From contig NZ_JXQM01000016.1 of the NCBI RefSeq assembly GCF_000832065.1, positions 1 through 64,000 on the forward strand: a stretch of DNA of 64,000 bases. Direction: 5' to 3'. Below are positions 1 to 64,000 of this stretch, one piece after another. The notes below the pieces were generated by a model, which did no database searches, had not been told where the DNA came from, and was given only the letters and a program-made list of their open reading frames with translations. The translations under genes and the position numbers were made by a program. Numbering within the stretch: the stretch's first letter is position 1; every line of letters starts with the position of its first letter. This stretch comes from Nitrosospira sp. NpAV (GTDB lineage: Bacteria; Pseudomonadota; Gammaproteobacteria; Burkholderiales; Nitrosomonadaceae).

Positions 1-348
1 CTCGTCTTGTGGCATCGGATAACCCTGGGCCACCGGATAACCCTGACCCGCTTCTACAGGTGCCTCATAGGGCAGGCTCACGTCCGGCCCTGCTGGCCGG
101 TTAACCGGGGGAATCGCCACGCTTGAAACTTTCGTAACCTCGGTAGAGGCATTCGATGCGGCGCGCTGCGCTTCCAATGATCGCTCATAGTAGGTGTAAG
201 AAACAGCCGATACGCCGGCTGCCATCAATGATAACCCGATCATTGCCGGAATGCGGTTAAGGCGGCGCACCCCCCTGCCCTTCGTCGGCGTCTCAAGGTA
301 ATCCGGCGAGCCGGGCATATCTTCAGCTACCTGGACAGGATTGCTCAC
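1..348 (-). CDS. trbI: TrbI/VirB10-like mating-pair protein, N-terminal part (runs off window)
   Basis: The reading frame begins at a GTG (348) that overlaps the trbH stop as GTGA and stays open for 116 codons to the window edge. A short cytoplasmic segment (residues 1-33) is followed by one hydrophobic segment (about 34-52, IPAMIGLSLMAAGVSAVSY) and then a Pro/Gly-rich periplasmic stretch with two GQGYP/AQGYP-like repeats. This is the usual N-terminal layout of TrbI/VirB10, the inner-membrane-anchored protein that spans the periplasm to join the ATPases to the outer-membrane ring of the type IV secretion channel. Its place after trbH supports the call. The conserved C-terminal beta-barrel domain lies outside the window. 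Confidence 0.85.
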   Translation of the reverse strand, partial: MSNPVQVAEDMPGSPDYLETPTKGRGVRRLNRIPAMIGLSLMAAGVSAVSYTYYERSLEAQRAASNASTEVTKVSSVAIPPVNRPAGPDVSLPYEAPVEAGQGYPVAQGYPMPQDE

Positions 349-806
349 TTTGCCGCCTCGCGTATCGTATAGCCGGTACGAAGGGACAGACGGCCATCGA
401 CTGTACGATCATAAAACCGGCTGGCTTCCTTGTCTTGATACCGCAAACGCACCAGAAGACCGCGATCCAGACGCGTTACCAGGTAACGAAGCTGTTCCCC
501 CTGCTGCCCGGTTTGCGGCATGCTTTCCACAATGCCGAAACCTTTACGAGCGAGCTGATCAAGCAACATTGCATGAAGCGGATTTTTCAGCGGCTCAAGC
601 TCAAGCGTGGTTTTGGCGGCGGGCAACTGGTTCATCAGGAATTGCGACATATCCATTGTCAGCTCGTCTGCATCCGATTTGCTGATATCGGGCGCCACAT
701 ATGACCCGTACCCTCTATTTCTTTCTGCTATGGCCTCCAGCTTTTCCTTCAGAGCCGCGCACCCGGAAATCGTGAACAGGCACATCATCAAGACGATTAT
801 TTTCAT
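345..806 (-). CDS. trbH: TrbH-like conjugal transfer lipoprotein
   Basis: 153 residues. The N-terminus MKIIVLMMCLFTISGCAAL is a lipoprotein signal with the lipobox ISGC, so the mature protein should be lipid-anchored at Cys16. The rest is soluble, mixed helix/strand, with no enzyme motif. The ATG overlaps the trbG stop as ATGA and the stop overlaps the trbI GTG, so translation is coupled on both sides. A lipoprotein between trbG and trbI is the position of trbH in RP4 and Ti plasmids, where it is thought to assist the outer-membrane part of the mating channel. TrbH proteins are poorly conserved, so the name rests on position, size and lipobox. Confidence 0.75.
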   Translation of the reverse strand: MKIIVLMMCLFTISGCAALKEKLEAIAERNRGYGSYVAPDISKSDADELTMDMSQFLMNQLPAAKTTLELEPLKNPLHAMLLDQLARKGFGIVESMPQTGQQGEQLRYLVTRLDRGLLVRLRYQDKEASRFYDRTVDGRLSLRTGYTIREAAK

Positions 807-1750
807 CGCGATTGACCTCCATCAAGATAATCAATTGTGACCTTTACCTGAGCATTCCCCACACCGGAAATCAAGGCTGCATTGCGCAGTACCTTGTCTA
901 CTACATACCTGTCACCGATAAGCCGATAATTCACAAGCTGGGGCGCAGGCCCGGACCAGAGGGATGCGCCCTTGCCAAGGGACACCAGCGCCGGCGCTTC
1001 ATCCGCAAAGTTCGCTGATGGAAACTGAATGTATGTTTTCGTGCCGTCGGTATACACCCGTTGTGGTTTCCACTTCGGATTGTCGCCGCCAAGGCGGAAA
1101 TTAAAATCGAGCGCGGCAGTATTTTCCCCGGTCGTCAACGTCGAAGCATTAACAACACGGCCCTGATTCGCCTTGTAATTCGCCCAGGTACGTTCCTGCT
1201 CATCCGGGTAGTCGAAGGCTATGGACGGCATCCACTCGATACGCGCACTTTTAAGCAGGATCGTGTAGCTGCGCCTGTCCGTTGTGATAATAAGATTCGT
1301 GGTCAGACCTGAATCGGTAGGCTTCACAATAACATTCGTGATCGCTGACGAACCGCTCCCGATCATTGAAGGCGTGATGCGCCAGCGCGCGGCATCGCCC
1401 GCATGCACATCGTTGACCACTTCCCCAGGCTGTAACTTGATTGCGCAAGTGTGCAAGGGAGTGCAGATCAGGGTCGGAAGCGTGGCCCCGTACAGGTACA
1501 TCACAGTGCCATCGGCAGACCGGCGTGGCTTGTCAGGGTTGTTCCTCCATTCCCTCACGATGGCAAGCGCCCTTTGTTCCTTGTCGTTAAGCTGGATCTG
1601 CGCCGGCGCCGCCTCGATTGCCGGCACCGCTAAAGCCGTTCTCTCAATCGGCGGCACCATATGCGGCACCATCTGCGCATCCACGGCAGGTACAACAAAT
1701 GCCAGCGGAATTATCCAATATGTCCTCATGATCGTTGTCCTCATTTTCAT
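803..1750 (-). CDS. trbG: TrbG/VirB9-like mating-pair protein
   Basis: About 315 residues from the ATG at 1750, which overlaps the trbF stop as ATGA; an in-frame upstream start lies inside trbF and is unlikely. A signal peptide (MRTYWIIPLAFVVPAVDAQ) is followed by a linker and the VirB9/CagX fold: strand-rich segments such as CAIKLQPGEVV, HAGDAARW, TNLIITTDRRSY and the C-terminal DGTKTYIQFPS...ALVSLG region. VirB9-type proteins form the outer-membrane core ring with TrbH/VirB7 and TrbI/VirB10. Gene order F-G-H-I matches Ti and RP4. Confidence 0.9.
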   Translation of the reverse strand: MKMRTTIMRTYWIIPLAFVVPAVDAQMVPHMVPPIERTALAVPAIEAAPAQIQLNDKEQRALAIVREWRNNPDKPRRSADGTVMYLYGATLPTLICTPLHTCAIKLQPGEVVNDVHAGDAARWRITPSMIGSGSSAITNVIVKPTDSGLTTNLIITTDRRSYTILLKSARIEWMPSIAFDYPDEQERTWANYKANQGRVVNASTLTTGENTAALDFNFRLGGDNPKWKPQRVYTDGTKTYIQFPSANFADEAPALVSLGKGASLWSGPAPQLVNYRLIGDRYVVDKVLRNAALISGVGNAQVKVTIDYLDGGQSR

Positions 1751-2409
1751 AGCTGCCGGATTGCCCACGAGAAGCTCTTCACGTAAACACCAAGGGGATT
1801 GACAAGAATCTGCCCATCATCGGCGGGTGGAACAATTACCACTGTGAAAGACCCCTGCCATACTTTTGATTCCAGGACACGGCCCGACAGCATTTTTGTG
1901 GTTTCAGTCCATTCCACCTTCCAGGTATTGCCATCAATCAATAGCACCGAATTGACAGCGACTTCCACCGTTTCTTTTTGTGATCGCAAGTACGGATTGT
2001 TTTCGCGATGGAACGTGGTCAGCGCCTGAAAGGCTGCGCTATCCGGGAGAATCATCGCGTACGCCACCTTGATCTGGTTCTCCTGTGCGCGACGGTCCCC
2101 ATACACCGTTCTCGCTCCAATAATCAGGTTGCGTAATGAAGCGCGAATTTGATTCGTGGTCGGCGTAGCCATCTCATCAGCGCGAGTCACCCGCACAATC
2201 TCCGAATGTTCGTTGAGTTCAACCGCGTATGGCACGACCTTGTGCTGAAGCGACACGGCCCCAAGCAGGGACACGGCAATAATAAGCCCCACCCCGCTTA
2301 TAAGCGCTGCCATGCGCCACTGGTGCGCCAACTTGATATAAGAGCCGTACCGTTCGTTCCATTCGAGCCGGCCATTCAAATAAGGGTTATCTGCTGCTGG
2401 TTTTTTCAT
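1747..2409 (-). CDS. trbF: TrbF/VirB8-like inner-membrane protein
   Basis: 220 residues: a short cytoplasmic N-terminus containing NPYLNGRLEWNERYGSYI, one transmembrane segment (about 34-56, ALISGVGLIIAVSLLGAVSL) and a periplasmic VirB8-type domain. The motif NPYLNxxxEWxERYG is typical of TrbF. VirB8 proteins nucleate assembly of the type IV secretion channel at the inner membrane. Only 5 bp separate it from the trbL stop, and it overlaps trbG by 4 bp. Confidence 0.92.
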   Translation of the reverse strand: MKKPAADNPYLNGRLEWNERYGSYIKLAHQWRMAALISGVGLIIAVSLLGAVSLQHKVVPYAVELNEHSEIVRVTRADEMATPTTNQIRASLRNLIIGARTVYGDRRAQENQIKVAYAMILPDSAAFQALTTFHRENNPYLRSQKETVEVAVNSVLLIDGNTWKVEWTETTKMLSGRVLESKVWQGSFTVVIVPPADDGQILVNPLGVYVKSFSWAIRQL

Positions 2410-2414
2410 GACAG

Positions 2415-3854
2415 TTATCCTCTGTTATTCAGCGCTTCCTGAAGGCTTGATAGGGTATCGATCACTGCCGGCGCCTCTGCAACCGGAGCAGGCACTGGCC
2501 GGATAATGTTGTTCGGGGTTTCGCCCAACGATTCAAACAGACTGCTATCACGCGGGGGCGGCGGTGGGCCAACGGATAATGACTCGGAACCTTCCATTCC
2601 GGGCACGGCCATTGAAGCTAATGTACCGACAGTGCGAACCGCGCCGGAAGTCGCCATATGCGCCACTGTTGCCGCACTCGCGCCTTTTGGGGTACTGCCT
2701 GATGCCGCTCCCGGAGTCGAACCGGGTGCGGCTGCTGGACCTGGAGCCGGGCCGGGACGAGTTCCGCCGCCTACTCTCGGCGATGGTCCGGCAGATGCAC
2801 TCCCGCCGCTGCCCATCATGGAATTCATTGATGAACCGCTTGGACTCCCCGAACCGGAACCGCTCGATTTGAGTAGATCAGAAACACTCTTGCCGGCGCC
2901 GCCAAGTAGACCGGATGAGCCAGCCGTTGAGGACATGGTTGCCATTGCAGCCGCAGCTCCTGCCATGCCGGCCGCTGCCATCCCGCCAAGAATCGCGCCG
3001 CCACTTGAAGAGGTTCCGCTGATCAGCGCCTGAATCAGATCGGGTATGGTTTTGGAAAGGTAAGCGCATATCAATGCCAGGCCCACCATTGTCCACATGC
3101 TTGTTTCGTCATGGTTGTAAGCCCGCTGCCAATCCCGCGTGGACTCCATGATCAGGCCGACAATCAGCGTCAGTACAAACAGCTTCGCCCCGACCGCCAA
3201 CGCATAGCGCATCATAGAAATGGCATACTCGCGCGTCCATTGCGAACCGCCGAACCCCATAAACAGCACGGAGGCATTGATCACGATGTACGACTCTATC
3301 AGCGTCAATCCCATGAATGCGGCGATGAACGCATAACACAACAGTACAATGATCGCGGCAATGGCTACCATCATGCCGGTCAAGGGATTCCACGTCTCGA
3401 TGTCACCTACCGTTCTTGCCAACTCTACAGCCATGCCAAACATATCTCCGGGGTGAAGCTGTACTCCGACCCCTGCAGCTTGCGCCCCTGCTTGCCTGAA
3501 ACTGTTCACGATGGCTTCGGCCCATTGAACCGAATAAATCAGAAGCGCGGCAAAGAAGCCGATTATCATGATGTAACGCACGAGCTCACCGAGTATTTCC
3601 CCAAGCTCGGCTTGCCGTAACACCAATGGGAAAAACGTCCACACCAACTGAATGGCAGCCAGTATCCAGAACAAGCTAACCGCATAATCGCGGAGGCGCC
3701 CGCTCCATTGGTAAGAATTGTTCCGTATCAGCTCAAGCAACCCTTTAAACGTACCGCTTGCATCTTGCAAATTGGCTTGCGCCATTGCAAGATCGCAACC
3801 TATCAACAAGGCTATTGCTAGCCCGGCCAAAGCGATTTGAACACCCCGCGTCAT
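2415..3854 (-). CDS. trbL: TrbL/VirB6-like polytopic channel protein
   Basis: 479 residues from the ATG at 3854, which lies one base after the trbK stop; a longer frame open to 3929 only reads through trbK. After a cleavable-looking signal (ALAGLAIALLIGCDLAMAQA) come at least five membrane segments, including an FWILAAIQLVWTFFPLVL stretch. A low-complexity tail from about residue 320 is rich in Gly, Ser, Pro and Ala (GGGTRPGPAPGPAAAPG and similar). TrbL/VirB6 forms the inner-membrane pore of the conjugation channel. The hydrophobic core and the variable low-complexity C-terminus are both usual for TrbL. Confidence 0.9.
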   Translation of the reverse strand: MTRGVQIALAGLAIALLIGCDLAMAQANLQDASGTFKGLLELIRNNSYQWSGRLRDYAVSLFWILAAIQLVWTFFPLVLRQAELGEILGELVRYIMIIGFFAALLIYSVQWAEAIVNSFRQAGAQAAGVGVQLHPGDMFGMAVELARTVGDIETWNPLTGMMVAIAAIIVLLCYAFIAAFMGLTLIESYIVINASVLFMGFGGSQWTREYAISMMRYALAVGAKLFVLTLIVGLIMESTRDWQRAYNHDETSMWTMVGLALICAYLSKTIPDLIQALISGTSSSGGAILGGMAAAGMAGAAAAMATMSSTAGSSGLLGGAGKSVSDLLKSSGSGSGSPSGSSMNSMMGSGGSASAGPSPRVGGGTRPGPAPGPAAAPGSTPGAASGSTPKGASAATVAHMATSGAVRTVGTLASMAVPGMEGSESLSVGPPPPPRDSSLFESLGETPNNIIRPVPAPVAEAPAVIDTLSSLQEALNNRG

Positions 3855-3855
3855 G

Positions 3856-4056
3856 CTAGAAACCGCCATCCGGGGTATTGCGGGGAGTGCTTCTTTGCAG
3901 GGTATGACCGCGAGCGGACTCACAATCACGCATTGATTGAGCCTCAGTTTGACTCACAGCCGACTCGTTCTCGCTTGTCAAAGGCGAAACAATCATGCCA
4001 GCACCAAAACCGCCACATACAAGACTGGCATATAACAACATCGATTTTACGTTCAT
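3856..4056 (-). CDS. Small TrbK-position protein (possible entry exclusion)
   Basis: 66 residues starting at the ATG that directly follows the trbJ TAA, and ending one base before trbL. The N-terminus MNVKSMLLYASLVCGGFGAGMIV is hydrophobic (signal or membrane anchor); the rest is polar. Size and place between trbJ and trbL match trbK, the entry-exclusion lipoprotein of RP4/Ti. The Cys at 14 sits in SLVC, a poor lipobox, so lipidation is uncertain. The last residues, NTPDGGF, nearly repeat the last residues of TrbJ, NSPDGGF. The function assignment rests on position only. Confidence 0.55.
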   Translation of the reverse strand: MNVKSMLLYASLVCGGFGAGMIVSPLTSENESAVSQTEAQSMRDCESARGHTLQRSTPRNTPDGGF

Positions 4057-4800
4057 TTAAAATCCCCCATCGGGTGAGTTGGTTGGTTTTGACGCACGAA
4101 ATGACGCCCTATTCGCATTATCCGCAGCTCGTTCCTCAATCTGCTGTGCCATGAAATTCGCCTGGAGCCGGTTCTGTTCGGCTATCAGCAAGCGCAAGTT
4201 CATGATCTGTTCCGCCTGGTTGGCGGCTATCTGGTTCGCGGCTTGAAGGGCTTGCATCTGGCCACCCGCCGTATTCGATTGCAGGACAAGCCGTTGAAGC
4301 ATGGCCTGTTCGCTTTCCATGCCATCGACTTGAGATCCGGTAGCCGTCAATGCGGTGCGAATGCTTTGCTGATTTCTATCCGACCATGCCCGGTATTTGT
4401 CGGAAAAGTAGGATGAGCCCCGCCCCATCGTGCCCAGGTATGACTGATAGTTCGGATACATGATGCCGAATTGCGAATCAACATTTTGGGCTCGCCACAT
4501 CAGGCTTTGGCCTTGCACATACACGTTTTGCAACGTGCGCAAAGTATCGCCCAATGGCTTAAACACCGGATCTCCCAAAGCCAACGTGTTTTGTAGCATC
4601 GTCTGATACTGATTAATCTGGTTCTGTATCATCGTCACGGCTTGCCCTGCCCGCGACACTTCGGCTGCGATGACTTGCCCCGTAAGTCCGGGATCAGTTA
4701 CCACGTCCCCGACACCCAAAAACGCCTTGGCCGGGTGCATCCAGGCAGCCAGCAAAAAGAAGAATGCTGCAATCCATGACTTATTTGACATATTTCGCAT
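4057..4800 (-). CDS. trbJ: TrbJ/VirB5-like pilus-associated protein
   Basis: About 247 residues from the ATG at 4800, chosen because AAGGGGG lies just upstream. A second ATG at 4791 is possible. The start lies inside the end of trbE. A signal peptide (SWIAAFFFLLAAWMHPAKA) is followed by a largely helical secreted protein containing VVTDPGLTGQVIAAE and an NQINQYQTMLQNTLALGDP segment typical of TrbJ, then a long Gln/Ala-rich helix. VirB5/TrbJ proteins are minor pilus-tip components that help mating-pair formation. The stop TAA is followed directly by the next start. Confidence 0.87.
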   Translation of the reverse strand: MRNMSNKSWIAAFFFLLAAWMHPAKAFLGVGDVVTDPGLTGQVIAAEVSRAGQAVTMIQNQINQYQTMLQNTLALGDPVFKPLGDTLRTLQNVYVQGQSLMWRAQNVDSQFGIMYPNYQSYLGTMGRGSSYFSDKYRAWSDRNQQSIRTALTATGSQVDGMESEQAMLQRLVLQSNTAGGQMQALQAANQIAANQAEQIMNLRLLIAEQNRLQANFMAQQIEERAADNANRASFRASKPTNSPDGGF

Positions 4801-7276
4801 ACTCGACCCCCTTTTTGACAAGCCAGTGAATAGGCCAATCCACTCCATTCTCTTCCTCATGCGCCTTCACTTCCCGCAGCGTATCCTTGTCGGACACCGC
4901 CACAAAGCTGAGTGCCAGCGGCCCCAATCCCAACTGAAACATGCGGCGGCCAAGCGGGGACTTGTAGTAATAATCCCGCTTGTACTGCCCATTGCTGAGC
5001 AACCGTATTTCATTGTCATTCAGTCCGAACATGCGATAGAGTTCCGCCGGTCCCGGATTCTCCTCGGTCCCTTGCAGATCGGCTTCCTTGTTCGGCAAGA
5101 GGATCTTGGTCGGGCATTGTTCCAGCAGCGTGTCGATCAACCCAGATCGGACGGCATCGGATAGGCTTTGTGTTGCGACGATCACGGCGCAATTCTTTTT
5201 GCGCAGCTCCTTCAGCCATTCCCGCATCTTCTCCCGGAAGACCTTGTGCCCCAGCATTACCCATGCTTCATCGAGCGACAAAATGGCCGGCTGGCCCGTA
5301 AGCGATTTCTCGAAACGCCGGAACAGGTAAAGCAGTACCGGTATCGCATTCTGCTCGCCGAGCATCATCAACTCATCGACCTCGAACACAACAAAACTGG
5401 ACAGATTCAGGGAATCCTCGCTCCCGTCGAGCAAATGGCCCATCCCACCTTCAAGCGTGTAATGCTTCAAGGCATCCCGAATCGCCGTGTCCTGCACCGT
5501 GGTAATAAAATGCGTCAGGGAGCGGAAGCCCCTGGGCGCATCCCTCAAGAGCGTAATGGCGCGATGTACCTCATTTTTTTGGTGAGGCGTAAGCGGTTCT
5601 CCCGCTTGCAGTTCGTAACAAGTGCCAATCCACTCTTCAGCCCACAACGCGTCGGACACCGCATCTATTTCCGCTAGCGGACACAATGCCAAGTCCTTGC
5701 CGTCATCGGACCCGATATCGTAGTGCTGTCCGCCTATGGCCTTGCAAAGCGCATACAGGGAGCGGCCCTTGTCGAACGCCGTCACCGTGGCGGGCAACGT
5801 AGTGCCGTCTGGCCGCGCACGGCTGCGATAGCGGCGGAATTGCGCAAGGATCACGGCTATCAGCGTGGATTTCCCCGCGCCCGTAGGTCCGAAAATCAAC
5901 GTATGCCCCACATCACCAACATGCAAATTGAACCGGAACGGGGTTGCTCCGGTTGTTACCGTGTGCATCAAAGGCGGGGAACCCGCAGGGTAAAACTCGC
6001 AAGGGTTTTCCCGCAGTCCCGGCCAAATCCCCGCCAACGGCAGAAGGTCGGCCAGGTTCAGCGTATGGATCAACGGGCGGCGAACGTTCGGGTAGGCGTG
6101 GCCTGGGAGTGTGCCTAGCCATGCCTCAAGCGTATTCACCGTTTCGATCCGCGCATTGAAGCCGCGGCCAATAATTACCTTGCGCACATACCGCGCCTGC
6201 TCTTCAAGCAGTTGCCGATCCTCACTCATGAGTACGACAACAGGTGTGTAGTACCCATACGACACCACACCAGATCGCGCGTCCGCCATCGCATGCTCGA
6301 CTTCCTGCGTCATTGCCAGCGCATCGGTATCTATTACGCCCCTGTTGGACTTGACCAATTGGGACCAGAGCCCGCGCACCTTTTGCTGCCAAACCCGATG
6401 GAATCCCTTCAATGCCGCAATGGCCTCGTGCTGTTCCAGGAATATAAAGCGCGACGACCAACGGTAAGCGACCGGCAAGCCTTCAAACAATGACAGAATT
6501 CCGGGAGACGACGACGAAGGGAAGCCATCGATTGCAACGCATGAAATGTATTGCTCGCCCAGTTTGGGCGTATCGCCGGGCCAAAGCCGCGGATAGCCCA
6601 GCCATGAGTCAAGATACATGGGACAGGAGGGAATCCGAAGCGCCATTGTCTCACCGGTAAGGGCGAAGTGCAGGTAGTTGACAAGCTCATCGCTCTCGTA
6701 AGAATCATCATCGGTTCCCGCCGTGATTGACCTCATACGGCGCATATGCAGCAGATCCCCTACCCCATCCTGAAAATCCGCCAACTTTTTCTTGAAGTCG
6801 GCAAGGATCTGGTCACCCGGAGCGATGTTCTTTCGGCCATCATCATCGTAGAGTATGTCCAGCAGCTTTGATTCCCGTTGAAGCGGCGGCAGGAATTGCA
6901 GCACAAACGCATACTCGGTTTCATAGTGCGTATCATCGCGCTTGAACAGTTCCCGCCTTTCCGCGTCGATCATCGCCGAAATGGGATCAGGAAAATGGGA
7001 CTCGGACGGCGCCGGATAACCGGGAGAAGGCAACCGTGCCGCATCTATCCACGCGGCCCAGCCAGAATCCAGTTGCGTAAGGTATCTGTTTACCTGTGCC
7101 GTCACATAGTTACGCTCGGCATCGGTAGCGCTGCCGGCGTCATCGCCTCTGAAGAAAAACCCTGCCAGCAGCGCCCCATCCTTGCCCAGCACAATGCCTT
7201 CATCAATCAGGGCGGCATAGTTGAGCAGATCGGGAAGGCCCGCGGCTTTCGACCGGAAAGGGGCAAGTGCTAACAT
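4781..7276 (-). CDS. trbE: TrbE/VirB4-family conjugation ATPase
   Basis: 831 residues, a normal full length for TrbE. The N-terminal CagE/TrbE/VirB4 domain (about 1-420) precedes the AAA-like motor. Walker A is GPTGAGKST at about 463-471, and Walker B is the ILSLDEAWVML segment near residue 660. The motifs VIVATQSLSDA and KILLPNKEAD further downstream are characteristic of VirB4 ATPases. The enzyme energises pilus biogenesis and substrate transfer at the inner membrane. The ATG follows the trbD stop with no gap, and the 3' end overlaps trbJ. Confidence 0.96.
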   Translation of the reverse strand: MLALAPFRSKAAGLPDLLNYAALIDEGIVLGKDGALLAGFFFRGDDAGSATDAERNYVTAQVNRYLTQLDSGWAAWIDAARLPSPGYPAPSESHFPDPISAMIDAERRELFKRDDTHYETEYAFVLQFLPPLQRESKLLDILYDDDGRKNIAPGDQILADFKKKLADFQDGVGDLLHMRRMRSITAGTDDDSYESDELVNYLHFALTGETMALRIPSCPMYLDSWLGYPRLWPGDTPKLGEQYISCVAIDGFPSSSSPGILSLFEGLPVAYRWSSRFIFLEQHEAIAALKGFHRVWQQKVRGLWSQLVKSNRGVIDTDALAMTQEVEHAMADARSGVVSYGYYTPVVVLMSEDRQLLEEQARYVRKVIIGRGFNARIETVNTLEAWLGTLPGHAYPNVRRPLIHTLNLADLLPLAGIWPGLRENPCEFYPAGSPPLMHTVTTGATPFRFNLHVGDVGHTLIFGPTGAGKSTLIAVILAQFRRYRSRARPDGTTLPATVTAFDKGRSLYALCKAIGGQHYDIGSDDGKDLALCPLAEIDAVSDALWAEEWIGTCYELQAGEPLTPHQKNEVHRAITLLRDAPRGFRSLTHFITTVQDTAIRDALKHYTLEGGMGHLLDGSEDSLNLSSFVVFEVDELMMLGEQNAIPVLLYLFRRFEKSLTGQPAILSLDEAWVMLGHKVFREKMREWLKELRKKNCAVIVATQSLSDAVRSGLIDTLLEQCPTKILLPNKEADLQGTEENPGPAELYRMFGLNDNEIRLLSNGQYKRDYYYKSPLGRRMFQLGLGPLALSFVAVSDKDTLREVKAHEEENGVDWPIHWLVKKGVEYAKYVK

Positions 7277-7582
7277 TTAGTAGACTCTCGGAGTTTTGGC
7301 AATTCGCCATGGCCTGGAAAACGGCGCGTAGTAGCCCCGGTACTTGACCTGCCTCAAGTAGACTTGCCACATGAGGGGATCGGACTTTGCCATTTTCCGC
7401 AGTCCATACACGGAAATCAGGCCGATTGCCAAACCAATCAGAAACGACACCGTATTCATGGACACAATCATCAACGTGATGGATACGCACAAGGCGGTGA
7501 GCATCAGCCGCCGATCCCCGCCCCATATCAAATGGGGGCGGTGCAACGCACGGTGGAACGGGGTATGGCGAAGGTTGCTCAT
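7277..7582 (-). CDS. trbD: TrbD/VirB3-like protein
   Basis: 101 residues. The short N-terminus with RALHRPHLIWGGDRRLM is the VirB3/TrbD signature, followed by paired membrane segments (about 27-60) and a cytoplasmic tail with YYAPFSRP. VirB3 proteins pair with VirB4 at the inner membrane, and here the gene abuts trbE exactly. It overlaps the end of trbC by 4 bp. Confidence 0.92.
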   Translation of the reverse strand: MSNLRHTPFHRALHRPHLIWGGDRRLMLTALCVSITLMIVSMNTVSFLIGLAIGLISVYGLRKMAKSDPLMWQVYLRQVKYRGYYAPFSRPWRIAKTPRVY

Positions 7583-7956
7583 AGTTTCAGCCCCGGCAGG
7601 CCCGCGTCAGGAACAACGGCGCCAGCGAACAAGGCTCCGGTCAGCATCGTGTTTGCAAATACGACTATGCAAATCACCAGTACCAGGTAGATCATGGAAC
7701 GAGCGAACTGGCTTATCTCGCCGCCCCATATCAAGGTTGCCCCGCTGGCTATGATGCCAAGCAGCGCGATGACAAACGCCACAGGCCCACTGACGGAACG
7801 CTGCAACTTGAGAAGCGGCCCTTCCCACGGCATGCCAGTACCGCCCATACCGCCAGCGGCATCGGATGCGAACGCCGCACCAGTTACCGCGAACAACGCA
7901 AAAATTGCAAGCACATATCCGGCTACTACCATTGTCGGCGGATTGTTTTTAAACAT
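7579..7956 (-). CDS. trbC: TrbC/VirB2-like prepilin
   Basis: 125 residues from the ATG at 7956, preceded by CAGGAGA at good spacing and lying 8 bp inside the end of trbB. An upstream in-frame start at 7995 would lie well inside trbB. A signal peptide ends near FASDAAGG, followed by two hydrophobic helices (VAFVIALLGIIASGATLIWGG and MIYLVLVICIVVFANTML), the standard architecture of the VirB2/TrbC pilin. RP4 TrbC is cyclised after processing; whether this one is cannot be judged here. The product should form the conjugative pilus. Confidence 0.92.
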   Translation of the reverse strand: MFKNNPPTMVVAGYVLAIFALFAVTGAAFASDAAGGMGGTGMPWEGPLLKLQRSVSGPVAFVIALLGIIASGATLIWGGEISQFARSMIYLVLVICIVVFANTMLTGALFAGAVVPDAGLPGLKL

Positions 7957-8914
7957 CGGTTTCTCCTGTTGATTGGGTTGCGTACCCTTTCCCATCGTGA
8001 CCCTTCACTTGTAAAACCTCTTTAATGCGTCTGCTTCCTGCATGCTTCTCAATTGAAACGATCAAATCTACCGCTTCCGCAATAAGCGATTGCATAGGCG
8101 CATGAGTCGCCTCCGCCACCAGTTGCTCCATGCGGATCAAACCCGCTGCCGCCGAATTGGCATGCAATGTCGCCACGCCCCCGGGATGGCCCGTATTCCA
8201 GGCTTTCAGCAGCGCATGTGCCGCGCCATCGCGTACCTCACCGACTAAAATACGATCCGGCCGCAATCTCATCGTCGCCTTTAACAAGCGCGTCATATCG
8301 GCTTGATCTACCGAACGCATCAGCACCGCGTTCTTTGCGGTGCATTGCAATTCCCGCGTATCTTCCAGAATCACCAGCCTGTCATCCGGGCAAACATTAA
8401 CAATGTAGTTAATGACTGCATTGGTCAGTGTTGTTTTGCCTGATCCTGTACCACCAACGATCAAGACGTTTTTGCGATTGCGCACCGCCGCTTCTATGGT
8501 TGCGCGCTGGGCGGCGGTCATGGTTCCTTCTGCAACATAGTTTTCCAGGGTAAAGACCATGATGGCTTTTTTCCGGATGGTGAAAGTTGGTCCCTCGACT
8601 ATCGGAGGGATAAGCGCCTCGAACCGCGATCCATCAAGCGGCAGCTCACATTCAAGAATCGGGTTCCGTGCGGTCAACTCTTCCTTCAGCGTGGCGGCAA
8701 TTGTATTCATCAGGGATTCAGCGGTTGACGTTGCCATATGCCCGGACAATTGCATCGGTTGGCCGAGCCGTTCTACCCACAATTCGCCGTTCGGATTCAG
8801 CATGATCTCGATTACGGCTGGATCTTCAAGTAACCCGCACAGCGCTGGGCCCAATTCCCGTGCTAGCTTTTCGTTTATCCTGCGCTGATACTCATTATGG
8901 GCTGTGTTACTCAT
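7949..8914 (-). CDS. trbB: TrbB/VirB11-family traffic ATPase
   Basis: 321 residues. Walker A is GGTGSGKT at 154-161, the Asp box VILEDTREL is at about 181-189, the Walker B region RILVGEVRDG at 221-230 and the His box GHPGGVATLHAN at about 242-252, all in the order of VirB11 hexameric ATPases. These bind the cytoplasmic face of the type IV secretion channel and switch between pilus assembly and DNA transfer. This is the first gene of the trb operon; upstream is a very AT-rich region likely to hold the promoter. Confidence 0.96.
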   Translation of the reverse strand: MSNTAHNEYQRRINEKLARELGPALCGLLEDPAVIEIMLNPNGELWVERLGQPMQLSGHMATSTAESLMNTIAATLKEELTARNPILECELPLDGSRFEALIPPIVEGPTFTIRKKAIMVFTLENYVAEGTMTAAQRATIEAAVRNRKNVLIVGGTGSGKTTLTNAVINYIVNVCPDDRLVILEDTRELQCTAKNAVLMRSVDQADMTRLLKATMRLRPDRILVGEVRDGAAHALLKAWNTGHPGGVATLHANSAAAGLIRMEQLVAEATHAPMQSLIAEAVDLIVSIEKHAGSRRIKEVLQVKGHDGKGYATQSTGETDV

Positions 8915-9018
8915 ACGATTTTGTGATTAAAGAATATATACTATAATGATATTATATACTATACCATATAATCTTTTTGAATAAAAACTGAATCTCATGT
9001 AGATCGGCGGCTATTTTT
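8915..9018 (-). promoter_or_regulatory. AT-rich leader of the trb operon
   Basis: The 104 bp between trbB and the upstream Xre gene consist mainly of TATA-type sequence (8935-8972) with several overlapping TATAAT-like hexamers on the minus strand. No convincing -35 partner can be fixed by eye. It is the likely trb promoter region because all eleven trb genes run without gaps from here. Confidence 0.45.
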
Positions 9019-9276
9019 CTACGGGGAAAGTAGCTGCCAGAGCGGTTGCCCTACAGCTTTGGCTAGAACGTTTGCATTATCGAGATTAATGGTACTTTTG
9101 GCATTCTCAACATCACTAATGAATGCTTGGGTTAAACCGGTGATTCTCGAAAGAGCTTCTTGCGTGAGACCGGCCTCTTTCCTGGCTTGTTTGAAATTAC
9201 GCGCAAATATGCGGCGCTCGTGCAGGATTAAAGCCTTGTTCTTTTGTTTTTTTATTGGCATGGCATGGCATGGCAT
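9019..9276 (-). CDS. Xre/Cro-C1 family regulator upstream of trb
   Basis: A helix-turn-helix protein of 80-85 residues. The HTH reads FKQARKEAGLTQEALSRITGLTQAFISDVENAKSTINLDNANVLAKAVG. It lies immediately upstream of trbB on the same strand, the place where RP4 carries the trb regulator trbA, so control of transfer genes is a reasonable inference; sequence homology to TrbA is not claimed. The start is ambiguous: in-frame ATGs at 9276 and 9261 sit at the two ends of a run of four GGCAT pentamers. No strong ribosome site is seen. Confidence 0.75.
   Translation of the reverse strand: MPCHAMPIKKQKNKALILHERRIFARNFKQARKEAGLTQEALSRITGLTQAFISDVENAKSTINLDNANVLAKAVGQPLWQLLSP
9257..9276. repeat. Pentanucleotide tandem repeat (GGCAT)4 at a start codon
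   Basis: Four perfect GGCAT units on the + strand (CATGC/ATGCC on the coding strand) cover the translation start of the Xre gene. Each unit supplies an ATG, and successive ATGs lie in different frames; only the first and last are in the Xre frame. Confidence 0.9.
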
Positions 9277-9325
9277 GGTGATGTGATTAAAGCATGCGTC
9301 GGAGAATAACATATTCGTATTTCAG

Positions 9326-9749
9326 GCCGGACGTATCCCCGACTAATCGTGTATAGGAATTGATGCGGCGTGCTTGTGCCGGCTCAAGGTAAAGGCATCA
9401 AACTTTATTGGGCATATATACCTATATAGGTATATATATAAATAGGTATATACATATATGTTTATCTGTTTGAACAGCTCGCGATTTTGTGATCGATAGC
9501 CAATAAAGTTTTATTTAAGTTGTAGTAACACTTACCGACAATGTTACAGATTAGGAAAGGATGTTGTCACCCTTTTTGCTGCCGGACGTATCTCTAAGAA
9601 TTGATGTGGCATTCTCGTATATCAGGGAAAAGGTATCAAACGCACTGGTCGTAATTGCTAGGTATATGTGTAGGTAAATATATATATAGGTATATACAGA
9701 TATATATATCTGTTTCAACAGATCATTTACTTGTGGTCAATAGCGCATA
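9326..9749. repeat. Diverged direct repeat and AT-rich motifs upstream of parA
   Basis: Unit A (about 9326-9505) and unit B (about 9581-9749) align throughout. Both begin GCCGGACGTATC and contain GAATTGATG (unit A) or AGAATTGATG (unit B), an AAAGGxATCAAAC segment, a TAGGTATAT-rich block, CTGTTTxAACAG and a final TGTGxTCxATAGC. The AT blocks carry inverted TATATACC/GGTATATA elements. Position just upstream of parA suggests a centromere, an operator for partition proteins or a replication origin. No protein-coding frame is supported between 9313 and 9847. Confidence 0.75.
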
Positions 9750-9847
9750 GATTATGTGCTACCATTTATTTGAACCGTTGATATGTATATATATACTTAC
9801 TGCGTACACCGCTCTAGTTGCTGAATCGTATATTTATAGGAGTACTC

Positions 9848-10474
9848 ATGATTTTCGCATGCGTGAATACCAAAGGCGGTGTCGGCAAGACCACAACCGC
9901 CGTGCATCTGGCAGTGATGCTTGCTCGCAAGGGCAAAACACTTTTGATCGACGGCGACCCGCAAGCCTCGGCTGCAAGCTGGGCTGCGTGGCGTCGTGAA
10001 ACGCAATATGAACCCTCGCCGACCACGACCTGTCTTGCAGGAAAGGCGATCCTGACGGAGGGCAAGCAGTTGGCCGGTGGCTTCGAACACGTTGTCGTCG
10101 ATGCTGGTGGCCGTGATTCGGTCGGATTGCGCTCTGCGCTGTTATTGGCTCAGCGTGCCGTAATTCCAATTGGCGCATCCAATCTGGACGCTGCAGCCCT
10201 TACCGACTTGCTCGAAGTCGTCGAACTAGCTCGAGACTACAACCCGGAATTGGACGTGCGGGTGTTACTGGCCCGTGTGGATCCTCGCACTAAGGACGCT
10301 GCCGAAATGCTGGAATTTTTGGCTGAGCAAAAGTTAACTGTTTTGCCTACAAAAGTCTGCGAGAGAGTGGCTTTCCGGCGCGCGATAGGCGAAGGTGCAA
10401 GCGTTCAAGAGCTGGGCCGCGATCAAGCCGCCATCGCCGAGATGGAAGCCTTCTTTAAGGAAATGATGGCATGA
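9848..10474 (+). CDS. parA: ParA-family partition ATPase
   Basis: 208 residues from the ATG at 9848, preceded by TAGGAG; an upstream start adds ten unlike residues. The deviant Walker A motif KGGVGKTT is at about residues 9-16, the Walker A' segment LLIDGDPQ at about 38-45 and VVVDAGGRDS follows. The protein has no N-terminal HTH, so it is a small type Ib ParA (IncC/ParF size class). It should segregate the plasmid by forming an ATP-dependent gradient on the nucleoid. Its stop overlaps the next gene's start (ATGA), as expected for a parA-partner operon. Confidence 0.93.
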   Translation: MIFACVNTKGGVGKTTTAVHLAVMLARKGKTLLIDGDPQASAASWAAWRRETQYEPSPTTTCLAGKAILTEGKQLAGGFEHVVVDAGGRDSVGLRSALLLAQRAVIPIGASNLDAAALTDLLEVVELARDYNPELDVRVLLARVDPRTKDAAEMLEFLAEQKLTVLPTKVCERVAFRRAIGEGASVQELGRDQAAIAEMEAFFKEMMA

Positions 10475-10794
10475 GCATGAAAGGTAAGCCAAACACGGCA
10501 CAATTCAAGCTATCCAAAGACCCAGCCGCATTTCTTGAGGGAGGGGAGGCCGACAAGACTGAAAAACCGCTAACTGCATCAGCGGCCCTGACTTCACCAT
10601 CCACTAATATCTTACCAGTGATCGAGGAAGTATCGCGCCGTGGCCGCGGCCGGGTACAAAAAATCTTCAATTTCTCTGAAGATTTGGCGGATCGGTTGCG
10701 TGACGAGGCCATAAGCCGCAGCAGGGAAACTGGTACTCGCGTCACCGAGAAAGACATCGTAGTAGAGGCGCTGGAAGCTCATCTCAAACGATAG
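10471..10794 (+). CDS. Small ParB-type partner, probable ribbon-helix-helix DNA-binding protein
   Basis: 107 residues. The N-terminal half is low-complexity and probably disordered. The C-terminal half (about 58-107, RGRVQKIFNFSEDLADRLRDEAISRSRETG...VVEALEAHL) has the strand-helix-helix pattern of ribbon-helix-helix partition proteins such as ParG-like or StbB-like partners. It is coupled to parA by ATGA. Such proteins bind centromere repeats and repress their own operon; the TAGGTATAT-type repeats on both sides of the operon are candidate sites. Confidence 0.7.
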   Translation: MSMKGKPNTAQFKLSKDPAAFLEGGEADKTEKPLTASAALTSPSTNILPVIEEVSRRGRGRVQKIFNFSEDLADRLRDEAISRSRETGTRVTEKDIVVEALEAHLKR

Positions 10795-10860
10795 GTATAT
10801 ATATAAATATATACCTAACTATTTATCTATATATATAACGATATCCGATATCATCTCTTA
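10791..10860. repeat. AT-rich palindromic block after the par operon
   Basis: Contains AGGTATATATAT and ATATATACCT as near-perfect inverted arms (about 10793-10816), then further TATATA runs and CGATATCCGATATC. The same TAGGTATATA motif occurs in the two blocks upstream of parA, so the par genes are bracketed by this element. Probable partition site or operator. Confidence 0.55.
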
Positions 10861-10951
10861 TATATCCTGATTTGATGACGACATAAGGTAGCGACACACG
10901 CTACTAATTCTGATATTGTTGCGATTGGGTACAGAATAAGGTATAAAAGCG

Positions 10952-11272
10952 ATGCTAACAACGACTGCTAAAGTGGTCGAACCGAAAGTTTTGAAGGAAC
11001 TCGTCGCCGCAGGGTCGGTTACATCCGCCCATGTGGAATCCGGTGATAAAGGGCTCGTGATCGTCGTGCGCGCCGGAATGAATGAGCGAGTGCTGGGTGC
11101 TGCCCGTGGTGGCCTTCGGTACTTCCAGAGCCTTGATGGCGCTGCAAGCGTCTTGCAGGGCTACGGAATCATGCGATTCCATGTAGATATAGCCCATTGG
11201 GTGCCCAAGACGATGGTGAGAGGCTACAAGAGCGCACCGGCAGCAACGGCGGATTCGGATGTATTAACGTAA
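10952..11272 (+). CDS. Partition-associated small protein (ParC-like)
   Basis: 106 residues with no signal peptide or membrane segment. The central part, KELVAAGSVTSAHVESGDKGLVIVVRAG...ERVLGAARGGLRYFQSLDGAASVLQGYGIMRFHVD, resembles small proteins annotated as partition-associated ParC-family on betaproteobacterial plasmids, which usually lie near parA and repA as here. No catalytic motif is visible. Regulation of partition or replication is inferred from context. Confidence 0.55.
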   Translation: MLTTTAKVVEPKVLKELVAAGSVTSAHVESGDKGLVIVVRAGMNERVLGAARGGLRYFQSLDGAASVLQGYGIMRFHVDIAHWVPKTMVRGYKSAPAATADSDVLT

Positions 11273-11324
11273 AGAAGGAGAAAGCTGGCCAGAAAGCGAG
11301 AAATAACGGACGATCAGAAACGAC

Positions 11325-11418
11325 AAAGCCCGCTTTGGCGGGCGGGCTTTGAAGAGAAACCGGGCAGGGTGCCCAGATAAGTACAAAATACAAGGTTCGC
11401 TTTGGCGGCTGAACTTTG
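11325..11418 (+). terminator. Two tandem hairpins after the partition genes
   Basis: A perfect 9-bp stem AAAGCCCGC (11325-11333) / GCGGGCTTT (11342-11350) ends in a short T run. About 65 bp on, CAAGGTTC (11391-11398) / GAACTTTG (11411-11418) forms a similar hairpin sharing the core CGCTTTGGCGG. The first is a plausible terminator; the second may be its diverged copy or part of repA control. Confidence 0.6.
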
Positions 11419-11520
11419 TAACGAATACAATAAAGCAACTATCTGCTTTTATTGTACTTGTCTTAAACCCTGCACGCAAGTGTATTCGCACGTCCCTACG
11501 GGACGAGCGTTGAGGGGACT

Positions 11521-12744
11521 ATGGCAGGTACAGGTTCGATACAGGCAAGAGACGACAAACAAGCAGACCGCTTTTTCCAGTTCGGCACCGCGCTCAATCG
11601 CGTGCTGACAGAAGCGCCATACCTGTCGCGCTGCTCTGACGACAAGACAGCCACACGCATCCGGCCGCGCGAATACGCCATTCGCTACCCCTACATGCAG
11701 GTCAATAGGCCCGGTTTCGTGAGCTGGCTGATCTTCGACCTTGACCACAACAAAGCGATGATTTGGGAAGAAGCAGGTCTTCCCGCTCCTAACCTGATCG
11801 TGCGCAATCGCACCTCGGGCCATAGCCACCTCTATTACGCCATTTCCCCGATCTGCACGACTGAGAACGCCCGCAGCAAGCCCATCATATACATGAAGGC
11901 CATCTATGAGGCTGTCGCTGCCCGGCTCGATGCGGACACCGACTTCCACAGCGGCCCGGTGGCCAAGACGCCCGGCCATCCTTGGTGGCTCACGCATGAG
12001 CTGCACAGTCACGTCTATGAGCTTGGCAAGCTGGCTGACTACGTGGATCTAGCAGTGACCTGCCCTTGGGGCAGGGGACCACAGCTCAACGAAGTGAGCC
12101 ATTCCCGGCACTGCATCCTATTCGAGCGCCTGCGGTACTACGCCTATTCCATCGTACATCGGGAACGCAAGCTCGGCTCGTTCTCGAACTTCACGCGCCA
12201 GCTGGAAGCTTACGCCCACAACAGCAACAGCTTTCACAAGCTCGGCTTCCTGGAAAATCTCGCCCAGTCGTCGATCAAGGCCACCGTGAAGTCTGTTGCC
12301 CGATGGACATGGGATCGTTACACCGGCTGCGGCCGATGCCACCGTGGGGTGATGCAGCTCGACAAGGACTTGCCGCTAGTGGAACGGCAGCGCCTTGCGG
12401 CGGCCCGCACGCATGACGTGCGCCACAAAGTCACTGAGTCCAAGGTGCGCGACGCTTGCCACCTCCTGCAGCAGAAGAGCGAAGCCCTCACGCAAGCCGC
12501 TATCGGCCGCGTGGCGGGCCTTACAAGGCAGACAGTGGCCGCCTACAAGTATGTGCTCGACGAAGTATTCAAGCCAGTTGCCGTCGCAATTCTTGGGGAG
12601 TCTTCGACCAAGGTTGTCGATGTTAAATACGGTGTACATCAGGTAACTGCGTCGCTGCGGAAGGTGGGTGATGAGGGGGCGACTTCGCTGTGCTTGGACT
12701 TATTACCTGGCGGGTTGAGGATATTGCGTGTGCTTGATGGGTGA
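11521..12744 (+). CDS. repA: Plasmid replication initiator, Replicase/PriCT type
   Basis: 407 residues. The N-terminal replicase domain contains WLIFDLDHNKAMIWEEAGLPAPNLIVRNRTSGHSHLYYAI, with an Asp-rich DLDH segment typical of archaeo-eukaryotic-primase-like plasmid replicases (ColE2-type and relatives). A PriCT-like region follows around GLFENLAQ-type helices (residues 220-300), and a C-terminal part with TQAAIGRVAGLTRQTVAAYK looks like an HTH. The upstream leader contains hairpins that could control copy number. It probably primes replication at a nearby origin. The start ATG follows GTTGAGGGGAC, a weak ribosome site. Confidence 0.82.
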   Translation: MAGTGSIQARDDKQADRFFQFGTALNRVLTEAPYLSRCSDDKTATRIRPREYAIRYPYMQVNRPGFVSWLIFDLDHNKAMIWEEAGLPAPNLIVRNRTSGHSHLYYAISPICTTENARSKPIIYMKAIYEAVAARLDADTDFHSGPVAKTPGHPWWLTHELHSHVYELGKLADYVDLAVTCPWGRGPQLNEVSHSRHCILFERLRYYAYSIVHRERKLGSFSNFTRQLEAYAHNSNSFHKLGFLENLAQSSIKATVKSVARWTWDRYTGCGRCHRGVMQLDKDLPLVERQRLAAARTHDVRHKVTESKVRDACHLLQQKSEALTQAAIGRVAGLTRQTVAAYKYVLDEVFKPVAVAILGESSTKVVDVKYGVHQVTASLRKVGDEGATSLCLDLLPGGLRILRVLDG

Positions 12745-12772
12745 GCGCTCGGTTTTGGGTCTGAGTAGCCCA

Positions 12773-12787
12773 GCGTTTTTAAAACGC
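12773..12787 (+). terminator. Palindrome after repA
   Basis: GCGTTTT-T-AAAACGC is a perfect 7-bp inverted repeat containing a T run, 29 bp after the repA stop. It could end repA transcription or belong to the origin. The surrounding 12745-12865 also holds the duplicated octamer GAGTAGCC. Confidence 0.5.
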
Positions 12788-12865
12788 GAGTAGCCGGGAG
12801 CGGAGCGCCCAATGGGTGTTTATTGCGCTGAAAAGTGTCAGTTTGTTACGTTTGGAGGATGAACA

Positions 12866-13216
12866 ATGATTCGAAAATCTTTTGACAATGAAATGCTCGC
12901 TAGGGTTCGAGCGATGCCGCTATTACAAGTACTTGATAAGCTGCGTGATGATGGAAAGCTGTTTTATCGTCGTGACCTAGATTTTGTGCCAGAAAAGGAT
13001 CGGAAGACGGTGCGTCTGTTTTTGTCATCTTCCTTGGGTTTCGCTTGGGAAGTTCTGGTCACGGATCTCAAGTGGTATGACGTGCGGGCAGCGAAGGGTG
13101 GTGGGGGTGGAATTGACCTCGTAATGCATTTGCTAGGCATCGATTTTGTAGCGGCTGTTAAGCTGCTTTCGGCGAGTGAAAGTGTGGCTGGCCAGCGTCG
13201 GCACATTTGCCCCTAG
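12866..13216 (+). CDS. Short primase-like (CHC2/DUF3991-like) protein
   Basis: 116 residues with a good ribosome site (GGAGG) before the ATG. The segment LKWYDVRAAKGGGGGIDLVMHLLGIDFVAAVKLL resembles the end of the CHC2-like domain that precedes Toprim in plasmid primases and DUF3991 proteins, which read GKGGGxxIDLVMHL. There is no zinc-binding Cys/His set and no Toprim domain, so it is either a stand-alone accessory protein or a truncated primase. The 127 bp after it (to 13343) is AT-rich and shows nothing recognisable. Confidence 0.55.
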   Translation: MIRKSFDNEMLARVRAMPLLQVLDKLRDDGKLFYRRDLDFVPEKDRKTVRLFLSSSLGFAWEVLVTDLKWYDVRAAKGGGGGIDLVMHLLGIDFVAAVKLLSASESVAGQRRHICP

Positions 13217-13343
13217 TAAGGTTTTAGATTGTATTAATAACATTAATAACAGATAGTTAAAGATTTTGCTGATTTGGTCGTACACCTTTTTTAAAAGCTG
13301 TTTTTATAAACTTTGGATTCCGTTTTGCAATTCCGCTCACATA

Positions 13344-13930
13344 CTGTCAGCGGGTCGGGCTCTATGTGCTGCGCACCCGGGGCCTGTAGTCCCGGCTATC
13401 CGGTAACGATCCCTTTTGTAAATTCCTAATTAGCGGCTTCGTCAATTCAGACCAGGCCGATCCGGAGGATGTTTTCGCATAAGAGAAAACTGATCAATGA
13501 TCAGCTCCGCCCCCCAAGCAAGACGGATATTCACGAGCGTGAATATCCGTCTTGCTTGCTTATCGCTGTCACAAGCCACGCCAGCCGCTGGTGCGGTACG
13601 CTTTGCCTGTCATGCCTTGTGATCCGCAAGTTCTTGCGGCCGCAACGCGCTTGAACCCTAACCGCTAACGGCACAAGCCGACGTTAACCCCGCACGAATC
13701 CCCCACAAAGCGCCTCCCAATCCTCTGCGAGGGGGGGCTTGTGGGGGGATAAACGTTTCATGCGGGGCCGGATCATCGGCTTTGCATTTGCCTACTTTCC
13801 AACCCCACCCATTCCCAACCCTTGCCCGTGAGGGCAAGGGCTATCCCCACTCCCGTCGCCCCAGGGCGAGGCGAAGAGGTTCGAGCGAAAGGATGTTTTT
13901 CTTAACCCTAAATCGCGAGGAATCCAGATC
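13344..13930 (+). repeat. Structured leader repeat, copy 1 (before ardC)
   Basis: 587 bp with no supported gene, matching copy 2 (16005-16631) almost end to end and copy 3 (19151-19571) over most of its 3' part. Successive hairpins: GTTTTC/GAAAAC (13471-13490); a perfect 42-nt palindrome (13516-13557); CCGCAAG-TT-CTTGCGG (about 13624-13639); a long CCCCCACAA...TTGTGGGGG stem (about 13700-13747); CCCTTGCCC-GTGA-GGGCAAGGG (13819-13840); and TCGCCC-CA-GGGCGA (about 13856-13869). It ends in GCGAGGA, the ribosome site of ardC. Proposed role: folded single-strand promoter or leader RNA. Confidence 0.85.
13516..13557. repeat. Perfect 42-nt hairpin palindrome
   Basis: Left arm AAGCAAGACGGATATTCAC (13516-13534), loop GAGC, right arm 13539-13557 is its exact reverse complement; the flanking C/G pair extends the stem to 20 bp. 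Copy 2 carries an imperfect version with compensating changes (GATATTCGC / GCGAATATC), suggesting the structure rather than the sequence is kept. Confidence 0.95.
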
Positions 13931-14827
13931 ATGAAAACCCCCACCAATTTGAAGAAAGATATGTACGTACAAATCACGGATGCAATTATTGCCATGCTGG
14001 AAAGTGGAAAGACAAGCCGCCTAACTTGGGCAAGAACCGGCAACAACTTGCCCTGCAACCACAAGACCGGTGCAGCCTATCAAGGCGTGAATGTGCTGTT
14101 ATTGTGGGCAGCGGCTATGACTCACGGCTACTCATCCGATCGCTGGCTGACCTACAAACAAGCCGCGGACATGGGCGGCCGGATTCGTAAAGGCGAAAAG
14201 AGCGTGACATGCGTTTTTTTCAAGACGATTGAACGCGAATTGACGGGTGATGGCGACAGCGCCAAAGAGAGCGAATCGGTGCGGGTGATGAGTTCTTTCT
14301 GGCTGTTCAATCTTGATCAGATAGACGGTATTGATAAGCCGCAAACCGCCGCGCAGCGCAGCGAGTTCCAGCAGATCGATGCAGCCGAAGCCGTTTTAAT
14401 TCATTCTCGCGCAGTGATCTGCGAAGAAGGCGAAAAGGCGTTTTACCGTCCGTCAACCGATGAAATTTATCTGCCGCAGCGCGCCCGATTCGCATCGATG
14501 ATCGAATTCTACAGTGTGGCCCAGCATGAGCTGACGCACTGGACGGGAGCCAAGCATCGTTTAGCGCGTGACTTTGCCGATCGCTTCGGTACCGAAGCCT
14601 ATGCTTTCGAGGAATTGATTGCTGAGCTGGGCAGCGCTTTCCTGAATGCGGAACTGGGTTTTTCCGCGACGACAATTCCGAACCATGCCGGCTATATCGA
14701 CTCATGGCTGAAGGTGCTAAAGAACGACAAGCGCGCCATTTTCACGGCGGCCAGCCAGGCCAGTAAGGCACATCGCTACATCGTGGACTTGGTAGAAGGC
14801 AACCAAAACAAACAACACGCCGCCTGA
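13931..14827 (+). CDS. ardC: ArdC-type antirestriction protein
   Basis: 298 residues. The N-terminal ArdC domain (about 5-130; ssDNA-binding, with LTWARTGNNLPCNHKTGAAYQGVNVLLLW and RWLTYKQAADMGGRIRKGEKS) is joined to a zincin-like metallopeptidase domain with QHELTHWTG (HExxH at 199-203) and the downstream EELIAELG (227-234). In pSA-type ArdC the N-domain binds single-stranded DNA and the protein protects incoming plasmid DNA from type I restriction. The gene sits behind a hairpin-rich leader shared with the radC-like and plasmid-related genes. GCGAGGA lies just before the ATG. Confidence 0.93.
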   Translation: MKTPTNLKKDMYVQITDAIIAMLESGKTSRLTWARTGNNLPCNHKTGAAYQGVNVLLLWAAAMTHGYSSDRWLTYKQAADMGGRIRKGEKSVTCVFFKTIERELTGDGDSAKESESVRVMSSFWLFNLDQIDGIDKPQTAAQRSEFQQIDAAEAVLIHSRAVICEEGEKAFYRPSTDEIYLPQRARFASMIEFYSVAQHELTHWTGAKHRLARDFADRFGTEAYAFEELIAELGSAFLNAELGFSATTIPNHAGYIDSWLKVLKNDKRAIFTAASQASKAHRYIVDLVEGNQNKQHAA

Positions 14828-14860
14828 GCCGGCGAAGCGATCTACAACAAGGAAAATATT

Positions 14861-14920
14861 AGCGGCCTGGTCTGAACTGACGAGGCCGCTTTCGCGGCGT
14901 GTTTTCGCATACGCGAAAAC
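14861..14920. repeat. Inverted copy of a leader segment and hairpin after ardC
   Basis: 14864-14890 is the reverse complement of 13432-13458 in leader 1 with only two mismatches, so ardC is bracketed by inverted copies. It also folds on itself (AGCGGCCT 14861-14868 / AGGCCGCT 14883-14890). GTTTTCGC-ATAC-GCGAAAAC (14901-14920) is a perfect stem related to the hairpins in the three leaders. It may terminate ardC. The sequence from 14921 to 15185 holds nothing I recognise. Confidence 0.8.
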
Positions 14921-15185
14921 ATATTAGAGGTGAAGACACGATTCGCGCTTTAAAGCACGCTCGGGCCCGTATTCGGAGGGATTAGCCGCAGTTAGCCTGA
15001 TTTTACCTGTTCGAGGAGTTGGGTAAAAATAACCAATTTTACATTTTTGGCGGGGCAGGCAATATCAGCCAAGCAGTCATGTCACCAGCCGCCATTTTGA
15101 TCACAGCAACGTCAGTTTTCGGAAGTAACGCGCGACCTTCATTGTCCCCTGACACGTTCTAGCCGGGCACCGCCGCCCTTAATAC

Positions 15186-15241
15186 TTGACAAACGCAAAT
15201 TATTTGATAAAATAGCATAACGTAAAAAGTAATTACGTTAT
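15186..15241 (+). promoter_or_regulatory. kfrA promoter and operator palindrome
   Basis: TTGACA (15186-15191) and TAAAAT (15208-15213) are 16 bp apart, a near-consensus sigma-70 promoter. Directly after the -10 is the inverted repeat ATAACGTAA (15217-15225) / TTACGTTAT (15233-15241) with a 7-bp spacer. Its position over the start of transcription fits an operator; KfrA of IncP plasmids is known to repress its own gene. Confidence 0.8.
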
Positions 15242-15260
15242 TAAATATGAAGGAGCCACC

Positions 15261-15941
15261 ATGGGACGTAAAGCACTCCACACGCAAGATCAGGTTTTTG
15301 AAGCCGCTGACCGGCTGGCGGTAAGCGGCCGGGAAGTCACGCCGACCACCTTGCGCGATGCGCTGGGCGGGGGCAGCCTGACCACTATTTACCGCCATCT
15401 TGAAGCTTGGGAAGCCACCCGCAAGGCGGTGCCGGTCCCAGTCAGCATTCCCATGCCGGATGCCGTAAGACTGGCCTTTGAGCAGGCCTGGCAAGCGGCG
15501 GCCACCGAGGCCGGCAAAGAAATCGCGGCCATCCGCGAAAAAGCGGATAGCGAAATCAAGGCCACGCACCGGCGCCTGGAAGAAGCGGTGGCGGCGATCG
15601 GTCAACTCGAAAGTGAGCAGCTGGCCGACGCCGACCGGCTGGAGGGACTGGAAACCACGCTGCTCAAGGAACGTGAAATCGCGCGTCAGACCGTGATTGA
15701 TGCCGCCGCCCGGGAAGCCGGGCTTGCGGCCACGGTGGCCGAGCTCAAACATCACAGCGGCGAGGTGGTCAATAAGCTGACGCTCAGCAAACAAGCCATC
15801 GAGGCCGAGTTGTCCGAGATACGCAAGGACGTGCGGGGGTTGACTGAAAAGCTGGGCAAGGCCACCGGAGCCGCCGACGCGTTGCGTAGCCAGGTTGCCG
15901 AGCAGCAAGCGACGATCCGCGACTTATCCGGGCGGCGATAG
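15261..15941 (+). CDS. kfrA: KfrA-like plasmid DNA-binding coiled-coil protein
   Basis: 226 residues. The N-terminal KfrA DNA-binding domain (about 1-60: VFEAADRLAVSGREVTPTTLRDALGGGSLTTIYRHLEAW) is followed by a long alanine/glutamate-rich coiled coil (about 75-220). KfrA of IncP plasmids is an autorepressor that helps stable inheritance by forming fibre-like complexes with partition proteins. The ATG is preceded by AAGGAG and by its own promoter with an operator. The large antisense open frame over it is a shadow caused by alanine-rich codons. Confidence 0.88.
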   Translation: MGRKALHTQDQVFEAADRLAVSGREVTPTTLRDALGGGSLTTIYRHLEAWEATRKAVPVPVSIPMPDAVRLAFEQAWQAAATEAGKEIAAIREKADSEIKATHRRLEEAVAAIGQLESEQLADADRLEGLETTLLKEREIARQTVIDAAAREAGLAATVAELKHHSGEVVNKLTLSKQAIEAELSEIRKDVRGLTEKLGKATGAADALRSQVAEQQATIRDLSGRR

Positions 15942-16004
15942 CCTGGCGGCGGGTGAAAAGGCTAATGCCTGAAAGGGTCCTTTCATTGCCAGCCCGCCCG
16001 CCTC

Positions 16005-16631
16005 CTGTCAGCGGGCCGGGATCAGGCGCGCTAGCGCCCCGGGCCTGAAGTCCCGGCCATGCGGTTAGGATCCCTTTTGCAACGACTATTAACAGCCTCG
16101 CCCGTTCCGGGCCACTCTGTTAACTTACCCCAACTAGCGGCCTCGTCAATCAGACCAGGCCGATCCGGAGCATGTTTTCGCAAATGCGAAAACAGATCAA
16201 TGAACAGATCCACCCCCAGGGCAAGATAGATATTCGCGGGTGCGAATATCTTGTTTCTCTCGTTTATCGCTGTCACAGGCCACGCCAGCCGCTGGCGCGG
16301 TCCGCTTTGCCTGTCATGCCCTGTGATCCGCAAGTTCTTGCGGCCGCAACGCACTTGAATCCGAGTCCCTGACGGCACAAGCCGAGGCTCACCCCGCAAG
16401 AATCCCCCCAGCAAGCGCCCCATCCCTTTGTGAGGGGGACTTGTGGGGGGATAAACATTCATGCGGGGCCGGAACATCGGCTTTGCATTTGCCTATTTTC
16501 CAACCCCACCCATTCCCAACCCCTGCCCGTGAGGGCAAGGGCTATCCCCCACTCCCGTCGCCCCAGGGCGAGGCGAAGAGGTTCGAGCGAAAGGATGTTT
16601 TTATTAACCCTGAATCGCGAGGACTCCGGAC
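16005..16631 (+). repeat. Structured leader repeat, copy 2 (before radC-like gene)
   Basis: 627 bp closely matching copy 1, with a 40-bp extra stretch near 16080-16130. Hairpins include GTTTTCGC-AAAT-GCGAAAAC (16174-16193, perfect), the GATATTCGC/GCGAATATC stem (about 16228-16251), CCGCAAG-TT-CTTGCGG (about 16328-16343), a CCCCCC...GGGGGG stem (about 16405-16448), the CCCTGCCC-GTGA-GGGCAAGGG stem (16520-16541) and TCGCCC-CA-GGGCGA. It ends in GCGAGGA before the radC-like ATG. Short open frames in it have no family resemblance. Confidence 0.85.
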
Positions 16632-17132
16632 ATGAATACCGCTACCCCCGACCTTTTTACGCTTGGCGACAATGTGGCGCCCTACGCATTGAACAACGAT
16701 TACGACGTTATCGCGCATGCGCTCGCGATTATTGAGGGCAAGCTACGCAAGCCCGGCGAGGGATTGAATTCGCCAACGCTGGTAAAGAACCTGTTTACTT
16801 TGCGGCTTGCTCAAAAAGAGCATGAGGTTTTCGAGGTGGTGTTTCTCGACACGCAAAACCGCATGATAGCGGTTGAGTCGATGTTTACCGGTACCCTGTC
16901 GCAAACCAGCGTATACCCGCGCGAAGTATTGAAGCGGGCCCTCCACCACAACGCGGCCGCACTTATCTTCGCCCACAATCACCCTTCCGGCCTGGCAGAG
17001 CCGAGCCGGGCGGATGAGCTTTTGACCAAAAGCCTTACTGATGTGCTTGGACTGGTGGACATTAGGGTACTCGACCATATTGTGGTCGCCGGAATGCGGA
17101 CGGTATCGTTTGCCGAGACGGGGCGGTTATGA
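16632..17132 (+). CDS. RadC-like JAB-domain protein
   Basis: 166 residues. The JAB/MPN+ metal site is complete: [14 protein letters not shown] (115-128) with an upstream Glu in [16 protein letters not shown]. RadC-family proteins on plasmids and ICEs lack the HhH part, as here. They are regularly found with ardC and parB-like genes; their biochemical role is unproven (not a confirmed DNA-repair enzyme). The gene follows structured leader copy 2 and overlaps the methyltransferase-like gene by ATGA, so both should be made together. Confidence 0.9.
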
Positions 17133-17932
17133 GTTCCGGATTGGATCGCCACCAGCAAGAGTTTGCCAAGCTGGTCGATGAGAATAGCCGCAGCCGCCAT
17201 CCCTACACGGTTTTCAAGGATTTCTGCGAACTGGCGGCGCTGTCGTTTAGCAATGCGGTTGACCGGGCACAGTATGAAGCGCGGGAAGCGCGGTACTTGC
17301 AGATCGTCAAAGGCTACAAGGTTGATGAAGTTGCCCGCTTCCCCAAAATGCTGGCCTGCCTCACGTTATCGCTGGAAGAGAACATGAATGATTGCCTGGG
17401 CCAGCTATTCATGGCGCTTGAGCTGGGCAACAGCAGGGCAGGGCAGTTTTTCACGCCGTATCACGTATCGCTGTTGATGGCGAAAATGTTGTCCGGTGAT
17501 GCTGGCCAGCTATGCAAGGCGCGCGGATTTGTACGCGTGATGGAACCGGCAGCCGGGGCAGGGGGGATGGTGATCGCCACCGCGCAGGCGCTCCGTGATG
17601 AAGGCATCAATTATCAGCAGGCGATGCACGCAACCTGCATCGATATCGATGCCACCGCCGTGCATATGGCCTATGTGCAATTAACGTTGCTGCACATCCC
17701 GGCAATCGTTGTGCATGGCAACGCCTTGTCGCTGGAGCAATGGGGATACTGGTTGACCCCCGCGCATGTGCTGGGGTTCTGGGATGCGAAGCTCAAGCGG
17801 GCTGCGAGCGCCAGGCAGGAGCGGGAAGAAAACGCCGGTCATGCCGCGCCGGCCATGCCGGATGGGATTATGCAACAGATACGCGAGGTTGCGGCGGACC
17901 CGACAGGCACGGGGCAATTGATGTTGTTTTAA
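17129..17932 (+). CDS. N6-adenine methyltransferase-like protein lacking the catalytic NPPY motif
   Basis: 267 residues of the HsdM-like family: [16 protein letters not shown] (105-120) and the SAM-binding motif [13 protein letters not shown] (138-150), then [31 protein letters not shown]. Where active enzymes have NPPF/Y the protein reads [16 protein letters not shown], so the catalytic motif IV is absent. The protein is shorter than HsdM and has no specificity partner nearby. Plasmid members of this family commonly show TPAHVLG here. It may bind SAM or DNA without methylating, or act as an antirestriction decoy; that is inference. It is coupled to the radC-like gene. Confidence 0.8.
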
Positions 17933-18004
17933 GGTGCCGGGTGCAGGGCGAGGGCAGGGACGTCGAGTCCCCGCCGATTAATCAACCAGAAAAGGAGGCG
18001 CATC

Positions 18005-18181
18005 ATGCTAGACCCCAGGATAACCGAGTATAGCTACCTCACCCATACCCTGGGCACCCTCGGCGGAACGAAGGAGCAGTGGGAACGGTGGAACTGGCTG
18101 TACAAAGAGGTAGTCAGTCCCTTGCTGGAGAAGTCGACCCGGAATCAAGCACTAACTACAAGAAAACGCGGCAAAAAATAG
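18005..18181 (+). CDS. Small uncharacterised protein (58 aa)
   Basis: Starts ATG CTA GAC with AAAGGAGG in ideal position. The product begins MLDPRITEYSYLTHTLGTLG and is Trp-rich (KEQWERWNWLYKEVV) with a basic tail (TRKRGKK). No family recognised. It lies between the methyltransferase-like gene and a decayed copy of that gene's 3' end. The strong ribosome site argues that it is real. Confidence 0.55.
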   Translation: MLDPRITEYSYLTHTLGTLGGTKEQWERWNWLYKEVVSPLLEKSTRNQALTTRKRGKK

Positions 18182-18228
18182 TTATCTGGCCTATTGGCAT
18201 AATGGAGGTGAAGATGCTGCCTGCGATG

Positions 18229-18410
18229 CTGACGGGTTGACTCCCGCGCATGGGCCGGGTTTCTGGAATGCGAAGCTCAAGCGGGGCAGGGTGGAGGAGG
18301 CGAACACGGTCGACGATCATCTTGTCCCGGCCATGCCGGATGAGGTGATGCAACCGATGCGCGAGGTTGCGGCGGTACAGAAGCGTACCGGGCAGTTGAC
18401 GTTGTTTTGA
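18229..18410 (+). pseudogene. Decayed copy of the 3' end of the methyltransferase-like gene
   Basis: Aligns at DNA and protein level with 17743-17932: TTGACTCCCGCGCATG, TTCTGGAATGCGAAGCTCAA, CCGGCCATGCCGGATG and CGCGAGGTTGCGGCGG all have partners there, ending in GGGCAGTTGACGTTGTTTTGA. A stop codon falls early, and the first three quarters of the gene are missing. It is a remnant of a tandem duplication or of recombination with a related plasmid. Confidence 0.85.
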
Positions 18411-18459
18411 GGATGCCTCTCAGGTCGAGAGCGTGATCAGGCCAGGTCTTGCGGGATTG

Positions 18460-18882
18460 TTACAACCCGGTCGCGGACTTACGCAGCTGCGTGCTGGCTG
18501 CGTGATTTTGATTGAGCCTGGCAGCCATTTGCCGGTGCAGGGTGGCTACTTGGGTGCTTGCTTCCGCGCTTTTCTCGTAATCACGGATCAGCGCCGAGGT
18601 GTGCGATTGGAGATCCTGAGCTTGCCGGCCATAGAGATAGCTCTTGTTTTCATATTGCTCCAGCAGCTCTTTTTGCTCCGTCACCTTTGCCTGCATCTGC
18701 GTGGCGGAATTCTCATAGTATTTTGCAATGGACTCATGGTCGCCGCGAGTGGCGGCATTCTGAGCGGCAGCGCGAATTTCCGGGGTGTCGATAGGCTGGG
18801 CTGCCACGACCGATGAGCTTGTCGAGACCAGGACACCCATCATGGACAACGCTGCAAGGGCATTTCCAAATTTTGTTTTCAT
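18460..18882 (-). CDS. Exported helical protein, paralogue of the lipoprotein at 57727
   Basis: 140 residues. Signal peptide about 1-28 (ALAALSMMGVLVSTSSSVVAA), then a helical, probably coiled-coil protein: HESIAKYYENSATQMQAKV, EQKELLEQYENKSYLYGRQAQDLQSH, ALIRDYEKSAEAS. The same pattern (AKRYEDAAKEM, YHSNLYAKQAQNLQAHCRGLIRYYEQAAEAN) occurs in the protein at 57727-58080, so these are clear paralogues. No enzymatic motif; the periplasmic function is unknown. It is transcribed against the surrounding plasmid genes and is probably an insertion from the metal/accessory pool. Confidence 0.8.
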   Translation of the reverse strand: MKTKFGNALAALSMMGVLVSTSSSVVAAQPIDTPEIRAAAQNAATRGDHESIAKYYENSATQMQAKVTEQKELLEQYENKSYLYGRQAQDLQSHTSALIRDYEKSAEASTQVATLHRQMAARLNQNHAASTQLRKSATGL

Positions 18883-19150
18883 GGCGGCAATCCAAATTGA
18901 GTGAAAGTGACTTCATCCTACTTGAGTGGATGCCCTGAGTATATTGGGGAAATCCTGATTCTTTACTAAGTGTTTCCCTTAGGATAAAACGCTTGATCAA
19001 CCAAGGACTTGGGGCTGGCTGTAGGGATCACGCTGCGCATGAATATCACGCCGGACCCGGAAATCACGATCTACGCTAACGCGCGTGATTACGGGGTGCA
19101 CAGGGACTTGGCGCCCCCGGCCAAGGCCGCGCCCGCGGTACGGCCAGGAA

Positions 19151-19571
19151 TATGCGGATTTTCGCGCCCGCGAAAATTTCCAGTGGCTTGCTCCCTGTCA
19201 CAGCCCCCGCCAGCCGCCTATGGCGGTACTCCTTGCCTGTCATGGGCGGTGAACCGGAATACTTTCAGCGATTCCGGCCGGAGGCAACTTAACACCTGCT
19301 ACCCCTGCTTCGGCACGCGCCCATTCCTGTTGCGCCATCCCCCCATCAATTCCCCCATTCGTCTGCGAGGGGGGCTTGTGGGGGGATAACCAAAACGCAA
19401 CAGGAACAGGCGCTAGCTGCTTTTCCGTTTCCACCCCACCCATTCCCAACCCTTGCCCGTGAGGGCAAGGGCACTCCCCCACTCCCGTCGCCCCAGGGCG
19501 AAGCGAAAAGGTTCGAGCGAGAGGATCTGGTTTTAAGACTCTCTTTTTCAACCTTACTTTGGAGGCCAGCT
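19151..19571 (+). repeat. Structured leader repeat, copy 3 (before plasmid-related gene)
   Basis: Shares with copies 1 and 2 the ATTTTCGC-GCCC-GCGAAAAT hairpin (19158-19177), the CTGTCACAG...CGCCAGCCGC...TGCCTGTCATG block, the CCCCC...GGGGGCTTGTGGGGGGATAA stem (about 19338-19388), the CCCTTGCCC-GTGA-GGGCAAGGG stem (19450-19471), TCGCCC-CA-GGGCGA and GGTTCGAGCGA. The middle (19250-19320) differs. It ends in TTGGAGG, the ribosome site of the next gene. Confidence 0.85.
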
Positions 19572-19877
19572 ATGGAACAAATGAAGCAACCGTTATTTTC
19601 ACTGGGGCAGGTGGTGGCAACCCCCGGCGTACTCGATAAGACCCATCCGGTGTGGATGGCAAATTGCCTTGCGCGGCATAGGCGAGGCGATTGGGGTTCG
19701 GTAGACGAGGAAGATATCGCAACCAACAATGAAGCGGTGCGCGTTGGGTTTCGTGTCTTATCAGCCTATCCGATTGACGCAACCAAGCCCTGTGAAGGCT
19801 ATGGCGACAATACATTGTGGATCATCACGGAAGCCGACCGCAGCGTGACCACCTTCCTTTTGCCCGACGAATACTAA
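19572..19877 (+). CDS. Plasmid-related small conserved protein
   Basis: 101 residues, soluble. The segments LARHRRGDWGSVDEEDIATNNEAVRVGFRVLSAY and LWIITEADRSVTTFLLPDEY are the signature of a small protein widespread on conjugative plasmids and ICEs beside radC, ardC and parB genes. Its activity is not known. It is preceded by the third structured leader and a strong GGAGG site, and followed 84 bp on by the parB-like gene, probably in one transcript. Confidence 0.8.
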   Translation: MEQMKQPLFSLGQVVATPGVLDKTHPVWMANCLARHRRGDWGSVDEEDIATNNEAVRVGFRVLSAYPIDATKPCEGYGDNTLWIITEADRSVTTFLLPDEY

Positions 19878-19961
19878 CGGATTGGCCGGTCTTGCACCGG
19901 CCTTTCAATTATTTCCCCCCTTTTAATCATTCACTTTTAACCGTTCAATCAGGAGATTTTC

Positions 19962-21869
19962 ATGGAAAACACAACCCCATCAACATTGATCCGCGTATCG
20001 ATTAGCAAACTGGTGCATTCACCCCTGAACGTGCGCAAGAAGCAAAGCACCGGCATTAGCGAGCTGGCCGCGCTGATCGCATCCCAAGGGCTGATTCATA
20101 ATCTCGTCGTCACGGAGCCGGTGAAAAAGAGCAAGAAAACCGGCAAATATGAAGTCGTGGCCGGAGGCCGTCGGCTCGCCGCCTTGAACCTTCTCGTAAC
20201 CGATGGCCGCTTGCCCAAGGATCATCCGGTCGAATGCCGCGTTGTCGGGCAGGAGGAAGCACTGGAACTGAGCCTGACGGAAAACTCCGGACGCGAAGCC
20301 ATGCACCCCGCCGATCTGGTCATGGCCTACCGCAATCTGACTGACGCGGGACTGTCGCCGGACGAGATTGCTCCGCGCTTTGGCGTCTCTCCCCTGACGG
20401 TCAAGCGTTACCTCAAACTCACCCATGTTTCCCCGGTCATCTTCAAGCTGTATGCCGAGGATGAAATGAATTTCGAGCAGATATCCGCGCTGGCGCTGAC
20501 CGAAGACCACGAATTGCAGGAGCGCATCTGGAACAGTACGCCCGAATGGCAGCGCAATGGTTCAACCTTCCGGCGATTGATAACCGGAACCGAGATAGAC
20601 ATTCAGCGCAGTCCGCTTGCCAAGTTTGTCGGGTTGGAGAAATACGAGGCCGCAGGAGGGTTGTTGCGCCGCGACTTGTTTGGGAAAGAGGACGAAGGCT
20701 ATATACAGGATGCAGAGCTGTTGGAATCGCTTGCGCTGGAAAAACTCAATCAGGCGGTTGAAGCCATCAAAGGCGAGGGTCATGCGTGGACGCAATGCCA
20801 TACCACGTTCGACCATGCGGACAGGGCAGAATTCGTAAGGGCGCGCACCATCAGGCGTGAACCGACCGCCGAGGAACAGGCCGCAATGGATACGCTGGAC
20901 GCCGAAATGGAAGCCATTGATGCCGAATTTGAGGGATACGACGAGGAAGCGGACGAGGACGGCGAAACCTATGCCGCGATTGAAAAGAAGCACGACGCCA
21001 TCCAGGGAAAGATAACGGCATTGAATGAATCGCTAGAAGAGCTGAATGCCGCCGACCTTGCCATTGCGGGTGTCATCGTTACGGTTGACCATGCGGGGGA
21101 GTTGCGCATCGAGCGGGGTTTGATCCGGAAAGAGGACGTGAAGAAACTGCCCAAGGCGCAGGGAGCGGAAACAGGGTTGGGAGGAAGTAGCCAGAGCGAA
21201 GCGACGAAGCCCGTGCATTCGGAAAAGCTCACGCGCATGTTGACGGCTCACCGTAGCGCGGCGATTCAGGCGCAGATCATGAACCGGCCGGAAATTGCGC
21301 TGGCGGCACTCGTGCACCGGCTGGCGTTGCAGGTTTTCTCGAACGGCTACGTGTCGAATCGCATCGTTCAGGTCAATATCGAGCAAACCTCTCTCAAGCA
21401 GGACGCGGAGAACATCGGACAAAGCCGCGCAGCCAAGGTAATCGAGGAAAAGCGGATGTATTGGACAGCGCGCATCGAGGCGGCAGGGCAGGGTGGCAAG
21501 ACGCTGTTCGGGTGGCTGTTGGAGCAAGACCTTGCAGACTTGCACGACCTGTTGGCGTTTTGCACGGCGGTCTCGATCAATACCGTATCGGGGCGGGAGC
21601 ATGCGCCATCGGATGACGTGGCGGTGATCATGGCCGCCTTGAATCTGGACATGGCCGACTGGTGGGAGCCTACCGCCGATACCTATTTGTCGCATGTAGG
21701 CAAGGATAGGATCATCGGCATGGTATCGGATGCGGTTTCGCCGCAGATAGCTCAGACCCTGACAAAGTTGAAGAAGGGTGAGCTGGTCAAGGCGGCTGAG
21801 GAACACTTGTCGGGGCTGCGCTGGCTGCCGGACAATCTCAAGGCGAAGGTATCGCTGGATCAGCAATAA
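19962..21869 (+). CDS. Large ParB/KorB-like DNA-binding protein
   Basis: 635 residues, about twice the size of chromosomal ParB. N-terminal ParB CTPase-type domain with YEVVAGGRRLAAL (about 63-75) and LTENSGREAMHPADLVMAY (about 105-123), then an HTH (LSPDEIAPRFGVSPLTVKRYLKL). The middle is acidic (EGYDEEADEDGE) and coiled; the C-terminal domain (about 440-620) is specific to this plasmid/ICE subfamily. Such proteins accompany radC and ardC in ICE and leading-region modules. They may act in DNA processing or gene control rather than segregation, because a separate small ParA/partner pair exists here. It ends at a strong hairpin. Confidence 0.88.
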   Translation: MENTTPSTLIRVSISKLVHSPLNVRKKQSTGISELAALIASQGLIHNLVVTEPVKKSKKTGKYEVVAGGRRLAALNLLVTDGRLPKDHPVECRVVGQEEALELSLTENSGREAMHPADLVMAYRNLTDAGLSPDEIAPRFGVSPLTVKRYLKLTHVSPVIFKLYAEDEMNFEQISALALTEDHELQERIWNSTPEWQRNGSTFRRLITGTEIDIQRSPLAKFVGLEKYEAAGGLLRRDLFGKEDEGYIQDAELLESLALEKLNQAVEAIKGEGHAWTQCHTTFDHADRAEFVRARTIRREPTAEEQAAMDTLDAEMEAIDAEFEGYDEEADEDGETYAAIEKKHDAIQGKITALNESLEELNAADLAIAGVIVTVDHAGELRIERGLIRKEDVKKLPKAQGAETGLGGSSQSEATKPVHSEKLTRMLTAHRSAAIQAQIMNRPEIALAALVHRLALQVFSNGYVSNRIVQVNIEQTSLKQDAENIGQSRAAKVIEEKRMYWTARIEAAGQGGKTLFGWLLEQDLADLHDLLAFCTAVSINTVSGREHAPSDDVAVIMAALNLDMADWWEPTADTYLSHVGKDRIIGMVSDAVSPQIAQTLTKLKKGELVKAAEEHLSGLRWLPDNLKAKVSLDQQ

Positions 21870-21875
21870 AAGGGG

Positions 21876-21907
21876 ACGCTACAGGCTCCTGAGCGGGCCT
21901 GTAGCGT
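21876..21907. terminator. Hairpin between parB-like and umuC
   Basis: ACGCTACAGG (21876-21885) and CCTGTAGCGT (21898-21907) form a perfect 10-bp stem between two convergent genes. There is no long T run, but position and strength suggest a bidirectional terminator; its right arm touches the umuC stop. Confidence 0.7.
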
Positions 21908-23220
21908 TACCGCGCATGCGCTACCGGCACGTCCTTCCAGTTTGTCGTGTAACCAGGTGACATATTTTCCCGGCGCATGGTCCAGGACTTTCGGCTCCCT
22001 GCTGAAAAAAGCGACACGGTATTGCGCCCGTAAATCCCATTCAGTTTATCCATGACCTGCATCAAGCGCTGCGACTTGTCTCCAGCCCCGTGTTGCGGCA
22101 ACAAGGAGAGCTGTTGCACAGCAGCAGGGCCAATGCCTATCAGCATGACCCCCGTTTTCTTATAGGCGAAGCCGGGGCGGTAAATGCGTTTTAGGCCAAA
22201 GAGGGCGGCACGCACCAGCAAGCGGGTGTCGGAGCTGACATTGGGCAGCGGGATCGTGATGCCCTTGCTGTACTGCGGATCCTGCTCGCGGAAAGGATTG
22301 GTTTGCACGAAGACCTGGATGGCCTCGCAGACCGAATTTTCCCGACGCAGCGTTTCGGCGGCACTGCTCATGTAGGTGGCAACGGATTCGCTCAGCTCAG
22401 GCAAGGTATGCACTAGTTGCCCGAACGAGCGCGAGGAAATGATCTGCTTGCGCGGCGGCGCCACTTCTTCCAACGCCAGGCATGAGATGCCGCGCAGCTC
22501 ATTGCCGGTGCGCTCCATCACCACGCCAAACTTCGCGCGCAGCCAGGAAGGTGCGGCATCGCGCAGTTGCTGTATGGTAGTGATTCCGGCCGCATGCAGC
22601 TGCAGGCCGATGCGCCGTCCTACCCCCCAGACCTCATTTACACCAATGTTTGCCAACAGAGAATCCACTTGGGCGCTCGGCATGGATGCCAGGTCGCAAA
22701 CGCCATTAAATCGGGGCTGCTTTTTGGCAATGTGATTGGCCAGCTTTGCGAGCGTCTTGGAAGGGCCAATGCCCACGCATACCGGCAGGCCGGTCCACTG
22801 CCGCACGCGATAGCGGATCGACTGGCCCATAGCGGAAGCTGACGGCCACAGGCCGCCCAGGCCATTCAGGCTTAAGAAGCTTTCATCGATGGAATAGGTT
22901 TCCATATTGGGACTGTAGTCGCGCAAAATCGACATGACCCTATCCGACATGCTGCCGTACAAGGCGTAATTGGAAGAAAGCGCGACGATATTGTGCTTTT
23001 GTGCGAGTTCCTTTAACTGGAACCAGGGGGCTCCCATCTTGACCCCAATTTCTCTCGACTCACTTGAGCGCGCCACGCAGCAGCCATCGTTATTCGAAAG
23101 CACGACGACAGGGCGGTTTTCCAGATGCGGATTGAACACTCGTTCGCAGCTGACGTAAAAATTGTTCACATCCACCAGTGCAAAAATCTGCGGGGTTCCA
23201 ATCGCGCTGGCTACCGTCAT
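21907..23220 (-). CDS. umuC: Y-family DNA polymerase V catalytic subunit (UmuC/ImpB-like)
   Basis: 437 residues. Palm/finger motifs: IFALVDVNNFYVSCERVFNP (about 12-31), VVVLSNNDGCCVARS, the catalytic TYSIDESFLSLNGL, then VCVGIGPSKTLAKLANHIAKK and the HhH segment. The C-terminal UmuC-specific part is present. It carries out error-prone synthesis past lesions together with processed UmuD. It starts 3 bp after the umuD stop. Plasmid umuDC operons (muc, imp, rum types) raise survival and mutation after DNA damage. Confidence 0.95.
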   Translation of the reverse strand: MTVASAIGTPQIFALVDVNNFYVSCERVFNPHLENRPVVVLSNNDGCCVARSSESREIGVKMGAPWFQLKELAQKHNIVALSSNYALYGSMSDRVMSILRDYSPNMETYSIDESFLSLNGLGGLWPSASAMGQSIRYRVRQWTGLPVCVGIGPSKTLAKLANHIAKKQPRFNGVCDLASMPSAQVDSLLANIGVNEVWGVGRRIGLQLHAAGITTIQQLRDAAPSWLRAKFGVVMERTGNELRGISCLALEEVAPPRKQIISSRSFGQLVHTLPELSESVATYMSSAAETLRRENSVCEAIQVFVQTNPFREQDPQYSKGITIPLPNVSSDTRLLVRAALFGLKRIYRPGFAYKKTGVMLIGIGPAAVQQLSLLPQHGAGDKSQRLMQVMDKLNGIYGRNTVSLFSAGSRKSWTMRRENMSPGYTTNWKDVPVAHAR

Positions 23221-23223
23221 GAC

Positions 23224-23706
23224 TCACACCACGAAGCGCGATACTGTTCCTACCACCACGCCCCACACCTGCAACTCTTCATGCTCCTGGAAGCGAATGG
23301 GCGCATAGGCAGGATTCTCGGCATGCAGCTCGATCACGCCTTCATGGTAATAAAGCCGCTTAACCGTGTATTCGTTATTGATGACCGCGAGCACGATATG
23401 GCGATGTTTCGCCTCAATGGAGCGATCCACCACCAGCATGTCGCCATCGTGGATGTTAGCGCCTGTCATGGAGTCGCCCATTACCCGGAAAAAGAAGGTC
23501 GCGGTTTTGTTGCGCACCAGGTAGCTATTGAGATCCAGCATCTCTTCAAGATAGCCGTCGGCCGGAGAAGGAAATCCAGCGGAAATGCGATACTGCAACA
23601 AGGGCAAGCGGCAGATTGTAGGAGCGAGCGCCGCGCGGGGCAGGGGAGGCAGGGCAGGGGTCTTGGAGGGAGAAATGAAAGGAATAATCGTAGTCATGGC
23701 GGGCAT
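23224..23706 (-). CDS. umuD: UmuD-like self-cleaving subunit
   Basis: 160 residues. The cleavage site is Ala43-Gly44 in SAGFPSPADGY (E. coli has Cys-Gly). Catalytic Ser79 lies in VMGDSMTGA and Lys116 in YTVKRLYY, the LexA/UmuD S24 dyad. RecA-stimulated cleavage should produce UmuD' for polymerase V. The 59-bp gap to the divergent SRAP gene should hold both promoters; it contains a CTGT half-site in ACTGTCCGCAAC but not a full LexA box. An ATG three codons in could also be used. Confidence 0.93.
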   Translation of the reverse strand: MPAMTTIIPFISPSKTPALPPLPRAALAPTICRLPLLQYRISAGFPSPADGYLEEMLDLNSYLVRNKTATFFFRVMGDSMTGANIHDGDMLVVDRSIEAKHRHIVLAVINNEYTVKRLYYHEGVIELHAENPAYAPIRFQEHEELQVWGVVVGTVSRFVV

Positions 23707-23765
23707 TTTTAGTATGATGTTGCGGACAGTATAAAGCCACTTTTGCCAGGATTACAATCTCGATC

Positions 23766-24434
23766 ATGTGTGGACGATTCGGCCAGGCCTATCCTCGAAT
23801 GAGCCTCAAAGACTGGTATCGCGCAGCCGCCATGCCGGAATTCGATCCGCGCTACAACATCGCGCCTACGACGAATATCGTGGTGATTCGCGACGGTGAA
23901 GAAGGGCGCGCAGGTTCCATGATGCGCTGGGGCCTGATCCCCTGGTGGTTCAAAGGTCCGGGCAAACTGCCGCTGCTGCATAACGCGCGTTCCGAGACCG
24001 TTCATGAAAAGAAGCTGTTCAAGGCAAGTTTCCGTCGGCAGCGGTGTATTGTTCCCGCGTCAGGTTTTTTTGAATGGCAGAAGCTCGCTGACGGCAGAAA
24101 ACAGCCGTTCTATATTTCCTCCAGGGATGGGAATCCGCTCTCATTCGCCGGCATATGGGATAGCATCACGACAGGGGAGGGCGAGAGAGTCGATAGTTGT
24201 GCGATCCTCACCACGGATTGCAATGCTCTAATGCAGCCCATCCATGACCGCATGCCGGTGGTCCTGGCCGCTGAGGATTGGGATACCTGGCTTGATCCCA
24301 TGCCATCGACGGATGAGGTGCTATTGCCCATCCTGAAGCCCTTTGCACCCGATCTGATGCAGCTATGGGCGGTATCTTCTGCCGTAGGAAATGTGGGGAA
24401 TCAGGGAGAGGAACTCGTCAAGCCTTTAGCTTAG
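23766..24434 (+). CDS. SRAP-domain protein (YedK/HMCES family)
   Basis: 222 residues. Catalytic Cys2 (MCGRFGQ), the Asn in PRYNIAP, the NARSET segment, Glu in PASGFFEWQK and His in PIHDRMPVVL are all present. YedK/HMCES proteins crosslink to abasic sites in single-stranded DNA and shield them from breakage. It is divergent from umuDC across 59 bp, so joint damage control is likely. On a conjugative plasmid, which passes through a single-stranded stage, this is a sensible partner of polymerase V. Confidence 0.93.
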   Translation: MCGRFGQAYPRMSLKDWYRAAAMPEFDPRYNIAPTTNIVVIRDGEEGRAGSMMRWGLIPWWFKGPGKLPLLHNARSETVHEKKLFKASFRRQRCIVPASGFFEWQKLADGRKQPFYISSRDGNPLSFAGIWDSITTGEGERVDSCAILTTDCNALMQPIHDRMPVVLAAEDWDTWLDPMPSTDEVLLPILKPFAPDLMQLWAVSSAVGNVGNQGEELVKPLA

Positions 24435-24444
24435 GGGGCTGACT

Positions 24445-24699
24445 TAAGAATTCATCCATAACCCACCGGCGCAATCACGCCTCCGGCTAAGATGACCCCT
24501 GCCAGCCACTTGGTTTCGCCATGACCCAAATGTACTGGATTGGCCTTTCTCAGCGACCGCCAGAGTGCCAGACCAACAACCCCGCTAGCAGCCAAGAGTC
24601 TACCGGACCGAGCAAGGGTTTGGCAATCGGGGTGCCGATCCCAAACAAGAGCGCGGCAGCCCATGCACTCAGCACGCCCGGGCTACGCGACAAGCTCAT
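24445..24699 (-). pseudogene. 5' remnant of an EamA-type transporter
   Basis: From an ATG that overlaps the CDF gene stop (ATGA), the sequence matches the first 80 or so codons of the intact EamA gene at 51849-52889. Shared segments are ALLFGIGTPIAK, NPVHxGxxETxWLA and ILAGGVIAPV. A frameshift lies between the two matching parts and the gene stops after about 250 bp, without the rest of the membrane segments or the His-rich tail. Confidence 0.88.
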
Positions 24700-25643
24700 G
24701 TATCTTCTAGCGAGCAGGCATGGTTGGTTGTCCCTTGCTCGATCTGTACCGTGCTGTGATGGACAAAGAAGCGTGTATTGAGAATCTCCCTGATATTGTC
24801 CATAAAGGCATCGCCGGGGTAGCCACCCGGCATTACCAGATGGACGGTCAAGGCGCTTTCCGTGGTACTAAGTCCCCAGATGTGCAGATCATGGATGTCG
24901 ATTACGCCAGGCTGCCCGCGTAGATAGGCATCAATTGCGGACATCTCTATATGCGCCGGTACTGCACTTAAAGCGAGTTGCATAGAATCGCGAAGCAGTC
25001 CCCAGGTACTCATGATCACCACGGCTACGATGATCAGACTGATAACAGGGTCGAGCCAATACCAGTGCGTAAAAATCATGGCTATGCCTGCAATCACCAC
25101 ACCTGCCGAGACAGCAGCGTCTGCTGCCATATGCAGGTAGGCGCCGCGAATATTTAGATCACCTTTACTTCCTTTCATAAATAGCCATGCGGAAAAGCCA
25201 TTGATGATGACCCCGATAACCGCTACTAATGTAACCGTCAGGCCAGCTACGACAGGCGGGTGCGAAAAGCGTTGAACCGATTCCCAGGCAATTGCTCCGC
25301 AAGCAATCAATAGAAGCATGGCATTGGCCAGCGCAGCCAGGATTGAGCTGCTGCGTAAGCCGTAGGTATAGCGTTCATTCGCAGCCTTGCGCGCCAAAAT
25401 GGAAGCTCCCGCTGCCAGCGCCAGGCCCAGCACGTCGGATAGATTATGTCCGGCATCGGCCATTAGCGCCATCGAGCTGGCGATGAAACCGTAGGTAAAC
25501 TCGACCACTACAAAAGTCAGGTTCAGAGCGATGGCAATAACAAAGGCGCGCCCGTAATTATCCGGGCTGGGGTGTTGATGATCCCCGTGGGCATGCGGCG
25601 ACCCTTCCGGAGAATTATTTGGATGGTTATGAGAATGTGTCAT
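24696..25643 (-). CDS. czcD: CDF-family divalent metal efflux transporter (CzcD-like)
   Basis: 315 residues. His-rich N-terminus (HSHNHPNN, SPHAHGDHQHPSP), six membrane helices and the two metal-site motifs ADAGHNLSDVL (helix 2) and HMAADAAVS (helix 5). The cytoplasmic C-terminal domain has GVIDIHDLHIWGLS and ALTVHLVMPGG. CDF proteins exchange Zn, Co or Cd for protons at the inner membrane; metal specificity cannot be read here. It lies in a divergent cluster with a MerR regulator, downstream of a second CDF-type gene. Confidence 0.93.
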   Translation of the reverse strand: MTHSHNHPNNSPEGSPHAHGDHQHPSPDNYGRAFVIAIALNLTFVVVEFTYGFIASSMALMADAGHNLSDVLGLALAAGASILARKAANERYTYGLRSSSILAALANAMLLLIACGAIAWESVQRFSHPPVVAGLTVTLVAVIGVIINGFSAWLFMKGSKGDLNIRGAYLHMAADAAVSAGVVIAGIAMIFTHWYWLDPVISLIIVAVVIMSTWGLLRDSMQLALSAVPAHIEMSAIDAYLRGQPGVIDIHDLHIWGLSTTESALTVHLVMPGGYPGDAFMDNIREILNTRFFVHHSTVQIEQGTTNHACSLEDT

Positions 25644-25689
25644 TTTAGTCCCCTACGGATGAGATTTCTCGGTTCGTAAAAAACAAGAG

Positions 25690-26328
25690 TTACGGCAGTA
25701 TTACCCGCATGGACGCTTGCCGACGCAGTTCCGTATGCGATAAGCGAACGATCTTCCAGGCAGTTTGCAGACCTAAAGCCGCCATGCCACCTGCTACGAC
25801 AACATCGGGCCAGCCGGTTTCCGTGCCGGATACCCCTAACGCCGCCAGCATGACGGCCACGTTGCCAATCATATCGTTGCGCGAGCAAAGCCAAACCGAG
25901 CGCATATTGGCATCCCCACTTCGGTAGGCCCACAGGATAAGGAAAGTCAGCAAATTCGCAATCAACGCGAGAGCACCAATTATTCCCATGGTTTCCGCTT
26001 CAGGCAATATTCCATGCAAGGCTTGCCAGATCGTAACGCCGCCTACCCACAGGCCGACCATGCCCATGGTAAGCCCTTTTGCCATGGCCGCCTTTGCACG
26101 ATAACGCAAGGCCATACCGGCGACAAAAAGACTGATCCCGTAATTCCCAGCATCTCCAAGGAAATCGAGCGCATCCGCCTGCAATGATGCCGATTCAGCA
26201 TGGGCACCCGTCACAATCTCAATGAGGAACATGGTGACATTAAGAATAAGCGCTACCCACAGAACGCGGCGATAGCGCATCTCTGTCTCCGGAGTTACCG
26301 GTGTATGAGTGCAGCAGGAAGTGCCCAT
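25690..26328 (-). CDS. Short CDF-type cation transporter
   Basis: About 212 residues from MGTSCCTHTPVTPE (ATG at 26328, weak site GCGAGAA). A longer frame reaches 26367 but would run into the promoter. Helices carry ALQADALDFLGDAGNYGISLF and WLCSRNDMIGNVAVML, equivalents of the two CDF metal motifs (D...D and ND). It lacks the cytoplasmic C-terminal domain, like the group often simply called cation transporter beside MerR genes. Cys-Cys-x-His at the N-terminus may bind metal. It is probably induced by the divergent MerR protein. Confidence 0.82.
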   Translation of the reverse strand: MGTSCCTHTPVTPETEMRYRRVLWVALILNVTMFLIEIVTGAHAESASLQADALDFLGDAGNYGISLFVAGMALRYRAKAAMAKGLTMGMVGLWVGGVTIWQALHGILPEAETMGIIGALALIANLLTFLILWAYRSGDANMRSVWLCSRNDMIGNVAVMLAALGVSGTETGWPDVVVAGGMAALGLQTAWKIVRLSHTELRRQASMRVILP

Positions 26329-26365
26329 AAATTTCTCGCCATTATTGTGATATGAAATAGAATGC

Positions 26366-26389
26366 ACCCTATATCAACTATAGAGTCAA
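26366..26389 (-). promoter_or_regulatory. MerR-type operator/promoter
   Basis: The dyad ACCCTATA (26366-26373) / TATAGAGT (26379-26386), one mismatch, lies just upstream of the merR gene. On the minus strand TTGACT (26389-26384) forms a -35, with the dyad between it and an ATTCTA-like -10, giving the long spacer typical of MerR-activated promoters. Confidence 0.75.
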
Positions 26390-26392
26390 GAG

Positions 26393-26794
26393 ATGGATCA
26401 GAATAAATTTTCGATTGGGACGTTAGGGCGGGCAACTGGCGTCAAGGTGGTCACCATCCGTTATTATGAGAAAATAGGGCTTCTAAGCGCGCCCCCCCGC
26501 TCGGAAAGCAATTACCGCCTCTATGGATCCTCAGAGTTGAAACGATTGGGATTTATCCGTCGATGTCGTGAGCTCGGCTTTACGCTCGACCAGATTTGCG
26601 AGCTATTAAGCTTGGGAGAACAAGCCAACCAAGACTGTTGCGCCGTTGATCAACTGGCTCATGGGCACAGGCTTATGATAGAACATAAAATATCTGACCT
26701 GGAACGTCTTGCCAGTGAACTTCGACGTATCAGCAGTCAGTGTCAGGGAGGTGTCATCGCTGATTGTCGTATCCTTGAAGCCTTATCCTCTTGA
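26393..26794 (+). CDS. MerR-family metal-responsive regulator
   Basis: 133 residues. The N-terminal winged HTH is SIGTLGRATGVKVVTIRYYEKIGLLSAPPRSESNYRLY; the dimerisation helix and a C-terminal metal-binding region follow. Cysteines are at NQDCCAVDQLAHGH, SQCQGG and DCRIL, a pattern seen in ZntR/CadR/PbrR-like proteins. It probably activates the two CDF genes transcribed the other way. Which metal is sensed cannot be decided by eye. Confidence 0.88.
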   Translation: MDQNKFSIGTLGRATGVKVVTIRYYEKIGLLSAPPRSESNYRLYGSSELKRLGFIRRCRELGFTLDQICELLSLGEQANQDCCAVDQLAHGHRLMIEHKISDLERLASELRRISSQCQGGVIADCRILEALSS

Positions 26795-26948
26795 AGCATT
26801 TGCAAAGGAGTTCTTTGCCGTCTAATAGCACTGTACGTTTCGGAGCGGGCTATTCATAAAAATACCTTTGTACCGAACGCTTGGTGACGGTCGACTTTTG
26901 AAGGACACGACACATTGTTGGAATCACAACCGATAAGAGATATTACGC

Positions 26949-27344
26949 ATGAAGTTTTTTGTAAAATACGAGATTGTCATATTATTATTATTTGTTCCGT
27001 TAATTGCATTTGCTCAACCCGACCCACAGTTAGATCGTCAATCCTTCATGTCGCAGTCTGCCTCATTTGCTTATGACTTGGGCAAGACCTACCAAATGGG
27101 AACGAACTGCAAAAAAGATCTTGGCAATCTTGCCGCTTCGAAAGCCGAGAGCCTGTTTATTCATTATATGTCTGAACAAGAGGTTCAACAGACGATGGAC
27201 AATTACGAACGGGGGATGAAAGTCAAAAGCGGTATGGCTTGTGAGAGAACGGAGTTAAAGACCTTCTTACGCGGGTTTCGAGTAAAAATACCCGAATATA
27301 CAAAAGCTGCCGTGCCGTTCATGCGTCCTCAGGTGAAACGGTAA
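26949..27344 (+). CDS. Small secreted protein of unknown function
   Basis: 131 residues with a signal peptide (IVILLLFVPLIAFAQ). The mature protein is helical with two Cys (GTNCKKD and GMACERT) that could form a disulfide: FAYDLGKTYQMGTNC and YMSEQEVQQTMDNYERGMKVKSGMAC. I do not recognise a family. It lies between the merR gene and the czc operon and is more AT-rich than its neighbours. Confidence 0.7.
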   Translation: MKFFVKYEIVILLLFVPLIAFAQPDPQLDRQSFMSQSASFAYDLGKTYQMGTNCKKDLGNLAASKAESLFIHYMSEQEVQQTMDNYERGMKVKSGMACERTELKTFLRGFRVKIPEYTKAAVPFMRPQVKR

Positions 27345-27433
27345 TCCTCTCATCTGAATCCCGCGCTTGATGCCTGAAATATTCGTTAAGCGTAGACTCG
27401 ATTATCTTAAAACATAGATGGATTAGATAGTTC

Positions 27434-27462
27434 TATGAATTCATACATAGAGGCCCTATGTA
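27434..27462. promoter_or_regulatory. Two palindromes upstream of the czcI-like/czcCBA genes
   Basis: TATGAATTCATA (27434-27445, perfect) runs into TACATAG-AGGCC-CTATGTA (27444-27462). They lie 45-73 bp before the czcI-like start in an otherwise empty 160-bp gap, so a metal-responsive regulator site is plausible. No two-component czcRS genes are present nearby. Confidence 0.55.
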
Positions 27463-27506
27463 CAAATCGCCACAGAACCCATCTATAGGTATACAATCTA
27501 ATTGCC

Positions 27507-27881
27507 ATGAAGAAGCGTTTCATTCAGTCCGTCATATTTACCTTGCTCGTCTCTATGCTGACGACCGGATTCGGCTGGGCGTTTAATGGCGAAGTATTTG
27601 CGCATGAACTGGATCGCAAGCATCATGCGCTCTCCCTTGATCCGGTTGCGCTTCAACAAGCCCATGAGTTTGAGGCTTCTCATGATGGCAAGCATGTAGA
27701 CGCCGCTATTGATTTATGCCTTCATGCGGCGGGACAATACCAGCCCTTCTTTTTTACAGTTCCCCCACTCGTTCCCGCTTCCCTCGGCATGGAGGCAATG
27801 ACATTGTTTGTTCCTGTCATCGTTCCCGAATCCATTCCGGAATCCCCGCTTCACCCCCCCAAAACCAGCTTCGCAATTTAG
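27507..27881 (+). CDS. CzcI-like small periplasmic protein, paralogue 1
   Basis: 124 residues. The signal peptide is predicted around LLVSMLTTGFGWAFNG, then the His-containing AHELDRKHHALSLDP, a central HVDAAIDLCLHAAGQYQPFFF and the C-terminal ESIPESPLHPPKTSF. Three more genes in this window (44769, 47052, 53182) encode the same protein with changes. It directly precedes czcC, where Cupriavidus has the small regulator czcI; homology to CzcI is suspected from place, size and His residues only. Likely a periplasmic metal-binding or signalling protein. Confidence 0.7.
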   Translation: MKKRFIQSVIFTLLVSMLTTGFGWAFNGEVFAHELDRKHHALSLDPVALQQAHEFEASHDGKHVDAAIDLCLHAAGQYQPFFFTVPPLVPASLGMEAMTLFVPVIVPESIPESPLHPPKTSFAI

Positions 27882-28053
27882 ACCGGCAAGTTCGCCCCGA
27901 TTAACAATCTGAACGCTATTTAGGCAACAAAGTCGCCTAAACAACGTTAAGTGTTATCCGCCTACGCGAGCTTGCTGCACAGTCATCTGCTCTTCTTGTT
28001 CATTCAGTGGCTGATGACTCAATTGAGTTAGTGCATTACTTGCGGAGAAATCC

Positions 28054-29492
28054 ATGAAATTTACCGTGTTGCCCACGGTGTGTTGGCAATTGGTGCCAGC
28101 CGGATCATTTATTCTGGCGCTCAGCTTTACATCTGCGGCCTTTGCCCAAAATACATTCTCAGGTGCGCTGCCTGCCGACGGATCAGATCGCTCCCCCCTC
28201 TCTGTCACCGAGGAAAAGAATGATCTCACATTGCGTGATGCCGCGCGTCTCACGTTGCAACGTAATCCTGAACTGGCGAGCTTCGGCAAGGAAATGCGTG
28301 CTCTTGAGGGGGCCACGCTTCAAGCTGGACTGCTGCCTAACCCTGAATTAATGGTGAACGTCGAGAATATCGGAAATATTCAACCACTTACAAACGATGT
28401 CAATTCTCCGGAGTCAGTCGCAAAAGAAGTGGTGCAGCAGCTTACTACGATTCGCATTAGTCAACTGATTGAGCTCGGCGGAAAACGTGCCGCGCGGGTA
28501 ACAGCTGCATCGCTCAACCAGCAACTGGCGGCTCAAGACTTTGAAGCCAGGCGTGTGGAACTCATCGCCCGCGTGGCAAACGTATTTACCGAAGTGCTTG
28601 CGGGTCAAGAGCGTCTGCGACTGGCAGAGGAAAGCCGGGAGCTGGCGCAGAGGGTAGTAAGTGCGGTAGCAAAGCGCGTTCAGGCCGGCAAGGTTCCGCC
28701 CATAGAGGAGACCAGGGCGGGAGTGGCGTTTTCCACCACCCGAATTGAGCTGGAGCAGGCACAACGGGATCTGGTTGGAGCACGAAAACGGTTGGCTCTG
28801 CTATGGGGCAACGCTACACCGCAATTCAACAAAGCACTGGGAAATCTTGAATCGTCTGTCGCGTTGCCGGATTTCGAAACACTTGCGGAACGTGCGCTAG
28901 CTAGCCCCGTGGCGTTGCGCGCCATAAAAAACATAGAACAGCGTAAAGCGCTGTTGGAAGTGGAGCAGACGTTGCGCATACCGAACCTCACTGTTAACGC
29001 CGGTGTCGTGCACCACGCGCAACTCGGAGGCAATACACCTATAGCTGCCGTCGTCGTGCCGCTGCCATTTTTTAACCGCAATCAGGGCAATATCCAACAA
29101 GCCCACCAACGCGTAGACAAGGCCATTGACGAGCAGGCAGCCCTTGAGTTACGGCTTAAAACCGAGCTTACGCAGGCCTATGAGGCATTGTCGGCCGCGC
29201 AGCGAGAAACCGGCATTTTGCGCGAAGAGATACTACCCGCCGCCAGGAGCGCCTTCGAAGTCACTAACAAAGGCTATGAACTGGGCAAGTTCGGCTTTCT
29301 CGAAGTGCTGGACGCGCAAAGAACCTTATTTCAAAACCAGATCTTATATGTGCGCGCGCTGGCGAATTACCAACGCCTGGTCAATGAAATCGAACGACTG
29401 ATCGCGGCGCCGATTGATAGCGTAGCAGAAGGCAAACTGAGCCCTTCGGCCAGTACTGGCAACAATGCGAATACAGCTTCAAGGAGCGGAAT

Positions 29493-29496
<4 letters not shown>
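28054..29496 (+). CDS. czcC: CzcC-like outer-membrane efflux channel (TolC family)
   Basis: 480 residues with a signal peptide (FILALSFTSAAFAQ) and two repeated OEP domains with long helices (LTLRDAARLTLQRNPELASFGKEMRALEGA at the start, then LEVEQTLRIPNLTVNAGVVHHAQLGGNTPIAAVVVPLPFFNRNQGNIQQA). CzcC forms the outer-membrane trimeric duct for the CzcBA pump. The stop overlaps the GTG start of czcB (GTGA). Confidence 0.93.
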
Positions 29497-34393
<4,897 letters not shown>

Positions 34394-34485
34394 TAAGAAC
34401 CTCGTCAGTTCAACGGCATGATCTCCCCCAGAACGATTAGGGTCAACTCAACCGTAATCCCTTATCCCAGGAAAGGAGTCGCGCC

Positions 34486-36807
34486 GTGGCCGAAAAATTG
34501 AAGTTGGACCTGTCCCTGGTTTTACCGGCCATACCTGACGAGCGCGATGCGTGCGTGGAGCGTCTGGCAGAGTTGCTGCAAGCCGAAGGCATGGAGCAAG
34601 TGCATGTTATTTCCGAAGATAATAATGCTCGTCTTTGTCTGCACTATGACCCAGAGCGGTTTAGCGTGAGTCGGGTGCGCGAATTGGCGCAAGCGGCCGG
34701 CGCCAGAATTGGGAACCAGTTCCACCACGAGAATCTGCATATTGACGGCATGGACTGCGCCACTTGCGCCACGGTTATCGAGCATGCGCTGCAGCGCATG
34801 GACGGTGTGTTGGAAGCATCGGTAAGTTACGCCGCGGAACGTTTGCGCCTGGAATTTGATGCTGAAAAAATTGATCGTGCGGCGGTTACCGGACGCATCC
34901 AGGCGCTCGGATATTCCGTACCGGAGGAGGGCCGCGCGACTGGATGGGTTGCAGAACATCGCGAGCTTATGGTGAGCGGCATTGCAGGGCTTTTACTGCT
35001 GACAGGTTGGCTTTCGGGTCTCGCCGGTGCCCCTCGCGGCCTGTCGCTCGGTCTTTTGATGGGCACGTATGTGACAGGCGGATTCTATACGCTGCGTGAT
35101 GCCTGGCAGAGTTTACGTAGCCGACGGTTCGACATCGACATCCTAATGGTGGTCGCTGCCGCCGGGGCCGCAGCGCTCGGTGCTTGGGAAGAGGGCGCTC
35201 TCCTGCTGTTTTTGTTTAGCCTCGGCCATGCGCTGGAACATATGGCGATGGATCGCGCGCGCAAGGCTATCGAAGCCTTGGCAGAACTCGCTCCCAAGAC
35301 TGCCTTCGTACAGCGGAATGGTGTGGAGATCGAGGTGCCGGTCGAAGAACTGTTGCGCGGCGACAAGGTGATTGTCAAGCCCGGCCAGCGTCTTCCCGCC
35401 GATGGCCAGGTAGTATCCGGCAACTCGGCGGTGGATCAATCGCCGGTTACGGGCGAATCCATGCCGGTGGACAAGGAGCCGGGCGACAAGGTGTATGCCG
35501 CTACCATCAATGGCGAGGGGGCGCTGATTATTGAAGTCACGAGGTTAGCGCGGGAGAGCACATTGTCGCGCATGGTGGAGATGGTGGCCGAAGCGCAAGC
35601 GCAAAAATCCCCTACGCAGCGTTTTACCGATCGTTTTGAACGTATTTTCGTGCCTGCGGTGTTGGTGGGGGTCGGACTGCTCATTGTACTTCCGCCGTTA
35701 TTTGATTTCCCTTTTGCGGAATCTTTTTATCGCGCCATGGCAGTACTCGTGGCGGCTTCTCCCTGTGCTCTAGCTATCGCGACGCCATCGGCTGTGCTGT
35801 CCGCTATCGCACGTGCTGCGCGTGGAGGTGTATTGATAAAGGGGGGTGCGCATCTGGAAAGCTTAGGCACGGTGTCCGCCATTGCCTTCGACAAGACGGG
35901 AACGTTGACCCTCGGCAAGCCTCAACTGACGGACGTTTTCGACATTATGGGAAACGAGGCGCGTTTGCTAACCGTGGCCGCCGCTGTGGAAAGCCGTAGT
36001 GCGCACCCTCTGGCACAGGCGGTCGTAGCGGAGGCAACGGCGCGCGGCTTAAGCTGGAGCCAAGTCGACGAGGTCGAGTCAATTATGGGAAAAGGCATGC
36101 GCGCAAAATTCGATGGGCAAAAAGTGGTCATTGGTAACGCCAGGTTGTTTGATGGAGAGCCCATACCGGACGTCATCCAGCAGCAGATGCTACGCCTCCA
36201 GACGGAGGGCAAAACTCTTATGCTGATCCAGATGGAGGGTCAGTTCCTGGGTATCTTGGGGTTGGCCGACACGCCGCGTGCAGGAACGCGTGAGGTACTT
36301 GAGCACCTGCATCGGCTCGGCATCCGCAAAACTATTATGCTCACCGGAGACAATGAAGTGGTAGCTAATGCCATCGCGCGCGCGGTTGGGTTGGACGAAG
36401 TTAAAGCGGGGTTGCTGCCTGAAGACAAGGTCAAGGTCATGGAAGAACTCGCGCAACGCTATGGGCAAGTGGCCATGGTCGGTGACGGGGTCAATGACGC
36501 GCCCGCCATGGCGCGGGCCACGATTGGCATTGCCATGGGTGGTGCTGGCACCGATGTGGCACTGGAAACGGCGGATGTGGCGCTGATGGCCGATGATCTG
36601 AGCAAGCTACCCTTTGCTGTGGCGCTCAGTCGCGCGTCCAGGGACGTTATTCGACAGAACCTTTGGGTGTCGTTGGGCGTAGTAGCGTTGCTGATACCGG
36701 CCACATTATTAGGATGGGCGGGTATCGGGGTAGCTGTACTGATACACGAGGGCTCGACCCTAGTCGTGGTGATAAATGCATTACGTTTGTTGGCGTACAA
36801 GCCATGA
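34486..36807 (+). CDS. P1B-4-type heavy-metal ATPase with N-terminal HMA domain (CzcP-like)
   Basis: 773 residues from a GTG with AAAGGAG upstream. HMA domain with GMDCATC (Cys91, Cys94), TGES at 322-325, SPC in the ion-pathway helix (425-427), phosphorylation site DKTGT (469-473), an SAHP motif, GDGVNDAPA and, in the last helix, IHEGSTLVVVINALRLL. SPC with HEGxT defines subgroup P1B-4 (CoaT, CtpD, CzcP), which moves Co, Zn, Cd or Fe, rather than the CPC copper or ZntA type. A location after czcA is like czcP of Cupriavidus. Most P1B-4 enzymes lack an N-terminal HMA domain, so its presence is notable. Confidence 0.9.
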   Translation: MAEKLKLDLSLVLPAIPDERDACVERLAELLQAEGMEQVHVISEDNNARLCLHYDPERFSVSRVRELAQAAGARIGNQFHHENLHIDGMDCATCATVIEHALQRMDGVLEASVSYAAERLRLEFDAEKIDRAAVTGRIQALGYSVPEEGRATGWVAEHRELMVSGIAGLLLLTGWLSGLAGAPRGLSLGLLMGTYVTGGFYTLRDAWQSLRSRRFDIDILMVVAAAGAAALGAWEEGALLLFLFSLGHALEHMAMDRARKAIEALAELAPKTAFVQRNGVEIEVPVEELLRGDKVIVKPGQRLPADGQVVSGNSAVDQSPVTGESMPVDKEPGDKVYAATINGEGALIIEVTRLARESTLSRMVEMVAEAQAQKSPTQRFTDRFERIFVPAVLVGVGLLIVLPPLFDFPFAESFYRAMAVLVAASPCALAIATPSAVLSAIARAARGGVLIKGGAHLESLGTVSAIAFDKTGTLTLGKPQLTDVFDIMGNEARLLTVAAAVESRSAHPLAQAVVAEATARGLSWSQVDEVESIMGKGMRAKFDGQKVVIGNARLFDGEPIPDVIQQQMLRLQTEGKTLMLIQMEGQFLGILGLADTPRAGTREVLEHLHRLGIRKTIMLTGDNEVVANAIARAVGLDEVKAGLLPEDKVKVMEELAQRYGQVAMVGDGVNDAPAMARATIGIAMGGAGTDVALETADVALMADDLSKLPFAVALSRASRDVIRQNLWVSLGVVALLIPATLLGWAGIGVAVLIHEGSTLVVVINALRLLAYKP

Positions 36808-36880
36808 AGTGCATCTACTCATTCTGCTTATCACGGGTAAAGAAACTAATCGCGCTTAAATCCAATCGGCCAGTCTGCGA

Positions 36881-38044
36881 ATGAAAATTACAGCCATTAT
36901 TACCGGTGCCGTTGTGATTGTCGTGCTGCTTGCTGCGGGGTGCGAGGGCGGCAAGCCACCTTCCTCCAACCCGCAAGTCGCGGAGAAGGAGCCGGTTGAG
37001 GTGAACAGTGTCACGCTCAAGCCGGAAATGACAGAAAGGGTCAAGATTGGGCATCCCGAACTGATCGATATTAGCGACAAGTTGCAAGTGCCCAGCCAGA
37101 TCGGGGTGAACGAACACGGCCTTCTTCTTCATGTCAGCACCTATGTAACCGGGCGCATTATCGAGATTCATGCCATGCTGGGTGACAGGGTTGAGGCGGG
37201 TGCTGCGTTGGCGCGGATTACCAGCCCTGAATTGACACAGGCGCAGCTCGTTTATTTGAGTGCGTCTTCCCAGACAAGACTGGCTGAGAAATCGGTGGAC
37301 CGTGCCCGTCACCTGGTTGCCGCCGACGTGATCGCTGTTGCCGAGATGGAACGGCGCGAATCGCAGTTGCAGATCGTCCGCGCCGAGTTGGAGTCGGCGA
37401 GGGATCATTTGCATTTGCTGGGCGTAAATAATCAGGCGTTGAAAGAAATAGCAAAGCATGGGCATATCCTCCCTGCCGTTGCCATCACAGCGTCGGCAGG
37501 GGGCATCGTTATTGAGCGGAATATCGTTGTAGGGCAAGTAGTGGAACCTGCGGATCAGCTATTTAAGGTGGCCGATCTATCCTCTGTATGGGCGGTGGGT
37601 GCCGTGCCGGAGCAAGTGGCACGCAATGTGCAAGTTGGTCAACATGTGGAGATCCACGTGCCGGCGCTGGGCGATGCAAGCTTTGATGGACTCATCGTAT
37701 TTGTTGCTGACCTGGTAAATCCGCTCACCCGTACGGTGGAGGTAAAAACCGAGGTGGACAACCCTCAGCGCAAGCTCAAGCCCTCCATGCTGGCCACAAT
37801 GCATATCAATGATAATCTACATAAAAGCTTGGTGGTGCCGGCAGGCGCGGTGGTGCGGGAGGATAATCGCGACTACGTATTTATTGCCCAGGGCAATAAC
37901 CGATTCCTGCGAATACCGGTCGAACTGGGTCCCGAAATCGACACCATGCGCCCCGTGCTAAAAGGACTTACCATCGAGCAGAGCATTGTCATAGAGGGGG
38001 CCTTTGATTTGAATAATGAGCGCAAGTTAGCCGAACTCCATTAA
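36881..38044 (+). CDS. Orphan RND periplasmic adaptor lipoprotein
   Basis: 387 residues. The lipobox LLAAGC (Cys near 21) is followed by a HlyD/CzcB-like adaptor: barrel-sandwich segments (VTGRIIEIHAMLGDRVEAGAALARI), a short alpha-hairpin (TRLAEKSVDRARHLVAADVIAVAEMERRE) and the beta-barrel domain (VVEPADQLFKVADLSSVWAVGAVPEQV). No second RND pump or channel follows directly, so it either serves the CzcA upstream or is what is left of a second efflux operon. It lacks the His-rich linker of the czcB product. Confidence 0.87.
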   Translation: MKITAIITGAVVIVVLLAAGCEGGKPPSSNPQVAEKEPVEVNSVTLKPEMTERVKIGHPELIDISDKLQVPSQIGVNEHGLLLHVSTYVTGRIIEIHAMLGDRVEAGAALARITSPELTQAQLVYLSASSQTRLAEKSVDRARHLVAADVIAVAEMERRESQLQIVRAELESARDHLHLLGVNNQALKEIAKHGHILPAVAITASAGGIVIERNIVVGQVVEPADQLFKVADLSSVWAVGAVPEQVARNVQVGQHVEIHVPALGDASFDGLIVFVADLVNPLTRTVEVKTEVDNPQRKLKPSMLATMHINDNLHKSLVVPAGAVVREDNRDYVFIAQGNNRFLRIPVELGPEIDTMRPVLKGLTIEQSIVIEGAFDLNNERKLAELH

Positions 38045-38323
38045 GCGCAAATTTGCCTATCATGGATTATGCCGAGGCGGCACCTATTTCATCGCGTCTA
38101 GGAGAAGCGCTCCTATCACTTCTAAATAGAATGTGAATTTTTTCGATACCCATTTTCACCTTAAAGGTGCGGCAGTTTGCCGCATTCACGGTCGCTTAAA
38201 CCGGGTTACTCTTCGCCAGATTTAAAGAGAACCCCCGATAAATGTTTGAATTGCTTGATATCGTGGTTCATGAATATGCAGTAAATATTAAATTAAAACA
38301 TTCTTAATGAGGGTAGCATAATT

Positions 38324-39346
38324 ATGCATCAATTTAAAATAATACTCTTGGCGTTACTCTTGGCTCCGGCTTTTGCTATTTATAGTAATTCGGTTTTCGC
38401 CGATCACGGCGCTCTGGGTTTCGGTATTGGCACAGCGTCTCCAATTATTACTCAAACTGGTATAACGCTTCCTGCCGGTATGTGGGCCGGAGGTACAATT
38501 ACCCAATTTACGAGTTTCAACAATGCTTCGGACGCGACGCTTCTCGATTTGAAAAATAATGCCGTCGATGAGGCTCATGGCGACGTCCATACTTTAAAGT
38601 CTTTTTTACAGCCGTCGGTATTCGGAGCCTATGGGATCACCGACAACTGGACCGTAGGTATCAGACTTCCCTATACCCAGCGCTTCGGTGTTCGCTCACC
38701 GAACGAAGATGGGGATGCGGTGAATAGGTTAGGCAATCCGGGAGGTTTCGGAGGTGTCTCACTCTTTAGTCAATATCGTTTTTTCCAAACCGCTGACAAT
38801 TTAAACCACCTATCATTCGTCGTCGGGCTTAAAACCCCATCGGGCGCAACCGGAGTCCACACCAGTCAAGGCGAGAAATTTGAAGCACACAGTCAACCCA
38901 GCGGTGGTTCATGGAACCCTTCTGCGGGTTTCTCCTTCACGCGCGCCATGGGTAAGGTCTCATTTGACAGCAGCATCCTCTATACGGTGACGACCAGAGG
39001 TACGCAAAGAACCGACCTTGGCGATACCTTTGACTATAATATGGCGCTTTCCTATGCCATCGTGGGTACGGCTAGAAACAATCTTTTCGTCGACAGCAAC
39101 AACGCGCCATGGACAGCCGTTCTGGAGCTAAACGGCACCTGGCAGGACCGCCAGCGAACCGCTGGCATGGCGGCGGAACCAAACTCCGGAAGTAATATTG
39201 TTTATATCTCACCAGGCATCCGATATTCGGGGGGTAAAAACTGGAACACTGCTTTGTCCATAGGTACCCCGATAGTCAAAGACACTAATGGCTATCAGAC
39301 TCCCCCTGACTACCGAGTCACTTACCGTCTGGTTTTTGCATACTAG
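38324..39346 (+). CDS. Outer-membrane beta-barrel, transporter-like
   Basis: 340 residues with a signal peptide ending near SVFADHGA. The rest is rich in alternating aromatic/glycine strands typical of a 12- to 14-strand barrel (SFLQPSVFGAYGITDNWTVGIRLPY, GGFGGVSLFSQYRFF, NHLSFVVGLKTPSG) and ends in Tyr (YRLVFAY), an outer-membrane sorting signal. It resembles the phenol-degradation MetA-pathway/transporter outer-membrane family often found beside RND metal pumps. The substrate is unknown. The 279 bp before it show no other gene. Confidence 0.75.
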   Translation: MHQFKIILLALLLAPAFAIYSNSVFADHGALGFGIGTASPIITQTGITLPAGMWAGGTITQFTSFNNASDATLLDLKNNAVDEAHGDVHTLKSFLQPSVFGAYGITDNWTVGIRLPYTQRFGVRSPNEDGDAVNRLGNPGGFGGVSLFSQYRFFQTADNLNHLSFVVGLKTPSGATGVHTSQGEKFEAHSQPSGGSWNPSAGFSFTRAMGKVSFDSSILYTVTTRGTQRTDLGDTFDYNMALSYAIVGTARNNLFVDSNNAPWTAVLELNGTWQDRQRTAGMAAEPNSGSNIVYISPGIRYSGGKNWNTALSIGTPIVKDTNGYQTPPDYRVTYRLVFAY

Positions 39347-39463
39347 CGTGTTTATGGGCAGGCAGGGCGGCTTTACTGTAATGGCTAAGCACCGATTGTT
39401 TGATACCAAAACATCGAACAATTATTATATAAATAGCGAAACAACCGAAGCGGGGGGGGGTTA

Positions 39464-40660
39464 GTGAATACTGAGCAATTGCTCGGCTATCTGCTGCTGA
39501 TCAGCGCATTGATATTGAGCCCTGCCAGTTATGGCGATCATGATCATTCAAAATCCAATACAGCTAATCTCAAGAGTCCTCCTCATGGAGGAGGTCTGTT
39601 CGTTACCGCTACTTTTGGTCCAGATGACCGGTTATGGCGGGTTGTACCAGAGAAAGAACATGTATATGTAGATTATTCAACCGATCTAGGTAGAACCTTC
39701 AGTACACCGGTACGTATCAACGGTGAATCACAGCGCGTGAAAGCAAGTAGGGAGAATCGGCCCGGCATCGTCGTGGATGGTTCCGGCAGAATCTATGTCA
39801 TTTATGCGGCAGAAGGCACTCAGCCGATAGCCCAGTACATTAGCGTGTCCATCGATAATGGGCGCAACTTTTCCACACCCCGGCCATTAAGCACCAAAGC
39901 GTCCGAAGCAAATTCTTCCTTGGGTCATTTAGCATTAAGTCCTGCGGGTAAAGTTTATATCTTCTGGCTGGACGAACGTGATCGCACCGATTGGAGGAAA
40001 CCAGGCAACGCAATGTATTTCACCACCATTATTGGCCAGGGGGAGGTTGATTTCATCAACCAGAAACTTTCTGACACCCTTTGCGAGTGCTGCCGTATTG
40101 CTGTTGCTTTTGATCCCGAGAGTCACCCGGTTTTACTGGCACGCTTTATTTATCCCGGTGATATTAGAGATCATGGACTTCTCAAGGTGCAAACTGACGG
40201 TAAATTACCCCTCTCTTGGCGAGTTACTTTTGATCAATGGAAACTCGAAGGCTGTCCGGAACATGGTCCGGCGATTTCAATTGCTAATGATGATCGGTAC
40301 CATATTGCCTGGTTTACGCAAGGCAGCGTCCGCCAGGGTTTGTTCTATGCCTATTCATCCGACGGGGGACAACACTTCTCAAATCCCTTACCTTTAGGTG
40401 ACGTCGAAAAATTACCCGGGCATCCTGATATCCTCGCACAGGGAAAGAATGTCATCCTGACCTGGACCGAATTTGACGGCGATAAAACGCATCTTTTTAT
40501 TATGCAATCAAACGACAAAGGCCAGAGCTGGGCGCCGGCCCAGTCGATTGCGGAAAGTACAAGCAAAACCGACTCTCCGTTTTTACTCGCCAGTACTCAA
40601 GGCATTTTTGTATCATGGAATAGCAAAAAGGAAGGTTATCGTCTAATTTCATTGAATTGA
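39464..40660 (+). CDS. Secreted Asp-box (BNR) beta-propeller protein
   Basis: 398 residues from a GTG start. A signal peptide (LLLISALILSPASYG) is followed by DHDHS. At least four Asp-box motifs are seen: STDLGRTFSTP, SIDNGRNFSTP, SSDGGQHFSNP and SNDKGQSWAP, indicating a sialidase-type six-bladed propeller. Catalytic sialidase residues (Arg triad, Tyr/Glu pair) could not be assigned, so enzyme activity is doubtful. It has an unusual CECCR cysteine cluster. A run of nine G residues directly precedes the start region and may serve as the ribosome site. Confidence 0.75.
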   Translation: MNTEQLLGYLLLISALILSPASYGDHDHSKSNTANLKSPPHGGGLFVTATFGPDDRLWRVVPEKEHVYVDYSTDLGRTFSTPVRINGESQRVKASRENRPGIVVDGSGRIYVIYAAEGTQPIAQYISVSIDNGRNFSTPRPLSTKASEANSSLGHLALSPAGKVYIFWLDERDRTDWRKPGNAMYFTTIIGQGEVDFINQKLSDTLCECCRIAVAFDPESHPVLLARFIYPGDIRDHGLLKVQTDGKLPLSWRVTFDQWKLEGCPEHGPAISIANDDRYHIAWFTQGSVRQGLFYAYSSDGGQHFSNPLPLGDVEKLPGHPDILAQGKNVILTWTEFDGDKTHLFIMQSNDKGQSWAPAQSIAESTSKTDSPFLLASTQGIFVSWNSKKEGYRLISLN

Positions 40661-40901
40661 GTAATCCAGGTTAGAAGTTCAATTTGAGGGGAAAAGGGCG
40701 GGCACGAAATCTGTGGCCGAACCAGTCCTTGCAGCATCGGGAACATTGTCTCGACATTCAGCTTGTAGCGGTGTCGTCGCAGCTCTTTGATGATGCCAAG
40801 AGGGAGGAAAGCTGCTTGGCTGGCGGCTAGGGAGACTCGCAATGCTTCGAGAAGCGTTGCGAGAGACGCGAAAAAATTGCCTCGTCATGTAATAAGGCTA
40901 A

Positions 40902-41693
40902 CTACACGTTCTTTGCTTTGGTACGGCACCGTGTAATGGCACCCATCAATCCCAAACCAGCTAAAAGCATTGCGTAGGTTTCAGGTTCGGGTACTACACC
41001 TGCTACCAATGTCCCGGTGACACCGTATTTATTCAAGAGGTTTGGGTTTGAAATATCCTGAGCCAAGTAATCCGATCCTCCAACGAACACAGAGTAGTCT
41101 CCCGCTGCCAGATTCATGAAAGTATGCGAAACCATGCCGTCCGTCACCCCATCCGAACCAAAACCTGTTCCATCATAGGCGTTGCCGATAAATTTGAAAA
41201 AACTCAGGTCTGCGGGTATACCATTGACAGCGTCCGGCTCGTTGCCTATTTTCCAGTCATTTAGTGCCCGGAAGGAGCCTTCGGCGTTATCGGGGCGGTT
41301 AGCCTTGGATATGTCCGAAGAATCAAGGTCTGCTTTCATCGGAGCCAAATGCGCAAGTCCCTGATAGAGCGAAAAACCGGGCATGAAGCCATCAAGTACA
41401 GGGGCGGCGCCGGCAGTTGCCGGGGTGAAAACCTGACTTCCAAATGTGAGCGTGACGTCGGTGGGATTCAATAATGTAAACCGATAAGCAAGTGTTTTAT
41501 GCGCATCGCCGTAGTCGGCATCAGTACCGTCGATCCATCCATAGTTTCCGGTGGCGGCTTGGTTCGAGCGGGTTGCGACAGTATAGGTATCATCAAATGT
41601 TCCAAAATTACGACCGGTATAGCCGATATGGGCCATTGCAGGCAGTGAGGTCATACCTGCGAAAAGTAGGACATATTTAAGCGTTTTTTTCAT
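40902..41693 (-). CDS. PEP-CTERM sorting-domain protein
   Basis: 263 residues from MKKTLKYVLLFAG (41693, GAGGC upstream). The 13 extra codons before it are unlikely. The signal peptide ends at AMAHIG. The C-terminal tail VPEPETYAMLLAGLGLMGAITRCR is a textbook PEP-CTERM signal: motif, membrane helix and Arg-rich end. Such proteins are processed by exosortase in exopolysaccharide-making Gram-negatives. The exosortase is expected on the chromosome. The central domain (TYTVATRSNQAATGNYGWIDG, YSVFVGGSDY) resembles FxDxF-type PEP-CTERM proteins. Confidence 0.92.
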   Translation of the reverse strand: MKKTLKYVLLFAGMTSLPAMAHIGYTGRNFGTFDDTYTVATRSNQAATGNYGWIDGTDADYGDAHKTLAYRFTLLNPTDVTLTFGSQVFTPATAGAAPVLDGFMPGFSLYQGLAHLAPMKADLDSSDISKANRPDNAEGSFRALNDWKIGNEPDAVNGIPADLSFFKFIGNAYDGTGFGSDGVTDGMVSHTFMNLAAGDYSVFVGGSDYLAQDISNPNLLNKYGVTGTLVAGVVPEPETYAMLLAGLGLMGAITRCRTKAKNV

Positions 41694-41800
41694 ACATAGC
41701 CTCTTGATTAACATAAAGTAGAAAATAAACATTTTGCATCGGAATGCTTCTCAGTCATCCTGATACAGCCAAGTATTTATTATTCATATTTAAAAATCAA

Positions 41801-41835
41801 TGTGGCATATTGTCACATGCGGCATATTGCCGCAT
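41801..41835. promoter_or_regulatory. Two adjacent palindromes upstream of the PEP-CTERM gene
   Basis: TGTGGCATATTGTCACA (41801-41817, one mismatch) and ATGCGGCATATTGCCGCAT (41817-41835, perfect) share the core GGCATATTG and overlap by one base. They lie about 110-140 bp upstream of the PEP-CTERM start. An operator is likely. The rest of 41733-42085 holds no recognisable gene. Confidence 0.7.
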
Positions 41836-42085
41836 GGTTGGTAACGTTATATGCTTACAGAATAAGCACGATTACTGTAATAGTTTTGCTGGAAGTAAAG
41901 AATGGGTTTTGATCGAACTAGATCGGCTTACCAAAGCTAGATTATGTCGATGGGGTCAGCTCGTCTGGCTAAGACTGCTAGCCTCACATCTCGGGCATGA
42001 GTCCATGTATAGAGTGCATTGAGAATCTCCCTGGAACATGCAATGGCGTATCAACTTCCTCTTTCTGGCAATAGAACCACCCTTG

Positions 42086-42406
42086 TTAATTCCGGCAGCG
42101 AATCATGATGCTCTGGGTGATAGCCATACTATCTTCGAATCCCAGATTATTTCCGCTTGCACTTGAACCGCGAACCCCCCTTAGAATAATCTGGCCGTCA
42201 TGGTTAAGCTGATCGTAGCCTCGTGAACCACATAGATCACCAGCTTTCTCGAAACATGTATTTATTCCAAGAGCGGCTCTGTCACAACTGATGCTGTAGC
42301 CTTTTGTTCCATCGGGTAGATAGGTTTCTTTAGAAACCGCACACCCCATAAGAGCCAATGCAAGAAGATTGCATATAACAAAACGTGCACTTAAGTTATA
42401 TCTCAT
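42086..42406 (-). CDS. Small lipoprotein
   Basis: 106 residues. The lipobox LALMGC (Cys22) is clear. The mature protein has four further Cys (SISCDR, NTCFEKAG, DLCGSRG, MIRCRN) and the pattern SKETYLPDGTKGYSISC...CFEKAGDLCGSRGYDQL, which is a recurrent small-lipoprotein family of unknown function in Gram-negatives. Disulfides are likely in the periplasm. Confidence 0.8.
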   Translation of the reverse strand: MRYNLSARFVICNLLALALMGCAVSKETYLPDGTKGYSISCDRAALGINTCFEKAGDLCGSRGYDQLNHDGQIILRGVRGSSASGNNLGFEDSMAITQSIMIRCRN

Positions 42407-42503
42407 GCTAATTGCCTCAATGTGAGGTCAACGATGCAATTTGTCGTTTCAATTTAAATCCTTATACTTAACATCGATGGCACATAAGTCTGAAAGAAGA
42501 AAG

Positions 42504-42522
42504 GGCCACAAAATCTGTGGCC
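42504..42522 (-). terminator. Hairpin after the Asp/Arg-rich secreted protein gene
   Basis: GGCCACA-AAATC-TGTGGCC is a perfect 7-bp stem flanked by AAAGG/CCTTT, 40 bp past the stop of the gene at 42562. A similar half, GAAATCTGTGGCC, recurs at about 40705-40720. Confidence 0.6.
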
Positions 42523-42561
42523 GCCTTTCTAGGGCAGCGTTCTTATTATCGCCTCAACTGA

Positions 42562-42894
42562 TCAGTGCCCCCCGCCATGGCCGTCCGACCGATCACCCCC
42601 TCCATCCTGGTTAGGGCGATCCAGGGGGGGCCTGCCATCGCGAGCAGGGGCCAGGTTTTGGTTCACTCGATCTATCGTTCTGCCTTGGGGATCCGCGTTT
42701 GTATCACGTTCCCTTCCGGTTGATCCGTCCCGATTGCCATTGGCTCTATCTGGGGGTGCCGGCCGCTGTACGGCAGCGTCCTGATCGGGCGGGTCGTCAT
42801 GGGCGTACGCTGAACCGGGTAAGCCGATTATCAGGGTGCTAGCCAGTACCCATGATCGAGCCGTTTTGTTTTTAAATGTGAAAGGGTATTTCAT
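42562..42894 (-). CDS. Secreted low-complexity protein ending in HGGGH
   Basis: 110 residues. Signal peptide MKYPFTFKNKTARSWVLAST...GSAYA, then an Asp/Arg/Pro/Gly/Asn-rich disordered chain (PPDQDAAVQRPAPPDRANG) ending DGHGGGH. No globular domain. The signal peptide is a clear relative of those at 43026 and 44521 although the tails differ. The His-Gly end may bind metal. AAGGAGA lies before the ATG. Confidence 0.7.
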   Translation of the reverse strand: MKYPFTFKNKTARSWVLASTLIIGLPGSAYAHDDPPDQDAAVQRPAPPDRANGNRDGSTGRERDTNADPQGRTIDRVNQNLAPARDGRPPLDRPNQDGGGDRSDGHGGGH

Positions 42895-42903
42895 GTTGTC
42901 TCC

Positions 42904-43026
42904 TTACTCAGTTGAGGATATCAGTTTAAAAAGCAGGCTAATTAAGCCGGGTAAACCGGCAATCAGCGCGCTAGCTAGCGCCAGTGTTTGAGCCGTTTTG
43001 TTCTTAAATATTAAAAGATATTTCAT
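42904..43026 (-). pseudogene. Truncated paralogue: signal peptide only (40 codons)
   Basis: Begins MKYLLIFKNKTAQTLALASA, nearly the signal peptide of the preceding gene, and stops right after it (LLFKLISSTE, then TAA). The leader CTGAGTAAGGAGATAAC before its ATG is almost the same as the leader before the gene at 42894. It looks like a tandem duplicate that has lost its mature part. Confidence 0.8.
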
Positions 43027-43079
43027 GTTATCTCCTTACTCAGTTGAGAATAGCAGTTATAGAATTATGCTAATTGATT

Positions 43080-43853
43080 CTAAGAAACCAATTCAACCAT
43101 GCCTGTGCCCAGGCGATATACTCCGCCGACTATCCGAATTTTTTTCTCCCTCACTGATCGACTCAAGATGGGTGTGCTATTCTTAAGCTCGGTAACAGTG
43201 AGGATGACATTCATCTTGACCGTATTGTCATAAAGCATGCCCGGCATAGTTCTCGCCGCCCTGACTGCGGGCGCTAGTGCCGTCGCCATTGCTTGGATGT
43301 GCCCCGGAAACTGTTTATTGTTATCAATGGCATCAATAGCGGCCCCCACAGCGCCACAACTTTCATGGCCAAGCACCATGATCAGCGGGGTATGCAATAC
43401 GGCAACCGCATACTCAAGCGTAGCCAGAAAATCGACAGTTATATAGTTGCCGGCGACCCGAGCCACAAACAGATCCCCGTGAGCCTCATCAAAACACTGT
43501 TCAGGACCGACTCTGGAATCGGCGCAACCCAAAATGGCAGCGTAGGGGTTTTGCCCTTTAACCAGAGCGTCCTGGGAAGTATGTATATCCAATGCTGCAA
43601 TCGATTGACCGCTACCATGACGCTTGTTGCCTTCCATCAATCTTTCCAAAGCCTGATCAGGCGTAAGCACGTTTTCAGGTTGTGGCGGGACTTTGGTGGA
43701 TGGCGTCAAAGGCGCCTTAGTTTCTTCCGCTCTGGCGACACCTGCACCACTAATACCCAAACCCAACGCAGATGCCGCTACCAATTTCATGAATGAACGT
43801 TTCCGTGAATCATGCTGAAGGTGTTCATTCTTTTTGTCACATACGTGGCACAT
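43080..43853 (-). CDS. Exported beta-carbonic anhydrase
   Basis: 257 residues. Zinc ligands Cys110, His163 and Cys166 with the Asp112-Arg114 pair (LGCADSRVGPEQ and GHESCGAVG). An N-terminal extension of about 60 residues has SRKRSFMKLVAASALGLGISGAGVARA, which looks like an export signal, possibly Tat-type although it is not a perfect RR motif, and starts with MCHVC. It interconverts CO2 and bicarbonate, apparently in the periplasm. In this metal island it is a zinc-requiring enzyme; in an autotrophic ammonia oxidiser it could aid carbon supply (inference). Confidence 0.9.
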   Translation of the reverse strand: MCHVCDKKNEHLQHDSRKRSFMKLVAASALGLGISGAGVARAEETKAPLTPSTKVPPQPENVLTPDQALERLMEGNKRHGSGQSIAALDIHTSQDALVKGQNPYAAILGCADSRVGPEQCFDEAHGDLFVARVAGNYITVDFLATLEYAVAVLHTPLIMVLGHESCGAVGAAIDAIDNNKQFPGHIQAMATALAPAVRAARTMPGMLYDNTVKMNVILTVTELKNSTPILSRSVREKKIRIVGGVYRLGTGMVELVS

Positions 43854-43912
43854 AAAAGCTCCTGTTATTCAGTACACTTCACATCGGAATAAAAAGTAAT
43901 TTCTCATTACAG

Positions 43913-44521
43913 TTAATGCCCTCCGCCATGATGGCCTGATCCACCCATCTTACTAGCTCGATCAGTGCCCGAGCCTTGTTTTGAGCCAGCAGCGCGGCCT
44001 GTGTTCGGGCGGCCTATCGGCTTGCTAGCGCGATCAGCGCCCGAACCCTGATCCGAACGAATTGCCGATCTTGCATCCGGATCGGCGTCCGAACTCGGCT
44101 TCGACGGAGCGGCACCCCATACTTTGTTTGGCTGATTTACCGTCTTGCCAGCGCGATCAGCGCCTGAACCCTTTGGTCGTACAGTGCCCCGGCCTAGATC
44201 CGATCGGTATATGGCCCCCATATTTGAGTCAGTGCCTGATCCTTGATTCGGCCGATAAATTCCCGGACTCGGGTTCGACCACTTCACATTCGGATCACCG
44301 CCCGAACCTGGATTAGGAGTTTTTTTCTTTTCCGGCTCTTTCCGAACAGTTAGAGCTTCTTTATTTTCTTCATTGCGCGCTTCTGGCCTTTGCGTGGAGG
44401 CACCCTGTCCTTGCGAGGTCTCCTGAGCATGACCAGCCCCTGCAATACCGATCATTAATGCGCTAACTAGCGCCAATGATTGAACCAATTTAGTTTTAAT
44501 ATCCAATAAAAGAAATCTCAT
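43913..44521 (-). CDS. Secreted repetitive Gly/Ser/Asp-rich protein ending in HHGGGH
   Basis: 202 residues. The signal peptide MRFLLLDIKTKLVQSLALVS...AGHA is followed by a Glu/Lys region, then degenerate repeats of the type GSGADRA(G/S)K and GSGTDRASK (at least four), ending GSGHHGGGH. The signal peptide resembles those of the two previous genes. It is probably an extracellular disordered protein with a metal-binding end. No known domain. Confidence 0.7.
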   Translation of the reverse strand: MRFLLLDIKTKLVQSLALVSALMIGIAGAGHAQETSQGQGASTQRPEARNEENKEALTVRKEPEKKKTPNPGSGGDPNVKWSNPSPGIYRPNQGSGTDSNMGAIYRSDLGRGTVRPKGSGADRAGKTVNQPNKVWGAAPSKPSSDADPDARSAIRSDQGSGADRASKPIGRPNTGRAAGSKQGSGTDRASKMGGSGHHGGGH

Positions 44522-44768
44522 AGTGTCTTCTTCTTATCAGTTCAAAGCGGCTATAGAATATAGTCGGCATGACTAGACCTTCCTGTACTACTGTCGCTCC
44601 AAAAAGGGAAAAAGCGCCACGAATACATCCATTTCGCCTGCGCTCCTCTATCAGTTACATCACTGAAATGAAGAAAACTGCGCAGTGGGCTTGCCAAGTT
44701 AACCTGGCGCGACTTTAGTTTGCCCAAGGCAACCTTAGGAGGTTGGCAACGAGCGTAACTTTGAAGAT

Positions 44769-45143
44769 CTAGATTGCGAAGCTGGTTTTGGGGGGGTGAA
44801 GCGGGGAGTCCGGGATGGACTCGGGAACGATGACAGAGACGAATAGTGTCAACGCTTCCATGCCGATGGAAGCGGGTACGAGTGGAGGAACTGTAAAAAA
44901 GAAGGGCTGGTATTGGCCGGCCGCCTGAAGGCATAAATCAATGGCGGCGTCCACATGCGCGCCATCGCTAAAAGCCTCAAGTTCATGGGCCTCTTGAAGC
45001 GCAACCGGATCTATAGAGAGCGCATGGTGCTTGCGATCCAGCTCATGCGCAAATACCTCGCCATTAAATGCCCAGCCGAATCCGGTCGTCAGCATAGTGA
45101 CGAATAAGGCAAATATGATAGGTTGGACAAAACGTTTATTCAT
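44769..45143 (-). CDS. CzcI-like small periplasmic protein, paralogue 2
   Basis: 124 residues from MNKRFVQPIIFALFV; the frame is open much further upstream (to 45647), but this is the start that matches the three paralogues. It is very close to the copies at 27507 and 47052: AHELDRKHHALSIDP, HVDAAIDLCLQAAGQ, PESIPDSPLHPPKTSF. No czc genes adjoin it here, so it is a solitary copy. Similarity at DNA level continues a little past the stop (GATCTAGATTGCGAAG-like). Confidence 0.72.
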   Translation of the reverse strand: MNKRFVQPIIFALFVTMLTTGFGWAFNGEVFAHELDRKHHALSIDPVALQEAHELEAFSDGAHVDAAIDLCLQAAGQYQPFFFTVPPLVPASIGMEALTLFVSVIVPESIPDSPLHPPKTSFAI

Positions 45144-45322
45144 GAATATTAGATTATATACCCCTAGTTTATTGTTGTTAACTGTTTTGAAGAAATATGT
45201 GAGCTCAGCAAATGGGGACGGCAATGCCTGTTTGCGCTCGATCGAATCTATATCCATTGTGTGCTTGGGAAACATTACCTTTTGTTCTCGTTCTTCCTCT
45301 ATATGATGGTTCCAACTTGTCT

Positions 45323-45811
45323 TTATTGTGCCACGGGTTGCGGGGGTATTTTTTCCCAGCCGCCCGGGCATTCCCTGACATACGGATAGTAGCCATCTGG
45401 ATTTCGACAATAGTGCCAATAGTTGGTTTGTGGCTCGGAAGTTGTTGGTATATTTTGTTGTGTGTACACTGGTGGGGGCGAAGGCGCTGCAACCACGGGT
45501 TGATAGGGGTAATATGGATAGGGATAAGGCATACCATAACCGTAGTAACCTAGACCATAACCTAAACCTAAGCCCAAGGCTAGATCGTAACCAAAGTGGC
45601 CTCCTCCATGCCAGCCACCGAAGTGTCCTCCTCCACCGTGTCCCCATCCATGCCCTCCTCCCGCCCAGACTGAGCCACTAAAAAGTGGGGCGAGCAATAT
45701 TATGACGAGACTTATAAAGTTTATCTGTTTCGTAAAAGACTTCATTTTTACACCAGCGATGACTTTGTACTTTTTGCTGTGTACAAATCTAGGTAATACA
45801 TATTGGCTCAT
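45323..45811 (-). CDS. Secreted Gly/His-rich protein
   Basis: 162 residues from the ATG at 45811, chosen because AAGGAGGT lies at ideal distance; a start at 45745 would give a more ordinary signal peptide. After the hydrophobic segment (FISLVIILLAPLFSGSVWA) comes GGGHGWGHGGGGHFGGWHGGGHF, a Tyr/Pro/Gly-rich stretch, and a conserved end HYCRNPDGYYPYVRECPGGWEKIPP. This Cys/Pro/Gly end occurs in many exported proteins of betaproteobacteria. Likely surface or periplasmic, possibly metal-binding. Confidence 0.72.
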   Translation of the reverse strand: MSQYVLPRFVHSKKYKVIAGVKMKSFTKQINFISLVIILLAPLFSGSVWAGGGHGWGHGGGGHFGGWHGGGHFGYDLALGLGLGYGLGYYGYGMPYPYPYYPYQPVVAAPSPPPVYTQQNIPTTSEPQTNYWHYCRNPDGYYPYVRECPGGWEKIPPQPVAQ

Positions 45812-45928
45812 AACTCGGCACCTCCTTTTCAATGCAGGCGCTGCTTTATTACATAGCGCAGCCTCTATAATTTCTGATCGACTAAGAACAAGTTACCAGT
45901 TCAATCTTTCGGGCCCTAAGTTTCTTTA

Positions 45929-46864
45929 TTAAGCAGTGTCCCAATCGGCGGAGTGATCTTCAACATCATCGAAGAAAAGATAACGGGATCTGTTTTTTTT
46001 TGCCTGATACATAGCAACATCAGCATTCGCCACAAGTTCATGGCCCATACTTCCATCACCCGGATACACGGCAATGCCGATATTAGGCTCAATGGTGAGC
46101 GTGAAATCTTCAATAATAAATAAGGGCGAAAACAGATCTAATATATTTTCCACGATATATTGAATGTTCTCTTTGCTCTGCGGATTCACTAATAAACACA
46201 GGAATTCATTATCGCCATAACGGCACACGATATCCTCAGTACGGATCTGTTCACGCAATCGTTGCGCCACGATCCGTAATATCTTGTCACCTACACCATG
46301 GCCATGCGTATCGTTAATCTCCTTAAAACGATCTACGGAAAAAAATACGACAGCAAAAATCCAGTCGTTCCGCTTAGCCAAAGCAATTGTCTGTTCAAGA
46401 CGATCGTTGAAGAAGTGTTGGTTTGGAATCCCAGTTGCAAAATCATGTAAGGTACGTTGCGTAGCTTCATGCACTATTTCGTTGGCGATCACCGCTATAT
46501 CCTGGGCATCGGACAATGCATTTCCTTTGGGGTCCAGTTTTTGCGGCGTTTCTTCCAATTCGTGGTGGAGTTTGTAGCGGTCATCGATTTCTCGTGCCAG
46601 CACTTCATTGATTTCATGAAGTTCGCTCGCACATTTCCCAACTTTATATTCTATCTTTTCGCTATGTGCCAGAGCGGTTTCCAACCGTTGTAAGGTACTA
46701 CCGGTTGCCACTTCCTTCTTTACCATTTCGGTGACAGCAGAAAGCTCGCTTGCACATTTTTTTATTTTATCCTTAACGTCCTGGCTCTGTTTCAAGGCCT
46801 TTTCCAACAGGAGTTGCTTCTTAACTCCGGGGGGAGATGAGGAATCATTTGAATGCATTTTCAT
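45929..46864 (-). CDS. GGDEF-domain protein with degenerate active site
   Basis: 311 residues. Residues 15-110 are coiled coil with an internal duplication (KIKKCASELSAVTEMVKKEV and YKVGKCASELHEINEVLAREI). The GGDEF domain runs from about 138 (LHDFATGIPNQHFFNDRLEQTIALAKRNDWIFAVVFFSVDRFKEIND) to 300, but the signature reads RYGDNEF (217-221 GDNEF) instead of GGDEF. The substrate and metal residues are therefore changed, and cyclic-di-GMP synthesis is doubtful; a receptor or scaffold role is possible. No membrane segment or EAL domain. Confidence 0.85.
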   Translation of the reverse strand: MKMHSNDSSSPPGVKKQLLLEKALKQSQDVKDKIKKCASELSAVTEMVKKEVATGSTLQRLETALAHSEKIEYKVGKCASELHEINEVLAREIDDRYKLHHELEETPQKLDPKGNALSDAQDIAVIANEIVHEATQRTLHDFATGIPNQHFFNDRLEQTIALAKRNDWIFAVVFFSVDRFKEINDTHGHGVGDKILRIVAQRLREQIRTEDIVCRYGDNEFLCLLVNPQSKENIQYIVENILDLFSPLFIIEDFTLTIEPNIGIAVYPGDGSMGHELVANADVAMYQAKKNRSRYLFFDDVEDHSADWDTA

Positions 46865-47051
46865 TTGCTATCTAAAAATAAGTGGGGACTTCTTTCTTGA
46901 TAGGCGAGCGAGTGCCAATAATTGAGCCCTATTGCTCGCACTAGCTAAGGCACTGATAGAAGAAGCAACTTGCACAGCTGGCTTATATCAAGCGAGTCGA
47001 GAGTACACATACAGCAACCTGAGGTTGCAGTAAGCGTAGTTTTGGAGAGAT

Positions 47052-47426
47052 CTAACTTGCGTAGTTGTTTCGGGGGGGATGAAGCGGCGAGTCGGGAATG
47101 GATTCGGGAACGGGGACAGCGACGAACCGTGTCAACGCTTCCATCGCTCTGGAAGCGGGGACGAGCGGGGGAACTGTAAAAAAGAAGGGCTGGTATTGTC
47201 CCGCCGCCTGAAGGCATAAATCAATGGCGGCATCCACATGCTTGCTATCGCGAAAAGCCTCAAGTTCATGGGCTTGTTGAAGCGCAACCGGATCTATAGA
47301 GAGCGCATGGTGCTTGCGATCCAACTCATGCGCAAATACTTCGCCATTAAACGCCCAGCCGAATCCGGTCGTCAGTATAGTGACGAATAAGGCAAATATG
47401 ACAGGCCGGATGAGACGCTTATTCAT
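47052..47426 (-). CDS. CzcI-like small periplasmic protein, paralogue 3
   Basis: 124 residues, nearly the same as the copies at 27507 and 44769 (FGWAFNGEVFAHELDRKHHALSIDP; AIDLCLQAAGQYQPFFFTVPPLVPAS; PESIPDSPLHPPRNNY). The C-terminus differs (NNYAS) and resembles the fourth copy (NTFAS). It is flanked by the GGDEF gene and a small membrane protein; no pump genes are nearby. Confidence 0.72.
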   Translation of the reverse strand: MNKRLIRPVIFALFVTILTTGFGWAFNGEVFAHELDRKHHALSIDPVALQQAHELEAFRDSKHVDAAIDLCLQAAGQYQPFFFTVPPLVPASRAMEALTRFVAVPVPESIPDSPLHPPRNNYAS

Positions 47427-47582
47427 GGCGTTTAGATTGTATTCCTACTTTTCATTATTGTTAACTTTTTTTTAAAAGAAGTAGCCTTAATTCGACCCTA
47501 CCCCAGAATAAGCACCGGTCTAATTGGGCAAATGCGCCCTTCGCGACCATCGCTGAGCAGTTTGACATCTCTGTTCGACGAT

Positions 47583-47852
47583 TTATTGCAGAGCGGCTAT
47601 ATTTCCATCCTGAGCCATTGCGCGTTGCGATGCCTGGGGCTTGGCTTCCTTCAACCACACAACTAGGGCCGTCACTTGGAGGGTTATGTTTGCGATTTGC
47701 CATGCAATCAGCCAAAACTGCTGTGTTTGATGATAAACGATTATGAGCGCGAGGTTGCCGGCGATCCACGCCAAATAGCCCCTGGCGTCTTTTCGGGTGA
47801 TTAGGAGTTGGCCGATCAATCCCGTCACGATGATGAATACTTGCAATACCAT
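47583..47852 (-). CDS. Small PnuC-like membrane protein
   Basis: 89 residues with three hydrophobic segments: VFIIVTGLIGQLLITRKDARGYLAWIAGNLALIIVYH...FWLIAWQIANITLQVTALVVWL. The arrangement resembles half of the PnuC-like nicotinamide mononucleotide transporter family or related small membrane proteins. Transport function is not established. Confidence 0.5.
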   Translation of the reverse strand: MVLQVFIIVTGLIGQLLITRKDARGYLAWIAGNLALIIVYHQTQQFWLIAWQIANITLQVTALVVWLKEAKPQASQRAMAQDGNIAALQ

Positions 47853-47962
47853 TATGGCCAGTTCCTAAACGAGGTGAACTGCCAGTTTCTCATGCTTTTG
47901 TCTTCATTCAGTCACGGAACAGAAGGGTAATGCTGCCCTATTTCTCGGGTGCTTCCTCTGCC

Positions 47963-48082
47963 CCGGGCAAAAGTATAAGCCATCAAACCCATCAGCCCGC
48001 GATCGCGTAAGCCGACAAGTGTGCTAATGTCGATTGAGTCCAGCAAAACACAAGCTTCATCCGCAGCAAGGATAGGAGGCAT
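47963..48082 (-). pseudogene. Internal fragment of a tyrosine recombinase gene
   Basis: About 120 bp matching 58928-59050 of the broken recombinase: GGCAAAAGTATA, CCATCAAACC, GCGATCGCGTAA, CCGACxAGxGTGCT and CTTCATCCGCAGC are shared in the same order. No longer reading frame survives. It marks a recombination scar about 11 kb from the related gene. Confidence 0.85.
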
Positions 48083-48135
48083 TTAACGCGGCAAAATCAG
48101 GGGTAAAACTTGTCACCGCCTGATCAGGGGAGACG

Positions 48136-48504
48136 TTACCAGTGTCTTTTGGCACGGTTCCACTGGTAAAGCACCCGAGCAAAAATATTATACACCAAGC
48201 GCATAAACTGCTTGAGTACGGGTAGCCGCAAGAGTTTGGCGAACCAGCGCTGACCGGGCGTTTGAGACCAAAGTCTCGTAAATGCATCCGCTCCTATATT
48301 GAGCTGGCCATCCGCGTCTTTGACGTACAAACGCTCCCGTACCTGCTCCAACGAAGCCCCAACCTCCGATACGGCCTCTGGATGTGCGTGCACATCGACC
48401 CACTCAATGTCCTTAACACCACATGCCTCCATGCGCTGTCGCTGATCCTTGATTCCCGCATTGCAAACAGGGCAGGCGCTGTTGTAGTAGACCTTGCTGG
48501 ACAT
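48136..48504 (-). CDS. DUF393 / thiol-disulfide oxidoreductase-like protein
   Basis: 122 residues from MSSKVYYNSACPVCNAG (48504). The CPVC redox motif lies at the N-terminus of the DUF393 (DCC-family) fold, followed by KDQRQRMEACGVKDIEWVDVHAHPE and GADAFTRLWSQTPGQRW. Members are predicted thiol-disulfide oxidoreductases; substrate unknown. The gene's 5' end overlaps the open frame on the other strand. Confidence 0.82.
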   Translation of the reverse strand: MSSKVYYNSACPVCNAGIKDQRQRMEACGVKDIEWVDVHAHPEAVSEVGASLEQVRERLYVKDADGQLNIGADAFTRLWSQTPGQRWFAKLLRLPVLKQFMRLVYNIFARVLYQWNRAKRHW

Positions 48505-48904
48505 GTTCCCACTCTTCGATTCATTCGTTTCAAAATATCCTGATAAGTATCTCATTACCTGCTCAGGGTTACAGCATAATGTTTCCTATAACGAGAGTCT
48601 TAATTCTGCCGATGCCTCGGTAACTAAAGATGTACCCACCGAATTTTGGACAACCGTTCTAGAAAAAGGGCTTAAATCGGTTGGATATCCCAGTGAAAGA
48701 TTGATTCGATTCAGAAAGAATCTAACCGAAAAAGGGGTCGATGCTTTTGAAATATTTAAGCTTGAGCAATCTTTTATTAAATCCGTCAAGAATAAAGATT
48801 CTTCGATTATGGAAAGACAAGCAGTTCCTGACGAGATTAAAGAGCTAGTGAGGGCCTTTGTTTCGATTGCCCTTTCACAGCTTATTCTGTCTTTAAGTAA
48901 ATAA
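48494..48904 (+). CDS. AT-rich hypothetical gene, start uncertain
   Basis: 136 residues if the first ATG is used, but that start overlaps the divergent DUF393 gene and has no ribosome site. From about residue 45 the protein looks genuine: PTEFWTTVLEKGLKSVGYPSERLIRFRKNLTEKGVDAFEIFKLEQSF. It is more AT-rich than its neighbours. It may be the 3' part of a larger gene truncated at the junction near 48550. No family recognised. It is followed 6 bp later by a coiled-coil gene. Confidence 0.5.
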   Translation: MLDMFPLFDSFVSKYPDKYLITCSGLQHNVSYNESLNSADASVTKDVPTEFWTTVLEKGLKSVGYPSERLIRFRKNLTEKGVDAFEIFKLEQSFIKSVKNKDSSIMERQAVPDEIKELVRAFVSIALSQLILSLSK

Positions 48905-48910
48905 ACCTTT

Positions 48911-49186
48911 ATGAAATATGAGACGGAAAATAAACGTCAGGCAAAGCTAAAAGCAGAACTTAAGGACGCTCAAAATGAATTACAAAATTTAGTTGAGGAA
49001 AATAACAAATTAAAAACGGTGTTTGAGAGTCTCATGCATGAAAGTAGGCGTTTTAGTAGCGATATTGCGGATTACTCGGAAGCATTGTTAGCCCAAATAA
49101 AGGAAAAACTACCTAGGGAAGCTCTGAATAAGTCGATATTCAACTCCTTGAATTCATCAAATAGTCGTTACAGGCATTTCTTATAA
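48911..49186 (+). CDS. AT-rich small coiled-coil protein
   Basis: 91 residues, mostly one long helix (KRQAKLKAELKDAQNELQNLVEENNKLKTVFESLMHESRRF). It starts 6 bp after the previous stop, with the ATG in CTTTATG and no strong ribosome site. It ends TAATAA inside a palindrome and is followed by a proper terminator, which supports a real transcription unit. Function unknown. Confidence 0.6.
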   Translation: MKYETENKRQAKLKAELKDAQNELQNLVEENNKLKTVFESLMHESRRFSSDIADYSEALLAQIKEKLPREALNKSIFNSLNSSNSRYRHFL

Positions 49187-49193
49187 TAAGAAA

Positions 49194-49215
49194 CGCTCTG
49201 AAGAGCGAGTTTTTT
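49194..49215 (+). terminator. Rho-independent terminator
   Basis: CGCTC-TGAA-GAGCG followed by AG and six T residues. It ends the AT-rich pair of + strand genes just before the insertion sequence. Confidence 0.85.
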
Positions 49216-49252
49216 CCTGGGATCACCGGTGATTCTTCGTTTTCCGGGCGGA

Positions 49253-50209
49253 TTATGCCCCTGATGCCCATAATAGCCGCCTGACCTGATAGAGATTACC
49301 CAGCGCAAACAGGGTAAACATCTGCGCGGTGTTCTTGGCCAAACCACGGTAACGCGCCTTGGTAAAGCCAAACTGCCGTTTCAATATCCGGAACGGGTGT
49401 TCGCCAATGGCACGCATTCTGGCAATCGCTCGGTTAAGCCCTTGTGTCCGGATATCCAGACCTTTGCCAGGTTTGCTTTTCCTGGCAACCCAGTCTTCGA
49501 GCCCATGTTGCTGCAGGAGCTCATGTACATGCGGATAGTCGTAACCACGGTCGGCACTGATACGTACTTCTTCACCATGCAGCAGTTCGGTGAATTGCGA
49601 CATGTCGGAGGTCTTGGCAGTGGTACCGATGAACGTGTGCACCAATCCGCTCTGATCGTCCACGCCAATGTGAGCCTTCATGCCAAAGTACCATTGATTG
49701 CCCTTCCGGGTCTGTGTCATCTCGGGGTCGCGTTTGCCTCCCCGGTTCTTGGTTGAGGACGGTGCGGCAATCAGCGTGGCATCCACGGTTGTGCCTTCAC
49801 GCAGCAGCAGTCCTTTCTCCATTAGCAGGGCATTCACTTCAGCAAATAACAGCCCCGAGAGTCCATGCCGCTCCAGCAGGTGACGCAACCCGAGAATGGT
49901 GCTCTCGTCCGGTATCGTGTCGCTGCCGATATCCAGTCCAGCAAAACGCCGCAATAGCGGTACTTCATGCAAAGCTTCTTCCATGGCCGCATCACCGTAG
50001 CCAAACCATTGCTGCATGCAGTGAATGCGAAGCATGACGGATAGCTTGTAAGGTGAACGTCCGTTCCCAGTCTTGGGGTAATGCGGTTTAATCACGGCTT
50101 CCAGCCGTGCCCAGGGCACAACTGCTTCCATTTCCAGCAGAAATCTTTCCCGCCGTGTCTGCTTGGGTTTCTTGCTAAATTCAACTTCAGCAAAACTGAG
50201 TTGTTTCAT
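49253..50209 (-). CDS. IS5-family DDE transposase
   Basis: About 318 residues from the ATG at 50209 (a GTG 9 bp upstream is also open). DDE residues appear in GTTVDATLIAAPSSTKN, ISADRGYDYPHV and the C-terminal ARMRAIGEHPFRILKRQFGFTKARYRGLAKN (Y-R-E-like block), all typical of the IS5 group. The N-terminal DUF772 region has YKLSVMLRIHCMQQWFGYGDAAMEEALHEVPLLRRFAGL. The gene is full length and without frameshift, so the element may still be active. Confidence 0.92.
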   Translation of the reverse strand: MKQLSFAEVEFSKKPKQTRRERFLLEMEAVVPWARLEAVIKPHYPKTGNGRSPYKLSVMLRIHCMQQWFGYGDAAMEEALHEVPLLRRFAGLDIGSDTIPDESTILGLRHLLERHGLSGLLFAEVNALLMEKGLLLREGTTVDATLIAAPSSTKNRGGKRDPEMTQTRKGNQWYFGMKAHIGVDDQSGLVHTFIGTTAKTSDMSQFTELLHGEEVRISADRGYDYPHVHELLQQHGLEDWVARKSKPGKGLDIRTQGLNRAIARMRAIGEHPFRILKRQFGFTKARYRGLAKNTAQMFTLFALGNLYQVRRLLWASGA

Positions 50210-50400
50210 AGGGCTCACTATCCATAATTGGAATCCCCACTATTTTACAAGACCGCAGACTTGTTCAGGGTTTCCCTAGGTACTAATTCGGTTCCACCAA
50301 AATCCCCTAAAGCGCATTAACATTCACAACTATGTAATGCCACAATGAATGCCTTGTTCTTGAGCCTATCATGACGTGCCTAAATAGCAGAGGCGTAAAA

Positions 50401-50500
50401 CAGGAAAACATGCCCACAGACGCCTGCCAGTTCTTCTTCGAGTGCAGCAATGTAAGAGCTACTGCGCCCCAATCTGGGTGACTGCTGCGCTTTTTGTTCT
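50401..50500 (+). pseudogene. Remnant of a GDCCVxC-type small protein gene
   Basis: About 100 bp align with 54753-54854 of the intact gene: CAGGAAAxCATGCCCAC, TGCCAxTTCT, GAGTG and GGGTGACTGCTGCG occur in the same order. Small deletions destroy the frame and both ends are missing. The rest of 50280-50560 holds nothing recognisable. Confidence 0.8.
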
Positions 50501-50562
50501 TTCAGCACTGTGAGCCACCCAAATAAATTCCCGGCAATACCGGAGTTATTAATAGTTCGAAT

Positions 50563-50913
50563 CTACTTGCCCGTAAAGTTCGCTGCGATGAAATTGCCTG
50601 TCGCGGTAAAGTAGACATGAAGCGTCTCCTTTGTTTTATCCTTTGCGTTCGGATCCTTGAATGTCACCACCCATTCCTTGCCCTTTTTTCCATCTACCTG
50701 CTCGATATTATCTTGGGGAACCGACAGCCAGGATTTGGCTATTTTGCCATTTTTTATAAGTATTCCCTTGCGCTGATGAGCGCAACTCGCCACTGTTTCA
50801 GATGTGGCGGCCGTATTTCCATGGAAGTGACAACCGCTCCTTTCATCTGCCAGCACCATGGTTGCACTTAAACTGGCCGCCGTAATAATCGTTACCATTA
50901 GAATCTTTTTCAT
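50563..50913 (-). CDS. DUF6488-type secreted protein
   Basis: 116 residues with a signal peptide (ITAASLSATMVLADE). Mature part: RSGCHFHGNTAATSETVASCAHQRKGILIKNGKIAKSWLSV...DGKKGKEWVVTFKDPNAKDK...VYFTATGNFIAANFTGK. This matches a family of small periplasmic proteins (DUF6488) found next to HupE/UreJ-type and metal genes. It carries a CHFH motif that may bind metal. It is probably co-transcribed with the HupE/UreJ gene 28 bp upstream. Confidence 0.78.
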   Translation of the reverse strand: MKKILMVTIITAASLSATMVLADERSGCHFHGNTAATSETVASCAHQRKGILIKNGKIAKSWLSVPQDNIEQVDGKKGKEWVVTFKDPNAKDKTKETLHVYFTATGNFIAANFTGK

Positions 50914-50941
50914 TTTGCATTTTCTCCTTTGTGTGACTACG

Positions 50942-51727
50942 TTAAAGATTATCGCGCCCTGTATCGACGCTATTTAAAATATCCATGTCCTCGTGGGCGT
51001 GTTTGTGCTCCTGGGCAGGGAACCGGAAACCATCAGGATCGCTATCATGATGGTAACTGTGCAATTGCATGAGCAATAGGAGTACTCCAGCATAAATCAG
51101 CGCCTGGTTCGACGCGAAGCTGAAGCGCTTGAACGAGGGTCGATGCCGCCACAGCGAGAGCATGGTAACCATGACCATCAGAGCAGCAATCTGTCCGATT
51201 TCAACGCCTAGATTGAAGCTCAATATCCGTAGAAGTATGTGAGTGGTGTCATCCCCCAGCGGCAACTGTTGCAAGCGCGTGGAAAGGCCGAAACCGTGGA
51301 GCAGGCCAAACAGGAACACCGCCCAGAGCAGATTAGGGGAGTTCGAATCAAAATACTTCTGGAAACCGCCGTTATTATCAAAGCCTTTATAGATTACGCT
51401 GAGCGCAATTACCCCATCAATCAAGTAATAGTTCCAGGTGATGCCGAAGAATGTGGCGAAGATCAGCGTAATACAATGTCCTAGCGTGAACACGGTCACA
51501 AACCTGACAATATCTTTAAAAGTGGTAAGAAAAAAAACTACCCCCAATAAAAACAACAGGTGATCGTAGCCGGTGAGCATGTGCGTTGCGCCCAGCCCGA
51601 TGTATTGAAGATACCCGCCATCAAGCAAGCGCTGCTTATCTTCGTCCGAAATCCCATGGGACCATGCGGCCAGAGGAATCAGCAGGAATAGAGCAATAGC
51701 TAAGTGACGTAAGTTAAAACGGGACAT
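50942..51727 (-). CDS. HupE/UreJ-family membrane protein
   Basis: 261 residues. A signal-like N-terminus (AIALFLLIPLAAWSHGIS) is followed by membrane helices with GATHMLTGYDHLLFLLGVVFFLTTFKDIVRFVTVFTLGHCITLIFAT and LFGLLHGFGLSTRL. The conserved His and Asp residues in HMLTGYDH, GHC and HGFG are the metal-transport signature of HupE/UreJ proteins. The tail is His-rich (QEHKHAHEDMD). It probably moves Ni, Co or a related ion across the inner membrane. Confidence 0.85.
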   Translation of the reverse strand: MSRFNLRHLAIALFLLIPLAAWSHGISDEDKQRLLDGGYLQYIGLGATHMLTGYDHLLFLLGVVFFLTTFKDIVRFVTVFTLGHCITLIFATFFGITWNYYLIDGVIALSVIYKGFDNNGGFQKYFDSNSPNLLWAVFLFGLLHGFGLSTRLQQLPLGDDTTHILLRILSFNLGVEIGQIAALMVMVTMLSLWRHRPSFKRFSFASNQALIYAGVLLLLMQLHSYHHDSDPDGFRFPAQEHKHAHEDMDILNSVDTGRDNL

Positions 51728-51848
51728 TTTTTATCTTCTATAGAATTTTGATTCGAACCAGGACAGGCGATAAATGCATATTCTGGTGCTCTGAAGATAG
51801 GCCGGCATGGCCCCCTTTAGATACTGCTGAGATAGAAAGACGTGATGT

Positions 51849-52889
51849 TTATTCATGATCATGCCGATGGTGTGCGTCCGGATAATGTGAATGCGAGTGC
51901 CGTAGGGGGCCATGGCGATGCCGATGGGTGTGAGCTCCGGTTACCGCTTCGGAATGCGTATGCGGATGATGGTCATCATGCATATGCTCGTGGTCGTGTT
52001 CCACGATCTTGTGGGTATGAAAATGGTGATGCTGCTCTGTGAGATGCAGCCATACACCAACTGCCATAAATACCGCTGCAACCATAAATTGAATCGATAG
52101 CGATTCACCGAGTAGGGGGATTGATAACAACGCACCGATGAAGGGCGCCGTCGAGAAATAAGCACCCGTTCGCGCTGTGCCAAGGTGGCGCAGCGCCACC
52201 ACAAACAACACCAGACTCAAGCCATAGCATAAGAAGCCGACAGTACCGGCAGCCATCAAAACGGAAGCTTGGGGCAGCGTCGCGCCAAGCAGCCAGGCAA
52301 TCACAACATTTGCGGTGCCGGCGGCAAGTCCTTTAACCATGGCAATGAACGTGGCTTCGACCAGCGCAACCTTACGAGTCAGATTGTTGTCAATGGCCCA
52401 TCCGAGACAAGCTCCTAAAACCGCAAGTACAGGAAGCGCAGAATCGAAATTGGCATCTCGTGACCACGTTAGCACGACCGTGCCGACTACGATCATGGCC
52501 ATGCCAATGGCAATCCGCCGGTCAAAGTTTTCGCGGAACACGAACCATGCAAGGAGTGCGGTTAATACACCTTCCGCATTCAATAGCAGCGCCACGCTGG
52601 ACGCTGACATACGTGACAGTCCCCACATCAACAACACCGGCGCAATTACGCCTCCCGCTAGGATCGCCCACGCCAGCCACCTAGTCTCGCTTTTACCAAA
52701 ATGTACCGGATTACCCTTTCTCAGTAACCGCCAAAGCATCAGGCCAAGGCCCGAGCCCAGGTATAACAACCCAGCTAACAGCCACGGATCTATCGGCCCG
52801 AGCAACAGTTTGGCAATGGGGGTGCCAATCCCAAACAAGAGCGCCGCAGCCAATGCATTCAGTATTCCCGGATTAATCGAGATGATCAT
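51849..52889 (-). CDS. EamA-type transporter with His-rich C-terminal tail
   Basis: 346 residues. Ten predicted helices in two EamA repeats (ALAAALLFGIGTPIAKLLLG, LLAGLLYLGSGLGLMLWRLL, ASSVALLLNAEGVLTALLAWFVFRENFDRRI) of the drug/metabolite transporter superfamily. From about residue 285 the tail contains some 24 His (HHHFHTHKIVEHDHEHMHDDHHPH and more). In DMT proteins such a tail is exceptional and implies metal binding; with the CDF and HupE neighbours, divalent-metal export is likely. A truncated copy lies at 24445-24699. Confidence 0.85.
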   Translation of the reverse strand: MIISINPGILNALAAALLFGIGTPIAKLLLGPIDPWLLAGLLYLGSGLGLMLWRLLRKGNPVHFGKSETRWLAWAILAGGVIAPVLLMWGLSRMSASSVALLLNAEGVLTALLAWFVFRENFDRRIAIGMAMIVVGTVVLTWSRDANFDSALPVLAVLGACLGWAIDNNLTRKVALVEATFIAMVKGLAAGTANVVIAWLLGATLPQASVLMAAGTVGFLCYGLSLVLFVVALRHLGTARTGAYFSTAPFIGALLSIPLLGESLSIQFMVAAVFMAVGVWLHLTEQHHHFHTHKIVEHDHEHMHDDHHPHTHSEAVTGAHTHRHRHGPLRHSHSHYPDAHHRHDHE

Positions 52890-53181
52890 GCCAATCGCCT
52901 ATGTAAAAAACTGCTATGCGTATTCTCACCTGTAAATTTGTGCCGACTTCGTCAAGAATCTCAGACACCAGGTATCGTGGCTCCCTGAACAATGCACTAA
53001 AGTTCATGGAACATCCTTCGTAAGTGTATTAGGCGTTAACGATCTAATCGACAGTGATGAGCGACCGGTTAACGCGAACTAAAACGCAACAAGCTCAGCA
53101 TGGTAGATAAGCGTAACAGGGCTTTGGCGACATTTGTGCGCCTAAGCTACGTCAGGGGTTTATCCGGCGTGACTTGAAGAT

Positions 53182-53556
53182 CTAGCTTGCGAAGGTGTTT
53201 CGAGGAGGATGAAGCGGGGAATCCGGAATGGATTCAGGGATATTGACTGGAACAAATACGCTCAACATTTCCATAGCGATGGAAGCAGGGACGAGCAGAG
53301 GAGCGTGAAAGAAAAAAGGTGAATATTGCCCGAAAGCATGAAGCGATAAATGAGTAGCGGCGTCTAGCTCGCTCTCTCCACTAGATGAGCCGTGGTGGTG
53401 AGCCTCCAGATGATCCATTGGATCACCAGAAAGAACATGATGCCGGTGATCAAGCTCATGGGCAAATATCCCTTCGTTAAACGCCCAGCTAAATGCGTTC
53501 GCCAGCATTCCGAGGAGTAATAGAAACGCGATGTAATTGTCAAAATATTTGGTCAC
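53182..53556 (-). CDS. CzcI-like small periplasmic protein, paralogue 4 (diverged)
   Basis: 124 residues. Keeps FSWAFNEGIFAHELDHRHHVLSGDP, HAFGQYSPFFFHAPLLVPAS and PESIPDSPLHPPRNTF but has a different middle with HLEAHHHGSSSGESELDAATHLSLHA. It has more His than the other three copies, so if they bind metals this one could bind more. It lies 293 bp from the EamA transporter. It is the most distant member of the set of four. Confidence 0.72.
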   Translation of the reverse strand: MTKYFDNYIAFLLLLGMLANAFSWAFNEGIFAHELDHRHHVLSGDPMDHLEAHHHGSSSGESELDAATHLSLHAFGQYSPFFFHAPLLVPASIAMEMLSVFVPVNIPESIPDSPLHPPRNTFAS

Positions 53557-53786
53557 GTTAAGAGTCTATACTGAGTAAGCGAGGGTTGCCAATCCTTCAA
53601 AACATTTTGGTGTTAATTTAACACGAGTCGTAACCAATAAAACCTATCTTGGCGGTGATATAGTTCAACGCCCTCTAGCTGACGTTCGATGTTCTGGCGG
53701 GCACTTCTTATTTGGGACTCTGTTCTGAGTTTTCATGGCTAATGATAAATATCCATTATTGGCAATCATTAATTAAAAATTTTTAA

Positions 53787-54161
53787 GCCCTACCCCTAAC
53801 ATTTGGATATACGGATTTTTTTGCTGCGGAGCGTACTTTGCTGGGATGGGTGCGCACCGGCCTTACCGTAATGGCCTTTGGATTCGTTGTCGCCCGATTC
53901 GGATTATTTTTAACGCTCTTAACTGCAGCTGATAGGACTCGCGATATTCATAGTCACTGGCTATCAGAAGCGCTCGGAGTAATGCTGGTACTGACGGGAT
54001 CGGTAATAATCATGGGGGCTTTGCATAACCATAGACACTTTACATCAACGCTACCGCCCGAAGCTGTTGCAAAAATGGATATTCCCTGGCTTGTGTCTTT
54101 TCTGGCTATTTCAATTGCATTAGTGGGAATTTTGCTATCGGTATACTTAATGTTTACATAA
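53787..54161 (+). CDS. DUF202/YidH-like membrane protein, N-terminus disturbed
   Basis: DUF202 signature FFAAERTLLGWVRTGLTVMAFGFVVARFGLFL followed by two more helices. The ERTLL part is encoded upstream of the first possible start codon (a TTG at 53838), back to a stop at 53784. No ATG, GTG or TTG lies in that upstream stretch. A separate ATG at 53735 begins MANDKYP, like a normal DUF202 N-terminus, but runs out of frame. An insertion or frameshift at the T7 run (53816-53822) or just before has probably broken the start, unless TTG is used. Confidence 0.65.
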   Translation, partial: ALPLTFGYTDFFAAERTLLGWVRTGLTVMAFGFVVARFGLFLTLLTAADRTRDIHSHWLSEALGVMLVLTGSVIIMGALHNHRHFTSTLPPEAVAKMDIPWLVSFLAISIALVGILLSVYLMFT

Positions 54162-54695
54162 TCAAGAGACCGGTAGACGAATCAGGGTACACCCGTATGT
54201 TCCTAACCTGCTCTCGGTAACATCCTATTAATTAAAATGATAACGACTGATTATATATAGATGGCACGGGGTTGAGTAGCGCATCCACTCACCGGGACTG
54301 TTTACTTTCTATGGCCCTTTTCGTTATCTATATGCGGACCAGAAAAGGTCTCATTAAGCGCCTTGAACAGTCATCTTTTACGTGGCATGAGCCTCTCGAT
54401 CTATATATATATAAAGAAGTTCTCACAGGATGGCCCGAGTCTAAAGTTTTTTGGGAGAAAAGAAACGGCTTCAGTATCGGCATAGCCCCCCTGAGGAAAA
54501 AAAGGACACGTTCGTTTGTGCAATGAAAAGCATCACATTGCAGGGCCGACTCAGTCACTTCAGCGCCTGAAAGGCTGGTTGTGAGGCCCCAAGTCTCAAT
54601 AGGTTTTTTTATTCATTATGTCCAGGATAGAAACAACCAGAAAGCACACCGGATTTTGCGATTTATGACAACACGCGTGCACAAGTGAGGCCACG
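54162..54695. other. Stretch without a supported gene
   Basis: Only a weak open frame (54272-54526, TTG start, no family or ribosome site) exists. The GC-rich and AT-rich parts alternate. I see no RNA gene, repeat or promoter I could defend. Confidence 0.5.
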
Positions 54696-54908
54696 ATGAG
54701 CGCCGTCATCCTCGAATCTGTACTGACCTGCCCGCACTGCGGTTTCGCCCGGCAGGAAACCATGCCCACGGATGCTTGCCAATTCTATTACGAGTGTCTG
54801 AACTGCAAAGCGCTGCTGCGTGCGAAGCCGGGTGACTGCTGCGTGTTCTGTTCGTTCGGCTCGGTGCCGTGTCCGCCGATCCAGCAATCGAGCGGATGTT
54901 GCGGTTAA
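54696..54908 (+). CDS. GDCCVxC-domain small Cys-rich protein
   Basis: 70 residues with three Cys pairs: LTCPHCGFARQETMPTDACQFYYECLNCKALLRAKPGDCCVFCSFG, then PCPP and GCCG. The PGDCCVFCSFG segment defines the GDCCVxC small-protein family, sometimes selenoproteins; here all positions are Cys codons. Probably a zinc-ribbon or thiol protein linked to metal or mercury resistance. An eroded copy lies at 50401-50500. Confidence 0.82.
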   Translation: MSAVILESVLTCPHCGFARQETMPTDACQFYYECLNCKALLRAKPGDCCVFCSFGSVPCPPIQQSSGCCG

Positions 54909-55256
54909 GCCGGTTGCAGAGAGCAAGATTGCTATCCGCTTCAGGGAATCCATTTTGCTGACTGATTATTGGGTTGAAGAATGAGGAACTTTATAGCTCT
55001 ACGATCAAAGTACGCCTTGCCGTTGCCTCGCATCTTGAGCTCGCCCAAGCATTAAGGCATAAACTGCGTAATCCCAACACGAATATCTTTGGAGTATTGA
55101 GGCAAGATAGTACCGGAGGATAATTTCGTCGTCCTTCAGACGGAATGAACTACTGGAATAGACAGTAAGGACAAATTAACTCATCTTTCTATTATTGATA
55201 AAATATGTTATCGATAATTACGCGATCGAAGATACCAGAAAAAATTCTATCCAACA
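54909..55256. other. Intergenic stretch before the recombinase
   Basis: 348 bp with no supported gene. The last third is AT-rich (ATTATTGATAAAATATG, TTATCGATAA) and likely contains the promoter of the recombinase. Confidence 0.5.
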
Positions 55257-55290
55257 TTTACAGTTGATAACCTATTTTATCAACTGTAAA
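55257..55290. repeat. Perfect inverted repeat with 6-bp centre next to the recombinase gene
   Basis: TTTACAGTTGATAA (55257-55270), centre CCTATT, TTATCAACTGTAAA (55277-55290). Fourteen-bp perfect arms around a 6-bp centre have the geometry of a tyrosine-recombinase core site (dif/XerCD sites have 11-bp arms and a 6-8 bp centre). It ends 8 bp before the recombinase ATG. It could equally be an autoregulatory operator. Confidence 0.75.
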
Positions 55291-55298
55291 ATAGATTC

Positions 55299-56300
55299 AT
55301 GAATTCCCTCATCCCAAAATCCCCAAACTCGAATATTTCCGAAATTTCTGCCGACTTTGAAGTTTCAGTTTTAACCTCCGCTCAATATCACCAACTGAGC
55401 GATGTTCCGCCGGCGATCGAATGGTTCGCTAATATTAGTAATCCTCAAACGCGACGCGCCTATGAAAATGATTTGCGTGGCTTCATGAAATTTGTGGGGA
55501 TCGATCGGCCGGAAGATTTTCGGACCGTCACCCGGTCTCATGTTTTAGCCTGGCGCAAAACCTTAGAGGAAAAATCGCTTGCGGGTGCCACCATTCGCAG
55601 AAAACTGGCAGCACTGGCTTCCTTGTTCGAGCATTTATGCGAGTCCAACTCGGTGACTCACAATCCGGTCAAAGGGGTCAAGCGTCCGGTGGTGGAATCA
55701 CTTCAGGGAAAAACGCCCGCCTTGGGTGATGCCCAGGCACGCGCACTATTGAGTGCTCCGGATGCGAGTAAGCTTAAAGGCAAGCGCGACCGAGCCATTC
55801 TCTCCACCTTGCTCTACCATGGCCTGCGCCGGGAAGAACTCACCAAACTTAAGGTGAAAGACTACTGCCAGACACGGCGGGGAGTGGCCCATCTTCGGGT
55901 GCACGGTAAAGGTGGCAAGATGCGCTTTGTGCCCACTCATCCAGGAACGCTGACCTTAATAGAAGAATATCTGGAAGCTGCGGGGCACGGGCAGGATCTG
56001 GATGCCCCACTCTTTCGGCCAATCAAGAATAATGTGCATGGGCATACCTATACCGCGCTCACACCCGGCAATGTTTATGAGCAGGTTGTTCTGAAATATT
56101 TAAAGAAGCTGGGTATTTTCGGTGAAAACATGGGACCGCATGTGATGCGAGCGACAGCTGCAACCAACGCATTGGATAATGGGGCGGATATTGCCAAGGT
56201 GCAGGAATGGCTGGGGCATGCGAATATTGCCACCACCCGAATCTATGACCACCGCAAGACCCGGCCAGAGGATAGCCCGACGTTTAAGGTTAGTTATTAA
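55299..56300 (+). CDS. Tyrosine recombinase, XerC/XerD-like
   Basis: 333 residues. SAM-like core-binding N-domain (about 36-125) and catalytic domain with Arg177 (HGLRREEL), Lys204 (HGKGGK), His281-x-x-Arg284 (HVMRATAATN), His307 (LGHANIATT) and nucleophile Tyr316 (RIYDH). All six catalytic residues are present. The end DHRKTRPEDSPTFKVSY is typical of plasmid and transposon recombinases of this group and is duplicated as a scrap at 60312. Likely resolves multimers or drives cassette-like integration. A perfect palindrome lies immediately upstream. Confidence 0.93.
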   Translation: MNSLIPKSPNSNISEISADFEVSVLTSAQYHQLSDVPPAIEWFANISNPQTRRAYENDLRGFMKFVGIDRPEDFRTVTRSHVLAWRKTLEEKSLAGATIRRKLAALASLFEHLCESNSVTHNPVKGVKRPVVESLQGKTPALGDAQARALLSAPDASKLKGKRDRAILSTLLYHGLRREELTKLKVKDYCQTRRGVAHLRVHGKGGKMRFVPTHPGTLTLIEEYLEAAGHGQDLDAPLFRPIKNNVHGHTYTALTPGNVYEQVVLKYLKKLGIFGENMGPHVMRATAATNALDNGADIAKVQEWLGHANIATTRIYDHRKTRPEDSPTFKVSY

Positions 56301-56424
56301 ATTCGATCCTTCATGCTGGAGCAAGGCGTTACGAGAAGAAGGCGTGCCTCTTTAAGCTAATTATCCATTCGCTTTTATGTTATATCTCTTGTTCTGTACG
56401 GGTAAAGTGCGCATACTAATTAAT

Positions 56425-56841
56425 ATGCGTCCATTTCTTCGCAAATTTGTACTGGTTCTGATCATGCTGGGGCTGCCCGTGCAAGGTGCGCTGGCTGCGA
56501 TCATGCCGCTCTGCGTGCAAGTAGCGCAAGCCAAAGGTACGTATACGGGACTTGAACCCCAAATTCATGCTGACATATCTATGCCATCAGCCCCTTCTGC
56601 CGCCTGTGGTCAACATCATTTGGCCAACCACGAACAAACGGTTAACAGCGAAGGCGTCGCCGGCGATATGATGGCCTATACCCTGCCGTGCGATGGTGTT
56701 GTTTGCCACATAAGCGGCAGCGGTTTGCCTCCTGCGGCATACGCTTTGAATCCCATCAGCGGATTTTCTTATGCCGCTTCTTTTACCTCCCGCTTTACCT
56801 CATTTATCCTTCAGCAACCGCAACGCCCTCCTCTCGCTTAA
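56425..56841 (+). CDS. Secreted Cys/His-containing protein
   Basis: 138 residues from MRPFLRKFVLVLIMLGLPVQGALA (56425); an upstream in-frame ATG at 56377 lacks a signal-like start. Mature part contains MPLCVQVAQAKG, AACGQHHLANHEQ and LPCDGVVCHISGSG, then SFILQQPQRPPLA. It resembles short periplasmic proteins found at the head of copper-efflux (cus-type) operons, but the pump genes are absent here. Metal binding is inferred from the Cys/His pattern. Confidence 0.6.
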   Translation: MRPFLRKFVLVLIMLGLPVQGALAAIMPLCVQVAQAKGTYTGLEPQIHADISMPSAPSAACGQHHLANHEQTVNSEGVAGDMMAYTLPCDGVVCHISGSGLPPAAYALNPISGFSYAASFTSRFTSFILQQPQRPPLA

Positions 56842-57260
56842 TTCTTCGACAGAAGAAATCCGCCAGCAGCACTGAGGCATACAGCTACCTGATTATTTTT
56901 GGATATTCCCTAAATTCCCTCTCCCTTTCCTGGAGGGGAATACGGTCGCCAAACCATAGTCTGTTAGCTGGCTTCACCTAAACAATATTTCGTATAAAGA
57001 TTTCGAGGGATGGGAGGATCCATTTCTTTCGTTTGCTTTGCAGCGGATGCCGCTTCCTGTACAGCCGACCATCTCGATGCCCGGATGGGTAACTGAGGGC
57101 ATGTTGAGCTGTCGGGCATGGAAAGTGGCTAGACACCTCCTGCTGCATCATTTATTGAAGCACAGACTTTATGAAACTGTTCAGCAGACTACTGTAAATC
57201 CCGAGGTTCTTTTCGAATTTTGCCTTACATGATCCACCCAGCCACCTAAGGAGAGACGCA
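56842..57260. other. Stretch without a supported gene
   Basis: 419 bp between two metal-type genes, a place where cusA/cusB genes would be expected. No frame resembles a known protein. It may be scar sequence from loss of an efflux operon. AAGGAGAG at the end serves the CusF-like gene. Confidence 0.5.
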
Positions 57261-57614
57261 ATGAGACTTACCGCAGCCCTCGCTTTAATCTTCGCTTTGT
57301 TTATATCCACCCTTGCCAACGCGCAGTCTGGCGGCATGAAAGACATGGATATGAAAGATAGTGGCAATAAGCATCAGACCCAGGAGTCCACAGCCATAAC
57401 CCACCAGACGACAGCAGTCGTTAAAGCCGTAGATGCAATTAATGGCAAAGTGACGCTTGCGCATGCACCGGTCGAAAGCCTGAACTGGCCAGCAATGACG
57501 ATGGGGTTTGCCGTCAAGGACAAGACGCTATTCGACAAGCTCGTGATTGGCAAAAAAGTCAAAGTCGAATTCATGCAGCAAGGATCTGACTACGTTGTGA
57601 CTGCCGTGAAATAG
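57261..57614 (+). CDS. CusF-like periplasmic copper-binding protein
   Basis: 117 residues with signal peptide LALIFALFISTLANAQ and a Met-rich linker (GGMKDMDMKDS). The OB-like domain has the CusF copper site: His68 (TLAHAPV), Trp76, Met79 and Met81 (LNWPAMTMGF). CusF passes Cu(I)/Ag(I) to CusB. No CusCBA genes follow, so it may act as a scavenger or serve a chromosomal pump. AAGGAGA precedes the ATG. Confidence 0.9.
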   Translation: MRLTAALALIFALFISTLANAQSGGMKDMDMKDSGNKHQTQESTAITHQTTAVVKAVDAINGKVTLAHAPVESLNWPAMTMGFAVKDKTLFDKLVIGKKVKVEFMQQGSDYVVTAVK

Positions 57615-57726
57615 CCCTTAATGACAGGGGGCGATGTCCGGTTTGCAGCACGACCCGTCGCACCCTGGAATCAAGTTTTAGCCCGTTAGAGATGTATTTT
57701 CATTCATTTAATAAAGAGGACTCGAT

Positions 57727-58080
57727 ATGAACACAAAAACTTTTTTTACAGTTTTAGCAACCCTCGGTCTGTTGGTTTCCTGCGCACAAATGAACCCTCA
57801 GCCGATGGATATGAGCCAAGCTGCTCAGGAGGCCAGAACCCCTCCTGATCATATAGCCTTAGCCAAACGCTACGAAGATGCCGCCAAAGAAATGCGGGAA
57901 AAGGTGCAGGAGCACAAAAAACAGCTCGAAGAATATGAGTACCACAGCAATCTCTATGCTAAACAAGCTCAGAATCTGCAAGCGCATTGCCGAGGCTTGA
58001 TACGCTATTACGAGCAAGCCGCAGAGGCAAATCTATCTATGGCTGACTCTCATCGAAAAATAGCAGCGGAAGCCAAGTAA
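57727..58080 (+). CDS. Helical lipoprotein, paralogue of the protein at 18460
   Basis: 117 residues. Lipobox LLVSC (Cys19). The mature protein is helical: HIALAKRYEDAAKEMREKVQEHKKQLEEYEYHSNLYAKQAQNLQAH, then GLIRYYEQAAEANLSMADSHRKIA. Residues line up along the whole length with the 140-residue exported protein at 18460-18882, which has a cleavable signal instead. Function unknown; co-location with CusF-like here suggests envelope stress or metals. AAAGAGGA precedes the ATG. Confidence 0.8.
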   Translation: MNTKTFFTVLATLGLLVSCAQMNPQPMDMSQAAQEARTPPDHIALAKRYEDAAKEMREKVQEHKKQLEEYEYHSNLYAKQAQNLQAHCRGLIRYYEQAAEANLSMADSHRKIAAEAK

Positions 58081-58467
58081 TTCAGACTTCAAAGTACTTC
58101 CACCGGGCTAAGGCATGGCTCGGCTAGGTTGGCTCGCGCTACTATAATAAAAAGGTGACCGGGTCTGGTGCTGGCAGGGGGAGCTTCTTATACCGTTGCA
58201 AGGCAGCGAACTGGATGATGGGAAATTTTATTTCAATATTTACAATGAATTCTATTTCAGTACGACAGGAGCCCGGAACGCCTTATACAGCGAGAACTAG
58301 AGTTATGCGGGAATTGCCTTGCCAGAGGCAAGACAGGCAGAAGATCAAGATGTTGTCGAAGTCCTTGACCCGCCTCTTGCATCGTACCCAACGGGCACGG
58401 CGCCCCAGATTTTCATTAAATGCAATATATATATGCAACGCGCAATGTCAGGCTCAGAAATCTCAGG
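58081..58467. other. Stretch with coding-like scrap
   Basis: 387 bp without a supported intact gene. One frame near 58190-58300 reads ELDDGKFYFNIYNEFYFSTTG and then meets a stop, after which another segment reads ALPEARQAEDQDVVEVLDPP. Both look protein-like and may be remnants of one lost gene, which I cannot name. The 126-residue open frame across it (58155-58535) is probably spurious. Confidence 0.4.
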
Positions 58468-59427
58468 CTAAATCACTATCCGCTCAGCCTCATCAAGCGA
58501 TACTTGATCATTTCTCCGATCATAAAGACCAGTAGTGCGCGCACTTTCGTGAGCTGCCATTTGTTGTGCTATTTCAAGTTTGCCGCCGTTGCGTAAGTAC
58601 TCAGTAATGCCTGTAGCACGGAAGGAGTGATTACCGATCTTGGTAAAGATAGTAGCTTCAGCTGACCGTCTGCGGATCATGCGATATGCATCGGCTTGGC
58701 TCATTGGGCGGTCTGAAAGCTGTCCGGAGCGACGGGGCGCCGTGCGAAACAGAATGCTCTAGGCTTCCGTTAACTTAGCGCCGTTGATATAAGCGTGCAA
58801 GTATTCATCAAGATTGTGATGGCAAGGCATCTCATGCCGCTTTCCGCCTTTTTCGTATAACCGTATCCAAGTGCGACGACCCTGCACATAAACATCCTCA
58901 ATTTTGATCTGAAGGGCCGCACCAACGCGGGCAAAAGTATAGACCATCAAACCAATCAAGGCGCGATCGCGTAAACCGACGAGAGTGCTCGTATCAATAG
59001 AGTCGAGCAAGGCACGCGCTTCATCCGCAGCCAGAACAGGCGTTTTTCCTTTTCTGACTGAATGCTTGGGACCGCGCACCGAACTCGCTGGATTGGTAGC
59101 GAGGACTTGGCCTACCACAAGCCAATCGAACAACATACGGATCGCGGCCAAATGTTGCTTCACCGAAGGGGCGGATAATCGCTGCCACAGAATCTCGATA
59201 TAGGCCGCTACGTGCACAGGCTCGATATCGCTTAGCTCCGTCAGCGCGTTAGCTTCGCACCAGATCGCAAATTCCCCTACAGCCCAGGCGTACGCCTTAC
59301 GGGTGTTAGGATTACGAATATTGGCAGTAAAGAACTCGATGAAGCGTTTGCTGGCATCTGCAGTCGGCGCGAACAACGTCGGCAACGATACCGAGCTTTG
59401 AAGCGAAGAGAGCAGGATATGGGACAT
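58468..59427 (-). pseudogene. Tyrosine recombinase split by one in-frame amber codon
   Basis: Starts MSHILLSSLQ at 59427, sharing one base with the parE stop (TAATG). N-domain about 25-110 and catalytic domain with FARVGAALQIKI (Arg), YEKGGKRHEMP (Lys), HSFRATGITEYL (His-x-x-Arg) and HESARTTGLYDRR (His, Tyr). A single TAG at 58761-58759 interrupts after AKLTEA; the frame continues without shift (SILFRTAPRRSGQLSDRPMSQADAYR) to the normal end at 58468. Without that codon the product would be 319 residues with all catalytic residues. Either a recent nonsense mutation or a site of readthrough. Confidence 0.88.
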
Positions 59428-59702
59428 TATCGATCCTCCCGGGAATGCCAAAGCCGAAGGATATAAATCAGGTTTTCAGTAACTTCATAACGCAATTCGT
59501 AATCACCCACAATTACACGTCGCACATCCCGCGGTGCAAACTCTTCAAGGGACACTCCAAGCTTAGGATAGGATAGAAGCTGCTCTGCGCCCGCCACCAG
59601 TTGCTTGATCACCTTTGCTGCTGCGGGGGGACTTATTGGAGCAAGAAAAGCATGAATGCGAACAAGGTCGCGTTCAGCACTAACCGTCCATTTAAGGGCC
59701 AT
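59427..59702 (-). CDS. parE: ParE/RelE-family toxin
   Basis: 91 residues. KWTVSAERDLVRIHAFLAPISPPAAAKVIKQLVAGAEQLLSYPKLGVSLEEF, then DVRRVIVGDYELRYEVTENLIYILRLWHSRED, a standard ParE/RelE fold with the conserved Arg/Tyr strands. It follows the antitoxin gene with a 3-bp gap and overlaps the recombinase start. ParE poisons gyrase; RelE cuts mRNA. The sequence is closer to ParE. Confidence 0.88.
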   Translation of the reverse strand: MALKWTVSAERDLVRIHAFLAPISPPAAAKVIKQLVAGAEQLLSYPKLGVSLEEFAPRDVRRVIVGDYELRYEVTENLIYILRLWHSREDR

Positions 59703-59705
59703 GGA

Positions 59706-59948
59706 TTAGGCCGGTTCGTCGAGACTTGTAGCCCAAGCATCAATTGAAGCGTGATCAACGATGCGACCACCATCCACATCTGCCAAACCTTCCAATGTAA
59801 GCTGATGACGTTTTGCTTCAAGTGCGACCCAGGACGTCAAGGCTTGTTTTACAATCCACCCCTTGGGACGATCGAGACGTGTGGCAAGTTGGTCGATCTG
59901 TTCTGCCAGCTCATTTGGAATGTGAGCAGTAACGACGCGTGTATTCAT
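59706..59948 (-). CDS. parD: Ribbon-helix-helix antitoxin (ParD/CopG type)
   Basis: 80 residues from MNTRVVTAHIPNELAEQIDQL (59948); an upstream ATG adds ten residues that are not conserved. The RHH domain (TAHIPNELAEQIDQLATRLDRPKGWIVKQALTSWVALE) binds the operon's operator, and the tail should neutralise the toxin. Operon order antitoxin-toxin-recombinase. AAAAGGAT lies before the ATG. Confidence 0.88.
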   Translation of the reverse strand: MNTRVVTAHIPNELAEQIDQLATRLDRPKGWIVKQALTSWVALEAKRHQLTLEGLADVDGGRIVDHASIDAWATSLDEPA

Positions 59949-60139
59949 ATCCAATCCTTTTGAACTATTATTAATCATATAAAATCAATAATAATCAGAT
60001 CTATTTGTATTGTCTAGTCTCTGTTGGGAAAAACGCAGTTTAAATCCTACTATGTTTTGTGAATGATAACGTCCTTTATCATTCACTAATTTAAATCGTT
60101 GATTGTGGGAGCGCACTCGCGCTGGAATGAAGGCGGCAC

Positions 60140-60299
60140 AGTCGTGCGGCATAAAGTTCGGGCGCAAGCCGAAACTGACCGGCCAGCAGATTGTCCATGC
60201 CCGTAAGCTGATGAACAGGGTGAGCCGGTGCCAGACGAGGCCAGGCTGTTAAGCGTTGACCACGCGACCGTTTATCGCGCGTTGCAACGGGTGGCTTAG
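60140..60299 (+). pseudogene. 3' remnant of a Tn3-family resolvase gene
   Basis: Reads KFGRKPKLTGQQIVHARKLMNR, then with a one-base shift GEPVPDEARLLSVDHATVYRALQRVA and stop: the C-terminal HTH of a serine resolvase/invertase (usual GRKPKLT...DHATVYRAL). The catalytic N-domain is missing. It indicates a past Tn3-type insertion. Confidence 0.88.
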
Positions 60300-60311
60300 G
60301 CCGCTACACGC

Positions 60312-60371
60312 ATTCACGATCACGGTAAGACCAGGCCGGAAGATAGCCCGACGTTTAAGATGGCGTATTGA
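60312..60371 (+). pseudogene. Copy of the last codons of the XerC/D-like gene
   Basis: HDHGKTRPEDSPTFKMAY and stop, matching the end of the recombinase at 55299-56300 (DHRKTRPEDSPTFKVSY). The DNA shows AAGACC, GGCC, GATAGCCCGACGTTTAAG in common. It is fused directly to the resolvase remnant. Confidence 0.9.
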
Positions 60372-60413
60372 GACGGCTACTTGTCGTCTCTGCGCATGGT
60401 CTCGACCGAATCT

Positions 60414-60647
60414 TCAATGCTTCTTGTCCTTGGGTGGATTCGGATCGTTGCCGTAGCTATCGCTGTCGCGAATCTTGTTGTTGCGACCGTGGATAACCAC
60501 TTCGACATGCTCTCGTTTCGCTTGCTCGCGAGCCCGCTCAATAGCTTGCTTCTGCGTGTCGGCTGTCACTCCAACGCGCCGAGCCCCCTCTTTTTTTGTT
60601 GCCCACCCATCTTTATGCGGCACGACATGAATGTCTTTCTTCATCAT
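60414..60647 (-). CDS. DUF2188 family protein
   Basis: 77 residues. DIHVVPHKDGWATKKEGARRVGVTADTQKQAIERAREQAKREHVEVVIHGRNNKIRDSDSYGNDP is the complete DUF2188 pattern (HVVPxxxGWxVkxeG...at..qaeAi..Ar..a......ev.iH...G.I...dsyG.DP). It is a small basic protein of unknown role common on mobile elements. Confidence 0.88.
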   Translation of the reverse strand: MMKKDIHVVPHKDGWATKKEGARRVGVTADTQKQAIERAREQAKREHVEVVIHGRNNKIRDSDSYGNDPNPPKDKKH

Positions 60648-60688
60648 TGTTAGTCCTTTTCATTGTTGAGAAACATAGAAGCCTGACT

Positions 60689-60973
60689 CTAGCGCAACGG
60701 GCACTGATTCAGCGACAGCAGGTTGTTATTCCATTGCTCATCCGCGTAAGTGCGCAGATATGGTGCACCATTCGTGGGGCGAACCACGCCAACATCGGAG
60801 CGCTTCCCGTTGTGCGGATCGCGCACAAAGAAGGTGTTTGTCTTCGCCTCGATGCTGGCAATGACCTGTTCTCGTGCCCATGTCCACGACGGCGGATTGC
60901 CCAGATGCGTGATGTGTTCGTGCGGACTCTGCGGATGTGGTTTGGTGATGCAGGTAACTTGAACGTCGGCCAT
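60689..60973 (-). CDS. DUF3892 family protein
   Basis: 94 residues. VTCITKPHPQSPHEHITHLGNPPSWTWAREQVIASIEAKTNTFFVRDPHNGKRSDVGVVRPTNGAPYLRTYADEQWNNNLLSLNQC matches DUF3892 (I..I..Ghi.hlG......wt..eaI..I..g...fyv......vg......YlrT.aDg...dnLL.Lp.C). Role unknown; often near defence genes and DUF2188 genes, as here. Confidence 0.88.
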   Translation of the reverse strand: MADVQVTCITKPHPQSPHEHITHLGNPPSWTWAREQVIASIEAKTNTFFVRDPHNGKRSDVGVVRPTNGAPYLRTYADEQWNNNLLSLNQCPLR

Positions 60974-61045
60974 TTTTCTGTCCTTTTAGCTTGATTTTAC
61001 CATTAATGTAATTTAAGATAAGACGCATTCGTCAACATACCGGTT

Positions 61046-61105
61046 CAACAAAAGTGCCTAAAAGCCTGATGACTAATTCGTCATTTATAACTATACGGAA
61101 TCGTC
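61046..61105 (+). promoter_or_regulatory. Probable operator of the Xre gene
   Basis: AATTCGTCATT and GGAATCGTCATG are repeated about 27 bp apart just before the Xre start. Such short direct repeats are typical binding sites of an Xre autoregulator. The DUF3892 gene is divergent and may share it. Confidence 0.5.
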
Positions 61106-61465
61106 ATGATAAAGTCAAGCCCTCCGTCCACTATTTTTCCGGACCGCCTTCGTTGCGCGCGGGAATATCGTGGCCTCACCCAAGGCGAACTTGCGGAGCG
61201 TTCAGGGTTGCAGCCTTCCGCGATTTCACATTTCGAGACCGGCGCGCGTAAGCCATCCTTCGATAATCTTCGCTTGCTTGCCGATACACTCGACGTGACC
61301 ACTGATTACCTTCTTGGAAGGGTTACAGAGTTCAAGGAGCTGGCTGGGGCCGATGAGCTGCATCGCCACTACAACATGTTGCAGGAAACCGATCGTAAAT
61401 TTGCCGACGAGCTGATAACTCTACTCGCCAGCAAAGGTGCTGCGCCTGGTGCCAGTAAGAAATGA
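61106..61465 (+). CDS. Xre-family regulator coupled to an ImmA/IrrE peptidase
   Basis: 119 residues. HTH: FPDRLRCAREYRGLTQGELAERSGLQPSAISHFETGARKPSFDNLRLLADTLDVTTDYLLGR. The C-terminal helix pair (LHRHYNMLQETDRKFADELITLLAS) is typical of repressors controlled by ImmA/IrrE peptidases. Its stop overlaps the next start as ATGA. Confidence 0.9.
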   Translation: MIKSSPPSTIFPDRLRCAREYRGLTQGELAERSGLQPSAISHFETGARKPSFDNLRLLADTLDVTTDYLLGRVTEFKELAGADELHRHYNMLQETDRKFADELITLLASKGAAPGASKK

Positions 61466-62337
61466 CCCGTGCCGATCCCTGCGCCTTCGCGGCGCTGGCG
61501 GCTGAGCAGCTCATCAATGGTTTTGGAATTGCTGCGCTGCCGGTTGATCCGTTCGCCATTGCGCGGGGTCGCGGGATAGAAGTGGTGCCCAAACCGTCCC
61601 GTGACGCCGGTGTGTCCGGCATGCTGATCCGTGTCGGCAACGAATTCGCCATCGCCTACGCAACGCACATAGACAACAAGCCGTTTCAACGTTTCAGCAT
61701 CAGCCATGAGCTTGGGCACTATTTTTTACCTGGCCATATTGACGCCGTCATCGGCACGAACGGCATTCATGAGTCGCGAGCGGGGTTTACGTCGAACGAC
61801 CGCTACGAAATGGAGGCTGATCGCTTTGCTGCAGGCTTCCTTATGCCGCGCCACCTGTTTTTTCCTGCACTTGAGCGAGCTGGGCGGGGACTTGCGGCGG
61901 TCGAGAGCTTGGCCGCACTGTGCAAGACTTCTCTGCACGCTACCGCCATTCGCTACACCCAATGCACACGCGATCCGGTGGCCATCGTCGTTAGCGTTGG
62001 TAGCAGAATTGACCACTGTTTCATGTCCGAGGCTCTTAAGAGCGTCGACGGCATTGACTGGATTCGCAAGCGCGAGGCTGTGCCGCGCAATACGCCGACA
62101 TTCGCATTCAATCAGGACGTCGAGAATGTGCGGCGTGCCGTTCGTGTCGATGAAACCTCCACTTTGCAGGACTGGTTCGGTGGTAGTCGCAGCGTCGAGA
62201 TCTGCGAGGACGTGATAGGCCTGGGGAGCTATGGCAAGACGCTCACGGTACTTTATGACATAGCGTTACCCGATGACGACGAGGAGGAAGATGAAGGGTT
62301 CTTGATAGAGTCGTGGACGCCCCGTTTCCGACGCTAG
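61462..62337 (+). CDS. ImmA/IrrE-type metallopeptidase
   Basis: 291 residues. Zinc motif HELGH (82-86) in ISHELGHYFLPGH, with the third ligand region NDRYEMEADRFAAGFLMP. The C-terminal part (about 165-291) has no known domain and ends in an acidic stretch (DDDEEEDEG). ImmA of ICEBs1 and IrrE relatives cut Xre-type repressors on a stress signal. Together with the coupled Xre gene this is a switch for the element or a toxin-antitoxin-like pair. Confidence 0.9.
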   Translation: MTRADPCAFAALAAEQLINGFGIAALPVDPFAIARGRGIEVVPKPSRDAGVSGMLIRVGNEFAIAYATHIDNKPFQRFSISHELGHYFLPGHIDAVIGTNGIHESRAGFTSNDRYEMEADRFAAGFLMPRHLFFPALERAGRGLAAVESLAALCKTSLHATAIRYTQCTRDPVAIVVSVGSRIDHCFMSEALKSVDGIDWIRKREAVPRNTPTFAFNQDVENVRRAVRVDETSTLQDWFGGSRSVEICEDVIGLGSYGKTLTVLYDIALPDDDEEEDEGFLIESWTPRFRR

Positions 62338-62414
62338 TATTTAGACGATTGCCGCAAGATCAGGGCCGGAGGACAACCTGACCATCTAGGTGGCGTACGG
62401 AATAGTGCTTTGGG

Positions 62415-63329
62415 TTATAGAAGTTTCAATTGTCTTAATCCCGGCTTGTGCTCAATAACGCGAATAATATTGCGTTCTTTTTTTAGTTGGCCTTTTCCGG
62501 TGCGTAGCTGCCGTTCGTGGACTAGGCAATGAAGGTAATCATTCCTGGAGAATGAAACTTCGCCCTTTGCAATCCGATTGAGAAAATCAACGTCATCAAG
62601 CACTGCATAGAAAGGCTCACCCCCATCTGTCATGCGCCATTTATTGCCTTCCTTGAAACTCAGTGAGTCAATTTGTAGGAACATCTCTCTTTCGGCATCC
62701 TCCAACGTTTCTTCTTCAATGTCTGGTACATCGAAGTAGCGAGCCTCCTCTTTTTTGATTGTGAGTTTTTCTTCTGATCCACGACGGGTAGATATTTGGT
62801 CAATGCCATCAGTTGATAGGACAGCAACCAAGTTGCGGGCTTGCTCTCTCACTTGTAGATTCTCCGCCAGGGCAACAGCTTGTGTGTCGGTGACGAAGTG
62901 GGTATCTCCAATATGAATGTATGTGTCGCCCCCTTTGGCTTCAACCTTGTCAGGCTTTCTGCCACGCAGCCATTTTATTAGTGCGAAAAAGCCGCCCCCA
63001 ACAGCGGCTGTTCCTGTTCCAACCTTAAAAATAATATCAGCTAGGTCTTTTGCTGCCGCAATGCCGTCCTTATGGCCAGCGAGTGAATCAATGAGGAGTA
63101 ATGCTTGCGCGCCGAAGGACTGCACCAAGGTCATATTGACCTCGAAAGATCCCTTCTTTGTCGCTTGCAGCTTGACAGCAATCCGCGCCTGCTCACCGTT
63201 AATTTCTGCGTTTGCGGCCTGAATTAGCTCGCCAAGAGCCATAAGTGATGGAGCCAAATCCTTAACGTCTATCTCGCCATTTTCAACAGATGATCCCTCG
63301 AAAATGAGGCTGAAATTGGCATCGCTCAT
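62415..63329 (-). CDS. Unrecognised 304-residue protein coupled to an MmeI-like gene
   Basis: Starts ATG in an ATGA overlap with the restriction-methylation gene upstream. Sequence parts: an N-terminal domain (NFSLIFEGSSVENGEIDVKDLAPSLMALGELIQAANAEING...ARIAVKLQATKKGSFEVNMTL), one Gly-rich hydrophobic segment (about 108-125, VGTGTAAVGGGFFALIKWL) and a basic/acidic C-terminal domain (about 150-304). No nuclease, ATPase or helicase motif is visible. The coupling suggests an accessory subunit of a defence system, perhaps membrane-associated. I do not know a named family for it. Confidence 0.8.
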   Translation of the reverse strand: MSDANFSLIFEGSSVENGEIDVKDLAPSLMALGELIQAANAEINGEQARIAVKLQATKKGSFEVNMTLVQSFGAQALLLIDSLAGHKDGIAAAKDLADIIFKVGTGTAAVGGGFFALIKWLRGRKPDKVEAKGGDTYIHIGDTHFVTDTQAVALAENLQVREQARNLVAVLSTDGIDQISTRRGSEEKLTIKKEEARYFDVPDIEEETLEDAEREMFLQIDSLSFKEGNKWRMTDGGEPFYAVLDDVDFLNRIAKGEVSFSRNDYLHCLVHERQLRTGKGQLKKERNIIRVIEHKPGLRQLKLL

Positions 63330-64000
63330 GCTGCTGTCCTCCGTTTCGTTGTGCTGCGGCGTTTTCGAACTTCCTTCGATTCAACCGGAAACATCGAGGT
63401 GAGCTGCTGATAGAGTTCAAACAGGAATGCCACCCGGTCACTATCGCCTAGAAATTTCTTTTTGGAGTAAGACGCGTCCACGACGGCGTCGAGTTTACGG
63501 TGTGCCTTGACCAGGTCTGGAGGCATAGTGCGCGGGTCATAGAGGTCAGCCAGCGACGCGTCGGGGTGTTGGGCGCGGGTATCCAGCACTGCTTGCGCGG
63601 CAGCTTCGATGTCTTCGCACTGCTTGGAAGTTGGGGCTTGCGGCCAAGGGAAGTTATTGTAGACGATTGAGATGGAATATTGATAATCGCTTTTCATGCG
63701 CCCAGTAACATAGCGCATCCAAGCCATATGCATAGCGGATTGCATTATTCCGAAGTGATACAATGTGGCTTCTGGGAAAATACGGAGTTTATTGCTACAT
63801 AAAGTCTCTGGGGTCATGAACCCCAAAGGGATATAAATTCTGCGTTCGGAAGATACTTCTGGAATGACCAAAAAATTCGAATTGGGCATGTTTTCGACGT
63901 GAAAACGCGTTGGTGTATCAGCAAGTTTACGCGTCGGAATGCTTTTGCTCGCGAGACGCGACTTTCGTACTTCCTCAACCCTTTTCATTGCCTCAGGCAT
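63326..64000 (-). CDS. MmeI-like restriction-methyltransferase, C-terminal part (runs off window)
   Basis: 224 residues to the window edge, with the reading frame still open. VEEVRKSRLASKSIPTRKLADTPTRFHVENMPNSNFLVIPEVSSERRIYIPLGFM and LYHFGIMQSAMHMAWMRYVTGRMKSDYQYSISIVYNNFPWPQ are the target-recognition and C-terminal segments of MmeI-type (type IIL) single-chain restriction-modification enzymes. The nuclease and N6-adenine methyltransferase domains should lie beyond 64000. Such enzymes cut and methylate one strand. Lys/Arg-rich last residues. Confidence 0.87.
   Translation of the reverse strand: MPEAMKRVEEVRKSRLASKSIPTRKLADTPTRFHVENMPNSNFLVIPEVSSERRIYIPLGFMTPETLCSNKLRIFPEATLYHFGIMQSAMHMAWMRYVTGRMKSDYQYSISIVYNNFPWPQAPTSKQCEDIEAAAQAVLDTRAQHPDASLADLYDPRTMPPDLVKAHRKLDAVVDASYSKKKFLGDSDRVAFLFELYQQLTSMFPVESKEVRKRRSTTKRRTAA

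Follow-up and report, generated by a model that had tools for sequence, protein, structure and literature searches.

Hairpin-rich leaders ahead of establishment genes on a Nitrosospira plasmid as candidate single-strand promoters

Three related leaders stand directly ahead of ardC, a radC-like gene and a small gene followed by a parB-like gene in the window, which is the whole stretch of 64,000 nucleotides that was analysed. With moderate confidence we regard them as members of a family of their own, made up of transferred-strand hairpin elements that serve establishment genes and most likely act as single-strand promoters. They appear to be a sequence family apart from Frpo/ssi without sigma-70 boxes, and we infer that their active form is a single DNA strand. 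In such a mechanism, a plasmid or mobile element would enter single-stranded (here as the minus strand), a leader of ~350 nt on the entering strand would fold immediately ahead of the establishment gene, forming about five hairpins, and the folded leader would let this gene be transcribed before or during second-strand synthesis, like Frpo/ssi. The initial annotation had proposed a different sequence family doing the same as Frpo/ssi while the strand arrives; the family itself, its covariation, its genes, its polarity and its wobble pairs agree with this interpretation, whereas the timing of arrival on this plasmid and the sigma-70 boxes do not. More tentatively, the leaders might belong to a second class of single-strand promoters that evolved independently and that IncP-like plasmids share with islands carrying a relaxase in Betaproteobacteria; this class would be free of sigma-70 boxes, and its signal would be the hairpin architecture together with a conserved GTCCGAGCGAGAGGAT-type tail.

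Leaders and genes in the window

The leaders, the genes behind them and a promoter-like site of the same cluster are located as follows.

13344..13930, + strand: leader copy 1, with 5' extension (13344-13562), core (13563-13914) and ribosome-binding region, ahead of ardC
13931..14827, + strand: ArdC, domains ArdcN and MPTase-PolyVal
15186..15213, + strand: sigma-70-like site (11/12) ahead of kfrA, a leaderless gene of the same cluster
16005..16631, + strand: leader copy 2, with 5' extension (16005-16266) and core (16267-16616), ahead of the radC-like gene and the N6-MTase
16632..17132, + strand: RadC-like JAB protein
17129..17932, + strand: N6 DNA methylase
19192..19571, + strand: leader copy 3, core only (19194-19540), ahead of the 101-aa gene and the parB-like gene
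19572..19877, + strand: 101-aa protein with no match in Pfam or PHROG, of a family recurrent behind the leader in Nitrosospira
19962..21869, + strand: ParB-like protein, with ParB_N and HTH_ParB slightly under the Pfam cut-offs

A repeat search of the window recovered the three copies in register and confirmed their place directly ahead of these genes. The earlier description of one same sequence of 420-630 bp holds for copies 1 and 2, which match over their whole length (alignable over most of 13344-13933 and 16005-16634, with 87% identity in the 3' ~510 bp and 80% in the first ~78 bp), but not for copy 3, which consists of the core only, is alignable solely at 19192-19526 (73%) and thereby limits the shared part to a 3' core of ~345 bp. 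The start codons of ArdC (13931), RadC (16632) and the 101-aa protein (19572) follow the end of the core model by 12-25 nt. Querying the own genome with copy 2 returned three sites only, in four BLAST pieces (11/11 candidates scored), and therefore no leader precedes any trb, par or metal gene, as had been stated. A separate hairpin lies at 19154-19181, upstream of copy 3; leader 1 and ardC are bracketed by 28-nt inverted repeats, and 5' extensions are also found alone, without a core, elsewhere.

Core architecture, folding strand and sequence signals

The conserved core comprises ~350 nt and about five hairpins, and its elements are given here for copy 2.

16273..16326: stem H1, TCACAGRCCA / TGGYCTGTGA type in the family, both-side change in 3/10 pairs
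16328..16343: stem H2, CCGCAAG / CTTGCGG, both-side change in 4/7 pairs
16392..16468: long hairpin M5, its outer stem swapped in relatives for other complementary sequences
16520..16541: stem H4, with GTGA loop, covariation helix 5
16558..16571: stem H5, covariation helix 6, with a pair that is T-A in 21/31 copies and C-G in 9/31
16580..16596, + strand: conserved tail, GTYCGAGCGARAGGAT in most copies, directly ahead of the gene

The stems covary, with 43 double-change cells compared with 11.0 ± 2.6 after shuffling (0/500 shuffles), and pairing amounts to 92.1%, a value that falls to 34-58% once the register is slid. Moreover, the outer stem of M5 retains at least six unbroken Watson-Crick pairs in 117/137 copies, in comparison to 57.6 (maximum 65) when the partners are re-dealt. 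The consecutive conserved hairpins are thus borne out, and the compensating changes for which the initial annotation had suggested a search are present: the stems keep their pairing while the letters change, and by sequence the leaders are a family apart whose hairpins covary.

Folding of the leaders exceeds chance. Mean z-scores range from -3.98 to -4.75 for both strands (16/32 cores, 12 shuffles each); in a separate comparison with shuffled columns, z is -13.9 for the plus and -12.7 for the minus strand, and for copy 2 alone it is -3.59 for the minus strand as DNA and -3.40 for the plus strand as RNA. In absolute terms the minus strand folds better, but shuffle-controlled energies of the cores give no preference for it and lean, if anything, to the + strand, with an excess of 1.24 ± 0.75 as DNA and 1.93 ± 1.57 as RNA. 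Folding both strands, which had been proposed as a check, therefore shows structure beyond chance in each of them without favouring the minus strand.

Wobble pairs served as a strand test, for which oriented RNase P loci were the positive control. Among pairs predicted on both strands, the leaders contain GU 11 and AC 34 compared with GU 58 and AC 5 in RNase P (Fisher 1.9e-13, the cells not being independent). Part of the AC excess reflects base make-up, because column shuffles of the Nitrosospira stems already expect AC 43.4 and GU 26.5; counted by pairs, the ratio of AC to GU is 20 to 10 (p 0.10), and in Burkholderiales leaders the wobbles are near even (GU 52, AC 63). An excess of GU over AC on the + strand, as for cis-regulatory mRNA, was not found in the conserved leader stems, and the leader wobbles are unlike those expected of an RNA leader made as the + strand. 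An earlier arm-based count (AC 32, GU 11) was set aside as uncalibrated. An automatic helix scan was also discarded, because AC exceeded GU even in shuffled cores and GU exceeded AC in Burkholderiales (68 to 48).

Sigma-70 sites of at least 8/12 were detected in 4/120 cores versus 21.3 after shuffling, and in the 250 bp upstream of the cores in 25 versus 27.7, while the same scan recognized the promoters of the control rnpB in 12/28 versus 2.2 within 100 bp and in 14 versus 5.6 within 270 bp. Hairpin stems contained no Frpo-type -35/-10 boxes, and the parallel drawn to Frpo fails in this respect, since no sigma-70 signal was detected in or above the leaders. Searching Rfam at the gathering cut-off gave no match in the window, traJ-II only in 7 related loci, and a tRNA and ALIL only in 18 further loci; at E up to 1, the segment 13300-19700 yielded two chance microRNA matches only.

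Downstream genes and polarity of transfer

Related cores are found in Nitrosospira and Burkholderiales, mostly preceding ssb, ardC, ardB-type, DUF932 or 101-aa family genes. In a first set, 42 leaders extend as far as the gene side; with genes assigned by our own reading of the translations, 31 of them precede ArdC (14), the 101-aa family (10), DUF932 (3), SSB (2), N6-MTase (1) or RadC (1), and 11/42 have no clear establishment gene behind them. The collection comprises 112 loci with 100 leaders reaching the gene side, 94 of which are followed by an ORF: 70 are SSB-like (one BLAST cluster), 5 ArdC, 4 Antirestrict, 4 DUF932, 4 of the 101-aa family, 2 ParB-like and 5 single, Pfam having been run on representatives only. 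The spacing to the start codon is 32-38 nt in 58/70 SSB leaders and 10-15 nt in 11/14 ArdC leaders. The association with ssb, ardC, ardB-type, DUF932, MTase, radC and parB-like genes is thus a repeated one, and in many cases a relaxase is close by.

The relaxase gene enters last in conjugation, and oriT was oriented by the nic polarity of RP4, which we take to apply here; traJ-II (RF01760), which overlaps nic, was used solely as an oriT marker. On this basis the transferred strand is the template in 40/40 leaders for which an oriT or a relaxase could be used, a polarity that suits the proposed transcription from the transferred strand. These comprise 15/15 leaders from 8 contigs on which traJ-II was matched, 3/3 on two elements with a relaxase only, and 22/22 Burkholderiales leaders with a relaxase at most 20 kb away, located 3.5-17.8 kb downstream; 9/31 Burkholderiales leaders have no relaxase within 20 kb. 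A MOBH relaxase was rejected as partner, TraI_2 being present in 5/24 genomes and never on the leader contig. For the plasmid of the window, of which the minus strand enters, the suggestion that ardC and its partners are made as the strand arrives is unsupported, because its leaders come in late, following nic by ~53-59 kb in a total of 79 kb. Two SSB-associated copies in Nitrosospira lie 3.9 and 6.3 kb from nic, and several further copies on IncP-like Nitrosospira elements lie beyond the relaxase, on the trailing side.

Competing explanations, known systems and distribution

The constant hairpin polarity relative to the transferred strand and the wobbles, which differ from those of a + strand RNA, would also suit ssi/sso sites, at which the folded transferred strand recruits primase or PriA/primosome for the start of the second strand and the genes profit indirectly. 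Several copies per element, some of them late in the strand, and the missing promoter boxes are in line with this explanation, but the narrow start-codon spacing of the ArdC and SSB leaders counts against it because a priming site needs none, and we consider it unlikely. Similarly improbable is a double-stranded region like CUP, a repeated promoter/operator for a plasmid regulator in which the inverted repeats would be protein sites or cruciforms. Here, too, several genes of one element are each preceded by the repeat, as in the IncN CUP, the Burkholderiales wobbles are near even and folding energy confers no strand advantage; however, no sigma-70 signal was found in the core or upstream by a scan that detects rnpB promoters, and the stems change sequence with pairing kept, unlike sequence-specific operators.

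A 5' leader of the mRNA, made from an upstream promoter and either bound by protein or similar to a riboswitch, would be compatible with the adjoining ribosome-binding site, the GTGA tetraloop of H4 and the good folding of the + strand. GU pairs are nevertheless rarer than AC, which is opposite to the RNA control, no GU excess exists in Burkholderiales, and neither an upstream sigma-70 signal nor a relevant Rfam match was found; disfavoured on the wobble counts, this explanation is quite improbable. That the leaders represent repetitive palindromic DNA, or hot spots of recombination, whose spread had other causes is hardly credible and was already disfavoured: the solitary 5' extensions and the inverted repeats around leader 1 and ardC would accord with it, but the orientation of the core and its place before few gene families are kept in many genomes.

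Should the leaders indeed be single-strand promoters, a hairpin family that differs in sequence but occupies these same positions before genes would point to more than one origin of expression from the incoming strand. Such promoters are known from F-like and related plasmids and, according to sections of the published account, have been sought via Frpo likeness and -35/-10 boxes (PMC11541004), searches which a family like the present one would escape. As described in the same sections, Frpo/ssi hairpins likewise precede ssb and anti-defence genes with a gene polarity that allows the incoming strand as template (PMC11541004). Compared by description, the leaders differ from Frpo by lacking sigma-70 -35/-10 boxes, by their ~350 nt and about five hairpins, by their occurrence here in Betaproteobacteria and, on the window plasmid, by their position outside the first-entering DNA. 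The CUP of IncN pKM101, one conserved upstream element that recurs ahead of several genes of the leading region, ard genes among them, is a conventional double-stranded promoter region controlled by ArdK. The leader, too, is one conserved element repeated upstream of several genes, but, compared by description, it carries no conserved ordinary promoter signal inside the repeat. The traJ-II motif is also a structure of plasmids; it is catalogued as RNA and covers the IncP-type oriT, and the leader sequence differs from it. The radC RNA (RF01754) precedes radC, methylase and antirestriction genes, and the leaders match no such Rfam model. The STAXI motif occurs near ssb and antirestriction genes and is discussed, in the part of the source consulted, as possible single-stranded DNA (PMC2864571). 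Both are, like the leaders, structured elements close to DNA-handling genes; STAXI, from which the leaders are set apart by its description in that part, consists chiefly of repeats of a pseudoknot that has UUCG loops (PMC2864571). A limited literature search recognized no published description of the leader, which does not imply its absence from print. The covarying stems make the leader fold directly testable, and the leader may help to flag establishment genes, such as DUF932 and the 101-aa family, in mobile elements that have received little study.

A genome scan with the GGGGGRCTTGTGGGGGGAT arm of M5 as pattern returned 109 stretches, among which 79/80 listed titles belong to Betaproteobacteria and the remaining one to a Myxococcota MAG. 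Viral contigs gave 3 stretches, 1 of them with a core match. A covariance model built on the 3' part, applied with strict filters and 11 candidates scored per genome, matched in 4/369 genomes of the class, namely the own genome and three weak cases, which we interpret as false matches due to low complexity that have no establishment gene. In PLSDB (72,556 records), 4 records match copy 2 and 3 match a Methylibium leader; mobility typing classifies 3/4 and 3/3 of these, respectively, as non-mobilizable. pNRS527-2, typed as non-mobilizable in PLSDB, has annotated mobC and relaxase genes.

A conserved hairpin leader and its relatives

The window covers positions 1-64000 of a contig of 79,155 bases with an IncP-like conjugation set, in which the trb genes lie on the minus strand at the contig start, the oriT is matched by traJ-II at 72837-72937, and TraM/L-like and TraJ/TraI/TraG genes surround the oriT. 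Since TrbI at the contig end is without its N-terminal half (profile from position 210 of 433), the contig is probably a circle opened at that point. The gene cluster is arranged as rep, leader, ardC, kfrA, leader, radC, N6-MTase, leader, 101-aa gene and parB-like gene, with these leader features:

13344..13930, plus strand, leader copy 1, before ardC
16005..16631, plus strand, leader copy 2, before the radC-like gene
16392..16468, long hairpin M5 of copy 2
19192..19571, plus strand, leader copy 3, before the 101-aa gene and the parB-like gene

The hairpin leaders reported in the initial annotation were confirmed, and its claim that the same sequence precedes three genes holds in part: the whole leader is common to copies 1 and 2, and copy 3 consists of the 3' core only. 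Compensating changes sought in the stems were found in 43 double-change cells versus 11.0 ± 2.6 in shuffled data, a count that none of 500 shuffles reached. The six manually set helices, 43 pairs in all, are 92.1% paired across 31 cores, falling to 34–58% when helices are slid out of register. The outer M5 stem changes in sequence, yet at least six unbroken pairs are kept in 117 of 137 copies versus 57.6 with partners dealt anew. Folding of both strands revealed no energy advantage of the minus strand against shuffled controls.

An iterated profile gave 51 matches in the first locus set, 32 of them full cores of approximately 350 nt, including one from another family of the same order. At least 15 of 22 same-genus relatives match copy 2 when five first-look candidates are scored per genome, so that the copies listed are a lower bound. 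Nitrosospira sp. NRS527 has the leader on two plasmids, pNRS527-1 and pNRS527-2. An exact scan of 84,980 species genomes with one M5 arm returned 109 stretches, and 79 of the 80 titles listed are Betaproteobacteria. The core profile matches 110 of 112 loci with 128 matches (109/109 genome stretches, 1/3 viral stretches). The one other listed title is a Myxococcota MAG contig (L107), which has both the M5 pattern and a match to the core, perhaps through transfer or a binning error.

The GC-rich 5' end of approximately 78 nt (13344-13421, 16005-16082) occurs also without the rest of the leader, for example on plasmid 2 of Nitrosospira multiformis, where it follows a restriction-modification pair (element at L025, 6001-6076), and bases ~117-200 of copy 2 are likewise found alone; both look like separate repeats. 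Inverted repeats of 28 nt (13432-13459/14863-14890, 93% complementary) bracket most of leader 1 and ardC, as if this unit could be a mobile cassette. The end of the N6-MTase gene (17833-17934) is partly duplicated ~480 bp downstream at 18311-18412 (77% over 102 bp).

Genes downstream of the leaders

Forty-two leaders of the first set extend to the gene side and, with identities assigned by reading translations, are followed by ArdC (14), the 101-aa family (10), DUF932 (3), SSB (2), N6-MTase (1) or RadC (1), and in 11 cases by another, a broken or no nearby ORF. Among the collection loci, which overlap with this set in some Nitrosospira records, 100 leaders reach the 3' end at ≥40 bits; by the rule applied, six are without an ORF and 94 have one: 70 SSB-like (one BLAST cluster), five ArdC, four Antirestrict (ArdB/KlcA type), four DUF932, four of the 101-aa family, two ParB-like and five single. 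Pfam, run on representatives only, confirmed SSB, Antirestrict and DUF932, and gave no match for the ParB-like representative. Among annotated plasmids, the leader is followed by ArdC on pNRS527-1 and pNRS527-2, in Eleftheria terrae by an N6 methylase and a DUF932 gene, and in Diaphorobacter by a small hypothetical gene. On pNRS527-2 (L024, 17489-19489), leader, ArdC, an LPD29 protein and ssb follow in one run.

Orientation, strand and possible role

In Methylibium sp. Root1272, leader, ssb, DUF932, DUF7673, parA, parB, an RHH/NikA-like gene and a MobP1-like relaxase (under the NCBIfam and over the Pfam cut-off) lie on one strand. Behind the relaxase of a Methylibium leader element lies a helicase (L186, 16217-19477) that matches DISARM DrmD in part, at scores under the cut-off. 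When this relaxase was searched in 24 hand-picked genomes holding 31 leaders with the exact M5 pattern, a relative lay within 20 kb of 22 leaders, all 22 on the relaxase strand with the relaxase 3.5–17.8 kb downstream; of the others, five are in genomes and three on contigs without a match, and one is ~84 kb away. In Nitrosospira, eight of ten contigs with a traJ-II match bear leaders; there are 15 of them and, where one contig begins, a further partial copy, all on the traJ-II strand. Two relaxase-only elements agree in polarity (3/3 leaders). Strands of palindromic copies were assigned separately, and because the elements are related, the 40 oriented leaders are not independent of each other. 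By the polarity of the RP4 nick, the minus strand is then the one transferred, and it is the template of every leader gene.

If plus-strand RNA were selected, GU pairs should exceed AC mismatches, counted in pairs predicted on both strands, as in the RNase P control (28 sequences; GU 58, AC 5). Nitrosospira leaders (31 sequences; 37 pairs, none in M5) gave GU 11 and AC 34, and the manual helices GU 23 and AC 34; per sequence, AC exceeds GU in 18 leaders and GU exceeds AC in three, with ten ties. These counts oppose an mRNA leader. A plus-strand AC corresponds to GT on the transferred one, and the Nitrosospira wobbles lean towards the transferred strand as the selected form, with column shuffles already expecting AC 43.4 and GU 26.5. 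In Burkholderiales, with 37 of 57 non-redundant leader copies used, the counts are neutral between the strands (GU 52, AC 63; 49 and 61 without pattern-fixed columns).

Sigma-70-like sites of at least 8/12 were found in leader cores in 4 of 120, fewer than in shuffles (21.3), and the 250 bp above leaders hold about as many as shuffles (25 versus 27.7). The same scan detects an excess of sites above rnpB (12/28 versus 2.2 in 100 bp; 14 versus 5.6 in 270 bp) and, unlike in its leader-bearing neighbors, an 11/12 site before the leaderless kfrA (15186-15213), and the leader genes are therefore without an obvious ordinary promoter.

There is good support for a conserved hairpin leader that precedes establishment genes, keeps a fixed orientation to the transferred strand and is unlike an mRNA structure in its behavior. 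For its role, a single-strand promoter is our best guess, at about even chances, although the boxes of Frpo-type promoters, the hairpin-folded single-stranded DNA promoters of F-type plasmids, are absent from the leader. The main rivals are a priming site and a double-stranded regulatory region. Leader entry timing differs between elements: by subtraction of coordinates, the distance to nic is 3.9 and 6.3 kb, on the entering side, for two Nitrosospira SSB leaders and ~53–59 kb for the window leaders, which come behind a stretch with metal genes.
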